Under the pieces are notes generated by a model, which saw nothing but the letters and a program-made list of their open reading frames with translations, searched no databases and was not told the origin of the DNA. A program made the translations under genes and the position numbers. Source: a virus. Taken from it: a stretch of DNA of 39,458 nucleotides. Each line of letters starts with the position of its first letter. Position 1 is the first letter of the stretch. This document shows positions 1 through 39,458 of the stretch, piece after piece. The stretch spans positions 1 through 39,458 of the IMG/VR virus record IMGVR_UViG_3300041809_000312. One strand, given 5' to 3'.

Positions 1-30
1 CAACATTCCTCCCTGTTCTAAACCAACAAT
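1..30. repeat. Terminal direct repeat, left copy
   Basis: These 30 bases are identical to 39429-39458. A gene on the minus strand reads in the same phase through both copies, so the repeat marks a circular or terminally redundant molecule rather than two chance matches. A repeat this short is more typical of an assembly overlap than of biological terminal repeats. Confidence 0.95.
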
Positions 31-1113
31 AGCTTTATCAATCATATCAGGATCTACAGACTGCCATAAGCTACGTATAATTAACTTACGGCTAGACATA
101 TAGTCTTTCATAGTCATCAGTTCAGTGATAATCAAACCACCCGCTTTGCCTACATCATTTTTAATGTTGCTCATAGTAAAGATGCTATAGTTGGGAATCA
201 ACCCAAGACACTGTTCTATAGCTGCCTCCACATGACGTTTTTTTATAGAATGTATTAGATCATTAGCTGCTAGTATGATAGCTATTTTTAATATACTTGT
301 ATGAATACGTCCTACAACACCCGTCTGCTCTTTTTTCTCTTTGTACTGTTGTCTGAACGGGCGATACCATGCTTGATACTCCTTTTTTGCATCATCTTCG
401 AAAATGAACTCACCTGTTATTTTAGTTATCTCTTTTAACTTCTCGAAGACACAATTAAAAGACTTTTTACGTTCGTCAGCGTCAACATCAAGTAGATCAT
501 TGGATGGACGAAATTCGTTAGGCGTAACTAGAAAAGTGCGTGCAAGAAAACCTCCTTTGATCTCACTTATACCGAAGAAGTCTTTTATCATGTTTTCATT
601 AGAAGCACTTAATAGTGAAATCGCGGCCCGCTCTAGATTAAAGCACGGTCCCGTGCGGAGTCGATTCTTATAAGGGTTACTTTTGTAATCGTATAAGTCT
701 GTAAGTATCTTCAAACCTTCACTATCATTTACGATACCAGCCGATAACTCAGGTGCATACACGATAGCACTTGACGTTTTATCTACTTTACCAGTTACTT
801 TATTAGTCTCTGTACGTGCCAGTTCATCTAAGATAGCTTGAACTGAAGCACGTCCGCTGATTATCTTAGTTGTGTTAATTTTATTAACTAAGGTTTCACT
901 CAAATCTACCGGACGCCCTTTTCGGTGCCCGGATGACTCAGCTAAGAATAATACGTATACGTTAGCAAAGAGAAAGCTATCTCCTTGCCTTAAATAACAG
1001 TGATCTTTAAGTATGGCAGCAATAGTTGCATATGCCGACCACCTCCAAAAAGATAATGGGCTTTCATAGATACTGGTGTGCCGCAAGTATTCGTCAATAA
1101 AGGTGTCAGACAC
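1..1113 (-). CDS. DUF3987-like P-loop protein, N-terminal 371 codons (continues at 39351-39458)
   Basis: The frame is open from a GTG at 1113 to position 1 and continues at the other end of the window, giving 396 residues once the 30-base overlap is counted once. An in-frame TAG at 1141-1143 and no ATG in between make GTG the start, one base after the stop of the upstream gene. The start region has the layout of phage DUF3987-type helicase or primase-helicase proteins: a nucleotide-loop-like AESSGHRKGR at residues 58-67, where the family usually has a small residue after RKG, and SAIVYAPELSAGI at 115-127 in the Walker B position. The rest is helical, ending in a winged-helix-like tail. It probably acts in replication as an ATPase, helicase or loader. 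The degenerate loop leaves catalytic activity uncertain. Confidence 0.8.
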   Translation of the reverse strand, partial: MSDTFIDEYLRHTSIYESPLSFWRWSAYATIAAILKDHCYLRQGDSFLFANVYVLFLAESSGHRKGRPVDLSETLVNKINTTKIISGRASVQAILDELARTETNKVTGKVDKTSSAIVYAPELSAGIVNDSEGLKILTDLYDYKSNPYKNRLRTGPCFNLERAAISLLSASNENMIKDFFGISEIKGGFLARTFLVTPNEFRPSNDLLDVDADERKKSFNCVFEKLKEITKITGEFIFEDDAKKEYQAWYRPFRQQYKEKKEQTGVVGRIHTSILKIAIILAANDLIHSIKKRHVEAAIEQCLGLIPNYSIFTMSNIKNDVGKAGGLIITELMTMKDYMSSRKLIIRSLWQSVDPDMIDKAIVGLEQGGML

Positions 1114-1114
1114 G

Positions 1115-1282
1115 TCATGTTGTTGGTTGCTTTTTGTTATCTATAACAAGTTTTGTAAGATATTTTACTATTTTAGCGTGATAATCATCACATAAGTACA
1201 TGGTTACTTCAGCTTTCTTGGTATTCTTTAAAACTACTAAGTTAGGTAACTTAAGAGCTACTGAACAAAGATCACAGTTCAT
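1115..1282 (-). CDS. Small zinc-finger-like protein, 55 aa
   Basis: This short gene begins with an ATG that overlaps the TGA of the upstream DUF1599-like gene (ATGA) and ends one base before the GTG of the DUF3987-like gene. It starts MNCDLC and carries a second CDDYH element around residues 31-35, so a CxxC plus C-x3-H zinc site is plausible. The C-terminal half is basic and helical. I do not recognise a family. The exact fit between its neighbours, with no free bases to spare, is the main argument that it is translated. It could be a small DNA- or RNA-binding accessory of the replication genes. Confidence 0.72.
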   Translation of the reverse strand: MNCDLCSVALKLPNLVVLKNTKKAEVTMYLCDDYHAKIVKYLTKLVIDNKKQPTT

Positions 1283-1665
1283 CGGGACTTTTTATCGGGA
1301 TAGTATGAATTAAAATCAGGATAAGGTTTTGTACCAGCCTGAGTTATTATATTAGTATTATTTTCCCACTCTCTTATCATACCAGCCAACAAAGTTAAAT
1401 AAGTGATGGCATCAACAATTCGGCCATAAATAGACTCGTTTGAAAAAGTACATCGGGTCTTAAGAAATGAAACAATAGAATCCTTATGCTTAGTAAAATA
1501 AATCCAAAGAACCTTCTCTGGACTCATTTCTAACTCTTCCGCTAGGCGATTAAAATTAGCAAAGCGATCTTCACTATGAGCGTACTCACGCCCTTTTGTA
1601 TCTTTCATCTTCACCACTTCAGCGAGTAGTTCAGCTTGGAATTTGTCAAATTGCTCGAAGGTCAT
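1279..1665 (-). CDS. DUF1599-like (nucleotide modification associated, Nmad1-type) protein
   Basis: The 128-residue product shows the pattern of the small DUF1599/Nmad1 phage family: a polar helix with KGREY, then NFNRLAEELEMSPEKVLWIYFTKH written around residues 38-60, then IVDAITYLTLLAGMI at about 84-98. The family is all-helical and is found near DNA-modification or nucleotide-metabolism genes. Its exact reaction is not established, and no DNA-modification enzyme is evident next to it here. The ATG at 1665 is preceded by AAAGGAC in a good ribosome-site position and lies inside the last codons of the upstream 72-residue gene. It is part of the leftward replication operon. Confidence 0.75.
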   Translation of the reverse strand: MTFEQFDKFQAELLAEVVKMKDTKGREYAHSEDRFANFNRLAEELEMSPEKVLWIYFTKHKDSIVSFLKTRCTFSNESIYGRIVDAITYLTLLAGMIREWENNTNIITQAGTKPYPDFNSYYPDKKSR

Positions 1666-1864
1666 TCGTTCGTCCTTTCGCTATTTCTGGATCTCTCATA
1701 GCTATTAAATCAAGTCTATTATCATCAACAGTAGGTTTTCTAGGACCTCTTTGCACTTTTATAGATTTCCCGTGTGAATTAAGTCCTTGTGCATTAAGTA
1801 TAGCAGTACGTTTACGTCTATATTCACGTTGCCACGCTCTGTATTCGTCTGTCCCGTATCTCAC
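1646..1864 (-). CDS. Small basic hypothetical protein, 72 aa
   Basis: The gene starts with a GTG overlapping the TGA of the DNA polymerase gene (GTGA), a coupling arrangement seen throughout this arm. The N-terminal third is rich in Arg, Tyr and Trp (DEYRAWQREYRRKR), suggesting a basic helix that could bind nucleic acid. The C-terminal part is polar with no obvious fold. I do not recognise a family. It overlaps the next gene by 20 bases. Confidence 0.7.
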   Translation of the reverse strand: MRYGTDEYRAWQREYRRKRTAILNAQGLNSHGKSIKVQRGPRKPTVDDNRLDLIAMRDPEIAKGRTNDLRAI

Positions 1865-4341
1865 AAGTCTTTCACCTCTTTCATATCTCCTTCAAACCAA
1901 GTCTCACCTATAGCAACTTCACATGGAATCACTAATTGATAATCACGTACAAGAGTACAAATACGAAAATCTATAGGTACCGATTCGATGTTCTTTTTGT
2001 AAAGACGTCCAAAATCCATTGCTCTTTCTTTTCTAACTTCAGCAAGGATTCCATCGTGAGCCTCCGCCAATAGTAAGGCCCAGTTATATATGTCACTAGT
2101 GCTGAAAGTTTGACCAATACCGTGAAATTTTGTTTGATCTGATACGATAGCTTGTGGTAATTGACTAATTCCTTCGTTGTAAGTATGTTTATCAACTCTA
2201 TCGAAAAAGTCACGCCTTCTACCATTAGGCGCAACAAGACAGTGAGTAGGAGCGTCAATAGCTTTAATAACATCACGATGAAAAACTTCCTTAATTTCTG
2301 GTTGAAATTGATGAAATGTGCGTAAAATGTCATTGCACTCTCTCCAAGGACGTTGTGTCATCATAACCATGCGTTCCGGTCCCATGTTTCGCTCTCCAGC
2401 GTGCCGCACGGTTTTAGCCATATGATATCTGTCAACGCCATCAACTAATATATTTTTCTTTATCTCAGAAGGCTTACAATTATAAACCCAACTACCAGTG
2501 AGTTTATGAATACCTGGATTGTCAAAAACCGACATGTCAAAAACGCCCGACAATACTCTATCCACACGAGCTTCTGCCCCAGATAAATCACATTCAACAA
2601 ACACAAAGCCATAGCTAGGCACAAAAATACTTCTGAGATCTTTTCCATATGTTGTTCCATCGATCATAAAGCCATGTTTGCCTATCGTCTGCAAACTATG
2701 ACCGTAGTTCGGCAGGTTCCCTTTTGCTGATTTGATTAATTTACCAGTATCTTCATCTATAGCAAAATACTGATCCGTGGTCTCACTGGAAGAAGATCTT
2801 CCCGTTTCGGTACCAGCGAGATTGTATTCGCATCTAAATCTACCGTCAGGATGGATTGGTAGTTCCAATATTTCAATGACTTTATGTATTTTGCGTGCTC
2901 CAATAACGCTAGACAGAACAAGTGGCCCCGTACTAGAAGCACGTTTAGCTTCACCATAAACACTAAGAAGCTCAAGACTCTCCTCATCTGTTGATAGACT
3001 CCCGTCGTCGTTAGTTTTCATACCACGTACTTTACTATAACCAAGTTCTTCAAAAATAGCCTGTTTTACTTGTTTTGGGCTAAGAGGATTAAAGTACGAC
3101 GTGTTCAGTAGATTCTTACACTTAAGTACTTGAATACGAAAAAGACTCTCGTACTTAGCAAGTAACTTAAAACGTTGCTGTTCGTCAATCCTGATACCAC
3201 GATCTTCCATCTTTCGATAAATCGGCATCACCCGTATCAGATTTTTGTAGACGTAATCAGTTCCAAGTTCGACCGTCTCTTTCCTTTGCTGTGCGTAAAT
3301 TTGAGAAGTTGCCAAACTATCTTTTGCATTATAAAGATAATATCGGTCTCGTTTACTACGATCTGGATCAAAGTCTTTTCCTTCATCTTTGAAATAAGGC
3401 AGATCTGTGTATATGGAAGTAAGAAATCCCAGATTCTTAGGGAATTCACAATATAAAGTGGAAGCTGCAAGCATGGTATCCCCGATGACGTTATTAACGA
3501 CAAATCCCCAACGCTCCATGATTTTCCAGTCATACTTGATGTTTTGGTTTACCTTTGGGATTGGACTCCTGAGAAGTTTATCAACTAAATCCATCATTAA
3601 AGTACGATAGTCACGATCTATCGTCTGGTCAATTAAAGGAACACATACACTTTCGAAACCATCAAAACAAAAGCTAATACAAATTGGAATCTGTAAGAAT
3701 GTCTCTATATCAAATGTTAGAAACCCACCACTCGTTAATGTCTTCTCATAATTACGTTCTATAAAAGATCGTAAGGCACTCGATGTTCGAGCTACCCAAA
3801 TATTATAAACGTTATCTGGAATAGGGTTGTTGTTGAGATACTTTGAAATCTTGGAGAAATCGATACGTGTGATAACACGCAGACGATATTCTTGATTTAG
3901 GTAGGGATACGGCCCGAGGATAGGTAAAACTTTTAAGTCCGGTTGATGTACCTGAAAAGTGCCCGATAAAGGAAGCACGCTTCCACGAAACTTACGTATA
4001 TTAGACAAATTAGTAAGATAGTTGAAACTGAGTTCTCCAAGTGGTATAAGTAAAAAAGGATGCAAAGTATTAATTTCATCAATGAGAATATTACCATAGC
4101 GACTAACAAGTTCTTGCGTCTTTGATCTTTGCTTATCATCTTCTCCATCCTTTGGCAAAGGTTCTTTGATTAAACACGTTCGCCACATATCGTCAATGTG
4201 GAGACTCTGTTCTTTGCAGAAATCGTTAAGCTGATTTCCCGTGTACCCACTTAAAGCATAGTCCGTCTCTAAGTCTTTACCGTGAGGTCCATCTGCTATA
4301 AAAAAAGCAAGTGGATGTTGGTTACCGTGACCACGGATCAT
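1861..4341 (-). CDS. Family A DNA polymerase with N-terminal uracil-DNA-glycosylase-like domain
   Basis: The 826-residue replicative polymerase has three parts. Residues about 1-165 look like the uracil-DNA-glycosylase fold: ADGPHGKDLETDYALSGYTG where family 4 enzymes have GEAPG...G.aG, then TCLIKEPLP, LIPLGELSF, KFRGS and ILGPYPYL. The catalytic GEAPG-type residues are not kept. Residues about 200-355 are a 3'-5' exonuclease with D211/E213, N267/D271 and Y337/D341. Residues about 370-826 are the polymerase: TGRSSSS near 513, motif A D585-x4-E590, motif B R638/K643 and motif C H762-D763. All exonuclease and polymerase catalytic positions are present, so synthesis and proofreading should both work. 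The ATG overlaps the stop of the upstream small gene. Confidence 0.95.
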   Translation of the reverse strand: MIRGHGNQHPLAFFIADGPHGKDLETDYALSGYTGNQLNDFCKEQSLHIDDMWRTCLIKEPLPKDGEDDKQRSKTQELVSRYGNILIDEINTLHPFLLIPLGELSFNYLTNLSNIRKFRGSVLPLSGTFQVHQPDLKVLPILGPYPYLNQEYRLRVITRIDFSKISKYLNNNPIPDNVYNIWVARTSSALRSFIERNYEKTLTSGGFLTFDIETFLQIPICISFCFDGFESVCVPLIDQTIDRDYRTLMMDLVDKLLRSPIPKVNQNIKYDWKIMERWGFVVNNVIGDTMLAASTLYCEFPKNLGFLTSIYTDLPYFKDEGKDFDPDRSKRDRYYLYNAKDSLATSQIYAQQRKETVELGTDYVYKNLIRVMPIYRKMEDRGIRIDEQQRFKLLAKYESLFRIQVLKCKNLLNTSYFNPLSPKQVKQAIFEELGYSKVRGMKTNDDGSLSTDEESLELLSVYGEAKRASSTGPLVLSSVIGARKIHKVIEILELPIHPDGRFRCEYNLAGTETGRSSSSETTDQYFAIDEDTGKLIKSAKGNLPNYGHSLQTIGKHGFMIDGTTYGKDLRSIFVPSYGFVFVECDLSGAEARVDRVLSGVFDMSVFDNPGIHKLTGSWVYNCKPSEIKKNILVDGVDRYHMAKTVRHAGERNMGPERMVMMTQRPWRECNDILRTFHQFQPEIKEVFHRDVIKAIDAPTHCLVAPNGRRRDFFDRVDKHTYNEGISQLPQAIVSDQTKFHGIGQTFSTSDIYNWALLLAEAHDGILAEVRKERAMDFGRLYKKNIESVPIDFRICTLVRDYQLVIPCEVAIGETWFEGDMKEVKDL

Positions 4342-4556
4342 TTTTTGTCCGCTCTTATTTCCTTCAACCTATCAATCACTCTATGAGCTTCGTCACGAGT
4401 CAGATCATCTAAAAACTCAATTTGACGATGCAACATATGTGTCAACCACGCATTTCTGCTCTCACGCGTGAAGTCACATTCGTTAAAAAGCAGCATCATG
4501 TAGTCTATCATTTTACGTGTGGGTGACATGTATTTAGTTCCTAGAATTGTGGGCAT
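4338..4556 (-). CDS. Small helical hypothetical protein upstream of polymerase, 72 aa
   Basis: The product is a predominantly helical 72-residue protein with the segment RNAWLTHMLHRQIEFLDDLTRDEAHRVIDRLKEIRADKK, a helix-turn-helix-like ending also seen in small phage accessory proteins. Function unknown. Its TGA overlaps the polymerase ATG, so it is probably translated together with it. I chose the ATG at 4556. A TTG three codons upstream (4565) is the only alternative, and neither has a strong ribosome site. The gene follows a 113-base non-coding gap that holds two hairpins. Confidence 0.7.
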   Translation of the reverse strand: MPTILGTKYMSPTRKMIDYMMLLFNECDFTRESRNAWLTHMLHRQIEFLDDLTRDEAHRVIDRLKEIRADKK

Positions 4557-4571
4557 TTCTTTCAAAGCCGC

Positions 4572-4625
4572 GTCGGTGGCCGACCTAACCAGAAATCGTA
4601 ACTTTTATCACTTTTCTCAAGTGAT
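4572..4625. other. Two adjacent small hairpins in the 4566-4679 gap
   Basis: This is the only sizeable non-coding gap inside the left arm. It contains GTCGG-TGG-CCGAC (4572-4584) and ATCACTT-TTCTC-AAGTGAT (4607-4625), both perfect inverted repeats. Neither is followed by a clear T-run on the minus strand, so they are better read as processing, attenuation or regulatory hairpins ahead of the polymerase genes than as classical terminators. No convincing promoter was seen in the gap. Confidence 0.45.
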
Positions 4626-4679
4626 TTACAGCAATTAAGCTGCTTCCGATATTTTATTCGCGCGACTTCCCCTCAAAGG

Positions 4680-4922
4680 CTAGAGATCAGGCCTTTTACG
4701 ATGAGGCCATAATCTAGCTAACTCTCTATGAACAATTACAGATTGTATAAGTCTACTATCACAACCAGCAGCCGAAGCTAGTTCTGCATATAAAGTTAAC
4801 ATTGGTATAAAAAATATATCCTGAGCACGCAAAAGAAAAACAGGTTCATCTTTTGGAATTCCCTTATCTTTTGCGTTCAAAGGATCTTGAATACGATTGT
4901 AGTCTTTACGAGCGTGAAGCAT
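4680..4922 (-). CDS. Conserved small phage protein, partner of the Acb2-like gene, 80 aa
   Basis: The protein begins MLHARKDYNRIQDP and continues with IPKDEPVFLLRAQD, a pattern I associate with a widespread family of small phage proteins of unknown function. The C-terminal half, ELASAAGCDSRLIQSVIVHRELARLW, is a helical pair. The ATG lies two bases after the stop of the Acb2-like gene, so the two are co-transcribed and probably coupled. Phage genes of this kind often sit beside Acb2 homologues, which suggests a counter-defence or regulatory context, but that link is inference. Confidence 0.75.
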   Translation of the reverse strand: MLHARKDYNRIQDPLNAKDKGIPKDEPVFLLRAQDIFFIPMLTLYAELASAAGCDSRLIQSVIVHRELARLWPHRKRPDL

Positions 4923-4924
4923 AA

Positions 4925-5170
4925 TTAATATTTTCCACCATGTGTAATAGCACTATTACAATTCATACGTGCCTCACGAAGCTTACGCAAAGCTACTGCT
5001 CTATCAGGACACGATGGAACATTTTCTATAATTTGAGCAAAGGCTTCTTCAAGTACTCTACGTACTCTAATACCTTTACTCACTTGTTCATCATTCCATT
5101 TATGATATTCAAAGATATCTTCAAGATCAATAGGATCAATAGTCTTAGCTCTGTTAATATCAATAGGCAT
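4925..5170 (-). CDS. acb2: Acb2/Tad1 hairpin-domain protein (probable anti-CBASS cyclic-oligonucleotide sponge)
   Basis: The 81-residue protein has the layout of the Acb2/Tad1 hairpin domain: IDLEDIFEYHKWNDEQ at residues 14-29, then a long helical hairpin with EEAFAQIIENVPSC and PDRAVALRKLREARMN, ending in NSAITHGG. Known Acb2 proteins end the same way, with A-x-x-L-x-E-A-x-M-x-x-N-x-A-I. Such proteins form hexamers that soak up cyclic di- and trinucleotide signals made by CBASS immune enzymes. The protein would act in the infected cell's cytoplasm. Its start overlaps the stop of the SSB-like gene (TAATG), so it would be made early with the replication proteins. Typical homologues are of similar length. 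Ligand range cannot be read from sequence alone. Confidence 0.85.
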   Translation of the reverse strand: MPIDINRAKTIDPIDLEDIFEYHKWNDEQVSKGIRVRRVLEEAFAQIIENVPSCPDRAVALRKLREARMNCNSAITHGGKY

Positions 5171-5607
5171 TAGAAAGCCGGAGCGTCTGCCCCGTAACCT
5201 TTCGGATGAAAAGAATTAATAACATTAAAAAGATGTCCTTCATTAGTTGCAACATCCCACTTAGCATCAAACTGTGCATGAAGCAAACTTTCGGTATCAA
5301 GTTCATAATTTTCCGGTGTGACCTCACGCCCGGTGATAGCAGAATCAAGCTGAAGCAAATGACTAACAGGATAGAATTGCATTTCACCCAAAAGTGAAGG
5401 TGAGTTGCTTTCCGTATTAAATACGATTGTACGAGTCTTACCCTTGTAAAGCCCATCTACTACACTAATATCAAAAAAGTAACTGAAGGACTTTCCACTT
5501 GCGGACTTCTTAGGTCCTTCAATTTTGGAAACTTCTGACGCATAGATGCCCGCATCAATGACTTTCGTCTGAAGAGCATCTGCGGCTGTGAAATGAATGA
5601 TAGGCAT
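5170..5607 (-). CDS. Probable single-stranded DNA-binding protein
   Basis: The 145-residue product has alternating short strands (FSYFFDISVVDG, KTRTIVFNTES) of the kind found in OB-fold phage SSB and DUF669-like proteins. It ends in an acidic-aromatic tail (ADAPAF), similar to SSB tails that recruit partners. The gene lies directly between the Sak4-like ATPase and the Acb2-like gene. Pairing of a Sak4 ATPase with its own SSB is common in phages, and this context is the main support for the call. No residue-level family signature is decisive, so an unrelated OB-fold protein remains possible. Confidence 0.6.
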   Translation of the reverse strand: MPIIHFTAADALQTKVIDAGIYASEVSKIEGPKKSASGKSFSYFFDISVVDGLYKGKTRTIVFNTESNSPSLLGEMQFYPVSHLLQLDSAITGREVTPENYELDTESLLHAQFDAKWDVATNEGHLFNVINSFHPKGYGADAPAF

Positions 5608-5611
5608 TCGT

Positions 5612-6442
5612 TTAGGTTCCTTGTGTCTCTTGGACTTTTTTCATAACAAAATCTCTAAAATTAACATTAGTGATATCATGCCTGCCGGGCTTGAATCCGG
5701 GAAAGCTCGTACAAGCTATATTAGAAATAAATTCAACATAGAACTTTTCTTTACCACCTTCTACACATCTGTCAAACCGGAAGATGTGATCGAAGTATAA
5801 AGTACAATTAGCTGCTATTTTATCACGAAGTGAGATCTTTTCGCCCGTTACCACACTTTCCGCATAGGGATCAGGCGTGCTGTCATCTTTTAGTGGTTTC
5901 GAATAAACAGGTACAACGTGTGCTGTTACAATAACATTCAACGGTATGGAACGTAAAAAACTGAGATAAGCATCAAATCCTGTAGACTCAAAACCATAAT
6001 CCGACGGTCCGGCCATTTCCATTGTACCAATACGACGACCTGACGGTTTACCTTTTTCGGTGGTATGCGTCAGACCGATTGCATCTAAAATGAGATTTTT
6101 GCAAAAAGCCGTGGCGCTATCACTTACATAAGTTTCATAAGGTGATTGCCCGCTTTGAATCTGCTGAAGCAAGATTTCTAGATCCGGGTTCACACGATCA
6201 AAGAAAGTTTTATCAGACACTACACGTGGCGGATAGTAGTCATAGTCAATACGATTTTTATCAATCCACGGTGCTCCTAAAATACCACGAATACGACCAT
6301 CACCATCCAACACTTTCATACGTTTTGTAGAAGGTGATGGACTCATCCAGGAACACGCAGCTACAGTTTTACCTGAATGTTTCGGCCCGACAAAAAGAGC
6401 CATAAAACGGCTATCGTGTGTTAGTTTGCTAGCTAGAGGCAT
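5612..6442 (-). CDS. Sak4-like RecA-fold ATPase (AAA_24 type)
   Basis: The 276-residue protein has a Walker A motif GPKHSGKT at residues 19-26, an acidic strand MKVLDGDGRIRG soon after, and SPYETYVSDSATAF in the Walker B and sensor region. This is the compact RecA-core architecture of the Sak4 single-strand-annealing recombinases. In phages these stimulate annealing together with an SSB, which fits the SSB-like gene four bases downstream. LNVIVTAHVVPV at the C-terminal third matches the usual 'T.H' strand of the family. The ATG has AAGGAA upstream. It probably handles recombination-dependent replication and repair in the cytoplasm. Confidence 0.85.
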   Translation of the reverse strand: MPLASKLTHDSRFMALFVGPKHSGKTVAACSWMSPSPSTKRMKVLDGDGRIRGILGAPWIDKNRIDYDYYPPRVVSDKTFFDRVNPDLEILLQQIQSGQSPYETYVSDSATAFCKNLILDAIGLTHTTEKGKPSGRRIGTMEMAGPSDYGFESTGFDAYLSFLRSIPLNVIVTAHVVPVYSKPLKDDSTPDPYAESVVTGEKISLRDKIAANCTLYFDHIFRFDRCVEGGKEKFYVEFISNIACTSFPGFKPGRHDITNVNFRDFVMKKVQETQGT

Positions 6443-6443
6443 T

Positions 6444-6692
6444 TTATTTCCTTATAACTTTTATTGAAAGATCTACTTCTTCATAATCTTTAATACTTGT
6501 TAGATTTTCATAAGAGGTCATAGTATATGTATAATCTGTTAATTTTATAATTGCATTATTTACTGTCATATAAAGTCCGTAGCCTTGTGAGTTACCATGT
6601 ACTATTACCCGACCATAAAAAGCGATTCCAACTGGTGGTACACCCTTATAAGTTGGTCTTTCTATTTTTATTTCATCTTCTATTTTGATCAT
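6444..6692 (-). CDS. Small beta-rich hypothetical protein, 82 aa (paralogue of the next gene)
   Basis: The sequence is mostly short strands, with GVPPVGIAFYGRVIVHG, a central LTDYTYTMTSYENLTSI and the ending DYEEVDLSIKVIRK. The ending matches EYEEVDLEINVLRK of the upstream gene, so the two look like a tandem duplication. Function unknown. It ends one base before the ATG of the Sak4-like gene and overlaps the upstream gene by 20 bases, consistent with translational coupling. Confidence 0.75.
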   Translation of the reverse strand: MIKIEDEIKIERPTYKGVPPVGIAFYGRVIVHGNSQGYGLYMTVNNAIIKLTDYTYTMTSYENLTSIKDYEEVDLSIKVIRK

Positions 6693-6957
6693 CTTTTGCC
6701 TTTCTTAAAACATTAATCTCTAAGTCTACTTCTTCATATTCCATAATATAAACATTTTTTAAATTTATACTCCAAGTATTTAGAAGATCAGTTACTGAAG
6801 ATCTTTCTTTATTCAACATAACTATACAGCCATAAGCTTTTATAAATAAACCTACATGTACCCCAATTACTCCGGTAAATGCAGTTCCTTCTAATATATC
6901 TAGAGCACATTTTGATTCTATTTTATAAGGTTCTCTTTGGTAGTTTATTGTAATCAT
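6673..6957 (-). CDS. Small beta-rich hypothetical protein, 94 aa (paralogue)
   Basis: The ATG at 6957 overlaps the TGA of the upstream gene (ATGA), so I take it over a longer frame beginning at 7005. The protein has a GTAFTGVIGVHVGLFI stretch equivalent to GVPPVGIAFYGRVIVHG in the downstream paralogue, and the shared ending YEEVDLEINVLRK followed by a short charged tail. No family recognised. Together with its neighbour it looks like a small duplicated beta-barrel or beta-sandwich module of unknown job. Confidence 0.75.
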   Translation of the reverse strand: MITINYQREPYKIESKCALDILEGTAFTGVIGVHVGLFIKAYGCIVMLNKERSSVTDLLNTWSINLKNVYIMEYEEVDLEINVLRKAKDDQNRR

Positions 6958-7265
6958 GTCGGCCTCACGTGTGGGAACTTCACGTCTGGAAGATCTCTTG
7001 CCCACTTAAGTAAATCAATAGGTGCGATATCTTTAACACTCTTACCAACTATCTCTTCAAAAGACACTCCTAATGCAAGACCTAAGCCTTGAAAGAATGC
7101 CATATCACGTTCCGCATTAACATCCACATCCACCAAAGTAGTCATTTTATGGCACACGGGACACGTAAATTCTTTCTGACGTATCGAGTTCCCTTGTGAC
7201 TGATTAGCACGTTCTATCATATACATTGAAATACGTTTCACGATTCGGATTTCAGTGTCGGTCAT
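6954..7265 (-). CDS. Small hypothetical protein with CPVCH motif, 103 aa
   Basis: The N-terminal 30 residues form a basic helix. A single CPVCHK element follows at about residue 35, and the C-terminal half is helical (FEEIVGKSVKDIAPIDLLKWARDL). One CxxC is not enough for a full zinc site unless His residues or a dimer complete it. The ATG overlaps the stop of a 13-codon frame, and the TGA overlaps the ATG of the next gene. Function unknown. Confidence 0.75.
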   Translation of the reverse strand: MTDTEIRIVKRISMYMIERANQSQGNSIRQKEFTCPVCHKMTTLVDVDVNAERDMAFFQGLGLALGVSFEEIVGKSVKDIAPIDLLKWARDLPDVKFPHVRPT

Positions 7266-7303
7266 GTTGGATCTCTCATTTCTTGAAACTCTTCGTTAGT
7301 CAT
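7262..7303 (-). CDS. Possible 13-codon coupling mini-ORF
   Basis: An ATG one base after the stop of the zinc-ribbon gene opens a 13-codon frame (MTNEEFQEMRDPT) whose TGA overlaps the ATG of the next gene. It fills the only gap here exactly. It may be a real micro-peptide, or just a path that carries ribosomes from one gene to the next. No independent evidence of function is visible. Confidence 0.3.
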   Translation of the reverse strand: MTNEEFQEMRDPT

Positions 7304-7304
7304 T

Positions 7305-7616
7305 TTAAAACCACGGATCATCCGATGGATCTTTAATTTTATCTTCAACCGATCCTACTAATTTCTTCTGTATCACCTGAGTAGCTCTGAAGACTTTCCC
7401 ACGTGCCGTGTTCGAGCATTCCAGACAACGCGGCTTTACTCGTTTCAAGTCCTCACGAGATAGAATAAACTCCTTACCACACGAAGTGCAGAGACTAGCT
7501 TTACCGAGCACAGCCTCTTTATCCAAAATATGTGTGCAATGAGAATCAGCACACCTAAAATAACCCGAACGTTTCTTGTATTTGACATAAGTGTGAACGT
7601 GCTTAAGTGACGACAT
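7305..7616 (-). CDS. Zinc-ribbon protein, 103 aa
   Basis: From the ATG at 7616 the protein has FRCADSHC, then LCTSCGKEF and PRCLECSN, which is three Cys pairs spaced as in zinc ribbons or primase-type zinc fingers. The flanking regions are basic, so nucleic-acid binding is likely. The ATG lies inside the last codons of the upstream gene (14-base overlap). A longer in-frame extension to 7691 lacks a ribosome site and would overlap the neighbour fully, so I reject it. Function within the replication operon is unknown. Confidence 0.75.
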   Translation of the reverse strand: MSSLKHVHTYVKYKKRSGYFRCADSHCTHILDKEAVLGKASLCTSCGKEFILSREDLKRVKPRCLECSNTARGKVFRATQVIQKKLVGSVEDKIKDPSDDPWF

Positions 7617-7812
7617 TTTCCACCACCTTGGGCTTAGATACATATATTTTAACAATATCTCTATCTGCAATACAAAGTTGAAACTTACCATTTAAAAGAT
7701 AATAACTATCTTCGACTGTAATGGAACTATCATCTGTTCTCTTCCACAGATCAATAAAAGTTAAGAAGTGTCCCTCAGCATCTCTTACCTCAAAGCGTAA
7801 AGTGGGTTTCAT
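7603..7812 (-). CDS. Small beta-rich hypothetical protein, 69 aa
   Basis: The ATG at 7812 has a near-perfect AAGGAG five bases upstream. This decides the start over an upstream in-frame ATG at 7848 that overlaps the nuclease gene. The product alternates short strands (LRFEVRDAEGHFLTFI, QLCIADRDIVKIYVS) and may be a small beta-sandwich. No family recognised. It is the only gene in this stretch with a consensus ribosome site, so it may be made at a higher level than its neighbours. Confidence 0.75.
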   Translation of the reverse strand: MKPTLRFEVRDAEGHFLTFIDLWKRTDDSSITVEDSYYLLNGKFQLCIADRDIVKIYVSKPKVVENVVT

Positions 7813-7832
7813 TTTTTCTCCTTCTTTGAAGA

Positions 7833-8804
7833 CTACCAAGGCCTCCAAGCTACAGGTTGTATCTTAAATAGTTGTTGCTGTTTTCTAGCTAACATAGTCG
7901 CATCAGTTTCTTCACACAACGTGTTATAGAAACAATAGTTCGGTTCATTCTTATTAAATGTCATTTTATATCCGCTACAAGAATTCCAGTGCCGCTCATC
8001 CATCACATGATCTGGATTAACTATGATATCTTTCATCTTGAAGAGAATTTTGACAAGCCGCTTTTTCCATTCGTAAAGCTCATGAGGCGTGAAACTAACA
8101 ATTTCACGGGCTAGAGAATCGGGCTTGAAGTCTTTTTGAAGCCGCACGTAATTGATTATCAGCGTCATGATTCTAGTAGCAAGTGCATAGTTCTTAAACT
8201 GTATGCTCTTTGTATAGAGCCAATGTGTTTTCATCTGAAACTTATGATCCACAAAACAGTTAAGACCTTGCAATTGTCCTATCAAATCAACGCGTCCCTC
8301 AAGTACGAATAAATTCTCATCGTCTTCGTGAATTGGCACGCTAAATCCCACTTCAACGTGATTCTCACTTGACGGTGCGAAGTCATTCCCATTATACTTA
8401 AAACAGTAATCACGGAATCGATTACGTACCGCGATACGATTTTCTGCACTTAATGGAAATGGATGCGGTCTGAACTTAAGGCATTTCTTACATCGCGTAC
8501 ACTCGTTAAATGAGAGCACAACTTTGTGAACATCAGCCGGACATCCACAATCGCACATATCATTATCTGGATTATACGCAAAACACGCAGCGACTGCATC
8601 ATTAAGTGAGAACTTGCGAAATCTCATTCTATAATAAATATCAAGTAACTTATGACCGTAAGTACCCGCATTCATGGCTTCGTCTTTTTCACGCAAGCTG
8701 ACTGGTACAATACGCTGAATATTTAAATTATACCAAAGTTGTGGGCAAGTGAGGAAAGTAGTGATTTGAGACGAGTCAACAACGAGAGTGAACTTTTTCG
8801 ACAT
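7833..8804 (-). CDS. PD-(D/E)XK nuclease, Cas4/RecB-like, with Cys clusters
   Basis: The 323-residue protein has the RecB/Cas4 active-site set: GH at 50-51, GRVDLIG with D173, VDHK with D186 and K188, and QFKNY with Q202 and Y206. A Cys at 20 (TCPQLW) and three near the end (C276, C291, C297) match the layout of the iron-sulphur cluster in AddB and Cas4 enzymes. A second cluster, CDCGC at 84-88 and CTRCKKC at 102-108, looks like an inserted zinc finger. It probably trims DNA ends in recombination together with the SNF2-like and Sak4-like proteins. The start has AGGAGA upstream. Confidence 0.88.
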   Translation of the reverse strand: MSKKFTLVVDSSQITTFLTCPQLWYNLNIQRIVPVSLREKDEAMNAGTYGHKLLDIYYRMRFRKFSLNDAVAACFAYNPDNDMCDCGCPADVHKVVLSFNECTRCKKCLKFRPHPFPLSAENRIAVRNRFRDYCFKYNGNDFAPSSENHVEVGFSVPIHEDDENLFVLEGRVDLIGQLQGLNCFVDHKFQMKTHWLYTKSIQFKNYALATRIMTLIINYVRLQKDFKPDSLAREIVSFTPHELYEWKKRLVKILFKMKDIIVNPDHVMDERHWNSCSGYKMTFNKNEPNYCFYNTLCEETDATMLARKQQQLFKIQPVAWRPW

Positions 8805-8877
8805 TCAGCATTCTCCTGCTCTTTAGCATATTTCATTAGCATTAGTTTCACACAAGTGTTTCGACTGTAGAGTTGGA

Positions 8878-9186
8878 TCACGTAAAAATCTTCTCCATCA
8901 CTTGACTTTTCGCCACACGTAAGCCTACTCGATAACTAATTACAGCTATTTGTGCGATAGCATTCAAGTCAAGCTTACCTTGATTTTTAAGATCTTCTAC
9001 CATAATCTCTTCCATACCTTGTACTAATTCACGAAACTTAGTTTTACCCATCATGCTATAAACACGGTACGATTCACACGGGGTTTCACTTTTGTGTGTT
9101 ATGTGTGACTCGATAGATTCCGATATTAAGCTATCAATAGCGTTATCAATGAGTTCGATTTCCTGCTGCTCTGTTAGGTTTGGCAC
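8878..9186 (-). CDS. Helical acidic hypothetical protein, 102 aa
   Basis: The GTG at 9186 follows the stop of a 26-residue membrane peptide by one base. The product is almost entirely helical, acidic at the N-terminus (TEQQEIELIDNAIDSLI), with a conserved-looking middle (GKTKFRELVQGMEEIMVEDL). No family recognised. The 73-base gap downstream, before the nuclease gene, holds only that gene's ribosome site and the start of an overlapping frame I do not believe. Confidence 0.7.
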   Translation of the reverse strand: MPNLTEQQEIELIDNAIDSLISESIESHITHKSETPCESYRVYSMMGKTKFRELVQGMEEIMVEDLKNQGKLDLNAIAQIAVISYRVGLRVAKSQVMEKIFT

Positions 9187-9187
9187 G

Positions 9188-9268
9188 TTAGTTATTTCCT
9201 CTTGTCATTAATAGTATTAAAATCACTACAATGGACATGAGAATCCACAATAAATCGGATTTTGTCAT
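9188..9268 (-). CDS. 26-residue single-span membrane micro-protein
   Basis: The ATG lies three bases after the stop of the SNF2-like gene and the TAA ends one base before the GTG of the next gene. Residues 6-21 (LLWILMSIVVILILLM) are one continuous hydrophobic helix flanked by a charged N-terminus and TRGNN. This fits a small inner-membrane peptide. The exact fit in an otherwise gapless operon argues that it is translated. Function unknown; possibilities are membrane anchoring of the replication genes, superinfection exclusion or a toxin-like role. Confidence 0.6.
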   Translation of the reverse strand: MTKSDLLWILMSIVVILILLMTRGNN

Positions 9269-9271
9269 TTT

Positions 9272-10930
9272 CTACAGCCGTGCTCTGACGGTTTGTTCCA
9301 TTAGCTCACGAAAAGATTGAGCGTCTTTCGTGAGATCCCATTCATGATAAGCTATCTCTCCAACATTATGCTTTTTCTCTTCTATCATATTATACCACCA
9401 TTCATCAAGTGTACCTTTGGCTAGAATGTATTCGATATTTGTGGGATTCTTCTTTATGCTCTTATCAGGATTGTAGAATCGAAACTCGAACTGTTCTTCA
9501 GTTGGCGCGTTCCATTGACGTTCGAGAACCACCACGTTATCGCAGTAGTGAAAATCCATTCCGATACCACCCGCTAACATGTTGATAATGAGAAACTGAC
9601 GTGTGCTAGTTTCCCATTCCCGCATGATGCGGTCTTTTTGTTCTGAAGATTCCTCACCGGATAACTTATAACAATTCATCGAACCGCCAAGCGTGACATA
9701 AAGAATGTCCCGTACGCTAACGTGATGAATCCCTATTGCATACTTAGTGGCGCTTTCTAGAGCGCACGATTCTAAGTAATCTCGTGTCCACGGTAATTTC
9801 ATCAATCCACACAGACGGCGGAGTTCCATCAAACTATCTTGCATATCATAAAAGTTAAAACTAATTTTATTAGCCATCTTAATCTCTAACTTATCAAGAG
9901 TTTCATTGTACTTCTGCGAAAGGTTCTCGATAGATGACTTATCAGGTTCTATCAGTGTGTAGATCTTGTTTAACTTAGGTAAATCAGTATATACGTCTTC
10001 TTTCGTATAACGTAAGACGATATTACTGATTTCCTTCTTAAACTCTTCTATCAGATATGGCTTCACACGTTTAAAGTCATCCGTGAGCCATTTGCGTCTG
10101 AATGCTTCGTGTGATGAAAACTTCTCTGGATTGGTTAAATTCAGAGGTACAAAGTATTCGTCTGCACGATTCAATATGGGCGTGCCTGTTAGTAGAATCA
10201 GACCACACGGTTTATCTTCCGACGCAACCTCTCCCGTATTGAAAAACGATACAAAGTCTACGAGTGCCTGAGAACGATTGCTACCACTATTTTTAAAACT
10301 GTGTGCTTCGTCTGCTATAATTAGCTTGAATGGGATTTTCTTTAGTTTATCTCGAATCCCATCACCCGTACTCACGTACTGTTTGCACGAACACTTTTTA
10401 CTGCGGCACTCTTTTTCGTGAAATGTATGTCCGCATGTACAAGCTGCGTCACGTGAGAATGTGTCCATTGAAACAATGTAAGCACTAAAACCTAACGGTA
10501 TCCACCCTGTAGTTGACGTGATAGCGAATATACCATTAGGTAACGTGGAAGTCCATGTTTTGAATTCTCTTACCCATTGCCATACGTTAGCTGAACGTGC
10601 TAGAATGAGTACTGGTGTGCGCTCTGCGAACTTATTTTTAAGTGCGAGCAAGCTAATGGGCGTTTTTCCCAACCGCATTTGATGACCGATAACGGCATTG
10701 AAATTGTTTTCTAAGATGAATACGACTGAATCTTCCTGATACTTACGCGCGACTTTGCCTGAACCGTCAGCAGACGTAAAATCTAAAGAAGATCGGTCAA
10801 TACCATCCATTGTTTTAGCAAAGATATGACCACACGTGTATTCAAATAGCTTTGATGTGCCTAACGTGAATTCACGTTTTAGCTTAAGCTGTTTTTCACA
10901 CACTGGACAGTGATAGATGAGTTTAGGCAT
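9272..10930 (-). CDS. SNF2-family DEAH helicase with zinc-finger elements
   Basis: The ATG at 10930 is preceded by GGGAGG nine bases upstream. The 552-residue protein shows an N-terminal zinc finger (CPVC at 8-11 with CGH at about 33), motif I GHQMRLGKT at 82-90, an inserted Cys-rich loop (CTCGH... CRSKKCSC at 164-182), motif II DEAH at 207-210 and motif III LLTGTP at 247-251. Motifs V-VI sit in the region AGGIGMDFHYCDNVVVLERQW and QFEFRFYNPD. This is the SNF2 translocase core found in many phage replication modules. It probably moves on double-stranded DNA to remodel recombination or replication intermediates. The enzyme appears intact. Confidence 0.92.
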   Translation of the reverse strand: MPKLIYHCPVCEKQLKLKREFTLGTSKLFEYTCGHIFAKTMDGIDRSSLDFTSADGSGKVARKYQEDSVVFILENNFNAVIGHQMRLGKTPISLLALKNKFAERTPVLILARSANVWQWVREFKTWTSTLPNGIFAITSTTGWIPLGFSAYIVSMDTFSRDAACTCGHTFHEKECRSKKCSCKQYVSTGDGIRDKLKKIPFKLIIADEAHSFKNSGSNRSQALVDFVSFFNTGEVASEDKPCGLILLTGTPILNRADEYFVPLNLTNPEKFSSHEAFRRKWLTDDFKRVKPYLIEEFKKEISNIVLRYTKEDVYTDLPKLNKIYTLIEPDKSSIENLSQKYNETLDKLEIKMANKISFNFYDMQDSLMELRRLCGLMKLPWTRDYLESCALESATKYAIGIHHVSVRDILYVTLGGSMNCYKLSGEESSEQKDRIMREWETSTRQFLIINMLAGGIGMDFHYCDNVVVLERQWNAPTEEQFEFRFYNPDKSIKKNPTNIEYILAKGTLDEWWYNMIEEKKHNVGEIAYHEWDLTKDAQSFRELMEQTVRARL

Positions 10931-11111
10931 TTTCACGTCCCTCCCGCCCGTCACGTGTCAAATTATCAATCTGGATTCTATCAGGATATTGGAAACCGTC
11001 TTGTAGCGTACCATACAAACATGACCACGCGGTTTTAGCGTAGTAGCCAAAATTTTCATAAGTTATTTCGACGGTGCCATCTTTTACTAAGAACCACGGA
11101 TAGAGAGTCAT
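10923..11111 (-). CDS. Small hypothetical protein, 62 aa
   Basis: The frame is rich in aromatic residues (YPWFLV, YENFGYYAKTAW) and ends in a charged tail. Its last codons contain the ribosome site and start of the SNF2-like gene (8-base overlap), and its ATG overlaps the TGA of the upstream gene. Function unknown. The aromatic composition and short strands suggest a small compact beta protein. Confidence 0.7.
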   Translation of the reverse strand: MTLYPWFLVKDGTVEITYENFGYYAKTAWSCLYGTLQDGFQYPDRIQIDNLTRDGREGRENA

Positions 11112-11908
11112 TTCGGCAACACTCCACTTTTTATCAATGCTTGTGTACTCATATCACGATACATTTGTTCCATCTTCGAGTTCCATGCACTCTCTCCGAT
11201 AGTCTTACGCCATGAAGAGACGGAACGTTCTATATCGTTTTGGATCTTTTGCGCGGTTTTACGTTCAGTAAGTCCATGCATCTCCATGAACGTACCAAGT
11301 GCGAGTTCTTTCGGGTCATCTGCGGGTTTGTTTTCGGAACGTGAACTAGTGAGTTTCTCCTGTTCGGCTTTTGCTTGCTTCTTTGCCTCACGTTCGTTTA
11401 GTGCGTCTTTGCGATATTTAGGATCTAACTTTAACGCGATTGACGCATTAGCAGCACACGATTCGATCATCCGTAAGTGCAATAGTTTTTGATCGAATGT
11501 CATGTTTTGAATCAGCTTGTTTTGACTCAAAACGGCATTTTTCTCATTTGTATCGACACTAAGATCGGATGACGGCCAAACCATTAGACGTGCAATGTTC
11601 AGCATATCTAGTTCAGCTTGTTTGATGGTGAGAGTAGGGGAGTCTGACGGATCTAAGGTGCCACTTTTCGTTTCTAGTTGTTTGCACCTTGCGTGGATAA
11701 GACGTAAGTTTTCAATCTTATCATTATCTTCGATTAGCAAGTCATGACATGCCGCTACTTCCCGTGCGCTTATTTCACGATTACACTTAACGCACGTTCT
11801 GTGAGCGTGGCACGCTCTGTAACCTTCGTCCCGTGAGTCTTGACCTAACGGGCTATCGCACACTATACAATTAGTGTACGATGGTGAAACTAAGTGTAAG
11901 GTACTCAT
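11108..11908 (-). CDS. Zinc-finger protein with long helical tail, 266 aa
   Basis: Residues 14-75 carry two C2-(H/C)2 fingers: C14-x2-C17 with C33-x2-H36, then C39-x2-C42 with H72-x2-C75. This is a LIM- or treble-clef-like arrangement. The rest is helical, with a highly charged stretch (NEREAKKQAKAEQEKLTSSRSENK) likely to be flexible or coiled coil. I do not recognise a family. A DNA- or RNA-binding regulator early in the left arm is plausible. The ATG has no ribosome site, and a strong hairpin ends nine bases upstream of it, so translation may depend on that structure or on read-through from the preceding gene. Confidence 0.8.
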   Translation of the reverse strand: MSTLHLVSPSYTNCIVCDSPLGQDSRDEGYRACHAHRTCVKCNREISAREVAACHDLLIEDNDKIENLRLIHARCKQLETKSGTLDPSDSPTLTIKQAELDMLNIARLMVWPSSDLSVDTNEKNAVLSQNKLIQNMTFDQKLLHLRMIESCAANASIALKLDPKYRKDALNEREAKKQAKAEQEKLTSSRSENKPADDPKELALGTFMEMHGLTERKTAQKIQNDIERSVSSWRKTIGESAWNSKMEQMYRDMSTQALIKSGVLPK

Positions 11909-11916
11909 AGTTTTGT

Positions 11917-11978
11917 TTTAAGTATTCATTCGGTACTGTCTGCACGATTGCATGACAGTACCTATGTGAATACTTAAA
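11917..11978. other. Long stem-loop between the first two left-arm genes
   Basis: TTTAAGTATTCA (11917-11928) pairs perfectly with 11967-11978. Inside it, GGTACTGTC (11932-11940) pairs perfectly with 11954-11962, and TGCA pairs with TGCA around a CGAT loop. A small TTC/TATG internal loop separates the two stems. It covers the stop codon of one gene and ends nine bases before the next start. No T-run follows on either strand, so it is probably an RNA processing or attenuation site, or a DNA operator. Confidence 0.75.
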
Positions 11979-12360
11979 CTTGAGCCGATGTGTGCTCAAA
12001 ATGCAATTGCAGTTCTTTTGCGGGTTGCCGTTTTGCTCGCCGCGCCTGACGTTGGGATTCGATATCTTTCATTTCGTCAAAGCGTGACGCCTGCAAAGAT
12101 TGAATCTCTTCGAGTGTTTCTCGCGTCATTTCCCGTATTTGTTCGTACTCTTCGAGATCATCGTCATCGATTAGTTCTAACAGGTACGAAGTATCTTGGA
12201 ACGCAAGACGTGCTGCACGTGGATCTTTCAGGAGTTTCTGAAGTTTAGGCACGGTGTATCCGCGCTGACGTTCCGTGTACTTTGTGTCGGAATCGATCTC
12301 ACGGATGAGATCTAAAAGGTACTGCGCGCTATCGCTAGGTAACTGTACAAAGTGTGGCAT
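11974..12360 (-). CDS. First gene of the left arm, acidic helical protein, 128 aa
   Basis: This is the promoter-proximal gene of the leftward operon. An AAAGGT precedes the ATG at a usable distance. The product is helical throughout, with a strongly acidic centre (LIDDDDLEEYEQIREMTRETLEEIQSL) and a basic C-terminal stretch (RQARRAKRQPAKE). No family recognised. Position and composition would suit an early regulator or host-interaction protein, but that is inference from location only. Confidence 0.75.
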   Translation of the reverse strand: MPHFVQLPSDSAQYLLDLIREIDSDTKYTERQRGYTVPKLQKLLKDPRAARLAFQDTSYLLELIDDDDLEEYEQIREMTRETLEEIQSLQASRFDEMKDIESQRQARRAKRQPAKELQLHFEHTSAQV

Positions 12361-12377
12361 CTTTTTTACCTTTCATC

Positions 12378-12395
12378 AAAAAAGTTTTTTCTCGA
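12378..12395. repeat. 18-base direct repeat, left copy (AAAAAAGTTTTTTCTYGA)
   Basis: AAAAAAGTTTTTTCTCGA lies just upstream of the first leftward gene. It matches 12914-12931 with one difference, in the same orientation. The core is itself a palindrome of six A and six T around G. The two copies mark the two edges of the control region. Confidence 0.75.
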
Positions 12396-12439
12396 AGTGT
12401 ACGCTCTGATACGTGGCAGTGGCAGAACACGGGAAGCGC

Positions 12440-12478
12440 ACACCCTGGTATGAGTATGGCATGAGTTAGATAGGGTGT
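12440..12478. promoter_or_regulatory. Operator-like inverted pair ACACCCT / AGGGTGT on the leftward promoter
   Basis: ACACCCT (12440-12446) lies at the expected transcription start and AGGGTGT (12472-12478) overlaps the -35 box of the leftward promoter, in inverted orientation. Further copies occur at 12560-12566 (AGGGTGT) and 12576-12581 (GGGTGT). A protein binding this pair would cover the promoter. No phage repressor gene was recognised, so the binder could be a host factor. Confidence 0.45.
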
Positions 12479-12481
12479 CAA
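12453..12481 (-). promoter_or_regulatory. Leftward sigma-70-type promoter for the left arm
   Basis: On the minus strand, a perfect TTGACA (12481-12476) is followed after 17 bases by CATACT (12458-12453), preceded by TG as in extended -10 promoters. Transcription would start near 12446, giving a leader of about 86 bases before the ATG at 12360. It is the best candidate to drive the whole left arm. Confidence 0.65.
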
Positions 12482-12679
12482 GTACTCTATGTGCTTTGTT
12501 ATCATAGGGTTAACCCGTGGTACTAGTACTCACACTCACCCTCTCTCCTGTACCCTGACAGGGTGTCTCTCTGTTGGGTGTGCCTGTAAGCTGTTGATTC
12601 TACAGTGTCTTGCGTGCTGTTAATGTGCTGTGAACAGACGGCGAAACCACTGTTCAGAAGTGAAGTGTTAAGTACTTAT

Positions 12680-12709
12680 ATATTATATATATACATATAT
12701 ATATAATAT
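12680..12709. repeat. AT-only 14-bp inverted repeat (cruciform or unwinding element)
   Basis: ATATTATATATATA (12680-12693) and its exact complement (12696-12709) are separated by two bases, and all arm positions are A or T. Such sequence melts readily and can extrude a cruciform. Together with the adjacent G-run it is the strongest structural hint of a replication origin in the genome. Confidence 0.7.
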
Positions 12710-12913
12710 TTCGGTGGGGGGGTTTGGCCCCTAAGAGACTCTCAGTTTTCTTGACGCAAGTGCTTTATCCTCAACAGAATCAACGACTTACGTGTGGCAG
12801 GTGCCTACCTAGGACATAGCGCAAATATACCAGAATTTACTTTTTTCATAACGGCACGTAACGGGCCATCATTAAAGTCGTGAAGTGACTTCCCCGCAGA
12901 GCGTAAAAGAGTG

Positions 12914-12931
12914 AAAAAAGTTTTTTCTTGA
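12914..12931. repeat. 18-base direct repeat, right copy
   Basis: AAAAAAGTTTTTTCTTGA repeats 12378-12395 with one change. Here it runs into a TTGACA hexamer (12928-12933). The tract could act as an upstream promoter element or a protein-binding bend. Confidence 0.75.
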
Positions 12932-12956
12932 CAACTGACAACGAAAGAGAGAGAAT
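12928..12956 (+). promoter_or_regulatory. Possible rightward promoter ahead of the 53-residue gene
   Basis: TTGACA (12928-12933) is followed after 17 bases by GAGAAT (12951-12956), four of six matches to the -10 consensus. The downstream ATG at 12962 would lie at about the start of the transcript, leaving almost no leader. The weak -10 makes this a tentative call. Confidence 0.35.
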
Positions 12957-12961
12957 GAAGC

Positions 12962-13123
12962 ATGACTACTTCGCAAGTACTGAAGCAAGAGCGTGAGGTA
13001 AGCCTTGCCTATGCGTTCCACCAGCTAGAACAGGAACTAGACCGGCTGCACAAGCTAATCGTGCTCGCCGATGAACTGAAGGCACATATAAATAATGATG
13101 CGCCCGCGCCACAAAAGGATTGA
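12962..13123 (+). CDS. First gene of the right arm, small helical protein, 53 aa
   Basis: An ATG after a GAGAGAG stretch opens a frame of 53 residues (MTTSQVLKQEREVSLAYAFH and onward) that is helical with heptad-like leucines (QLEQELDRLHKLIVLADELK). It looks like a short coiled coil. The stop codon overlaps the -35 box of the next promoter. No family recognised. Coding character and position support it, while size keeps confidence moderate. Confidence 0.65.
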   Translation: MTTSQVLKQEREVSLAYAFHQLEQELDRLHKLIVLADELKAHINNDAPAPQKD

Positions 13124-13148
13124 CATGTCCACGACCCTATGGTATATT
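13120..13148 (+). promoter_or_regulatory. Strong rightward promoter with extended -10
   Basis: A perfect TTGACA (13120-13125) with 17-base spacing to TATATT (13143-13148), preceded by TGG, is the best sigma-70 promoter in the window. It should start transcription near 13155 and drive the 155-residue gene. The element CTATGGTATATT is repeated as CTATGGTATACT at a second promoter near 14532-14543. Confidence 0.85.
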
Positions 13149-13196
13149 AGTGATAGCTCCAGAGTGAGCATACGAAAGAGACGAAAGGATAAGACA

Positions 13197-13664
13197 ATGG
13201 GAACTAACGCAACTGTAACGCCGACGGTGGAAACACTGAAGATCCAACGCACGGTATTTGACTTGACGGCATTTGATGACGTTAAGTTAGTGAAGACGAT
13301 TCCGGCACCCACGCCTGTTAAAAGCGTGGAGGATGCCTTGGCCGCGTGTGGCAACGATGTGACTGCTTTGCTCGCCGTCATCAACGACGGACTGAAGGAA
13401 AAGGCGCGGGATGCCGCGTATGAGGATATCAGTGGTTTCATGGTAGTAGATGAAAATGGCGAAACCACTGAAACGCCTTACACCGGCACCTTTGCCGATG
13501 ATAAAAAATCGAAACTCATCAACCTTGGTGTGCTTGGTTCCGCGAAGATGTTCGCGGGCGGGGCGTGGGACAGTCTCTCGAAAGAAGAGAAACGCGCTAA
13601 GAAGCAAATGGCTGTTGACATGATCCGTGCCAATCCGGCTATGCTCGCTTCTTTGCAGGGTTAG
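13197..13664 (+). CDS. Early hypothetical protein, 155 aa
   Basis: The ATG at 13197 is chosen because AAAGGA lies seven bases upstream and the strong promoter would start the transcript after any longer in-frame start (13095). The product is soluble, with SVEDALAACGNDVTALLAVINDGLKEKARDAAYEDI as a helical core and a C-terminal helix rich in Lys and Ala (KEEKRAKKQMAVDMIRANPAM). No family recognised. Promoter strength and position suggest an abundant early product, possibly a host-takeover or DNA-associated protein. It is followed by a 16-bp stem-loop. Confidence 0.85.
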   Translation: MGTNATVTPTVETLKIQRTVFDLTAFDDVKLVKTIPAPTPVKSVEDALAACGNDVTALLAVINDGLKEKARDAAYEDISGFMVVDENGETTETPYTGTFADDKKSKLINLGVLGSAKMFAGGAWDSLSKEEKRAKKQMAVDMIRANPAMLASLQG

Positions 13665-13673
13665 GTATTGCTA

Positions 13674-13720
13674 GAACGTACCAGTTTCACTCCTATCGAA
13701 AGAATGAAACTGGTACGTTC
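13674..13720. other. Perfect 16-bp stem-loop after the early gene
   Basis: GAACGTACCAGTTTCA (13674-13689) pairs with 13705-13720 without a mismatch around a 15-base loop. There is no T-run after it on the plus strand, so it is not a standard terminator. It begins nine bases after the stop codon at 13664 and could stabilise or process the upstream mRNA. Confidence 0.75.
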
Positions 13721-13735
13721 AATGAGGTATCTAAC

Positions 13736-13912
13736 ATGCTAAAACCATCTAAGTACGGATTCTATTTCACGCGTGAAGACATTGAACTACTCACGCAATT
13801 GTTTAAAGACTCTGCGGCATTGCAACGTGTTGCCGATTCAATGCCGAAAGGTTTTAACTGGGATAACGTAACGCCCGGTTTGTATTCGTGCATTCGTGAA
13901 CTGCTAGGTTAG
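13736..13912 (+). CDS. Small hypothetical protein, 58 aa
   Basis: The frame encodes MLKPSKYGFYFTREDIELLT followed by a helical segment and an NWDNVTPGLYSCIRELLG ending. It looks like a compact helical domain. There is no clear ribosome site (GAGG is 10 bases upstream). No family recognised. It sits between the 16-bp stem-loop and the parS-like palindrome, which begins immediately after its stop codon. Confidence 0.6.
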   Translation: MLKPSKYGFYFTREDIELLTQLFKDSAALQRVADSMPKGFNWDNVTPGLYSCIRELLG

Positions 13913-13928
13913 TGTTTCACGTGAAATA
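13913..13928. promoter_or_regulatory. parS-like palindrome (one mismatch to the ParB site)
   Basis: TGTTTCACGTGAAATA differs at one position from the widely conserved bacterial parS sequence TGTTTCACGTGAAACA. The central 12 bases form a perfect palindrome. It lies in non-coding DNA directly after a stop codon. No parA or parB gene is present, so any ParB binding would involve the host protein. CACGTG itself is unusually common in this genome, which tempers the call. Confidence 0.6.
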
Positions 13929-14104
13929 AGAAAGCACGCCAATAGCCCTAAAGAGCTATAGACGTGCTCTTGCCGGATGCAACGTTTGTGTTTGAGTACG
14001 ATAGATAATAGTAATACCACACGTACTATAAGTACCGCGACGGGTGGTACTCCCCAAACTGCTAGTACTTTTGGGGTAAAGTCGCCCCTGGGAGAAATAC
14101 GTAC
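13929..14104 (+). other. Structured non-coding leader with three hairpins
   Basis: Three inverted repeats follow in order: AGCACG/CGTGCT with inner ATAGC/GCTAT (13933-13968), AGTACC/GGTACT (14031-14051) and CCCCAAA/TTTGGGG (14052-14076). The last two are directly adjacent. GGGG of the last stem could instead pair with CCCC at 14085-14088. CTCCC at 14050-14054 is complementary to the GGGAG ribosome site at 14090-14094 of the next gene. This looks like a leader RNA that could switch access to that start, though no known riboswitch class is recognised. Confidence 0.5.
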
Positions 14105-14314
14105 ATGATAAAAAAACTCCAATGCAAATTCTTCGGTCACAACATTGTTAATCTAGATGGTAAAGATTTATACTTTTGCGTGCGGTGCGGGTGGGCCAAC
14201 AGCATCATTAAGTTAATAGAGTATCGGATGAATCAAGCACGGCTGTCTTTTGAAAATGCGTTGGATGCTAATATAAGGAACTCTTTCTATCCACCATGCG
14301 AAAAAAAGAAATAA
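14105..14314 (+). CDS. Small protein with CxxC zinc-binding element, 69 aa
   Basis: The product begins MIKKLQCKFFGHN and continues with LYFCVRCGWAN, giving Cys/His ligands C7, H12, C26 and C29 that could bind one zinc ion, as in small phage zinc ribbons. The C-terminal half is helical and ends in Lys residues. A GGGAG lies ten bases before the ATG and may be hidden by upstream RNA structure. Function unknown. Confidence 0.75.
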   Translation: MIKKLQCKFFGHNIVNLDGKDLYFCVRCGWANSIIKLIEYRMNQARLSFENALDANIRNSFYPPCEKKK

Positions 14315-14484
14315 AAAACATAATAGAAGACGGCTGGCAGGCGCGCACGGAAGCGCGGAAAGCACGTGCGGCGCGGGCGTCAGAATTAACCAAAGAGTGG
14401 AAAAAGAAAGAAAAATTAATAGGAAAAGGATTGCTTTCGGAGCCGGAGCGGCAGGCACACTACCAAGGCACGGCTCACGTGTAA
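14296..14484 (+). CDS. Very basic helical protein, 62 aa
   Basis: The frame overlaps the previous gene by 19 bases and encodes a Lys/Arg/Ala-rich helix (WQARTEARKARAARASELTKEWKKK). Such composition suits nucleic-acid binding. There is no recognised family and no good ribosome site, so translational coupling is likely. The sequence composition could also arise by chance in this GC-richer patch, hence moderate confidence. Confidence 0.55.
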   Translation: MRKKEIKNIIEDGWQARTEARKARAARASELTKEWKKKEKLIGKGLLSEPERQAHYQGTAHV

Positions 14485-14513
14485 GTGGTTGGAAAGACAG
14501 GCCCGTAAACTTC

Positions 14514-14543
14514 TGGACAAACGACTGTACTCTATGGTATACT
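14514..14543 (+). promoter_or_regulatory. Second rightward promoter with extended -10
   Basis: TGGACA (14514-14519) is followed after 18 bases by TATACT (14538-14543), preceded by TGG. The block CTATGGTATACT matches the -10 region of the promoter at 13120-13148 in 11 of 12 bases. Transcription would start near 14550, almost at the ATG at 14549, so the first product would be nearly leaderless. Confidence 0.65.
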
Positions 14544-14548
14544 CTAAG

Positions 14549-14719
14549 ATGAAAAAGAATACTTTACCGCAGACCACTGATGAATCTTATGCACGTTTAA
14601 GAATTATTGATAGTCCTTTACATAAGTTGCTGCATAAGAAAGATACCGGACGTGCCGATAATCAAGCCGGAAGTACAGAAAGTGCTTCGGGCGGCGGGAT
14701 TAGAGAAAAGCGAGAGTGA
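14549..14719 (+). CDS. Short frame preceding the small terminase; possibly its N-terminus
   Basis: The ATG lies at the predicted transcript start. The first 32 residues (MKKNTLPQTTDESYARLRII, then DSPLHKLLHKKD) look protein-like. The rest (AGSTESASGGGIREKRE) looks like out-of-frame sequence. The following gene in the +1 frame starts making sense at just that point (PDVPIIKPEVQKVL). A single-base change or a +1 shift near 14645 would join both into one small-terminase-like protein. It is either a separate leaderless peptide or the front half of that protein. Confidence 0.45.
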   Translation: MKKNTLPQTTDESYARLRIIDSPLHKLLHKKDTGRADNQAGSTESASGGGIREKRE

Positions 14720-15035
14720 AGGCACAATCAGTGAAAAGCTTTCACGTGCGGGTTTGTCAGACGATGAACTCGCAGAAGAATTAGTTTTACTTGCTAAGAA
14801 TTCGGGAAATGAGGCACTGCGTTTACGTGCCATTGAGACAGCACTTAAAATAAAAGGTGCTCTCAAAGACCAACCTTCCTCAGTTGTTCCTTCCTTCACA
14901 ATCGTAATTCAACCTTTTTCAGCTAACTCTGCTCCCGAAGGACCGAATCCTATTTTATTTCCACGTGTGCTCGTACAACAGCCTCTGCAACAGCAGTCTA
15001 ATATTGATAATAATATAAATAAGAAAATGGACTAA
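14652..15035 (+). CDS. Probable terminase small subunit, 127 aa
   Basis: From a GTG the protein reads MPIIKPEVQKVLRAAGLEKS and then two helical blocks, ISEKLSRAGLSDDELAEELVL and NEALRLRAIETALKIKGALKD, with a C-terminal FTIVIQPF strand and PILFPR. The DEELAE...LRAIE.ALKIKG layout is that of small terminase subunits in several short-tailed phages. These oligomerise on phage DNA and feed it to the large subunit. The start is uncertain: a TTG at 14607 or fusion with the upstream frame are alternatives. It is separated from the large terminase gene by 4.5 kb of accessory genes. Confidence 0.6.
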   Translation: MPIIKPEVQKVLRAAGLEKSESEGTISEKLSRAGLSDDELAEELVLLAKNSGNEALRLRAIETALKIKGALKDQPSSVVPSFTIVIQPFSANSAPEGPNPILFPRVLVQQPLQQQSNIDNNINKKMD

Positions 15036-15037
15036 CT

Positions 15038-15331
15038 GTGTCTACTCTAACACCTACTGAAACGACTCCTGCTAAGAAAGCAACACCGACATCGAATGTA
15101 CCTATTATTTTTAAAAATCTTTATATTCTATTCTACCGTCACGGTATGAATGCTAACCTCACGAAAGGATTTTATTGTGAAGGTGGGCTGCACGAAGCAC
15201 AAAAGCGTGCAAAGAAGCATTGTGATATTATGAATTATCGTTATATCTTCTTACGCACAATGGTGTGTGATCTTGATGCTGAAGAAGAGTATAAACTTCA
15301 TGGAGCACGTGAAGGGGAAATCATCCCCTAA
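15038..15331 (+). CDS. Hypothetical protein, 97 aa
   Basis: A GTG two bases after the previous stop opens the frame. The N-terminus is Thr/Pro-rich and probably disordered. The core has FYRHGMNANLTKGFYCEGGLH, then a helix with QKRAKKHCDIMNYRYIFLRTMV and an acidic end. Similar small proteins occur in podovirus genomes without assigned function. A cytoplasmic globular fold is likely. Confidence 0.75.
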   Translation: MSTLTPTETTPAKKATPTSNVPIIFKNLYILFYRHGMNANLTKGFYCEGGLHEAQKRAKKHCDIMNYRYIFLRTMVCDLDAEEEYKLHGAREGEIIP

Positions 15332-15337
15332 GAACTT

Positions 15338-15550
15338 ATGCCACACGTTCAAGTTGCTCAAACACCAGCTCACGTTAAGTCACTTACTGAATTTAGAAAT
15401 AAACTAACTATCTTAACACTTTGCGCATCACTCAATAAGACTGATGATATCCATTCTATATCAGAAGAAATACTAACTGATATAGAAAATCTTCGAGATA
15501 ATCAATGGTCTGACGGTTATGCGAGAGGTGTTGAAAGTGTTAACTCATAA
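15338..15550 (+). CDS. Small helical hypothetical protein, 70 aa
   Basis: The protein is mainly helical (LTEFRNKLTILTLCASLNKT, ISEEILTDIENLRDNQWSDG) with no transmembrane segment. No family recognised. It starts six bases after the previous stop and contains, in another frame, the ribosome site and start of the exported gene that follows. Confidence 0.7.
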   Translation: MPHVQVAQTPAHVKSLTEFRNKLTILTLCASLNKTDDIHSISEEILTDIENLRDNQWSDGYARGVESVNS

Positions 15551-16118
15551 GAAACTGTACGTCGGGCTTTTTTTAACTGTTAGCACTCTTTTAGCTCAGT
15601 CCCCCTCAGCTCCTACCGTCCAACCTCCCAGTTATTTTGCAAATTCAGGTGTTCGTTACAATTACTATGACAAGGCTCTGACGGAAACTACTAACTTCGG
15701 TTTTCGTTTTACCTCAAATAGCACAGCTTCAGTTGGTTCAACTCCGGCAAACAGTTTTTGGGTTAAAGTGTCAGTTGACGCTACACCACGTTCTCAAGCG
15801 AGTAGTGCGGGATTAAGAGTTAGTGCTGCTTATTTTCTTAAAACTATTAATCACGTTTCCTTCTTTTTTGATGCCGGGCCGGGAATTCAGACTAGTTCAT
15901 CTAATACAGTTAATACAACAACTCCTACTTCACTTACTCCTAATACCGTCGCGAATTTATTGGGTAGCATCGGTGGCGGAGGTGGTTTTATTTGGAATGT
16001 CTGCAAGACTTTTAAATCCTCTTTTAACTGTAACTTAGTTGGTGACTATGATATCCTAGCCGTCACGTCACAATCCGTGAAGCCGGTTATTGGTATTTAC
16101 TTCGGAACGAGTTTCTAA
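15537..16118 (+). CDS. Exported protein, possibly a small outer-membrane beta-barrel, 193 aa
   Basis: I choose the GTG at 15537 because AGAGG lies eight bases upstream and it gives a textbook signal peptide (LTHKKLYVGLFLTVSTLLAQ) with probable cleavage at Ala-Gln. The mature part has alternating strands with aromatic residues (SGVRYNYYDKALTETTNFGF, GLRVSAAYFLKTINHVSFFF), a Gly-rich turn and a C-terminal GIYFGTSF ending in Phe, as in outer-membrane barrels. An ATG at 15519 is the alternative start. A surface or exclusion role is possible but unproven. It opens the accessory block of exported proteins. Confidence 0.7.
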   Translation: MLTHKKLYVGLFLTVSTLLAQSPSAPTVQPPSYFANSGVRYNYYDKALTETTNFGFRFTSNSTASVGSTPANSFWVKVSVDATPRSQASSAGLRVSAAYFLKTINHVSFFFDAGPGIQTSSSNTVNTTTPTSLTPNTVANLLGSIGGGGGFIWNVCKTFKSSFNCNLVGDYDILAVTSQSVKPVIGIYFGTSF

Positions 16119-16355
16119 ATGAGCCTACCATCCATGTTCGAGGGAACCATCGTAAAGACTATTATCGATAAAATAGCAAAATCCGAGCCGCGCACAACAG
16201 TTCTAGGTTTTGTATTGGCAGGTGTGATAGCTGCACAGGTTGATTATAGTAAACTCATGCAGAAAGATCCTGTTCAAATTGGTAACTTGATAGGGGCTAT
16301 CGTGACGGCTCTTTTGGGTTATTACACGAATAACAAGTCAATCAAGACTACTTAA
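16119..16355 (+). CDS. Putative holin with two membrane spans, 78 aa
   Basis: The ATG follows the previous stop directly. Residues about 27-41 (TTVLGFVLAGVIAAQ) and 53-69 (QIGNLIGAIVTALLGYY) are two hydrophobic segments joined by a short polar turn, and the C-terminus is charged. Size and topology match class II holins, which open the inner membrane at lysis. No endolysin was found nearby or elsewhere, so the lysis role rests on topology only. A simple membrane accessory protein is the alternative. Confidence 0.6.
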   Translation: MSLPSMFEGTIVKTIIDKIAKSEPRTTVLGFVLAGVIAAQVDYSKLMQKDPVQIGNLIGAIVTALLGYYTNNKSIKTT

Positions 16356-16367
16356 AGGAGAAGATGA

Positions 16368-16583
16368 ATGACAAGATGTAAAGTTATTTGTGACAAGAAA
16401 ACAATCTATCCAACAGGTGGAGAGTTATCTTTTAGAGCTGTTATTAATGGATCTCCAGAAAATGAGCTCTTTTTTAAATATACACCTAATGGACAGATAA
16501 CATTAAGTGTAGTCAGTCCTGAAATCCTTGAACAATTTGTTCCAGGACAAGAATACTACGTTGATTTTACTGGTTTAATTTAA
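16368..16583 (+). CDS. Small beta-rich hypothetical protein, 71 aa
   Basis: A strong AAAGGAG lies upstream of the ATG at 16368. The product is mainly strands (RCKVICDKKTIYPTGGELSF, ITLSVVSPEILEQFVPGQEY) and resembles small beta proteins common in phage genomes, of unknown function. It has no signal peptide. The strong ribosome site suggests good expression. Confidence 0.75.
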   Translation: MTRCKVICDKKTIYPTGGELSFRAVINGSPENELFFKYTPNGQITLSVVSPEILEQFVPGQEYYVDFTGLI

Positions 16584-16587
16584 CCTA

Positions 16588-16785
16588 ATGCCCTCTGTTA
16601 GTGTTAAACAACGTGAGTTAATGGCGATAGCAGAACACCATCCGTCTGAGGTATCTGCTAAGAATCGTGGTGTTCTTAAAATGTCTCATCAACAGTTACA
16701 TGATTTTGCGTCTACAAAGGAAAGTAGCTTACCTGAGAAGGTAGCTAAAGGATATAGTAAATTGAGGAAAAAGAAACGTGGCTAA
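16588..16785 (+). CDS. DUF3008-like small phage protein, 65 aa
   Basis: The pattern MPSVSVKQRELMAIAEHHP, MSHQQLHDFAST and LPEKVAKGY matches the small DUF3008-type proteins frequently encoded in phage genomes, whose C-terminal half has a 'DFAxTK...LPxKV' signature. The function of the family is unknown. The C-terminus is strongly basic, so nucleic-acid or virion association is possible. It overlaps the next gene by eight bases. Confidence 0.75.
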   Translation: MPSVSVKQRELMAIAEHHPSEVSAKNRGVLKMSHQQLHDFASTKESSLPEKVAKGYSKLRKKKRG

Positions 16786-17359
16786 GAAGGAAAAAAAGCT
16801 TTCTCGTATTATTATACATCTTCATCACCCGGAAGACGAAGATCATGAAGGATTTCATATTGAACATGAATATACGGAAGGTGCATCGGGTAGTTATGCA
16901 ATGCCCGAACGCCAAGGAGTTTTTAAGCATCACGGAGAAGTGATGCAACATGTTCATGAGCATATTAAAGATCATGGTCCTAATGTGCAAGAAGAATTAG
17001 TAGATCAGCATTCTTATGAACAAGGTGAGCATGACGCTGTTGAAGCAAAAGAACATGAGCACGCCTGCGCTTTATGTGATGATACGGGTGGTAAGGAAGC
17101 ACGAAAAGAGGAAGCACACCCAAATATTGTTAAACACGGTTTTGAAAAAGGTACATCTAACGCTTTTGGCAAGGGTGAAAAAAAGAGTAGTGGCGGTCAT
17201 TCCAAAGAACACCCTGGTTTTAAAGCTGTAGCTAATAAGATTTCTGGTAAAGAACATCTTGGTGCAAAAGCGGCAAGTGCAATTCTAGCTGCACGTACAC
17301 GTGGGGCTAGTGGGGCTGCTCATAAAGCTAATCCACGTTTAAATAGAGTTAAGGGTTAA
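16778..17359 (+). CDS. His-rich protein with basic Ala-rich C-terminal domain, 193 aa
   Basis: The GTG start has GAGG upstream. The first 110 residues are extraordinarily rich in His, Glu and Asp (HLHHPEDEDHEGFHIEHEY) and end in CALCDD, a likely metal-binding region. The C-terminal part, HPGFKAVANKISGKEHLGAK and AILAARTRGASGAAHKANPR, resembles a short domain repeatedly found in phage proteins of unknown role ('GFKAV...AILAA.TR.AS..A..NPRL'). It may bind DNA or metal, perhaps as a virion-associated protein. No catalytic motif is seen. Confidence 0.75.
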   Translation: MAKKEKKLSRIIIHLHHPEDEDHEGFHIEHEYTEGASGSYAMPERQGVFKHHGEVMQHVHEHIKDHGPNVQEELVDQHSYEQGEHDAVEAKEHEHACALCDDTGGKEARKEEAHPNIVKHGFEKGTSNAFGKGEKKSSGGHSKEHPGFKAVANKISGKEHLGAKAASAILAARTRGASGAAHKANPRLNRVKG

Positions 17360-17371
17360 GGGTTAGTATCA

Positions 17372-17800
17372 ATGAGATTAAAACTTATAGCGGCTTTACT
17401 TTTGCCTCTGGGCTTAGGAATGGCCCAATGTGCATCTGGTTATAAATATATAGTTAACTGTCAGACGGCTGCACGATATTGTGCTCCAGTTTATGATTCC
17501 ACACCTGTTTGTCAAACTCCTATTGTTGTAACTTCACTTCCCACTACGTGTGTAATCGGTGACGTTGTTTCAGTTACTACTAATAGTAATGGTCTAACCG
17601 TGGGCCTGTATATGTGTTCCAGCACTAATACATGGACTTCTGTTAATCCTATTAATAATCTTACTCTTTCCTCTTGTAATGGTACTCTTGCATGGTTTGG
17701 TGGTACGGCAGCGTGTTTAAATAAAACACCTCTTTCACCACTCGTGAAATCATCTTTGTGGCCAGCTTGTAATCTTGTTATTAATACTTATTGTAATTAG
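17372..17800 (+). CDS. Secreted Cys-rich protein, 142 aa
   Basis: The N-terminus is a clear signal peptide (MRLKLIAALLLPLGLGMAQ) with cleavage expected at Ala-Gln. It does not fit a lipobox. The mature part contains ten Cys spread over the whole length, an even number that would allow five disulphides in the periplasm or outside. Short motifs such as CVIGDVVSVTTNSNGLTVGL suggest a beta fold. No family recognised. It is one of four neighbouring exported proteins and could interact with the cell surface. Confidence 0.75.
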   Translation: MRLKLIAALLLPLGLGMAQCASGYKYIVNCQTAARYCAPVYDSTPVCQTPIVVTSLPTTCVIGDVVSVTTNSNGLTVGLYMCSSTNTWTSVNPINNLTLSSCNGTLAWFGGTAACLNKTPLSPLVKSSLWPACNLVINTYCN

Positions 17801-17816
17801 TAAAAAGAGGAAAAGA

Positions 17817-18263
17817 ATGAAGAGACTGACGTTAGGAATTTCTTTACTGCTACTTATTGCTTGTACGCTTTTTGCTCAGGGACCGACGACCGTACAGCAA
17901 ACTGCACAAAAACTTGACGCTGCATTAATGGCGCAAGCTGCTCATGCTGCTGGTACTTTAACTTTGACTCCACTCGGGAGCCAATCTATCTATATTTATG
18001 AAATTGATATTACTAATTGTGCGGGTGCCTCTGCTGTAAGTGCGGCAGCTCAAACTGCTGTAACCACTACAAATCTTCCTGGAACTCCCCAATGGCAGAT
18101 GGGTTCTGGAACTACAGCGGGAAACTGCATTCAGAATATTGTTGTTACTTATCCTACAGGATTAAAAGCAACAGTTCCAGGAACTGCGGTAACTGTTGTT
18201 ATTCCTGCTTTTGCTACTAACCAAGTTATTGGTGTTAATGTAGTTTATAGTTCGGCTCCGTAA
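17817..18263 (+). CDS. Secreted protein, first of a paralogous pair, 148 aa
   Basis: The ATG at 17817 has AGAGG upstream, which decides it over an earlier in-frame start. The signal peptide MKRLTLGISLLLLIACTLFA is followed by Gln. The LIAC inside it also fits a lipobox, so a lipoprotein is possible. The mature chain has VQQTAQKLDAAL, LTLTPLGSQSIYIYEIDITN and VVTYPTGLKATVPGTAVTVV, all with counterparts in the next gene. Two Cys are conserved between the two and may form a disulphide. The fold is probably an all-beta sandwich. Function unknown. Confidence 0.8.
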   Translation: MKRLTLGISLLLLIACTLFAQGPTTVQQTAQKLDAALMAQAAHAAGTLTLTPLGSQSIYIYEIDITNCAGASAVSAAAQTAVTTTNLPGTPQWQMGSGTTAGNCIQNIVVTYPTGLKATVPGTAVTVVIPAFATNQVIGVNVVYSSAP

Positions 18264-18275
18264 GGATCTTTCGAT

Positions 18276-18740
18276 ATGAAGAAACTTACGCTGCTTCTCT
18301 TGTTTGCTGTTAGTCTTATTTTTGCACAAAGTCCGTCGAGTGTTCAGCAGAGTGCAACAAAGCTGGACGTCGGGCTTTTTAATCAAAATACAGCTACTAG
18401 TGCTACTACTCTTACTCTTACACCTCCCGGTTCACAGTCTGTTTATATTACACAGATAGATATTAGTAATTGTCAGGATGCAACAGGAATCGCGGCAGCG
18501 GCTGCCCCAACTTATATTACTTCTACAAATTTGGGCGGCGCACTTGCAGCAAATTCACTCTCCTGGATGATGGGTTCGGGCCTGGTTACTGGTACAGGAT
18601 CTTGTGTTCAATCTTATTCCATCACATATCCTACTGGGATGAAATCGACAATTCCCGGCACGCCAGTAACTATTATAACTCCTACTTATATTACCCATCA
18701 AACCATCCGTGTTAGTGTTACTTATTTCTTTGCTCCGTAA
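18276..18740 (+). CDS. Secreted protein, second of a paralogous pair, 154 aa
   Basis: Signal peptide MKKLTLLLLFAVSLIFAQ with cleavage before Gln. The mature protein repeats the plan of its upstream neighbour: VQQSATKLD, LTLTPPGSQSVYITQIDISN, then TYPTGMKSTIPGTPVTII and a final VSVTYFFAP. It differs mainly by an insertion in the central Ala/Thr-rich region. The tandem pair must come from a duplication. A hairpin with the character of a terminator follows seven bases after the stop. No known family is recognised. Confidence 0.8.
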   Translation: MKKLTLLLLFAVSLIFAQSPSSVQQSATKLDVGLFNQNTATSATTLTLTPPGSQSVYITQIDISNCQDATGIAAAAAPTYITSTNLGGALAANSLSWMMGSGLVTGTGSCVQSYSITYPTGMKSTIPGTPVTIITPTYITHQTIRVSVTYFFAP

Positions 18741-18746
18741 GAAAAG

Positions 18747-18767
18747 GGGGTGCCTTATTAGCACCCC
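18747..18767 (+). terminator. Probable transcription terminator or attenuator
   Basis: GGGGTGC-CTTATTA-GCACCCC forms a perfect seven-pair GC-rich stem right after the secreted-protein pair. The following sequence TTCGGCATTTT is only moderately T-rich, so termination may be partial. It separates the exported block from the genes leading into the packaging module. Confidence 0.6.
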
Positions 18768-18794
18768 TTCGGCATTTTACTAAAAGGAGAAAAC

Positions 18795-19076
18795 GTGAAT
18801 CCACTATCAATCAACTCGTTGGGTGTTATCGTGAATTCGGATGGTAGTATTTGGTGGGGAAATGCTTTTGTAGTTCCCGTACCGTGTGCTCTTAAGAATC
18901 CACCTGTTCCACCTTCGTATGCTTTTCGGGTGGTCACATATCCATTAGTTGATAAAGATGGCAAAACATGGCCTAATGGTTGTGTTATCGTGAATGAAAA
19001 TAATGGTGGTGTATTAACTCAAACTTGTATGTCTTTGCAAGATTTTAATGATAAGTTTGTTGTGACGGTCCAGTAA
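18795..19076 (+). CDS. Hypothetical protein, 93 aa
   Basis: AAAGGAG five bases before a GTG defines the start. The protein has a beta-type sequence (GVIVNSDGSIWWGNAFVVPV, GCVIVNENNGGVLTQTC), two Cys after the first strands, and no signal peptide. No family recognised. It may be a small virion or scaffold-associated protein given its place ahead of the packaging genes, but that is inference. Confidence 0.7.
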   Translation: MNPLSINSLGVIVNSDGSIWWGNAFVVPVPCALKNPPVPPSYAFRVVTYPLVDKDGKTWPNGCVIVNENNGGVLTQTCMSLQDFNDKFVVTVQ

Positions 19077-19078
19077 GT

Positions 19079-19192
19079 ATGTATACTCTAATGTGTGATA
19101 GTCATTATATTTACTTTTGTCATACTAATAACAAACGTATTGTTTGTCGAATGCTTCGATCAGAATTTGAGAGACTTGTGAAAGAGAAATAA
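19079..19192 (+). CDS. Small hypothetical protein, 37 aa
   Basis: The ATG follows the previous stop by two bases and the frame ends three bases before the next gene, filling the gap exactly. The peptide, MYTLMCDSHYIYFCHTNNKR and onward, is Tyr/Cys-rich followed by a charged helix (RSEFERLVKEK). Gap-filling and composition support translation, but there is no ribosome site and no family. Confidence 0.5.
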   Translation: MYTLMCDSHYIYFCHTNNKRIVCRMLRSEFERLVKEK

Positions 19193-19195
19193 AAC

Positions 19196-19420
19196 ATGGC
19201 ACGCCTACAAGCTCTAAAACAACAACGATTTTTAGAATCCTCAGCTTCTCCTATTAGCTCTGCACAAGCTGAAGGATCTGATGGCGTGCCGAAATTTCAC
19301 CCTTTGAAGAGTTCTGGGCCTGTGTTCAAAGCATCAAGTATGATACATTCTCTTCGTGTGAAAAAACCCACGATGCCTCATTCTGTTAAGATGCCATCGA
19401 TTCACATGCCAAAGATATGA
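19196..19420 (+). CDS. Small basic hypothetical protein, 74 aa
   Basis: The protein is basic and low in hydrophobic residues, probably disordered, with a Lys/Pro/Met-rich ending (VKKPTMPHSVKMPSIHMPKI). Short disordered proteins just upstream of the large terminase are common in phages. No function is assigned. Its TGA overlaps the ATG of the next gene. Confidence 0.65.
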   Translation: MARLQALKQQRFLESSASPISSAQAEGSDGVPKFHPLKSSGPVFKASSMIHSLRVKKPTMPHSVKMPSIHMPKI

Positions 19421-19593
19421 GTACACGTATATCACCTGATTTCATAGCGGCTATTCAGTCGAAGCCTGATGGACCTAATGAAGTATTGTTTGAAGATGAT
19501 TCTATTATCGTCAGGCGTCAGAATAAAATTGTAATGATTGAAGGTAAACCTATTAATCCTGTTTTCATATATCCCGAAGATTTAGAAGATTAA
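19417..19593 (+). CDS. Small hypothetical protein, 58 aa
   Basis: The ATG overlaps the previous TGA (ATGA) and the TAA overlaps the ATG of the large terminase (TAATG). The coupled arrangement strongly suggests a real gene. The product has paired strands (NEVLFEDDSIIVRRQNKIVM) and an acidic end. Family unknown. A small cofactor of packaging is possible. Confidence 0.7.
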   Translation: MSTRISPDFIAAIQSKPDGPNEVLFEDDSIIVRRQNKIVMIEGKPINPVFIYPEDLED

Positions 19594-21086
19594 TGGAAAT
19601 CACTTATCGATTTGCTAATGCGGCTCAAGAACAGTTCTACTATTCCATTGCACGTAACCAACTCTTTTCGGGTGGTTTCAATAATGGTAAGACATGGGTA
19701 GGCGCTCTTAAGTCACAAGGACTACTTAATACTTTTACCAATTATCGTATGATTATCGCACGCCAAAAGTATACAGATCTTAAGCGCACAACGATGCAAA
19801 CGTTTTTTAAGATGATGCCATCGGAACTTGTAGCGGGACATAACGAACAGGATGGTATCACACTATTGCGTAATTCTAGTCTTATCTATTGGTTGCATCT
19901 TGATAACGTTGATGAAAACACACTTCGCGGAATCGAACCTAATAGTATCCTTGTAGATCAGGCTGAAGAGACTGATGAGAAAGTTTATGATGTTCTTGAT
20001 GCACGTTTAGGTAGATGGGATGGTGTTGTCGTGCCGCCTATTTTGCTTGAACAGCATGAACGTATTTATGGTAAAAAATGGCCTAAGAATCAGTTCGGGC
20101 GATTCATAGCTCCATCTTATCATATGTTGCTTTGTAACCCTGATAACGAATTTCACTATATCTATAGAAAGTACCACCCGGATAGTCCAGAGCGGGTGCC
20201 GGGATACTTTTATTGTGAGGGTGCTTGGCAGCGCGATTTAGGATCTGAAGAAACTTACGATCAGGCGCTAAGACACGATCCTGAGTGGATTGATAAATAT
20301 GTATATGGTAAGTGGAGTTCTAGTAACTCTGCTATTCACTTTTTAAGAAAGGATTCGATCATTGAACCATCGGAAGAACTCTTGGATCGCATCCGTACAA
20401 AGGGGAATCTTTTTCGTGTTTTGGATCACGGTGATAGTTCTCCTACTTGTTGTTTATGGGTTGCTGCGATTGACGGAGTATATATTTTTTATCGTGAATA
20501 CTACGTTGCTTCGAAAGTTATAAGCTATCATCGGCAGGCGATAAGCGACTTAAGCAAAGGGGAAGAATATAGTAACAACTATGCTGATCCCCAGATCTTT
20601 AAGAAAACGGCTCAAAAGCAGGGCGGCTTTTGGTCGGTGGCTGATGAATATAGAGACTCAGAACTTAAAGCCCCAGAGTTATTTTGGAACGCGGCTGATA
20701 ATAATGAATTTGCTACGAGAAACAGAATCAACGAACTTCTGCTTCCCTCATCACGATTTAAGCATCCAATTATTAAAGAATCCCCAGCTCCCGGGATTTA
20801 TTTTATTAGGGCGTCGATAGATTATCCTGAAGGCTGTAAAGAAGCTATCAGGCAAGTTGGAGCACAGCGTAAAAAGCTTTTAGGTACGGTTGATGGGAAA
20901 TCAATTTATTCAGATGATAGAGACGAATCAATTGTGGATCATGCATACGATCCGGTTCGTTATTTTGTAGCAATGCACGGGACAAGTCCAGTGAAAAGTC
21001 AACGGCGGCCGCCTCGTAACTCTTTTGCGTATTTTAATAGTTTATTGAAAAGATCATTAGCACCAGTGCCGGGGAGTGTAGGTTAA
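19593..21086 (+). CDS. terL: Terminase large subunit
   Basis: The 497-residue packaging motor has a P-loop GGFNNGKT at 27-34, Walker B SILVDQAEET at 118-127 with D122 and E125, and a coupling region DVLDARLGRW. The C-terminal RNase H-like nuclease has D278 (LDHGDSSPT), D332 (YADPQI) and a final acidic VDHAYDP motif. It cuts concatemeric DNA and pumps it into the prohead through the portal, which is encoded directly downstream. Length is typical. The sequence does not tell whether packaging is headful or from specific ends. Confidence 0.95.
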   Translation: MEITYRFANAAQEQFYYSIARNQLFSGGFNNGKTWVGALKSQGLLNTFTNYRMIIARQKYTDLKRTTMQTFFKMMPSELVAGHNEQDGITLLRNSSLIYWLHLDNVDENTLRGIEPNSILVDQAEETDEKVYDVLDARLGRWDGVVVPPILLEQHERIYGKKWPKNQFGRFIAPSYHMLLCNPDNEFHYIYRKYHPDSPERVPGYFYCEGAWQRDLGSEETYDQALRHDPEWIDKYVYGKWSSSNSAIHFLRKDSIIEPSEELLDRIRTKGNLFRVLDHGDSSPTCCLWVAAIDGVYIFYREYYVASKVISYHRQAISDLSKGEEYSNNYADPQIFKKTAQKQGGFWSVADEYRDSELKAPELFWNAADNNEFATRNRINELLLPSSRFKHPIIKESPAPGIYFIRASIDYPEGCKEAIRQVGAQRKKLLGTVDGKSIYSDDRDESIVDHAYDPVRYFVAMHGTSPVKSQRRPPRNSFAYFNSLLKRSLAPVPGSVG

Positions 21087-21087
21087 A

Positions 21088-22926
21088 ATGTCAACAGAAA
21101 ATCCTCTTTGGTCCCCGTGGCAAACTCGTATTCATGCGGCTAATAAGTTTTATGGTGAGTGGGAAGGCCGCTATAAGTGTAAAATGTTGGAGGACTACTA
21201 TCGTGGCTTCCAATGGAAACAAAGACGAGATTATCCTACTACTAATTACCTTCCTTATACAATTAACCTTTTTTACTCTACTATTAAAATTAAGTTGGCT
21301 TCTCTTCTCTTTCAGAAGCCTAAATACATTATAAGTCCAACTCCCGGCAACAGTCAATGGAATGAGGATTTTGCTGTTCAGAGTGCTTCACTCAAGCAAG
21401 ATGTTCTCAATACTATTGTAGGCAATCCTAATACTAATTTCACAGCACACGTGAAGCGGGCGGCACGGGACAGCTTTTTTCGTTATGGCATCATAGAAGT
21501 CGGATATGCTGCTGATTGGCGAAATCCACAAAAATCGGAACCTCATTTAAAAAGTTGGGACGATCCTGACACGGATGCTCCATACGATCGAGTGATCGAC
21601 GATAATGAGGTTCCGGTAAATGAGCGATTTTACATAAAACGAATTCCGCCAAAACGATTTCGTGTTTCAGTAAGTGAATCGGCTGATCTGAACGATCATG
21701 AATGGTGTGGTTACTTTGACTACTATTATACAACTACTTTAATGAAAACTAAAGGTATTACTTGGCCTGACGATTATAAAGGTGGTTCCTACATTAGTGC
21801 TGAATATGCTCATGGATTCGTGGGTGCAGATCGTACTGATGTAGTGAAACAGATGTATACGTCGGGTGAGATCTCACGTGTTTGGAACATTTGGGATCTT
21901 GTAGCTAAGAAGCGTTTACTTTTACTTGATGATAATAGAATGAGTCTTTTATGGTCTGGTCCTATGGATCGACTTCCTCTTATTGATATTAGATGGGATG
22001 AAGAATCTGATCAGTTCTATCCTATTCCTCCGTGCTTTCAGTGGTTAAGTCCACAGGATGAAATCAATGAAGCGAGAGAACAAACGCGTTCTTATCGTCG
22101 TCGTTTCACAAGAAAGTTTCAATCTGTTAAAGGAAATGTTGACGAAGAGGAAAAAGAGAAGTTCGCGGCTGGACCAGACGGTATCATTATCGAAGTTAAA
22201 CAGCTTGATGCTATCCAACCCATCAACAATCCTGAACAGGGTCCGACGGCCGAAAATGCCTTAGTTGTAGCTAAGGATGATTTTAATATTATATCGGGAA
22301 CTAGTGCTGAGGCTCGCGGACAGAATTCGGATCGTGAAACTGCAACACAAGCAAAACTTGTAGATGTACGTTCGCAGATTCGTGAAAGTGCTGAACAGTT
22401 AGACTTTTCGTGTTTTCTTACAAAAGTTGGTCGTGAGTTACTTGTACAGGCTCAAGAGAAGCTAGTAGAAGGTTTGTGGATCAAATATACTGATAACCCG
22501 CCTGATATTCAAGCGAGTGGTCAATTTCCTCCTAATCTTCCAATTTACAAATATATAACAAGTCAACAGCTCGATGATGGTTATGATTATGAAGTTGAAT
22601 TTGACGTGCAGAATGCTACGCCGGCAGCTATGCAAGCTGCACAAAGTAGTTTTGTTAACTTCTTAGCTTTACTTCAAAATCCTACTGTGATGATGAGTCC
22701 TGCGATGATACGGGAAGCCGCATATCGTGTTGGTTATAGAAATGAAGCAATCATCAAACAAGCACAACAGGTTGCTTTATTTCAAGCAAAAATGCAAGCG
22801 CAACAAGTTGCACAGCAGGGACAAGAAGGTAATAATGCTCAAAATAGTGCTAAGACTCGAACTGCTCAGATGCAGACTCCTGGTTTAGATCAAATCCAAA
22901 ATCAGCTTAACAATCAGGTACAATGA
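21088..22926 (+). CDS. Portal protein
   Basis: The 612-residue protein starts one base after the terminase stop. It has the layout of podovirus portals: an N-terminal YYRGFQWKQRRDYP region, the YTINLFYSTIKIKLASLLFQ helix typical of portals, a central wing domain and a long C-terminal helical barrel rich in Gln and Ala (AQQVALFQAKMQAQQVAQQG). Portals form the dodecameric DNA channel at one head vertex. Context between large terminase and scaffold supports it. No premature break is seen. Confidence 0.9.
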   Translation: MSTENPLWSPWQTRIHAANKFYGEWEGRYKCKMLEDYYRGFQWKQRRDYPTTNYLPYTINLFYSTIKIKLASLLFQKPKYIISPTPGNSQWNEDFAVQSASLKQDVLNTIVGNPNTNFTAHVKRAARDSFFRYGIIEVGYAADWRNPQKSEPHLKSWDDPDTDAPYDRVIDDNEVPVNERFYIKRIPPKRFRVSVSESADLNDHEWCGYFDYYYTTTLMKTKGITWPDDYKGGSYISAEYAHGFVGADRTDVVKQMYTSGEISRVWNIWDLVAKKRLLLLDDNRMSLLWSGPMDRLPLIDIRWDEESDQFYPIPPCFQWLSPQDEINEAREQTRSYRRRFTRKFQSVKGNVDEEEKEKFAAGPDGIIIEVKQLDAIQPINNPEQGPTAENALVVAKDDFNIISGTSAEARGQNSDRETATQAKLVDVRSQIRESAEQLDFSCFLTKVGRELLVQAQEKLVEGLWIKYTDNPPDIQASGQFPPNLPIYKYITSQQLDDGYDYEVEFDVQNATPAAMQAAQSSFVNFLALLQNPTVMMSPAMIREAAYRVGYRNEAIIKQAQQVALFQAKMQAQQVAQQGQEGNNAQNSAKTRTAQMQTPGLDQIQNQLNNQVQ

Positions 22927-23117
22927 ATCCAGAATGGGCGGTTGTCATCATGATGGGGCTTCAGATGTTAGGATTGCTTATTTTCAGTTATACGCTGTCC
23001 AAATGGAAACTTGATATTATCAGCGCCATAGATACATTAAAAGAATGGTCAGACGGTAGATTCGTTAATAAAGATCTTTGTAAAATCATTCATAAAAAAT
23101 CTGTCTCAATGGACTAA
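22923..23117 (+). CDS. Small membrane protein, 64 aa
   Basis: The ATG overlaps the portal stop codon (ATGA). Residues 4-26 are one hydrophobic span (EWAVVIMMGLQMLGLLIFSY), followed by an amphipathic charged tail. It could be a second lysis-related membrane protein (pinholin- or spanin-like) or a virion minor protein. Nothing in the sequence decides between these. Confidence 0.7.
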   Translation: MNPEWAVVIMMGLQMLGLLIFSYTLSKWKLDIISAIDTLKEWSDGRFVNKDLCKIIHKKSVSMD

Positions 23118-23120
23118 AAA

Positions 23121-23948
23121 ATGCCTCCTACTCTGACTTCTGCTATCGAAAATGCAGTAAAGACAACTCCGCTGCCGCAGGATTTGACTCAAGTACCTCC
23201 GACAGAGGAAACTACTGAACAGCCGGCGGCTGAACCCGTCGTTGAAGAAACTACGCAAATTGAAGATCCTGCTGAAGCACTTGAAATACAGCAGGGACTT
23301 CAACTTCTACGTGCTTTTAAAGATCCTGCACAAGCGGCCATTATGATTGATGCAATGGCACGTCAGGCGGGATATGTTAAAACTGATATTCAAACAAAAC
23401 AGGATGTTAAGGAAGCGGCGTCTGACATCCAACAGATTTTTGAACAGGAGCTTGGGGAAGAGTTTAAGTTTCTTGCTCCCAAGTTCTCGAAAGCTATTAA
23501 TAGAGTTTTAGAAACTACTCGTCAGGAAAATGTTAATAGTGACACGGCTGATTTGCGAGAACGTTTGAATCGCCGTGAAATGGAAGAGATCAGTAATGAA
23601 GCTGCTAATACTCATGTAGCTATCTCTCAAGAATATTTTGGTACTGATGATATGCCTGCAAATGTAATTCAGGCAATGAGTCAGGCAATGGATCAGTTTC
23701 CTCCAACTGACCCAAGTATGAAACCAAGCACTTACTATCGTAAGATCTTTTCACTCGTAGCGGGTGAAATGGGTCTTACTAAAAAGTCAACTTCACGCGG
23801 AGAGCGTACTACGCGAAATGCGTCAGACGTTCCTGCAAAACTTTCACAACAAAACCGCGGAGTAGCTCCCACACTGGGAACTGCAAGAAAAATGTCGCTC
23901 GACGCTTCCATACGTGACGCTTTAGCGAAAGTTGAAGCTACACGTTAA
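23121..23948 (+). CDS. Capsid scaffolding protein
   Basis: The 275-residue product is acidic and Pro/Glu-rich at the start (PPTEETTEQPAAEPVVEETT), helical and coiled in the middle (LRERLNRREMEEISNEAANT), and basic and Lys/Arg-containing at the end, the part that would bind the capsid protein. This composition and its position between portal and major capsid are characteristic of scaffolds. It should assemble inside the prohead and leave before DNA entry. No protease motif is visible. Confidence 0.8.
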   Translation: MPPTLTSAIENAVKTTPLPQDLTQVPPTEETTEQPAAEPVVEETTQIEDPAEALEIQQGLQLLRAFKDPAQAAIMIDAMARQAGYVKTDIQTKQDVKEAASDIQQIFEQELGEEFKFLAPKFSKAINRVLETTRQENVNSDTADLRERLNRREMEEISNEAANTHVAISQEYFGTDDMPANVIQAMSQAMDQFPPTDPSMKPSTYYRKIFSLVAGEMGLTKKSTSRGERTTRNASDVPAKLSQQNRGVAPTLGTARKMSLDASIRDALAKVEATR

Positions 23949-23966
23949 AAGAAAGTAGTTTTGTAA

Positions 23967-25115
23967 ATGGCTCTTACTTTTGGGACGCAAACGGCGCCCA
24001 ACAATATTACGACTTATCTTGATAGCGTATTTGCGACTAGTTTGGCTAATTATCGCAAAACTCTGATTGATAACATCGGAGCTACAAACGCTATTTTGTA
24101 TGATCTTATCAAAGGTGAATCTTATGAAGAAGCAGATGGCGGAACGTACATTGCTGAAGAGCTAATGTATGGATTGGCACCTGCTGATTCTTATGATGGT
24201 TATGATGATTTGTCTACTCAGCCAACTGATGGAATCACTCAAGCTCAGTTTGAGTGGCGTCAAATTGCATCTCCAGTAGCTTATAATACTAAGGAAGTTA
24301 TTCAGAATCAGCATCGTATTATTAATTTGGTTAAAGCTCGTATTCAGCAGTCTGAGCTTGGTATTCAAGAAAACTGGGCGCAGGCATTTATGTGGGGTGC
24401 TGGAACTAGCTATCTCACCACTCCGCGTACTTCGCCTGTTAATGGTTCTTATCACGTTGAGCCATTGCCTAAGCTTGTTTCTTACAATACGTCTGGTACT
24501 GATTTCATTGGTGGTGCTACTGCAAGTGGTACTGCTGTTACTGTTGGTTCTATTCCTGAAAGTTCTAATACCTGGTGGCAGAATCACTTTGGCGTGAGCG
24601 CCGCTTCTACTTATACTGGTTTTATGTATGAATTGGAAAGTCTCTATAATATCTGTGCGTTGGGTACGGGCGGTCCGCCCACTCATATGTTGTTAGATCA
24701 GAAAACCTATCAGAACTTTGTACACGCGTACTTTGCAGTGTATAAGGCTAATGCTGATATGGTTGACAATGATTATCCTTTTGTAGCTAAGAAGTTCTTG
24801 AATGCTAAAGTTATTATGGATGATAAGGTTCCTGACGTTTATAGCAATATTGCACCTACTCTTGTTGGTGGTATTGGTCTACCCAGTTCACTGACTTATG
24901 GTACGTGCTATGCTATTAATGATAAATTCTTTAAGATTCGGTATCATCCGGATCGCAATTGGGAAATGCTTAAAGATGAGAATGGTAATACTTTTGCTAA
25001 ACCTATCAATGGTGATTCCCGCGTGGGTCACGTTGGTTGGATGGGTAATGTTACTACTAATAATAGACGTAAACAGGGCGTGATTGGTAAACTTGCACGC
25101 ACCTATTCGAGCTAA
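23967..25115 (+). CDS. Major capsid protein
   Basis: The 382-residue protein has the pattern of HK97-fold podovirus capsid proteins without a long scaffold-like N-terminus: ALTFGTQTAPNNITTYLDSV, a region FEWRQIASPVAYNTKEVIQN, an E-loop-like stretch, and a C-terminal NWEMLKDENGNTFAKPINGD and GHVGWMGNVTTNNRRKQGVI. It follows the scaffold gene and precedes a probable decoration protein. It should be the most abundant virion protein. Confidence 0.88.
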   Translation: MALTFGTQTAPNNITTYLDSVFATSLANYRKTLIDNIGATNAILYDLIKGESYEEADGGTYIAEELMYGLAPADSYDGYDDLSTQPTDGITQAQFEWRQIASPVAYNTKEVIQNQHRIINLVKARIQQSELGIQENWAQAFMWGAGTSYLTTPRTSPVNGSYHVEPLPKLVSYNTSGTDFIGGATASGTAVTVGSIPESSNTWWQNHFGVSAASTYTGFMYELESLYNICALGTGGPPTHMLLDQKTYQNFVHAYFAVYKANADMVDNDYPFVAKKFLNAKVIMDDKVPDVYSNIAPTLVGGIGLPSSLTYGTCYAINDKFFKIRYHPDRNWEMLKDENGNTFAKPINGDSRVGHVGWMGNVTTNNRRKQGVIGKLARTYSS

Positions 25116-25129
25116 TTAGGAGAATAACA

Positions 25130-25756
25130 ATGAGAACTAAATTCATTGAATCGAACAAGCCCGATAAATATATTCATATGGTTCGTAATGTGGATACGGG
25201 TTCCGTAACTTCCATTACAACCGTTAGTAATTCCATTCCTATGGGAACTCCTGTTATTCTTAATGTTGGAGCAACTCCTGGTCCATCTACTTATCAAAAC
25301 GGCCTACCAGCCGGTTTTGAAGATGGTTTGCAGGTTGTTCTCCCTGTTACTGCTGCTAATACTGGGCAGGGTTTGGGTACTTTTGCTCTAAATAATCTTC
25401 ACTATGGTGTTGCGATTGCTAATATCCCTTATGGTCAACTTGGCGAAGTTATGGTACATGGAGTATTTCCATATGCCATTCTTGTGCGTGCGACTCGTTC
25501 CGCGAGTTCTGCAAGTTGGTCGTCTAGTCAGAGTTATAGTGGTTGGCAATATCTTTCTGTTGATTCTATCAATAATGCTTATACGACTTATGCAAGTGCG
25601 GCGGCAGCTACCAGTAATGCTACTTTGCCGGTAACTACTCCTATTCCTATTTTCTTGTTAGATAGTGTGGCCTCTATGGCTGCATCTGCAACTGCAACGT
25701 CTGATACTCGTACTGCGATTACGTTAGCGGTACGTGTGTTTATTCGTGAAATGTAA
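25130..25756 (+). CDS. Probable capsid decoration or head-fibre protein, 208 aa
   Basis: AGGAGA lies upstream of the ATG. The N-terminus (MRTKFIESNKPDKYIHMVRN) leads into VTSITTVSNSIPMGTPVILN and later VLPVTAANTGQGLGTFALNN, a beta-rich plan seen in capsid-associated proteins encoded right after the capsid gene. The C-terminal half is Ser/Ala/Thr-rich. It is probably attached to the head surface. A GC-rich hairpin follows the gene. Confidence 0.7.
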   Translation: MRTKFIESNKPDKYIHMVRNVDTGSVTSITTVSNSIPMGTPVILNVGATPGPSTYQNGLPAGFEDGLQVVLPVTAANTGQGLGTFALNNLHYGVAIANIPYGQLGEVMVHGVFPYAILVRATRSASSASWSSSQSYSGWQYLSVDSINNAYTTYASAAAATSNATLPVTTPIPIFLLDSVASMAASATATSDTRTAITLAVRVFIREM

Positions 25757-25778
25757 CTGATAGTTTTACAGAAGGAAA

Positions 25779-25806
25779 GGGGCAGTTCTTTACTAAGGGC
25801 TGCCCC
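25779..25806 (+). terminator. Hairpin, probable attenuator after the capsid genes
   Basis: GGGGCAG (25779-25785) pairs with CTGCCCC (25800-25806) around a 14-base loop. No strong T-run follows. Placed between the highly expressed capsid genes and the glycosyltransferase, it could reduce downstream transcription or protect the capsid mRNA end. Confidence 0.55.
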
Positions 25807-25817
25807 ACTAAAACGTC

Positions 25818-26567
25818 ATGGCAGAGAAGATTATCGTTGTTGGAACAAATGCTCTAACAGAAGTTCAATGGCCTGCTTATACAAACCACTGCCAATTCTG
25901 GTTTCGCTTAGGTCGGTCATATCCAGATTATAGGTTTATTTTTTCATGTCCTCCACGCATGTCGATAGATCGAATGCGGAACATGACTGCTAAAGTTGCT
26001 ATTGAGTGTAATGCAGAGTATGTTCTTTTCTTAGATGATGATGTACTGGTAAATCCTAATTATGGATTGAAGCAACTACTTGACTGCAAAGCTGATATAG
26101 CGGCTGGTCGGGTTTGCGTTCGTGGATATCCGTTTGATTATATGGTTTTTAAGAACGTGAAGAAAGATCCAGATCATATGATTATTTGTAATAAACTACC
26201 TAAAAAAGGCATCTATCAATGTGATGCCGTCGGATTTAGTTTTGCACTAATCAAGGTAGATTTAATCAAGAGACTTGAGGAACCCTGGTTTGTAACAGGA
26301 CTCAATAATACCGAAGATATCTATTTTTGTCGACGTGCAAGGATTGTAGATCCAAAGTGTAAAATAGCTGTTAATTGTGAATGCTACTGCAATCATATCT
26401 TGTGGTCTGAAACGATTGGCGAAGAAAATCGTAAGGCATACAAAAAATTCGTAGAAGCTACTAATCCTGGTATAAAAGTGAAACCGGGACCGGAGAATCC
26501 AGTAGATCGTGGTTCTGAGTATCTTAATATGATCGTTGATGTTATGGGGAAGAAAAATGAAACTTAA
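25818..26567 (+). CDS. Glycosyltransferase, GT-A fold, family 2-like
   Basis: The 249-residue protein has a GT-A core with the metal-binding DxD at 73-75 (FLDDDVLV), a conserved acidic pair TEDIYF near 165-170 as catalytic base region, and CNH at 191-193 as a third metal ligand. Such enzymes transfer a sugar from a nucleotide-sugar donor. The gene overlaps the methyltransferase gene, so they probably act in one pathway. Candidate substrates are a virion protein, the tailspike, or the host surface glycan, none of which can be chosen from sequence. It has no transmembrane segment or signal peptide. Confidence 0.85.
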   Translation: MAEKIIVVGTNALTEVQWPAYTNHCQFWFRLGRSYPDYRFIFSCPPRMSIDRMRNMTAKVAIECNAEYVLFLDDDVLVNPNYGLKQLLDCKADIAAGRVCVRGYPFDYMVFKNVKKDPDHMIICNKLPKKGIYQCDAVGFSFALIKVDLIKRLEEPWFVTGLNNTEDIYFCRRARIVDPKCKIAVNCECYCNHILWSETIGEENRKAYKKFVEATNPGIKVKPGPENPVDRGSEYLNMIVDVMGKKNET

Positions 26568-27105
26568 TATAGGATGTGGCAGTAACAAAATTGAAGGTTA
26601 TATTAATATTGATGAAGAGGAGTCTGTTAAACCGGATTTAGTTTTGGATATACTTGAAAAACGGCTCCCGTATGAAGATAACAGTGTTGAGGAAATTTTA
26701 TTCTTCCACTGTATAGAACATGTTAGAAAAGTATATCACGATGCAATTCTTACAGAGTTCTATCGTGTTTTACAACCTGACGGGAAGATTTACATTAGTT
26801 ATCCTAACTTTATAAGATGCGTCCAACAATGGCAAAGAGCTGTTGGAAGACAGAAGATGTTTTTTGAAAATACCATTTATGGCAGACAACTCTATCCGGC
26901 TGATTATCATGTGGCTATTATGGACCCTGACGAATTAGCTGAGAGACTTGGACGTTGTGGTTTTGGTAAAATAGTAAGTAAACCAGAACCAAAGGAATCT
27001 TATAACTTTATTACATTTGCACAAAAGTGTGGTACTAAAGTAGATCAGTATGAAGATCTTATAGCTCAAGATGTTAAAAATACTGTAATTAAGGAAATTA
27101 AGTAA
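26557..27105 (+). CDS. SAM-dependent methyltransferase, class I
   Basis: From ATG 26557 the 182-residue protein has motif I LNIGCGSNKIEGYINID (residues 3-19), the acidic motif II region DLVLDILEK, and the downstream FHCIEHVRK and YRVLQPDGKIYISYPN typical of class I methyltransferases that act on sugars or lipids. The start lies inside the end of the glycosyltransferase gene and its TAA overlaps the ATG of the tailspike (TAATG). The likely role is methylating a sugar added by the neighbouring glycosyltransferase, possibly capping it. Substrate is inferred from context only. Confidence 0.85.
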   Translation: MKLNIGCGSNKIEGYINIDEEESVKPDLVLDILEKRLPYEDNSVEEILFFHCIEHVRKVYHDAILTEFYRVLQPDGKIYISYPNFIRCVQQWQRAVGRQKMFFENTIYGRQLYPADYHVAIMDPDELAERLGRCGFGKIVSKPEPKESYNFITFAQKCGTKVDQYEDLIAQDVKNTVIKEIK

Positions 27106-28841
27106 TGCTCACAGTTACACACAAGTTCGTATCACCGAAGAGTGAACAGACAGATCCAACTCTTGTAGGTCCAAATGAGTGGAATGCATCTCATACAGTT
27201 GTTAATACAACTGGTCCTTTATATGCTGCGGACTATGCGTTCTTAGCACAAGCGCCGGGCGGAACCCTCACGATTGGATCTAACATAATAACACTTTCTC
27301 CAATTCCATCTGGTCTTGCTATTGGGAACTATCTTTATATTACGGGTGGTGTCGGAACTGCTGAAGCTGTTCCTATCACTGCATGGAATTCTACTACTGG
27401 TCAAGTTATCGTGACGTGTGCTTATACTCATAGTGGTGCTTGGACTATTCAGAGTGCTACAGCGGGTATTGCTGAAGCTATGACTGTTCTGAATGGTCCT
27501 GGAAAGATTATACTTCCAGCAACTTCAGATCTTTATACTGGTGTTACATTAGCTGCCGGAACTATTATTGAAGGTGCTGGTAATGCAACATCAAATCTTA
27601 GTCCATTCCCTTGTCTTGTAAACTTCCATTCCACAACTGGAATAGCTTTTACTATTATTTATAATAATTGTACTATTGCTAACATTCGTCTTGTTCAAGT
27701 ATCTGGTACAGCTACAGCAGGTTGTGGAATATATATTTACTATAATGGTAATGCTGTTACAGGTGTCTATGATGTAACTTTATCTGGTGTTGAAATTGAA
27801 CAGTTTTATAATGGACTAATTGGTGATGGAACATATGCTGCTCAGTTTATAAATGTACAATGTTATAATAATGCTAATTATGGTTTTGTTCTTAATGGTG
27901 TTCAAGGTCCTGGTGGAATTAATCTACAAGCCGTTGGCAATAAAAGTGATGGTTTCCATATTGGATCTGCAACTAATAATGGTAATCCTACATTTGCTTT
28001 ATCGGGTGGTGGAACTTACAATAATGGTGGATGGGGAATTAACTGTGTATCTGCATTTACACAAATATCTAATATGTTTCTTAATAATGATGCATTAGGT
28101 GAAGTTTGTGTTAATGGACCTTCTGCATATGGACCAATAGGCATTTTAAGTAATTTAAATATTCAATATGCTGGCTATTCTACTTCATGGACCAATTCTG
28201 CAACAGCTCCAGGAATTCGTGTAACTTCTACAAGTGGTCCAATACTAGCAACTAATATTGCAATTTTTACAACTAAAGGAAATGCAATTGATATATTGAA
28301 TGGATATAATCATGTAACTAACACTTATTCAGTTGGTGGTGGTACTGGTCTTGTGGCAGGTAATACCTATTGTCTAAATGTACAAGGTGTTGGTAATACA
28401 TTAATTGGTATTCTTACAAGTGGAACAGTAGCTATAGCTGGAAGTGCTAATAAAATTATTGGATGTAGTTTCTCTAATGGTGGAGCTGCCGCAGCATTAA
28501 CTATAACTAGTGGTACAGATATTGTACTTAGTGGTAACTATATTTATGGGGCTACAATAGCTGCTAGTATATCGGCTGGCGTTACTGTACTTGAAGGTGC
28601 TAATGAATTTATTGGAACTGTTACAAGTTCCGCTGTTACATCAACTTATTCTTCTAAACTTGGTGGTGATATTCTTAAGACTTGTACATTTTCTCAATTG
28701 GGTACAATTAATCCAGCAAGTCGTCCAATGTTAGTTTTTTGTACCGATGCAACTCCGGGAAGTAAACCTGCAACTGGTGGTGGTACGGGAGCTATGGTTT
28801 GGTGGAATACTGGACTTGCAGAATGGGTGGCTAGTCAATGA
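27105..28841 (+). CDS. Tailspike or tail fibre with parallel beta-helix
   Basis: The N-terminal motif KSEQTDPTLVGPNEWNASH is a signature of phage tail fibre heads that attach to the baseplate or adaptor. Residues about 130-500 are repeated short strands and Asn/Gly turns (YNNANYGFVLNGVQGPGGIN), the pattern of right-handed beta-helix depolymerase spikes. No active-site assignment can be made by eye. The end (TGAMVWWNTGLAEWVASQ) resembles C-terminal trimer caps. It probably binds and may digest host polysaccharide. The 578-residue length is typical. Confidence 0.82.
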   Translation: MLTVTHKFVSPKSEQTDPTLVGPNEWNASHTVVNTTGPLYAADYAFLAQAPGGTLTIGSNIITLSPIPSGLAIGNYLYITGGVGTAEAVPITAWNSTTGQVIVTCAYTHSGAWTIQSATAGIAEAMTVLNGPGKIILPATSDLYTGVTLAAGTIIEGAGNATSNLSPFPCLVNFHSTTGIAFTIIYNNCTIANIRLVQVSGTATAGCGIYIYYNGNAVTGVYDVTLSGVEIEQFYNGLIGDGTYAAQFINVQCYNNANYGFVLNGVQGPGGINLQAVGNKSDGFHIGSATNNGNPTFALSGGGTYNNGGWGINCVSAFTQISNMFLNNDALGEVCVNGPSAYGPIGILSNLNIQYAGYSTSWTNSATAPGIRVTSTSGPILATNIAIFTTKGNAIDILNGYNHVTNTYSVGGGTGLVAGNTYCLNVQGVGNTLIGILTSGTVAIAGSANKIIGCSFSNGGAAAALTITSGTDIVLSGNYIYGATIAASISAGVTVLEGANEFIGTVTSSAVTSTYSSKLGGDILKTCTFSQLGTINPASRPMLVFCTDATPGSKPATGGGTGAMVWWNTGLAEWVASQ

Positions 28842-29455
28842 GTAGACCACATCTTTTTGTTGTTCTTTTACTTAGTTGTTTATTTATAGGAATGCTTTTA
28901 GGGGCTAACCAGACTCCTATCTTAACGGGTGCTGGTTATATAAAGTTTCCTGAAAATGCAATACCTGCTTATATATACGCATCAGGTGGTGCATTAACAG
29001 CATACTCTGGTGGATCTAATCAAAACATATCTCTAGTTCCAAGCGGTATAGGAATAGTAAATATTAATCAAGCAGCTAATAATACTAATGGATTACTTAA
29101 TATTACTTTACCAACTGGAACTAATCACTTTTTGTGGATGTATTCGGGAGCTGTTCGTACACATGCTTTCTATAGTGCTAGTGATAGTGGTAATATGGCT
29201 ATTTATAACTCATCTTCAAATGCACAGATCGTATTTCGTTCGGCTGGCATTTCTTATGTATTAGGTAATTTTAGTGTTGGACAATCTGCGAATACTTATC
29301 CTTTAGATGTTGCTGGAGACATTAACACAAGTGGTGTAGTCCGAGTTAACGGTACGGGTGGATTAACGGGAACTTATACAGTTCGTAATAGTGCAGGAAG
29401 TGGTACTTGTACTCTTACTTATAAAGGTGGTGTCTTAACTTCGGAGACTTGTTAA
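28838..29455 (+). CDS. Fibre-like protein with N-terminal hydrophobic segment, 205 aa
   Basis: The ATG overlaps the tailspike stop. The N-terminus is a signal-peptide or membrane-anchor-like stretch (FVVLLLSCLFIGMLLGANQT), unusual for a virion fibre. The rest is beta-rich: GGSNQNISLVPSGIGIVNIN, then YPLDVAGDINTSGVVRVNG and a final YTVRNSAGSGTCTLTYKGG, which resemble repeats found near the ends of tail fibres. It could be a secreted surface protein, a fibre attached to the cell membrane, or a fibre whose hydrophobic start anchors in the virion. Confidence 0.65.
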   Translation: MSRPHLFVVLLLSCLFIGMLLGANQTPILTGAGYIKFPENAIPAYIYASGGALTAYSGGSNQNISLVPSGIGIVNINQAANNTNGLLNITLPTGTNHFLWMYSGAVRTHAFYSASDSGNMAIYNSSSNAQIVFRSAGISYVLGNFSVGQSANTYPLDVAGDINTSGVVRVNGTGGLTGTYTVRNSAGSGTCTLTYKGGVLTSETC

Positions 29456-29457
29456 TT

Positions 29458-29922
29458 ATGGGAATGTATACTCCTAATATTGCTAATGTTCTCAATAAAC
29501 TTGCCACACGTAATACTGATATGCGTCAAAGACGTGTGGTAAATGCGTCACCTTCACAAGCGCCTACGGATTGTGTTATTAAAAGTGAGTTAACGGGAGC
29601 TGTTAATAACCTTAATTCACAAATCAACAACTTAGCTAATAGTATACCAAGTAGCATATATTATGAAAATGACTACACGCTCACTTCGTCTGGTACTACT
29701 ATACCTTCGCCAGTGTATAAACCTGGTAAAAAGTTTTGGCTTTTGTTTATTCAGCAAGATGGTACAGGTGGCCGCACGTTCAGTTTTGATACAAACACGT
29801 CAGCCGTTTCTAGTGGTATTGATACAACAGCGGGTACGTTAAGTGCTTTCTTACTTGTTTATCGTAAGAGTACGAAAAAATGGGTCTTTGCTTGTCAACC
29901 AACAACAGGTATGGCTCTGTAA
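29458..29922 (+). CDS. Minor tail or fibre-associated protein, 154 aa
   Basis: The ATG at 29458 is preferred over a TTG nine bases upstream. Residues about 20-65 contain RQRRVVNASPSQAPTDCVIK and a coiled-coil stretch LTGAVNNLNSQINNLANSIP. These are followed by beta segments, including WLLFIQQDGTGGRTFSFDTN. The 'RRVVN...' start resembles trimeric fibre stems. It probably forms part of a trimeric appendage. It lies between fibre and adaptor genes. Confidence 0.65.
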   Translation: MGMYTPNIANVLNKLATRNTDMRQRRVVNASPSQAPTDCVIKSELTGAVNNLNSQINNLANSIPSSIYYENDYTLTSSGTTIPSPVYKPGKKFWLLFIQQDGTGGRTFSFDTNTSAVSSGIDTTAGTLSAFLLVYRKSTKKWVFACQPTTGMAL

Positions 29923-29931
29923 GTAATCTCT

Positions 29932-30630
29932 ATGGGTAAAACAAGAGGTCAGATAAAAGCTGATATACAAGATAATCTTATTGACTTTTCTCTTAACTAT
30001 TATAGCGATGATGACTTAAATGTGAGCGTGCAGGATGCTTATACAGATGTTAGCATTAGAACACAATGTATTCAAAATAAAGTTACGTTGAACTGGCTTT
30101 CTAACTTATCCTATTACAACTTTATCAAGTTAGGCGTGAGTGATTATTTGGGTTGTATCGCCATCTTCAATAATATTACAAATCTGTGGCTGAGGGATGA
30201 CTTGAGTCTAAAAGACTTTGACAGAATCCGTCGTGATTGGGAAAACTGGACAGGTACTCCACAGTTTTGGGCACCATCAGATTATCAGAGTATCGCAGTT
30301 GCAGCTAAATATATTGGTACATTTGTAAGTGGTGCTTTCGATCCTAAGAGTTTTGGTAACGGATTCAATACAGGATCTATACCCAGTCTTGGAACTTTTA
30401 TTCTCTATTACTGGGCACTTGCACCTACACTTGCAAATGACTTGAGTACTTTCTTGATAGCGAGTGATATGCAAGATTTGATTACTAACTACACAACGGC
30501 TGATCTGCTGGAGCAGGCGCAAGAATTTGGTAAAGCTAATGAATACTGGGAACTCTATGAAGAGCATATCCAATCTTATGCTGATCGCGTAAAGCGCAAT
30601 ACGAAGAGTGATTTGTTGTTGAGGATTTGA
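29932..30630 (+). CDS. Head-tail connector or adaptor protein, 232 aa
   Basis: The protein starts MGKTRGQIKADIQDNLIDF and continues as an all-helical adaptor (YYSDDDLNVSVQDAYTDVS) with tryptophan-rich loops (WLRDDLSLKDFDRIRRDWEN). It ends in a long helix (LLEQAQEFGKANEYWELYEE). This plan matches podovirus adaptor proteins that ring the portal. Its neighbour appears to be a second adaptor, so they may form successive rings. No enzymatic motif is present. Confidence 0.7.
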   Translation: MGKTRGQIKADIQDNLIDFSLNYYSDDDLNVSVQDAYTDVSIRTQCIQNKVTLNWLSNLSYYNFIKLGVSDYLGCIAIFNNITNLWLRDDLSLKDFDRIRRDWENWTGTPQFWAPSDYQSIAVAAKYIGTFVSGAFDPKSFGNGFNTGSIPSLGTFILYYWALAPTLANDLSTFLIASDMQDLITNYTTADLLEQAQEFGKANEYWELYEEHIQSYADRVKRNTKSDLLLRI

Positions 30631-30632
30631 GT

Positions 30633-31307
30633 ATGGGCATCTTCTCACCTCAGACAATTACACGATTCTCTCAGGAAGCTGAAGAACACTTCGCTAATGA
30701 CTATCCTTGTATCCTGACGAGATGTTCTCTTACTATAATCGCGAATCAAGCATTGTACGCGCTCCCGGATAACGTGCGCTCGATCAGACGGATAACGTGG
30801 CAAGGATTTAAGTTAGATCCTCTTGGGCAACGAAATCAACGTGAAGTGTTCCAGTACGCAACGCAAGTTGGTACACCTTTCTGGTATGTGTTTAATAATG
30901 TAGGTCAGAACAATATACAGTTCTTTCCTATTCCGCCAGCTAATATCACACCTAGTGGAAATGATTTGTACGGTGATGCGATTTCAACTGACGTAATAGT
31001 TGAGTATTTCATGATGCCTGACTTCACGTCTAACTTTATTCCATCTTACTTTAGGCAACGTGTTCTCAAACCCTATGTTTTGAAAGGCTGCTTCACGGTT
31101 GAAGGACCGGGACAGAACCTTAAGAACGTCCAGTATTTTAAGCAAAAGTGGGAATTTCTTAAAACTCAGTATGGTAATCTCTTAGAAGAGCTACACGGGA
31201 AGTCACGTAAGCTCATGATTAATGGTATTGCTAGTAATCAATTCTTTCCTGGATCTCCTTTACTTCCTGTTAGTAAGTTTGGAATTGGGGTAGACGATGG
31301 CTACTGA
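30633..31307 (+). CDS. Tail adaptor (tail tube A-like) protein, 224 aa
   Basis: From ATG 30633 (a TTG at 30627 is also possible), the protein shows FSPQTITRFSQEAEEHFAND, a beta portion ALYALPDNVRSIRRITWQGF and IQFFPIPPA, and a C-terminal helical part VLKGCFTVEGPGQNLKNVQY. This alternation is typical of T7 gp11-like or related adaptor proteins that join portal and nozzle. It is the second of two consecutive adaptor-like genes. It ends over the start of a small repeat protein. Confidence 0.72.
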   Translation: MGIFSPQTITRFSQEAEEHFANDYPCILTRCSLTIIANQALYALPDNVRSIRRITWQGFKLDPLGQRNQREVFQYATQVGTPFWYVFNNVGQNNIQFFPIPPANITPSGNDLYGDAISTDVIVEYFMMPDFTSNFIPSYFRQRVLKPYVLKGCFTVEGPGQNLKNVQYFKQKWEFLKTQYGNLLEELHGKSRKLMINGIASNQFFPGSPLLPVSKFGIGVDDGY

Positions 31308-31485
31308 TGAGACTTATTTCCGTAAATACTTGAATGATGTAACTACTGTATCTCAAAATACTATTACTGAACCATCATCTTATTCGGCTGGTGAGACATC
31401 TGATACATCTTACTTTCGTAAATATTTGAATGATACAATAATCGTAACACAGAACCATGTTTCTGAATCCGATAACCAAGTATGA
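31297..31485 (+). CDS. Small protein with two copies of a YFRKYLND repeat, 62 aa
   Basis: The product consists of two copies of one 20-residue unit: TYFRKYLNDVTTVSQNTITE and SYFRKYLNDTIIVTQNHVSE, separated by an SSYSAGETSDT linker. It overlaps the adaptor gene at its start and the next gene at its end. Internal duplication in so short a protein suggests a two-site binding peptide or a small coiled assembly. No family is recognised. Confidence 0.7.
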   Translation: MATDETYFRKYLNDVTTVSQNTITEPSSYSAGETSDTSYFRKYLNDTIIVTQNHVSESDNQV

Positions 31486-31850
31486 CAGCATTTAGAACAG
31501 ACCAACACAACAATCCAATTGCCTTCACGACTGACATAGCGCGACAGGCAGGATTAGTCATGAATACAGATTATGTATGTGGTACTGGTTTTATGGATTC
31601 CGGTCAACTTTATTATACGGCACGCTTACTTGGTGATCCTATTGAAATCTGTACACGTGTGATTGATAAGATCGGATTCTATACTAATGGTGGTGCTGAA
31701 CGTTGGATCTATATTGGTATTCCTAAATTCGTGTGGGATGCTCTTGATAAAGTAGCTAAGATACGTGTGCTACAATTCATGTATCATCATGAAGGTGGTA
31801 AGACACTTGAAGCGGTTTTTGAAAAAGCCTTAGAGCCCCAAAATGCCTGA
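31482..31850 (+). CDS. Conserved phage protein of unknown function, 122 aa
   Basis: The opening MTAFRTDQHNNPIAFTTDIA and the later DKIGFYTNGGAERWIYIGIP form a pattern I associate with a short protein conserved in podoviruses. No function is established. It is mixed alpha/beta, with no signal peptide. The final MYHHEGG region has a His and Glu that could be catalytic, so a small peptidoglycan- or tail-related enzyme cannot be excluded. It is encoded between adaptor and nozzle genes. Confidence 0.65.
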   Translation: MTAFRTDQHNNPIAFTTDIARQAGLVMNTDYVCGTGFMDSGQLYYTARLLGDPIEICTRVIDKIGFYTNGGAERWIYIGIPKFVWDALDKVAKIRVLQFMYHHEGGKTLEAVFEKALEPQNA

Positions 31851-34800
31851 ACCCGATACTCTATTTATTAATGACTTTAATACAGGTTGGTGTCCGTCAG
31901 ATGATCCTGTGAATGGCCGTCCTAACGGCTGTTTACAAATGAATAATCTTGAATTAGATCATAATGGTGCTCTTTCTTTAATTGGTGGAACCACAGTTAA
32001 ACGAAGTGGCTTTAGTGCTGCCGCGCATACACTTTATAGTAGATTCATGAGTGGTACACGTCAAGATTATGCTGCATGTTCTGACGGATCAGTTTATCGT
32101 AACGGAGCTTCAATCGTATCGGGTGGTGATGCTTCAAATGCAGCTTTTGCAACGGCTTTCAACTTTACATTAATAGCATCAGCTAATAAACGATACAAAG
32201 ATAATGGAACATCTTTAGTTAATCTTGGTGTTGGTATTCCAGGTGCTGGTCTTACAATTACTCAAAGTGAATTGAATGCACCTTGGGCACGTATTGGTAA
32301 CATGCAAAGTAATACTGTTATACCAACTGGTATGGGATCAGTTAGTGTTATTGGTGGTAATCTTATTCAATGTACTACAAATGCAAGTGGTGTTTTCGTA
32401 TTACAGACTTATCCGGGAAGTTCTGCTGATTGTACTACACTTTCGAGTGTAGCGGGAAGTGGTACTTCAACTGATAACGACTATGTAACCATCAATGGTT
32501 ATATTGCAAATCCGTCTGGTGTATTAGTTCAATTTGATGTACTTCTTGTAACTCCTGATGCAGCAGGTGATATAGTTAGTGATTACTATACTTATTCTGT
32601 ACCTGACATAAGTCAACAGGTGAGTTTTGATAGTTATACGGGTGCCTTCACAATCCGTATCCCACGTAGTTCCTTCAATCGTGTAGGAAATGGTGCTTAT
32701 GATTGGAGTACAGTATACGGATTCCGCCTCACAATTAATGTAAACACGCCAGCCGCTACTGTAATCAATATTTGGGGACCGTATCAGGGTCAAGCGTATT
32801 TTGTTATTCAAGGTGGCACTATTGCTCAGTTTGGTACTTATCAGTATGTTCAAGTAAATGTAAATAGTACGGGAAGTTATATTGCTAAAAGTACAATGGG
32901 ACCTATTAGTAATCCTATTACACTTAACGGCTTATGTGCTTTAATTACTCCACGCAATCCAACACTTGACGATGCACAATGTAATCAGGCGTGGATTTAC
33001 AGATGTTCAGTAAATGGTAATGGTTTACTTAATCAATGGTATCGTGTTATGGTTTTTAATGGTTCTTGGGCTGCCGCTTATGATAATACGGGAGATCAGG
33101 CTGCACTTACTTTAAATCTGACGTTAAACTTGAATCTTGTATCTATAGCTAGTTCTGGTATCAGTGATAAGATTTATGATATCGTCGGACCTATTCAAGG
33201 ACGTTGGTATTATTTTACAACTAATATGATGTATCCATCAGATATCAATGATCCTGATTTAGTAGATGTAAGTTTAGCAGTTCGCACGTGTGGTTCTAAT
33301 AATGAACTCTTCATGTTCGCACGTGCGATTAGTGCTTCAGTTGTAGTTGTCGGGACATCGTGTGAAGTTTATTTACTTACTGGCACTTTTACCACTTTCC
33401 CAGATAACTCAATTGACGCATACTATCAGCCGTTAGGCGTCAAGTTCCCTCCAATTACATATGATGCTGTAGCATTCGGTGGTGCTATTTATTATCTTGC
33501 TAGTGATGGTTGGCGTATGTGTATGGCTACGTCTTTTGGTACAACTTATTCTGCACAAAATAATCAATTGATGGTAGCACCTAACACGGATAGACTTTAC
33601 CGTGGAGAAACGTGCAACGGATATACACCTCCTAATATAAAGATAACTCCCGGTTCAGTACGATTTCCCGTCACGATTGCACGTAATAAGCTCTTTTGTT
33701 TTATTACTGGAACTGGACGCTATGAAGTTTATGACTTTGTACGTAACTATTGGCGTCCAGTAGTTTATACTGGATTGGGTGATGTTAGTGCTGTTGCAAC
33801 TACGCAAGATGGTCAGATCTTAGCTTTCTATACGTCAGCATTAGCTGAACGTGAAATAGAAATCTACACAAGTAAGCTAATTGATGGTAATACGCAACAA
33901 AGCGTAAGTCTACTTTTACCTTTTAAAGATAATGGCAAACCGCGTGAACGTAAGGATACCTATACTTTCAAATCACGTTGCAGTGTAGGAGCTGCTGGTG
34001 CAGTTTCACTTGCTATAACTAATGAACTCAATGTTACTACATCAGTTGTTAATACTTTGCAGAACTCATCTGCTAATGAACAGTACTTAGATTTATCTAC
34101 TTATGCTAATCTGCAGCTTTCTAAAGCATATCAGATAAAACTGAGTGGTGCTGTAACTGATCTCGTGATTGAAGATTTATCTATTGACTATGATGCACGT
34201 CCTGTGCCTGTTACGTTTTTACGATTTCAGAGTATCAACTATGGCACGACTGCACGAAAACGTCTTTATACAGTTCCGTTTCAAATTGATACAATGGGCC
34301 AGCAGATTAGTGTTGTCCCTTATGTTGATGGAGTTGCAGCTCCTGCATTGGCTGTTACTTCGTCACGTAAACAAAGTTTTGACTATCAGTTCCCGAAAGT
34401 CAGTAGTACAACTGATACGACTGTAGGGCGTGATTACGAATGGACTATTAATGGTAATGGCAATGAGTTCGAATTCTTCGGATTTGGCCAGCCGCGTAAT
34501 ATCGAGATTTTCCCAGATCAGCAGACAATGTTCGTGATACCTGTAACCAACTTTAAAAATCCCGTTAAGAAGCGCGTGCGCGGCTGGCCTTTTGTTATAA
34601 ATACACTTGGTAACAGTACTAGCTTTTATCCAATTGTAGATGGTGTTACTCTTTTTCCAACTGTTTTTCAAACATCAGACAAGCAGACTGTGAGGTTCTT
34701 CTATGACACGGACGTTTTTGGGATTGATTTTTCTGGTTATTTCACTGGCGGTCCTTTTGAGCTTTGGGAAATTTTAGATCCTGATATAGTTCAAGTACTC

Positions 34801-35178
34801 CCACCGGCTCGTCAGTTTGACCAAATCGGACCAGCCGAAGTATTCAGAACTGGTAAAGTAATAAAGATGGAACTTAGAGTACTTGCTTTTGGTACTGCTA
34901 TTCCATACACTGTATACTTTAGTGACTCACAAGTTTGGAATGGTACTTTTACTACAGTTAATGGAGTGGAAGATTCCTATTTTGTTGATATCCCAAAGGG
35001 CGTTAATGGGCGAATCTTGCGTATGGTTCTTGGACCAACAGCATTTAACTTCCATCGTTATTATATGAGATTCCAAGTAGCTCTTTCGGGTGATGCACCT
35101 AATAGTCAATTACAATGGATGACATTACCAGGTGGTATGTCTCAAATAATGCCTGGTGGCATTCAAGGAGGAATGTAA
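31843..35178 (+). CDS. Tail nozzle or tube protein (T7 gp12 / P22 gp10 type)
   Basis: The 1111-residue protein is beta throughout. It begins with a strand-rich region (DTLFINDFNTGWCPSDDPVN, then ALSLIGGTTVKRSG) typical of nozzle and DNA-stabilisation proteins and continues with propeller-like repeats (WRMCMATSFG, RYEVYDFVRNYWRPVVY, GQILAFYTSALAEREIEIYT). Length and location after the adaptors and before the ejection proteins fit the hexameric nozzle that closes the DNA channel. It overlaps the previous gene by eight bases. No obvious lysin or protease domain was seen. Confidence 0.8.
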   Translation: MPEPDTLFINDFNTGWCPSDDPVNGRPNGCLQMNNLELDHNGALSLIGGTTVKRSGFSAAAHTLYSRFMSGTRQDYAACSDGSVYRNGASIVSGGDASNAAFATAFNFTLIASANKRYKDNGTSLVNLGVGIPGAGLTITQSELNAPWARIGNMQSNTVIPTGMGSVSVIGGNLIQCTTNASGVFVLQTYPGSSADCTTLSSVAGSGTSTDNDYVTINGYIANPSGVLVQFDVLLVTPDAAGDIVSDYYTYSVPDISQQVSFDSYTGAFTIRIPRSSFNRVGNGAYDWSTVYGFRLTINVNTPAATVINIWGPYQGQAYFVIQGGTIAQFGTYQYVQVNVNSTGSYIAKSTMGPISNPITLNGLCALITPRNPTLDDAQCNQAWIYRCSVNGNGLLNQWYRVMVFNGSWAAAYDNTGDQAALTLNLTLNLNLVSIASSGISDKIYDIVGPIQGRWYYFTTNMMYPSDINDPDLVDVSLAVRTCGSNNELFMFARAISASVVVVGTSCEVYLLTGTFTTFPDNSIDAYYQPLGVKFPPITYDAVAFGGAIYYLASDGWRMCMATSFGTTYSAQNNQLMVAPNTDRLYRGETCNGYTPPNIKITPGSVRFPVTIARNKLFCFITGTGRYEVYDFVRNYWRPVVYTGLGDVSAVATTQDGQILAFYTSALAEREIEIYTSKLIDGNTQQSVSLLLPFKDNGKPRERKDTYTFKSRCSVGAAGAVSLAITNELNVTTSVVNTLQNSSANEQYLDLSTYANLQLSKAYQIKLSGAVTDLVIEDLSIDYDARPVPVTFLRFQSINYGTTARKRLYTVPFQIDTMGQQISVVPYVDGVAAPALAVTSSRKQSFDYQFPKVSSTTDTTVGRDYEWTINGNGNEFEFFGFGQPRNIEIFPDQQTMFVIPVTNFKNPVKKRVRGWPFVINTLGNSTSFYPIVDGVTLFPTVFQTSDKQTVRFFYDTDVFGIDFSGYFTGGPFELWEILDPDIVQVLPPARQFDQIGPAEVFRTGKVIKMELRVLAFGTAIPYTVYFSDSQVWNGTFTTVNGVEDSYFVDIPKGVNGRILRMVLGPTAFNFHRYYMRFQVALSGDAPNSQLQWMTLPGGMSQIMPGGIQGGM

Positions 35179-36102
35179 ATGTCAAATCGGCTAGATCCTA
35201 CTCAAATTGCTATTCTTGCCGGATTGGGAGCTGCCGCTGGAGCTTTCCCAACAAAGACAACTACAAGCAGTAATACAAGTGGTACAAGTGAAAGTAGCAC
35301 AAATTCAACTGGTAGCACAAGTACTAATGCAAGTACAACTGGATCTACTAACACAGCCGGGACATCAAATACTACTGGAACCGGCACTTCTAGTACTACT
35401 CCTAACTTAAGTCCTGCTGCACAAGCATATATTAATAAACTCATTAGTTCTTATAGTTCTTTAACTCCTTTTAACCCTGGTCAATATACAGCACTTCAGA
35501 CTCAGAACATAAATGCTAATTCGGCAGCTCAAGCACAAGCTGTTAACGCAAATATGGCCGCACGTGGTTTAAGTACAAGTCCTGTTGCGGCAACGGCTGC
35601 TGAGAATGTTGATGCTAATAGGATTAATCAAATCTCACAAATGGAAGAACAAGTCCCGACGATTGCTAGTCAAAATCAACTTCAGCAACTTACTGCAATG
35701 TCGCAACTTGCTTCTATTCTGCCGGGACTTTCTGGTTCTACCACAACGGGAGCTACTTCTAGTACTGGTAACACTACTGGAACTGGTACGACATCTTCTA
35801 ATACAACTGGTACAACTAATACTACAGGATCTTCAAGTACTTCTGGTTCACAAACTGGTTTAGGTACTTCTACATCTAGTAGTGGTGGTGGTATTGGTGG
35901 TGCTTTAGGTGGAGCAGCTTCTGTGTTAGCTTTATTACTTTCACTTAGTGGTGGTAAGTTAGGTACTATCTTTGGTGGTGGTAATTCAGGAAATAATAAT
36001 CCTTTTGGTGGTGCTACAACTAGCGGTACAGTTATTAGCTTACCTGATAGTGGTTGGGGTTCTGGTAATGTAAATGATATTTTTGGGGCACTTAGCACAT
36101 AA
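35179..36102 (+). CDS. Low-complexity internal virion (ejection) protein, 307 aa
   Basis: Residues about 27-75 and 190-235 consist almost only of Ser, Thr, Gly and Asn. Between them is a helical stretch (LSPAAQAYINKLISSYSSLT, INANSAAQAQAVNANMAARG) of the kind found in DNA-ejection proteins of short-tailed phages. Near the C-terminus, GIGGALGGAASVLALLLSLS is a membrane-like hydrophobic segment. The design (disordered tract, helix, membrane helix) suits a protein ejected with the DNA that may insert in the host envelope. The long antisense frame here is a by-product of the low complexity. Confidence 0.7.
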   Translation: MSNRLDPTQIAILAGLGAAAGAFPTKTTTSSNTSGTSESSTNSTGSTSTNASTTGSTNTAGTSNTTGTGTSSTTPNLSPAAQAYINKLISSYSSLTPFNPGQYTALQTQNINANSAAQAQAVNANMAARGLSTSPVAATAAENVDANRINQISQMEEQVPTIASQNQLQQLTAMSQLASILPGLSGSTTTGATSSTGNTTGTGTTSSNTTGTTNTTGSSSTSGSQTGLGTSTSSSGGGIGGALGGAASVLALLLSLSGGKLGTIFGGGNSGNNNPFGGATTSGTVISLPDSGWGSGNVNDIFGALST

Positions 36103-36103
36103 T

Positions 36104-37465
36104 ATGGCACAAGAACAAGTCAATGCGATTCTAGAAGCTCTTAAAACTGGATTCGCAATCCGTACTGAACGTGAACGCGAAGCACGCGAGCAGGCTAATC
36201 AACAAAGTGAAGCTCAGTATAGAAAAGATGAAGCTGATAGATATAAGCAGCAGCTTGCACTTGAAGAAAAACGTATCGATGCTGAAAATCAAAGTGCTGC
36301 TATAAATCGTCAGTTGCTTCTACAAAAACTTACTGATGCTTACGTTAGTACGGGAAGTCCAATTCCAGGTGATAAGACTTCCCCTGGATTACATCCTGGT
36401 ACAATGGTACATAATATTCCTGTTGGTAATACAACTATGGCGATGGAGCTACCAACTCCAGAACAACACGCTACAGATGTTGCTAATCTTGCTAGAATTC
36501 AAGACGCGCCAGCCGAAGAATCACGCATCCGTGAGCAGAAAGCACAGCAAGAAGCTGAAACTGAGCGAATGCTTTCTCAAGAAGCTACACAGCATACTAA
36601 TAGACTTGCTGAGTTGGCTCAGGAGAATACTTATAGACTTAATCAAATAAAACAAACTCAAGATGCTGAGACTGCGCGATCTAATACTGAAATTGCAAGT
36701 CGATTACATGTTGCAATGATAAATGCTACAGGTGGTTTGTTTGGGATGGATACTCCTGGAAGCTCCAATGTTAGACTTACTACTAATTCTGATGGATCTG
36801 TCAGTACAAACTCTGTTCAACCTAATGAGATTGTTAAAAATGCTCTTGATGATATGAAGAACTTTAGACTCTCCCGTGAAGAGTTTGAAAAGAAATATGG
36901 TAAATCGGCTAGGTATCTTGAGAGTATGGGACAGTCTCAAGGACTTGGTTTACTTAATAAAGATCAAAAGTCTCAAGTACAGGATCTTGAAGCTGTGGCA
37001 CAAGTAATTCCTGTGCTTCACGAGATGAATCTTATTCGTGCGCAGTATCCTATAAAAGATCTCATTCCTGGAACTGATGCATATAAGTTATTTACTACTG
37101 ATGAAGATAAAGTGGGAAAGGCTCAACCTGCTATCGCACGTATTCTTAGTGGGACTAAAAGATTCAATGCTACTGAAATAGAGAAGTATCAAGATGCACT
37201 TATCCCACGCAGGAATTTACTCAAATCTGACTACACGTCTGGTTTCCAAAAGTATAATGACTTTGTAAGCAAGGATGTTCAAGATGCTTTTAATACTATT
37301 ACAAGTGGACTTCCTAAACCAGCACAAGATATGTTAAGAGATCAGCTTGGTTATACAAAGTTTCCTTATTTAGGTAGTGCTCTTAAAACACCTGGTATGA
37401 ATCCTGGAACACCTCAAGGTGCTGTTCCTGCTACTTTTGGACAGCCGGGACAGCCGGGACAATAA
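36104..37465 (+). CDS. Coiled-coil internal virion protein, 453 aa
   Basis: From ATG 36104 the first 130 residues are a charged helix (TEREREAREQANQQSEAQYR), followed by a Pro/Gly stretch and a further coiled coil (ESRIREQKAQQEAETERMLS). The C-terminal third is helical with a Gly/Gln/Pro-rich end (TFGQPGQPGQ). Long helical proteins of this kind follow the nozzle in podoviruses and are ejected to form the channel across the envelope. No enzymatic domain was recognised. Confidence 0.72.
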   Translation: MAQEQVNAILEALKTGFAIRTEREREAREQANQQSEAQYRKDEADRYKQQLALEEKRIDAENQSAAINRQLLLQKLTDAYVSTGSPIPGDKTSPGLHPGTMVHNIPVGNTTMAMELPTPEQHATDVANLARIQDAPAEESRIREQKAQQEAETERMLSQEATQHTNRLAELAQENTYRLNQIKQTQDAETARSNTEIASRLHVAMINATGGLFGMDTPGSSNVRLTTNSDGSVSTNSVQPNEIVKNALDDMKNFRLSREEFEKKYGKSARYLESMGQSQGLGLLNKDQKSQVQDLEAVAQVIPVLHEMNLIRAQYPIKDLIPGTDAYKLFTTDEDKVGKAQPAIARILSGTKRFNATEIEKYQDALIPRRNLLKSDYTSGFQKYNDFVSKDVQDAFNTITSGLPKPAQDMLRDQLGYTKFPYLGSALKTPGMNPGTPQGAVPATFGQPGQPGQ

Positions 37466-37467
37466 AA

Positions 37468-38880
37468 ATGACACCATCACCAGATTTTACTCAAAGATCA
37501 GCTCAAGGATTAAAAGGGCCTGTTAGTGGTAATGGTATCGTTGATTTTCTTCGTCCTATTTTAGGAAATCTAGTAGGTGGTGCTGCTGCAACAGGTGTTA
37601 CTGCTATTCCTGGTGTTGGTCAAAGTGGTGCCGCACAGGTTGCAGCTAATACACAAGGTTATACTGCTATGGATACTTTGATGCAATATTTAAAAACGCC
37701 TGCTCCATCTTCTTTAGGAGAAGCCGTCACGGAAGGTGAAGCTCAGGCTGTTACAAATGCTATTGCAGGACGGCTCGTAAAAAGTGTCTTTAGTGGAATT
37801 GGAGCTATTCGTAATGCAGAACAGCCTGAAATTTTTTTACACAAACCAACTACAAGTCAGGCGATGGATGCTTATGGACATCATATACTTGCTACAGGGG
37901 CACGTTTTGCAGAAGATTTTGGTGCTGCTGGAACAAAAAGTGAAGCATTAGATCGTGCGGGTGCTGCCGGATTCTCACAAGCTCTAAGATATGTAAATGC
38001 TATAAATGGTCGCATGGCTAATACTAATGTCGATCCAGTTAAGTTAGCTGATAAAATTAGAGACGAATTAACTAATGGCTTTGAACCTGTTGAGAGTGTT
38101 CCTACTAAATATAAATCATGGGGACCATCTTTTAAAGCTAATCCAGATGTTAATATAGGAGGACAACAGCTTCAGCTAACTAAAGAAGCCTCTGATCTTT
38201 TAAATAATGGTTCACCTGCTTTTACTGCTATTGATAAGGTAATTGCAGATCCCGATAAACTCAGTAAAGTTTTAGCTGTGGATCAGTTACAAGGTGGTGG
38301 TAGTAACTTACGTAAAGATTTACAAGCATATCAATTTATGCGTATGTTCAATGATGCTGTTACGAAACGTGCAGCTAATTCATCTGATCCTGCTACTAAT
38401 GTACTTAGATTAGATCCCGATAAGATCAAAGATGTGTGGGAAGATTCGGATCTTAAAACAAGTCTTGATAAACTTTGGGGAACTAAAGGCAGAGAAAGTG
38501 TTACTAAGTTTATCAATACAATATCACAAACACAAACCGATCAAAGTTCATATCTTGGTAGACGTGCGGTTTGGTTAATGTCGGGTGGTATGGGTTTGAG
38601 TGGTATAATGGGATTACTTAGTGGTAATATTAGTTTACCGGCTGGTGCTGTTGGACTTTATGCAGGATCTAATGTTTTAGGTAGAATGCTTACTAAACCT
38701 GGAGTTGCAGAAATACTAACAAAGATGGCTAATGGTACAGCACTTGATGAAGGAAAACAATTTACTGCACGTATGATAACTAATTCACTTCAAGGTGCCG
38801 GTAATGTTGCTATTATCGGATCTGACGGTAAGAAGCAATGGGGTCATATTGAGGATGGTAAGTTCATAGAAAATAAGTAG
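37468..38880 (+). CDS. Large internal virion (ejection) protein, 470 aa
   Basis: The protein starts two bases after the previous stop. Residues about 25-60 (FLRPILGNLVGGAAATGVTA) and 370-400 (AVWLMSGGMGLSGIMGLLSG) are glycine-rich hydrophobic segments that could cross a membrane. The remainder is soluble and helical. Gene order suggests the third ejection protein. The second hydrophobic pair (SGNISLPAGAVGLYAGSNVL) is also compatible with transmembrane helices. No transglycosylase motif was seen. Confidence 0.7.
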   Translation: MTPSPDFTQRSAQGLKGPVSGNGIVDFLRPILGNLVGGAAATGVTAIPGVGQSGAAQVAANTQGYTAMDTLMQYLKTPAPSSLGEAVTEGEAQAVTNAIAGRLVKSVFSGIGAIRNAEQPEIFLHKPTTSQAMDAYGHHILATGARFAEDFGAAGTKSEALDRAGAAGFSQALRYVNAINGRMANTNVDPVKLADKIRDELTNGFEPVESVPTKYKSWGPSFKANPDVNIGGQQLQLTKEASDLLNNGSPAFTAIDKVIADPDKLSKVLAVDQLQGGGSNLRKDLQAYQFMRMFNDAVTKRAANSSDPATNVLRLDPDKIKDVWEDSDLKTSLDKLWGTKGRESVTKFINTISQTQTDQSSYLGRRAVWLMSGGMGLSGIMGLLSGNISLPAGAVGLYAGSNVLGRMLTKPGVAEILTKMANGTALDEGKQFTARMITNSLQGAGNVAIIGSDGKKQWGHIEDGKFIENK

Positions 38881-38888
38881 GATGCCCG

Positions 38889-39161
38889 ATGGCTCTTGAT
38901 GAAAATTGGATGCAGTATGATTTATCTGCTGAACGAGAAAGCGGCGACTATCAGTTTTTAGGTGATTCAACCTGTATAGCCGCCGCTAAATTCAGTATGG
39001 TCAACAAAACACTAACTATACGATTTGAGGATGGTAGTGAGTATGAGTATTATGGTGTTCACCCATTTGTATGGTATAACCTAAATCGCGTGACGTCCAG
39101 GGGTTGGTTCTTCAATAAGAACATACGTAACGCGGGTTATGAGTTTTCACGCATCAGCTAA
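38889..39161 (+). CDS. KTSC-domain protein, 90 aa
   Basis: Residues 25-90 match the small KTSC fold: a strand with KFSMVNKTLTIRFEDGSEYE, then YYGVHPFVWYNLNRVTSRGW and FFNKNIRNAGYEFSRIS. In other proteins KTSC domains sit at the ends of lysyl-tRNA synthetases or stand alone in phages and bacteria, with no established reaction. It is the last rightward gene and overlaps the last leftward gene tail to tail by eight bases. Confidence 0.8.
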   Translation: MALDENWMQYDLSAERESGDYQFLGDSTCIAAAKFSMVNKTLTIRFEDGSEYEYYGVHPFVWYNLNRVTSRGWFFNKNIRNAGYEFSRIS

Positions 39162-39309
39162 TCAAGTAAAATCCTTTCTCCCGAGCCTCTTCCCAGTTAG
39201 CAAATATCCAAAACTTACCTTGAAAATATATCTTAATTCGGGCTGGCTTGCGTGGCATGTGAGCTTCTTTGGATTTACCACACTTTAAGCAAGCATTTCT
39301 AACAGACAT
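39154..39309 (-). CDS. Last gene of the left arm, CxxC protein, 51 aa
   Basis: I choose the ATG at 39309 because AAAGGTG lies upstream. A GTG at 39354 overlapping the stop of the DUF3987-like gene would add 15 residues. The product has ACLKCGKSKEAH, a zinc-knuckle-like beginning, then a beta and aromatic part (RIKIYFQGKFWIFANWEEAR). No family recognised. Its stop overlaps that of the rightward KTSC gene. Confidence 0.65.
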   Translation of the reverse strand: MSVRNACLKCGKSKEAHMPRKPARIKIYFQGKFWIFANWEEAREKGFYLIS

Positions 39310-39350
39310 ACTAGCACCTTTTTCTTCACTTTGGATAAAGGTACAGGGAC

Positions 39351-39458
39351 TCACGACTGAATCCCCATTACATCTAAAGCTACTTTAGTTAATTGTAAAT
39401 ATTGACCATCCTTCATTTCATGAATTCTCAACATTCCTCCCTGTTCTAAACCAACAAT
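39351..39458 (-). CDS. DUF3987-like protein, C-terminal end (continues from 1-1113)
   Basis: The frame runs in from the window edge and stops at a TGA (39353-39351). Codon phase at 39429-39431 is identical to that at 1-3, so these 36 codons (ten of them in the repeated 30 bases) are the missing C-terminus, including DGQYLQLTKVALDVMGIQS, a winged-helix-like ending. The gene is whole in the circular genome. Confidence 0.8.
   Translation of the reverse strand: MVGLEQGGMLRIHEMKDGQYLQLTKVALDVMGIQS
39429..39458. repeat. Terminal direct repeat, right copy
   Basis: Identical to positions 1-30. It is either an assembler overlap of a circular contig or the end of a terminally redundant genome. Confidence 0.95.

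Follow-up and report, generated by a model that had tools for sequence, protein, structure and literature searches.

Acb2 proteins, phage sponges that take up the alarm signals of bacterial anti-phage defence, are the closest described counterparts of the protein reported here. One is Acb2 of Pseudomonas phage PaMx33 (gp24, p26; PDB 8H2J, 8IXZ), the p26 protein of PMC12043709 and PMC10419184. The Acb2 protomer consists of a short N-terminal helix and two long antiparallel helices (PMC10419184), and one such sponge can take several signals (PMC12043709). In Acb2 of phage T4 (Vs.4; PDB 7UQ2), the Y8A mutation disrupts dinucleotide binding and Phe82 stacks on the base (PMC12657218). Another homologue, Acb2 homologue 43, has been solved as PDB 9PTQ. 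Tad1 (Thoeris anti-defence 1) has at its C-terminus a hairpin of the same Pfam family, PF24729 (Acb2_Tad1_hairpin), in addition to an N-terminal antiparallel beta-sheet domain. In PaMx33 Acb2, K26 and R67 contact the ligand.

Here we describe a small gene on a 39,458-nucleotide stretch of viral DNA (IMG/VR record IMGVR_UViG_3300041809_000312), which we refer to as the window. Its product is most likely a putative cyclic-nucleotide sponge of the Acb2 type. The gene lies in a replication-gene block beside a member of a protein family that has not been annotated.

Results

The hairpin gene is a genuine accessory gene in a replication block

The gene has an ATG start and encodes a protein whose translation contains ...EEAFAQIIENVPSCPDRAVALRKLREARMNCNSAITHGGKY, the pattern from which a first-pass annotation had recognised an Acb2-like hairpin. 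Its start shares the sequence TAATG with the stop of the gene upstream, and the next open reading frame starts at 4922, 2 bases past its own stop; both junctions are as first described. Since the gene overlaps its upstream neighbor at this TAATG and no clear Shine-Dalgarno sequence was found upstream of it, it is probably translated by coupling to that neighbor. The closest copy is on another viral contig, L136, with 62% identity in the matched segment. Changes between the two copies at codon positions 1, 2 and 3 number 17, 15 and 38, respectively, and identity peaks in the annotated frame. The open reading frame is therefore a genuine conserved gene under purifying selection. Its G+C content is 34.6% compared with 37-41% in the neighboring genes, which weakly fits acquisition.

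Table 1. Genes surrounding the hairpin gene in the window, ordered by position.
Gene product	Position	Strand	Remarks
Family A DNA polymerase with 3'-5' exonuclease domain	1861..4341	-	Profile matches
75-aa product of small gene before polymerase; TTG start	4338..4565	-	Weak GemA and RecT-annealing-protein tail matches only
80-aa protein, unannotated HARKDYNRIQDP / DEPVFLLR (HARKDY) family	4680..4922	-	Family usually without hairpin neighbor
Probable Acb2_Tad1_hairpin protein, 81 aa	4925..5170	-	Profiles, alignment, model; Y22 and R37 at Acb2 pocket positions
DUF669-like (SSB-like) protein, 145 aa	5170..5607	-	PF05037 18.7 bits, cut-off 21
AAA ATPase, probably Sak4-type	5612..6442	-	Weak AAA_24 match

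The ATPase, SSB-like and PolA genes flanking the hairpin gene bear out its earlier placement in an operon-like replication-gene block, and the same minus-strand block also holds a SNF2-type helicase and a PD-(D/E)XK nuclease. This location is what the analysis shows with regard to the first-pass proposal of expression at the very start of infection. Orthologues of the DUF669-like gene were found in two related phage records, L017 and L018. In the two closest relatives of the window, whose polymerases are 69% identical, other small genes lie between SSB and PolA. Both the hairpin gene and the gene following it are absent from these sister phages, so what fills the space between SSB and PolA is variable. 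In a more distant relative, L137 (polymerase 31% identical), a hairpin gene of the same subtype lies between the polymerase and an SSB-like gene, the latter called by position and length as it has no Pfam match. The copy in L136 sits after structural-type genes instead of replication genes. The hairpin gene is thus an accessory gene in a slot of varying content, either acquired by the window phage or lost from the sister phages.

Two other features of the region were observed. The N-terminal 150 residues of the polymerase, which precede its exonuclease and polymerase domains, match the uracil-DNA-glycosylase superfamily weakly (PF03167, E 0.12) and are perhaps a fused UDG-like domain. The overlapping small genes at 6444-6692 and 6673-7005 encode proteins with similar C-termini (...YEEVDLSIKVIRK and YEEVDLEINVLRK), a possible tandem duplication.

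Profiles in both directions favour a place for the protein in the Acb2/Tad1 hairpin family

When the window protein was examined by hmmscan, PF24729 matched at E 9.4e-6 with 26.2 bits, 0.8 below the curated cut-off of 27 bits, and phrog_1454 matched it at E 4.2e-9. The sole other PF24729 match in the window, at 12028-12165, scored only 12.7 bits and is put down to chance. The model matched 0 of 7 related phage records (L017-L023, found via the ATPase and in some cases fragments). Given this low second score and the lack of matches in these records, it appears that the model rarely fires by chance.

As a query, the single hairpin protein retrieved no relatives in a scan of viral contigs and only chance matches in the PDB. 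A viral scan based on an alignment of the hairpin subfamily gave 15 loci, from which a 14-sequence subfamily alignment was built that includes no Acb2 of known structure. PF24729 matches 14 of these 14 sequences at E<=0.01, the best at 3.9e-24. In the opposite direction, the subfamily profile was compared with solved structures, and the closest relative was Acb2 homologue 43 (9ptq) at E 9.3e-8, with a match spanning 60 residues. T4 Vs.4 (7uq2) followed at E 0.0075, a weak sequence relation, and Tad1 chains at E 0.07. By tblastn (E 1e-3 to 7e-3), the nearest relatives in named phages come from Lactococcus phage 1706, Mycobacterium phage ScoobyDoobyDoo and Tunturiibacter phage Tunturi_1, all three of which have PF24729 matches above the cut-off. 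The 1706 orf70 and ScoobyDoobyDoo gp210 proteins, annotated only as hypothetical or unknown, are about 39% identical to the window protein and have the pattern YHKP...ALRKLREA...AN.aI in common with it, although they have longer C-termini and other genome contexts. Together with the tyrosine and basic residue described below, the agreement of profiles in both directions backs the family assignment made at first pass, and we consider it quite likely that the window protein is a distant member of the Acb2-type family.

The tyrosine and the basic residue at Acb2 pocket positions are conserved in the subfamily

Five residues, F20, Y22, H23, A60 and N72, are invariant across the 14 subfamily sequences, and R37, P52 and M69 are almost so. 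Y22 aligns with Y11 of PaMx33 p26 and Y8 of T4 Vs.4. R37, located 15 residues past Y22, aligns with K26 and K23 of these proteins, respectively, so that the basic pocket residue is an arginine in the window protein and a lysine in PaMx33 Acb2. Homologue 43 has a basic residue at the R37 position but a threonine in place of Y22. The base-stacking phenylalanine of T4 is absent, with T76 at the position aligned to F82, a residue that we did not take as defining the Acb2 family. R57 aligns by spacing with R67 of PaMx33, an arginine in both, although this position varies among subfamily relatives (R, Q, K and others). Judging from Y22 and R37, cyclic dinucleotides are plausible ligands; because the R57 position varies in relatives, we do not extend this prediction to trinucleotides.

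The predicted fold is that of a helical hairpin

A single-chain model of the window protein (mean pLDDT 83) has helices at residues 16-19, 27-50 and 55-77. Apart from about 15 unstructured residues at the N-terminus, it is all-helical. This short helix followed by a two-helix hairpin agrees with the fold expected from the first-pass annotation, and the layout is the one described for the Acb2 protomer (PMC10419184). The Tad1 N-terminal beta-sheet domain is absent. A Foldseek search of the PDB ranked Vs.4 first, yet with an E value of 2.3, and the VIA-align Z scores of Vs.4 (6.1) and Acb2 8h2x (6.0) lie among those of unrelated helical hairpins. Structure searches by themselves are uninformative for a two-helix hairpin. 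The predicted fold is therefore compatible with Acb2 but adds no proof.

Identity to the characterized proteins is low, 16% with PaMx33 Acb2 in a six-sequence alignment and about 18% with T4 Vs.4 in a structural alignment. The window protein resembles PaMx33 Acb2 in its predicted hairpin fold, its pocket pairing and its location in an early or replication gene block. They differ in that the stretch between the helices is shorter in the window protein, and the PaMx33 gene closes the early block, where it borders the structural genes, whereas the window gene is placed otherwise.

The HARKDY protein represents an unannotated family

The protein encoded after the hairpin gene keeps the family motif HARKDYNRIQDP...DEPVFLLR.QD. 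In Pfam, PHROGs and NCBIfam nothing matched it at E<=1, and a search of plasmids gave no match; other family members had weak database matches only, the best to a PHROG at 0.0059. A scan of viral contigs confirmed 109 relatives, of which 80 were kept. A further 14 turned up in a scan of cellular genomes, belonging to Alphaproteobacteria, Bacteroidota, other MAGs and one Lokiarchaeota bin. INPHARED, searched with two queries, one being a composite consensus and not a natural sequence, yielded no HARKDY match; even chance matches were missing at E<=10, and no conclusion was drawn. The model of the HARKDY protein has a conserved extended N-terminus and a predicted C-terminal two-helix hairpin, and a structure search with it gave no significant match. 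The idea that it is a diverged hairpin protein was rejected, as the two family profiles are unrelated (hhalign probability 0.2). With the queries used, replication-gene neighbors were recognised in only 10 of 94 HARKDY loci; wherever the context was readable, the gene lay in the vicinity of SSB and PolA.

Some neighboring genes are of interest in their own right. In L027 and L048, a small cysteine-rich protein (MADFCKxCS...CEGCGxIQVD...) adjoins HARKDY upstream and resembles ORF35 of PaMx33 (L007, 10478-10714). In L079, two tandem genes at 2876-3654, one gene upstream of a HARKDY gene, encode hairpin-like C-termini (RALALTKAEESLMWW) with weak PF24729 matches.

Discussion

The window protein is most likely a putative Acb2-type cyclic-nucleotide sponge. 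By homology with Acb2, its helical hairpins would assemble into a homohexamer, which would bind and hide cyclic oligonucleotides produced by CBASS-type systems of the host. Signals of type III CRISPR or Panoptes-type systems may be sequestered as well. With its signal hidden, a host effector would not be switched by it.

A sponge of this family could instead be directed at another signal, such as gcADPR of Thoeris or cA3/cA4 of CRISPR, in which case CBASS would be a secondary target or none at all. The hairpin domain is common to Tad1, sponges for multiple signals are known (PMC12043709), and the positions of T4 Phe82 and PaMx33 R67 are not kept in the window subfamily. Since the 81-residue, all-helical protein is without the beta domain of Tad1 and retains the tyrosine of the dinucleotide pocket, we hold this to be possible but somewhat unlikely. 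A different proposal is that the protein is a replication accessory which has lost, or never had, the ability to bind nucleotide signals. Its gene lies between SSB and PolA both here and in the distant relative L137, and its model is that of a generic hairpin only. This is hard to reconcile with the absence of the gene from the nearest relatives, which have these replication genes too, or with the copy in L136 that follows structural-type genes. The conservation of Y22 and R37 across the subfamily likewise counts against a replication accessory, which we regard as unlikely.

The first-pass annotation had further suggested that the hairpin gene and the small gene after it may be a counter-defence unit. 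The two genes are 2 bp apart, and both are missing from the two closest relatives. The window's order ATPase-SSB-hairpin-HARKDY-small-Pol recurs, with a hairpin gene of another subtype, in L025/L033 and the near-identical L026/L036. In L069 the order is SSB-HARKDY-p26-type Acb2-Pol, with Acb2 29 bp after HARKDY. Across the records examined, however, PF24729 was above its cut-off in only 3 of 57 HARKDY records, two of them near-identical contigs (5 of 57 counting weak matches), and HARKDY was found in 0 of 13 other hairpin-bearing viral records. HARKDY directly abuts Pol in L071, L106 and L077, and follows SSB in the first two, in each case with no adjoining hairpin gene, while L137 has a hairpin gene in the SSB-PolA slot without HARKDY. 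The two families are also unrelated by profile. As HARKDY genes mostly occur without a hairpin gene, and hairpin genes elsewhere without HARKDY, the suggestion is unsupported, and a dedicated two-gene unit acquired together is unlikely. On the best reading, HARKDY is a replication-block gene, at least in these phages, alongside which sponge genes at times settle. It is doubtful, though conceivable, that HARKDY itself acts in phage replication or counter-defence, at times together with Acb2-type sponges, with the SSB-PolA gap repeatedly taking sponge genes of different subtypes. Hairpin-domain genes occur in other settings also: in Arthrobacter phage Jasmine (L005), a second, weaker one at 3219-3419 (gp10) directly follows the first (gp9), ahead of the terminase.

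The assignment would add an uncultured phage lineage to those with Acb2-type sponges, and it indicates that the family can be recognised even when the Pfam score is slightly below the cut-off. The unannotated HARKDY family merits separate study. The presence and absence of the hairpin gene among phages with a common replication block make it a clean accessory gene for tests of ligand range.

Follow-up and report, generated by a model that had tools for sequence, protein, structure and literature searches.

The viral DNA analysed here (the window, 39,458 nucleotides of IMG/VR record IMGVR_UViG_3300041809_000312) carries a cassette of genes for predicted exported proteins. Three of them, designated A, B and C (genes 17372, 17817 and 18276, named by their first position), are best read from sequence comparisons as a mobile accessory module moving between unrelated phages. 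With moderate confidence, we consider that this module encodes Sec-exported proteins of the disulfide type, which would work as binding proteins once out of the cytoplasm. Together with genes 15537 and 28838, A-B-C would illustrate a habit of soil phages of this kind in which signal peptides front adhesin-, fibre- or decoration-like proteins. The signal peptides, the synteny, the conserved A-Q, the paired cysteines and the signal-less homologues of some of the exported proteins are well supported by computation.

The initial annotation had described four signal peptides ending in Ala-Gln within 3.2 kb, and all four genes were recovered, each starting with a basic n-region that leads into a hydrophobic core and a terminal A↓Q (arrow, predicted cut). 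The N-termini read MLTHKKLYVGLFLTVSTLLA↓QSPS for 15537 (a GTG start preceded by GAGAGG, with an in-frame ATG at 15519), MRLKLIAALLLPLGLGMA↓QCAS for 17372, MKRLTLGISLLLLIACTLFA↓QGPT for 17817 and MKKLTLLLLFAVSLIFA↓QSPS for 18276. A fifth predicted signal, ending in IGMLLGA↓NQTP, had been missed; it lies among the tail genes at 28838 and has Asn at +1, where the four others have Gln. Signals were called with an in-house rule-based caller rather than SignalP. This caller gives cleavable-type signals for these genes, and on decoys of the same ORFs with shuffled N-termini it called 0 of 41 in the window and 0–3.8% in the other eight groups. It is crude: in the decoy run the cut of 17372 was placed later and 15537 was missed at that threshold, although 15537 was called in other runs. 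Traits of the Sec/signal peptidase I pathway (n-region, hydrophobic core, AxA-like cut) are kept across homologues according to the same predictor. The four products are therefore confirmed as predicted Sec-exported proteins, and the phage carries a true cassette of them. Finding Gln at +1 four times out of four has a probability of about 3e-6 at a background Gln frequency of 4.3%, and of 0.02–0.13 at the 38–60% of host-like signals. Four of the five exported genes fall within 8 consecutive genes of 54 (p=0.024, post hoc). The signal of 17817 also contains a lipobox-like LIAC, absent from the homologues in loci L122, L124 and L126. A lipoprotein (signal peptidase II) reading of the whole family was discarded on this account; lipidation of the window's own 17817 is possible.

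Table. Genes and elements around the cassette, and the fifth predicted exported gene (positions in the window).
Feature	Coordinates	Strand	Description
Predicted exported protein 1	15537..16118	+	193 aa; signal 15537-15596; mature 173 aa, 2 Cys, C-terminal Phe
Left cassette flank, His-rich protein	16778..17359	+	C-terminal ~50 aa conserved among terminase relatives
Cassette gene A	17372..17800	+	142 aa; signal 17372-17425; mature part 10 Cys
Cassette gene B	17817..18263	+	148 aa; signal 17817-17876; mature 128 aa, 2 invariant Cys
Cassette gene C	18276..18740	+	154 aa; signal 18276-18326; mature 137 aa, 2 invariant Cys
GC-rich hairpin right behind C	18745..18767	+	terminator-like; no U run on + strand; scan lists - strand; z -2.1
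Right cassette flank, small protein	19196..19420	+	conserved among terminase relatives
Fifth predicted exported protein, outside the cassette region	28838..29455	+	signal 28838-28906; mature part 2 Cys

The A-B-C order, with gaps of 10–28 bp, is the same in the window, in L122 and in L124/L125, the last two being DNA-identical. B and C are paralogues (51–55% identity). Across loci, mature B and C are 68–83% identical as compared to 35–53% for their signals, and A-Q is retained in each. The A proteins of the window and of L122 have a common C-terminus, VKSSLWPACNLVINTYCN (E 2e-6 across the last 24 residues). GC3 of the cassette loci spans 22% to 82%. A-B-C is absent from close relatives of the phage; its slot is variable and lies in a rightward gene block between lysis-like genes and the terminase. 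In L122 and L124 the cassette stands amid other gene neighbourhoods. The terminase profile of this phage found no match in the contig of L122, in a search that had no positive control, nor in the contigs of L124–L126, where the same search matched 5 other records. No relative of B or C was confirmed in genome contigs (alignment A3, 12 stretches), none matched in plasmids or isolated phages, and no signal-less homologue of either was found. In viral contigs, 15537, 17372 and 18276 used singly as queries yielded no confirmed close relative, and members of the 18276 family came up only with alignment queries. The fourth exported gene of L122 matches the tail protein family phrog_25379 (E 9.5e-5). 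A promoter scan of the window gave 14 sites against 15.3 in shuffles, hence no excess.

No named family was found among the family-search matches of A, B and C, and B approached the tail fiber family phrog_30742 only at E 0.034–0.06. Structure models of B and C contain beta-strands only (pLDDT about 60–91 in blocks past residue 30), without a second membrane segment, C being predicted as a beta-sandwich over residues 35–153. The best viral Foldseek match had an E of 9.6e-5 with an unnamed protein as partner; VIA-align reached a Z of 8.5 at best with no clear lead, and jelly-roll matches were weak. Ena-type appendages and trimeric cement proteins were not used as fold matches, unrelated folds being tied at the same Z. 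The cassette proteins may be adhesin-like, to judge from a low-confidence fold, the weak jelly-roll matches and analogy. For 15537, Pfam and PHROG gave no convincing family match, with no Ail/Lom-type family among the matches; by inspection only, it could be a Lom/OmpX-like beta-barrel, its model being uninformative (pLDDT 31).

The cysteine content of exported families provided a separate line of evidence. Cysteine counts are even in 21 of the 25 Cys-containing families exported with A/G-Q, as against 403 of 873 Cys-containing signal-less proteins (p=1.1e-4). The input comprised complete ORFs of at least 80 aa from L001–L126 and the window, each counted once; an ORF whose signal call stayed below the threshold entered neither set. 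The test did not include 15537, for which no signal was called at that threshold, or 28838, which lacks A/G-Q. A stricter cut left 29 proteins, of which 25 were even, 2 odd and 2 devoid of Cys. The four odd-Cys families run against a strict disulfide rule. The shift towards even counts gives independent, if indirect, support to the export of A/G-Q signal-bearing proteins. Signal-less homologues were found for some exported proteins. That of 28838 (L007 13846-14397; tblastn 3.8e-6 and 9e-6, phmmer 3.1e-5) aligns from its start, MANKQPIL, with A↓NQTPIL of 28838, and lacks the two C-terminal Cys of the latter. From their gene position, both may be fibre proteins. Similarly, the exported paralogues of L006 have in common a Cys pair, which is missing from the signal-less homologue L013 8352. 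L005 29-604, a homologue of the signal-less L015 9029 with a C-terminal match to the exported L006 2295, begins near a contig end and was not counted as signal-less.

Gln at +1 had been proposed as a pointer to a Bacteroidota host, and this proposal did not survive comparison with host signal peptides. One and the same predictor ranks Gln first at +1 on a Bacteroidota plasmid (12/20) as well as on an Acidobacteriota plasmid (30/78), so that it is no marker of Bacteroidota; it occurs in 7 of 36 signals in Cupriavidus and 0 of 6 in Singulisphaera. Bacteroides and a second Granulicella plasmid seed were left out of these counts. The ribosome sites, on the other hand, are indeed unlike those of Bacteroidota: an SD-like core precedes 20 of 42 checked window starts, versus 7.3% of random positions. 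A Bacteroidota host as a conclusion from A↓Q was set aside, and Acidobacteriota are the more likely hosts. A search for the host through prophages (terminase alignment A1 in genome contigs, 33 pattern stretches) confirmed none.

Two isolated Acidobacteriota phages carry predicted A↓Q exported genes of this type. In Tunturi_1 and Tunturi_2, isolated on Tunturiibacter, five tail-region genes bear predicted signals, four of them ending in A↓Q, directly behind the tail protein gp11. Their annotations include tail spike, tail fiber, pectin lyase and virion structural protein, and their mature parts contain 20, 10, 20, 1 and 32 Cys (34 for the last in Tunturi_2); gp16 breaks the strict disulfide rule. 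The first 50 kb of Tunturi_1, 3, 4 and 5 and 35 kb of Tunturi_2 were examined. Tunturi_3, which has the same host strain as Tunturi_1 and 2, has fibre genes without signals, so that export is no host requirement. Mature gp12 and gp13 of Tunturi_1, and gp11, matched only Tunturi_1 and 2 in the phage collection, and no protein links the Tunturi phages to the window or to L122–L126 at E 1e-8. Among relatives of the window's terminase, 15 of 43 were examined alongside the window, chosen for having upstream DNA, and the other 28 were left out. In 8 of these 15, the DNA upstream of the terminase encodes one or more predicted exported proteins. The view that phages rarely export so many proteins thus needs qualifying. 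A habit of exporting proteins, sometimes fibre-like ones, is predicted in a number of soil phages, some related to this one and others not, with Tunturi_1 and 2 among them.

Expressed together with the rightward genes, the exported proteins would pass through the inner membrane via the host SecYEG. Signal peptidase I would cleave them at A↓Q, and disulfides would form as they fold in the periplasm. They may then bind outside the cytoplasm, most likely to the receptor of their own phage or to surface glycans. Binding could mask the receptor, block superinfection or shield progeny from debris. Of the roles first suggested, remodelling of the surface and a block of superinfection are possible, and nothing in the analysis pointed to biofilm effects.

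A more tentative explanation is export before assembly, in which fibre-like proteins (28838, the Tunturi spikes, perhaps B and C) would be virion parts, folding in the periplasm and attaching to finished particles once lysis opens the membranes. The position of 28838 among tail genes and its signal-less homologue argue for it, as do the annotated spike, fiber and lyase genes behind gp11; P22 spikes can reportedly join finished particles in vitro. Yet A-B-C lies upstream of the terminase, outside the tail genes, and 27105, a large protein encoded among the tail genes, has no signal. In addition, term searches found no virion proteomics in the main text of the Tunturi paper (PMC11924767). Occurrence in purified virions only, which the initial annotation had taken as contrary to export, would not refute it, since an exported protein could still land on virions. 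The general form of this idea, that a group of tailed phages including those of Acidobacteriota secretes fibres, spikes or decoration proteins through Sec, oxidises them in the periplasm and fixes them to virions only at burst, is doubtful.

It is rather improbable that the genes are moron-like, of cellular origin and exported to benefit the infected cell, with no relation to virion proteins. The accessory and mobile nature of the cassette, the hairpin behind it and the possible Lom-like barrel of 15537 would fit, whereas signal-less phage homologues of some exported proteins, and the searches of genome contigs, plasmids and isolated phages for B and C, speak against it. A lysis function of the spanin or antiholin type is suggested by the nearby holin-like gene 16119 (phrog_263, E 0.071) and by short lipoprotein-like genes in this region of some terminase relatives. 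It is very unlikely given the single signals and modelled beta-sandwiches of B and C, the non-conserved lipobox of B and the other neighbourhoods occupied in L122 and L124. Finally, that the hydrophobic N-termini remain unprocessed or serve as membrane anchors is scarcely credible: three of the four signals have Leu or Ile at -3 and all calls come from one in-house predictor, but the decoy rates, the A-Q retained in diverged homologues and the cysteine parity shift oppose it.

Returning to exported binding proteins as the preferred reading, their destination matters. If they reach virions, the assembly of tailed phages would not be confined to the cytoplasm but would have an extracytoplasmic branch, and A-B-C cassettes would serve as mobile exported modules that phages can exchange. 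If they do not, these phages would be secreting proteins devoted to binding surfaces. Both options are open to experiment in Tunturi_1, whose host is in culture.

Most of the exported phage proteins known so far are either envelope proteins encoded by single genes or lysis proteins; here, by contrast, a conserved multi-gene exported cassette would move between unrelated phages. To our knowledge, the usual fibre and decoration proteins of tailed phages have no signal peptide, and our predictor called none on the lambda fibre genes; here, signals precede fibre-like proteins, some with Cys pairs absent in signal-less homologues. The lambda outer membrane proteins Lom and Bor, both called by the same predictor, are likewise encoded by phage genes with Sec signals and act in the envelope, and a passage of PMC12309495 gives Lom a signal peptide. 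They are, however, single genes annotated as envelope proteins, not a three-gene syntenic beta-sandwich cassette. Cleavable Sec signals also occur on fOg44 Lys44 and T4 RI, as stated in PMC6116005 and PMC8385771; these are enzymes or antiholins, unlike the predicted beta-sandwich or fibre-like proteins found here. The Q-rule, Gln right after the signal peptidase I site, is stated for Bacteroidetes in PMC5837995; its substrates share Gln +1 with the four window genes, whereas the ribosome sites of the window as a whole argue against that phylum. Likeness to tail families consists in the match of the L122 gene to phrog_25379 and in that of 28838 to its L007 homologue. The signal-bearing genes of Tunturi_1 and 2 differ in encoding large proteins in the tail region, without a B/C match in the phage collection, and the term 'signal peptide' is absent from the main text of PMC11924767; as in the window, they are neighbours, mostly Cys-rich and mostly cut at A↓Q.

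Inspection bore out the four signal peptides that the initial annotation proposed on the genes starting at 15537, 17372, 17817 and 18276, as did a rule-based caller checked against shuffled decoys; all four are predicted to be cut by signal peptidase I between Ala and Gln. The first gene is best taken to start at the GTG at 15537, with GAGAGG upstream; structure prediction of its product gave no usable model. A fifth signal-bearing gene, 28838, sits in the tail gene block. The window, an IMG/VR virus record of 39,458 bases with a GC content of 40%, carries a 30-base repeat at its ends, which suggests a complete circular assembly, and no tRNA genes were found in it. Among the matches listed, identity to isolated phages is about 23–25% for the terminase, 24–25% for the capsid protein and 22–27% for the DNA polymerase; no confirmed relative of the terminase was found in the bacterial genomes searched.

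Features of the window, of related stretches (L handles) and of Tunturi_1
Feature	Location	Direction	Remark
Replication-type genes	about 1.3–12.4 kb	minus strand	
Lysis-like, terminase, portal, capsid and tail genes	window	rightward	
His-rich protein gene adjoining the cassette	window 16778–17359		C-terminal ~50 aa kept in relatives, N-terminal part varies
Presumed glycosyltransferase-like and methyltransferase-like genes (by sequence look)	window 25818–27105		head decoration gene on one side, large tail-gene protein on the other
Signal-bearing protein gene	L016:4856–9178		1440 aa, 38 cysteines; directly upstream of terminase, after other exported genes
Phage gene with Ala-Gln signal	L124:8372–9001		presumably cohesin-type domain, then dockerin-like stretch (by motif); no PHROG match
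Tunturi_1 signal-bearing tail-region genes	L182:10371–23028		mostly cysteine-rich

Genes 17372, 17817 and 18276 form a cassette, A-B-C, in which B and C are paralogues (51–55% identity). The flanking genes are kept in relatives sharing the terminase, and A, B and C themselves are absent from those compared. Alignment searches of viral contigs recovered the A-B-C order in L122 and in L124/L125 (counted once, the cassette DNA being identical at 1262 of 1262 bases), and a lone B/C-like gene in L126. L122 did not match the terminase profile in a search without a positive control, nor did L124–L126 in one where 5 of 14 records matched. Cassette GC3 (22–30% in the window, 80–82% in L122, 48–64% in L124) tracks contig GC (0.40, 0.66 and 0.54). 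Across these three, mature B and C share 68–83% identity and their signal parts 35–53%, and every B and C signal keeps its AQ end despite this divergence. This synteny, GC3 spread and conservation suggest that selection acts on the B/C protein and on its exported state, and that the cassette moves between phages. A is weakly conserved except at its C-terminus.

Folding in an oxidising compartment tends to go with paired cysteines. We grouped 40 complete signal-bearing proteins with Ala or Gly before Gln (loci and window) into 28 families, of which 21 have an even cysteine count, 4 an odd one and 3 none (binomial p = 1.1e-4, per family); the 1132 ORFs without a signal call gave 403, 470 and 259, and the 46 signal calls lacking A/G-Q gave 22, 11 and 13. 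Cysteine parity would thus be independent evidence for the predicted export of A/G-Q proteins. The five exported window proteins have 2, 10, 2, 2 and 2 cysteines, all even; among the remaining 49, 17 have even counts (two or more), 19 odd and 13 none.

Signals also precede virion-type proteins. The N-terminus of 28838 is MSRPHLFVVLLLSCLFIGMLLGA, then NQTPILTGAGYIKFP, and its signal-less homologue in the related stretch L007 begins MANKQPILSGNGTLYFP; 28838 has two C-terminal cysteines that the homologue lacks. In L006, whose terminase is 76% identical to that of the window, four signal-bearing genes lie directly upstream of the terminase. Two are mutual paralogues with signal-less homologues in L013 (phmmer 2e-6) and L011 (4e-7; query L006 1224); the L013 protein occupies the same slot and lacks the cysteine pair common to both paralogues. 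At least one signal-bearing gene lies upstream of the terminase in 8 of the 15 relatives listed (L002, L006, L016, L020, L022, L025, L030, L036) and none in the other seven (L003, L004, L007, L010, L013, L015, L019). Exported and non-exported proteins just upstream of the terminase tend to share a short C-terminal tail, NLxxLMGxG-like or MMLGIG (L006:2295–3038, L005:29–604, L015:9029–9676, L013:8911–9999). A tail protein of L122 (phrog_25379, E 9.5e-5) is preceded by a signal, and signal-bearing proteins of L011 and L066, which we take from motifs to be spike-like, gave no family match. The strongest rival reading is that the exported proteins dock on virions at lysis.

We nevertheless favour extracytoplasmic binding proteins that would act at the envelope or surface. 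The analysis computed the signal peptides, the synteny, the paired cysteines and the signal-less homologues; we infer export, cleavage, timing, place and binding alike. A B/C model from 7 sequences (mean pLDDT 70, strands at residues 35 to 153) gave weak Foldseek and VIA-align scores to jelly-roll-like proteins of viruses, nucleoplasmins, phage cement proteins and endospore appendages; no sequence relatives were found in the PDB.

The initial annotation had read Gln at +1 as a clue to Bacteroidota. A single predictor, run on one replicon from each phylum and yielding small counts, places Gln at +1 in 30/78 signals of Granulicella pACIX901, 12/20 of Runella pRUNSL01, 7/36 of Cupriavidus pMOL30 and 0/6 of Singulisphaera pSINAC01. 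Because of these counts, SD-like sites at 20 of 42 window starts and the parallel with the Tunturi phages, isolated on Acidobacteriota, that phylum is the better guess for a putative host. In the portion of the open-access literature searched, no study was found that describes Sec signals on the fibres of tailed phages; the main text of the Tunturi paper (PMC11924767), as far as covered, does not contain "signal peptide", and a term search of it found no mass spectrometry. The parts of the literature consulted do include exported phage lysis proteins, already known, and a paper on Lom. In Tunturi_3, isolated on the same host strain as Tunturi_1 and Tunturi_2, and in Tunturi_4 and Tunturi_5, fibre- or tail-type genes selected from part of each genome have no such signals at annotated starts, and their proteins have 0–9 cysteines. 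Tunturi_1 and the closely similar Tunturi_2 each have five signal-bearing genes (gp12, gp13, gp14, gp16 and gp17; no signal was called on gp15), four of the five signals ending at Ala-Gln. Their mature proteins contain 20, 10, 20, 1 and 32 cysteines (34 for the last in Tunturi_2), and the deposited names include tail spike, tail fiber, pectin lyase and virion structural protein.
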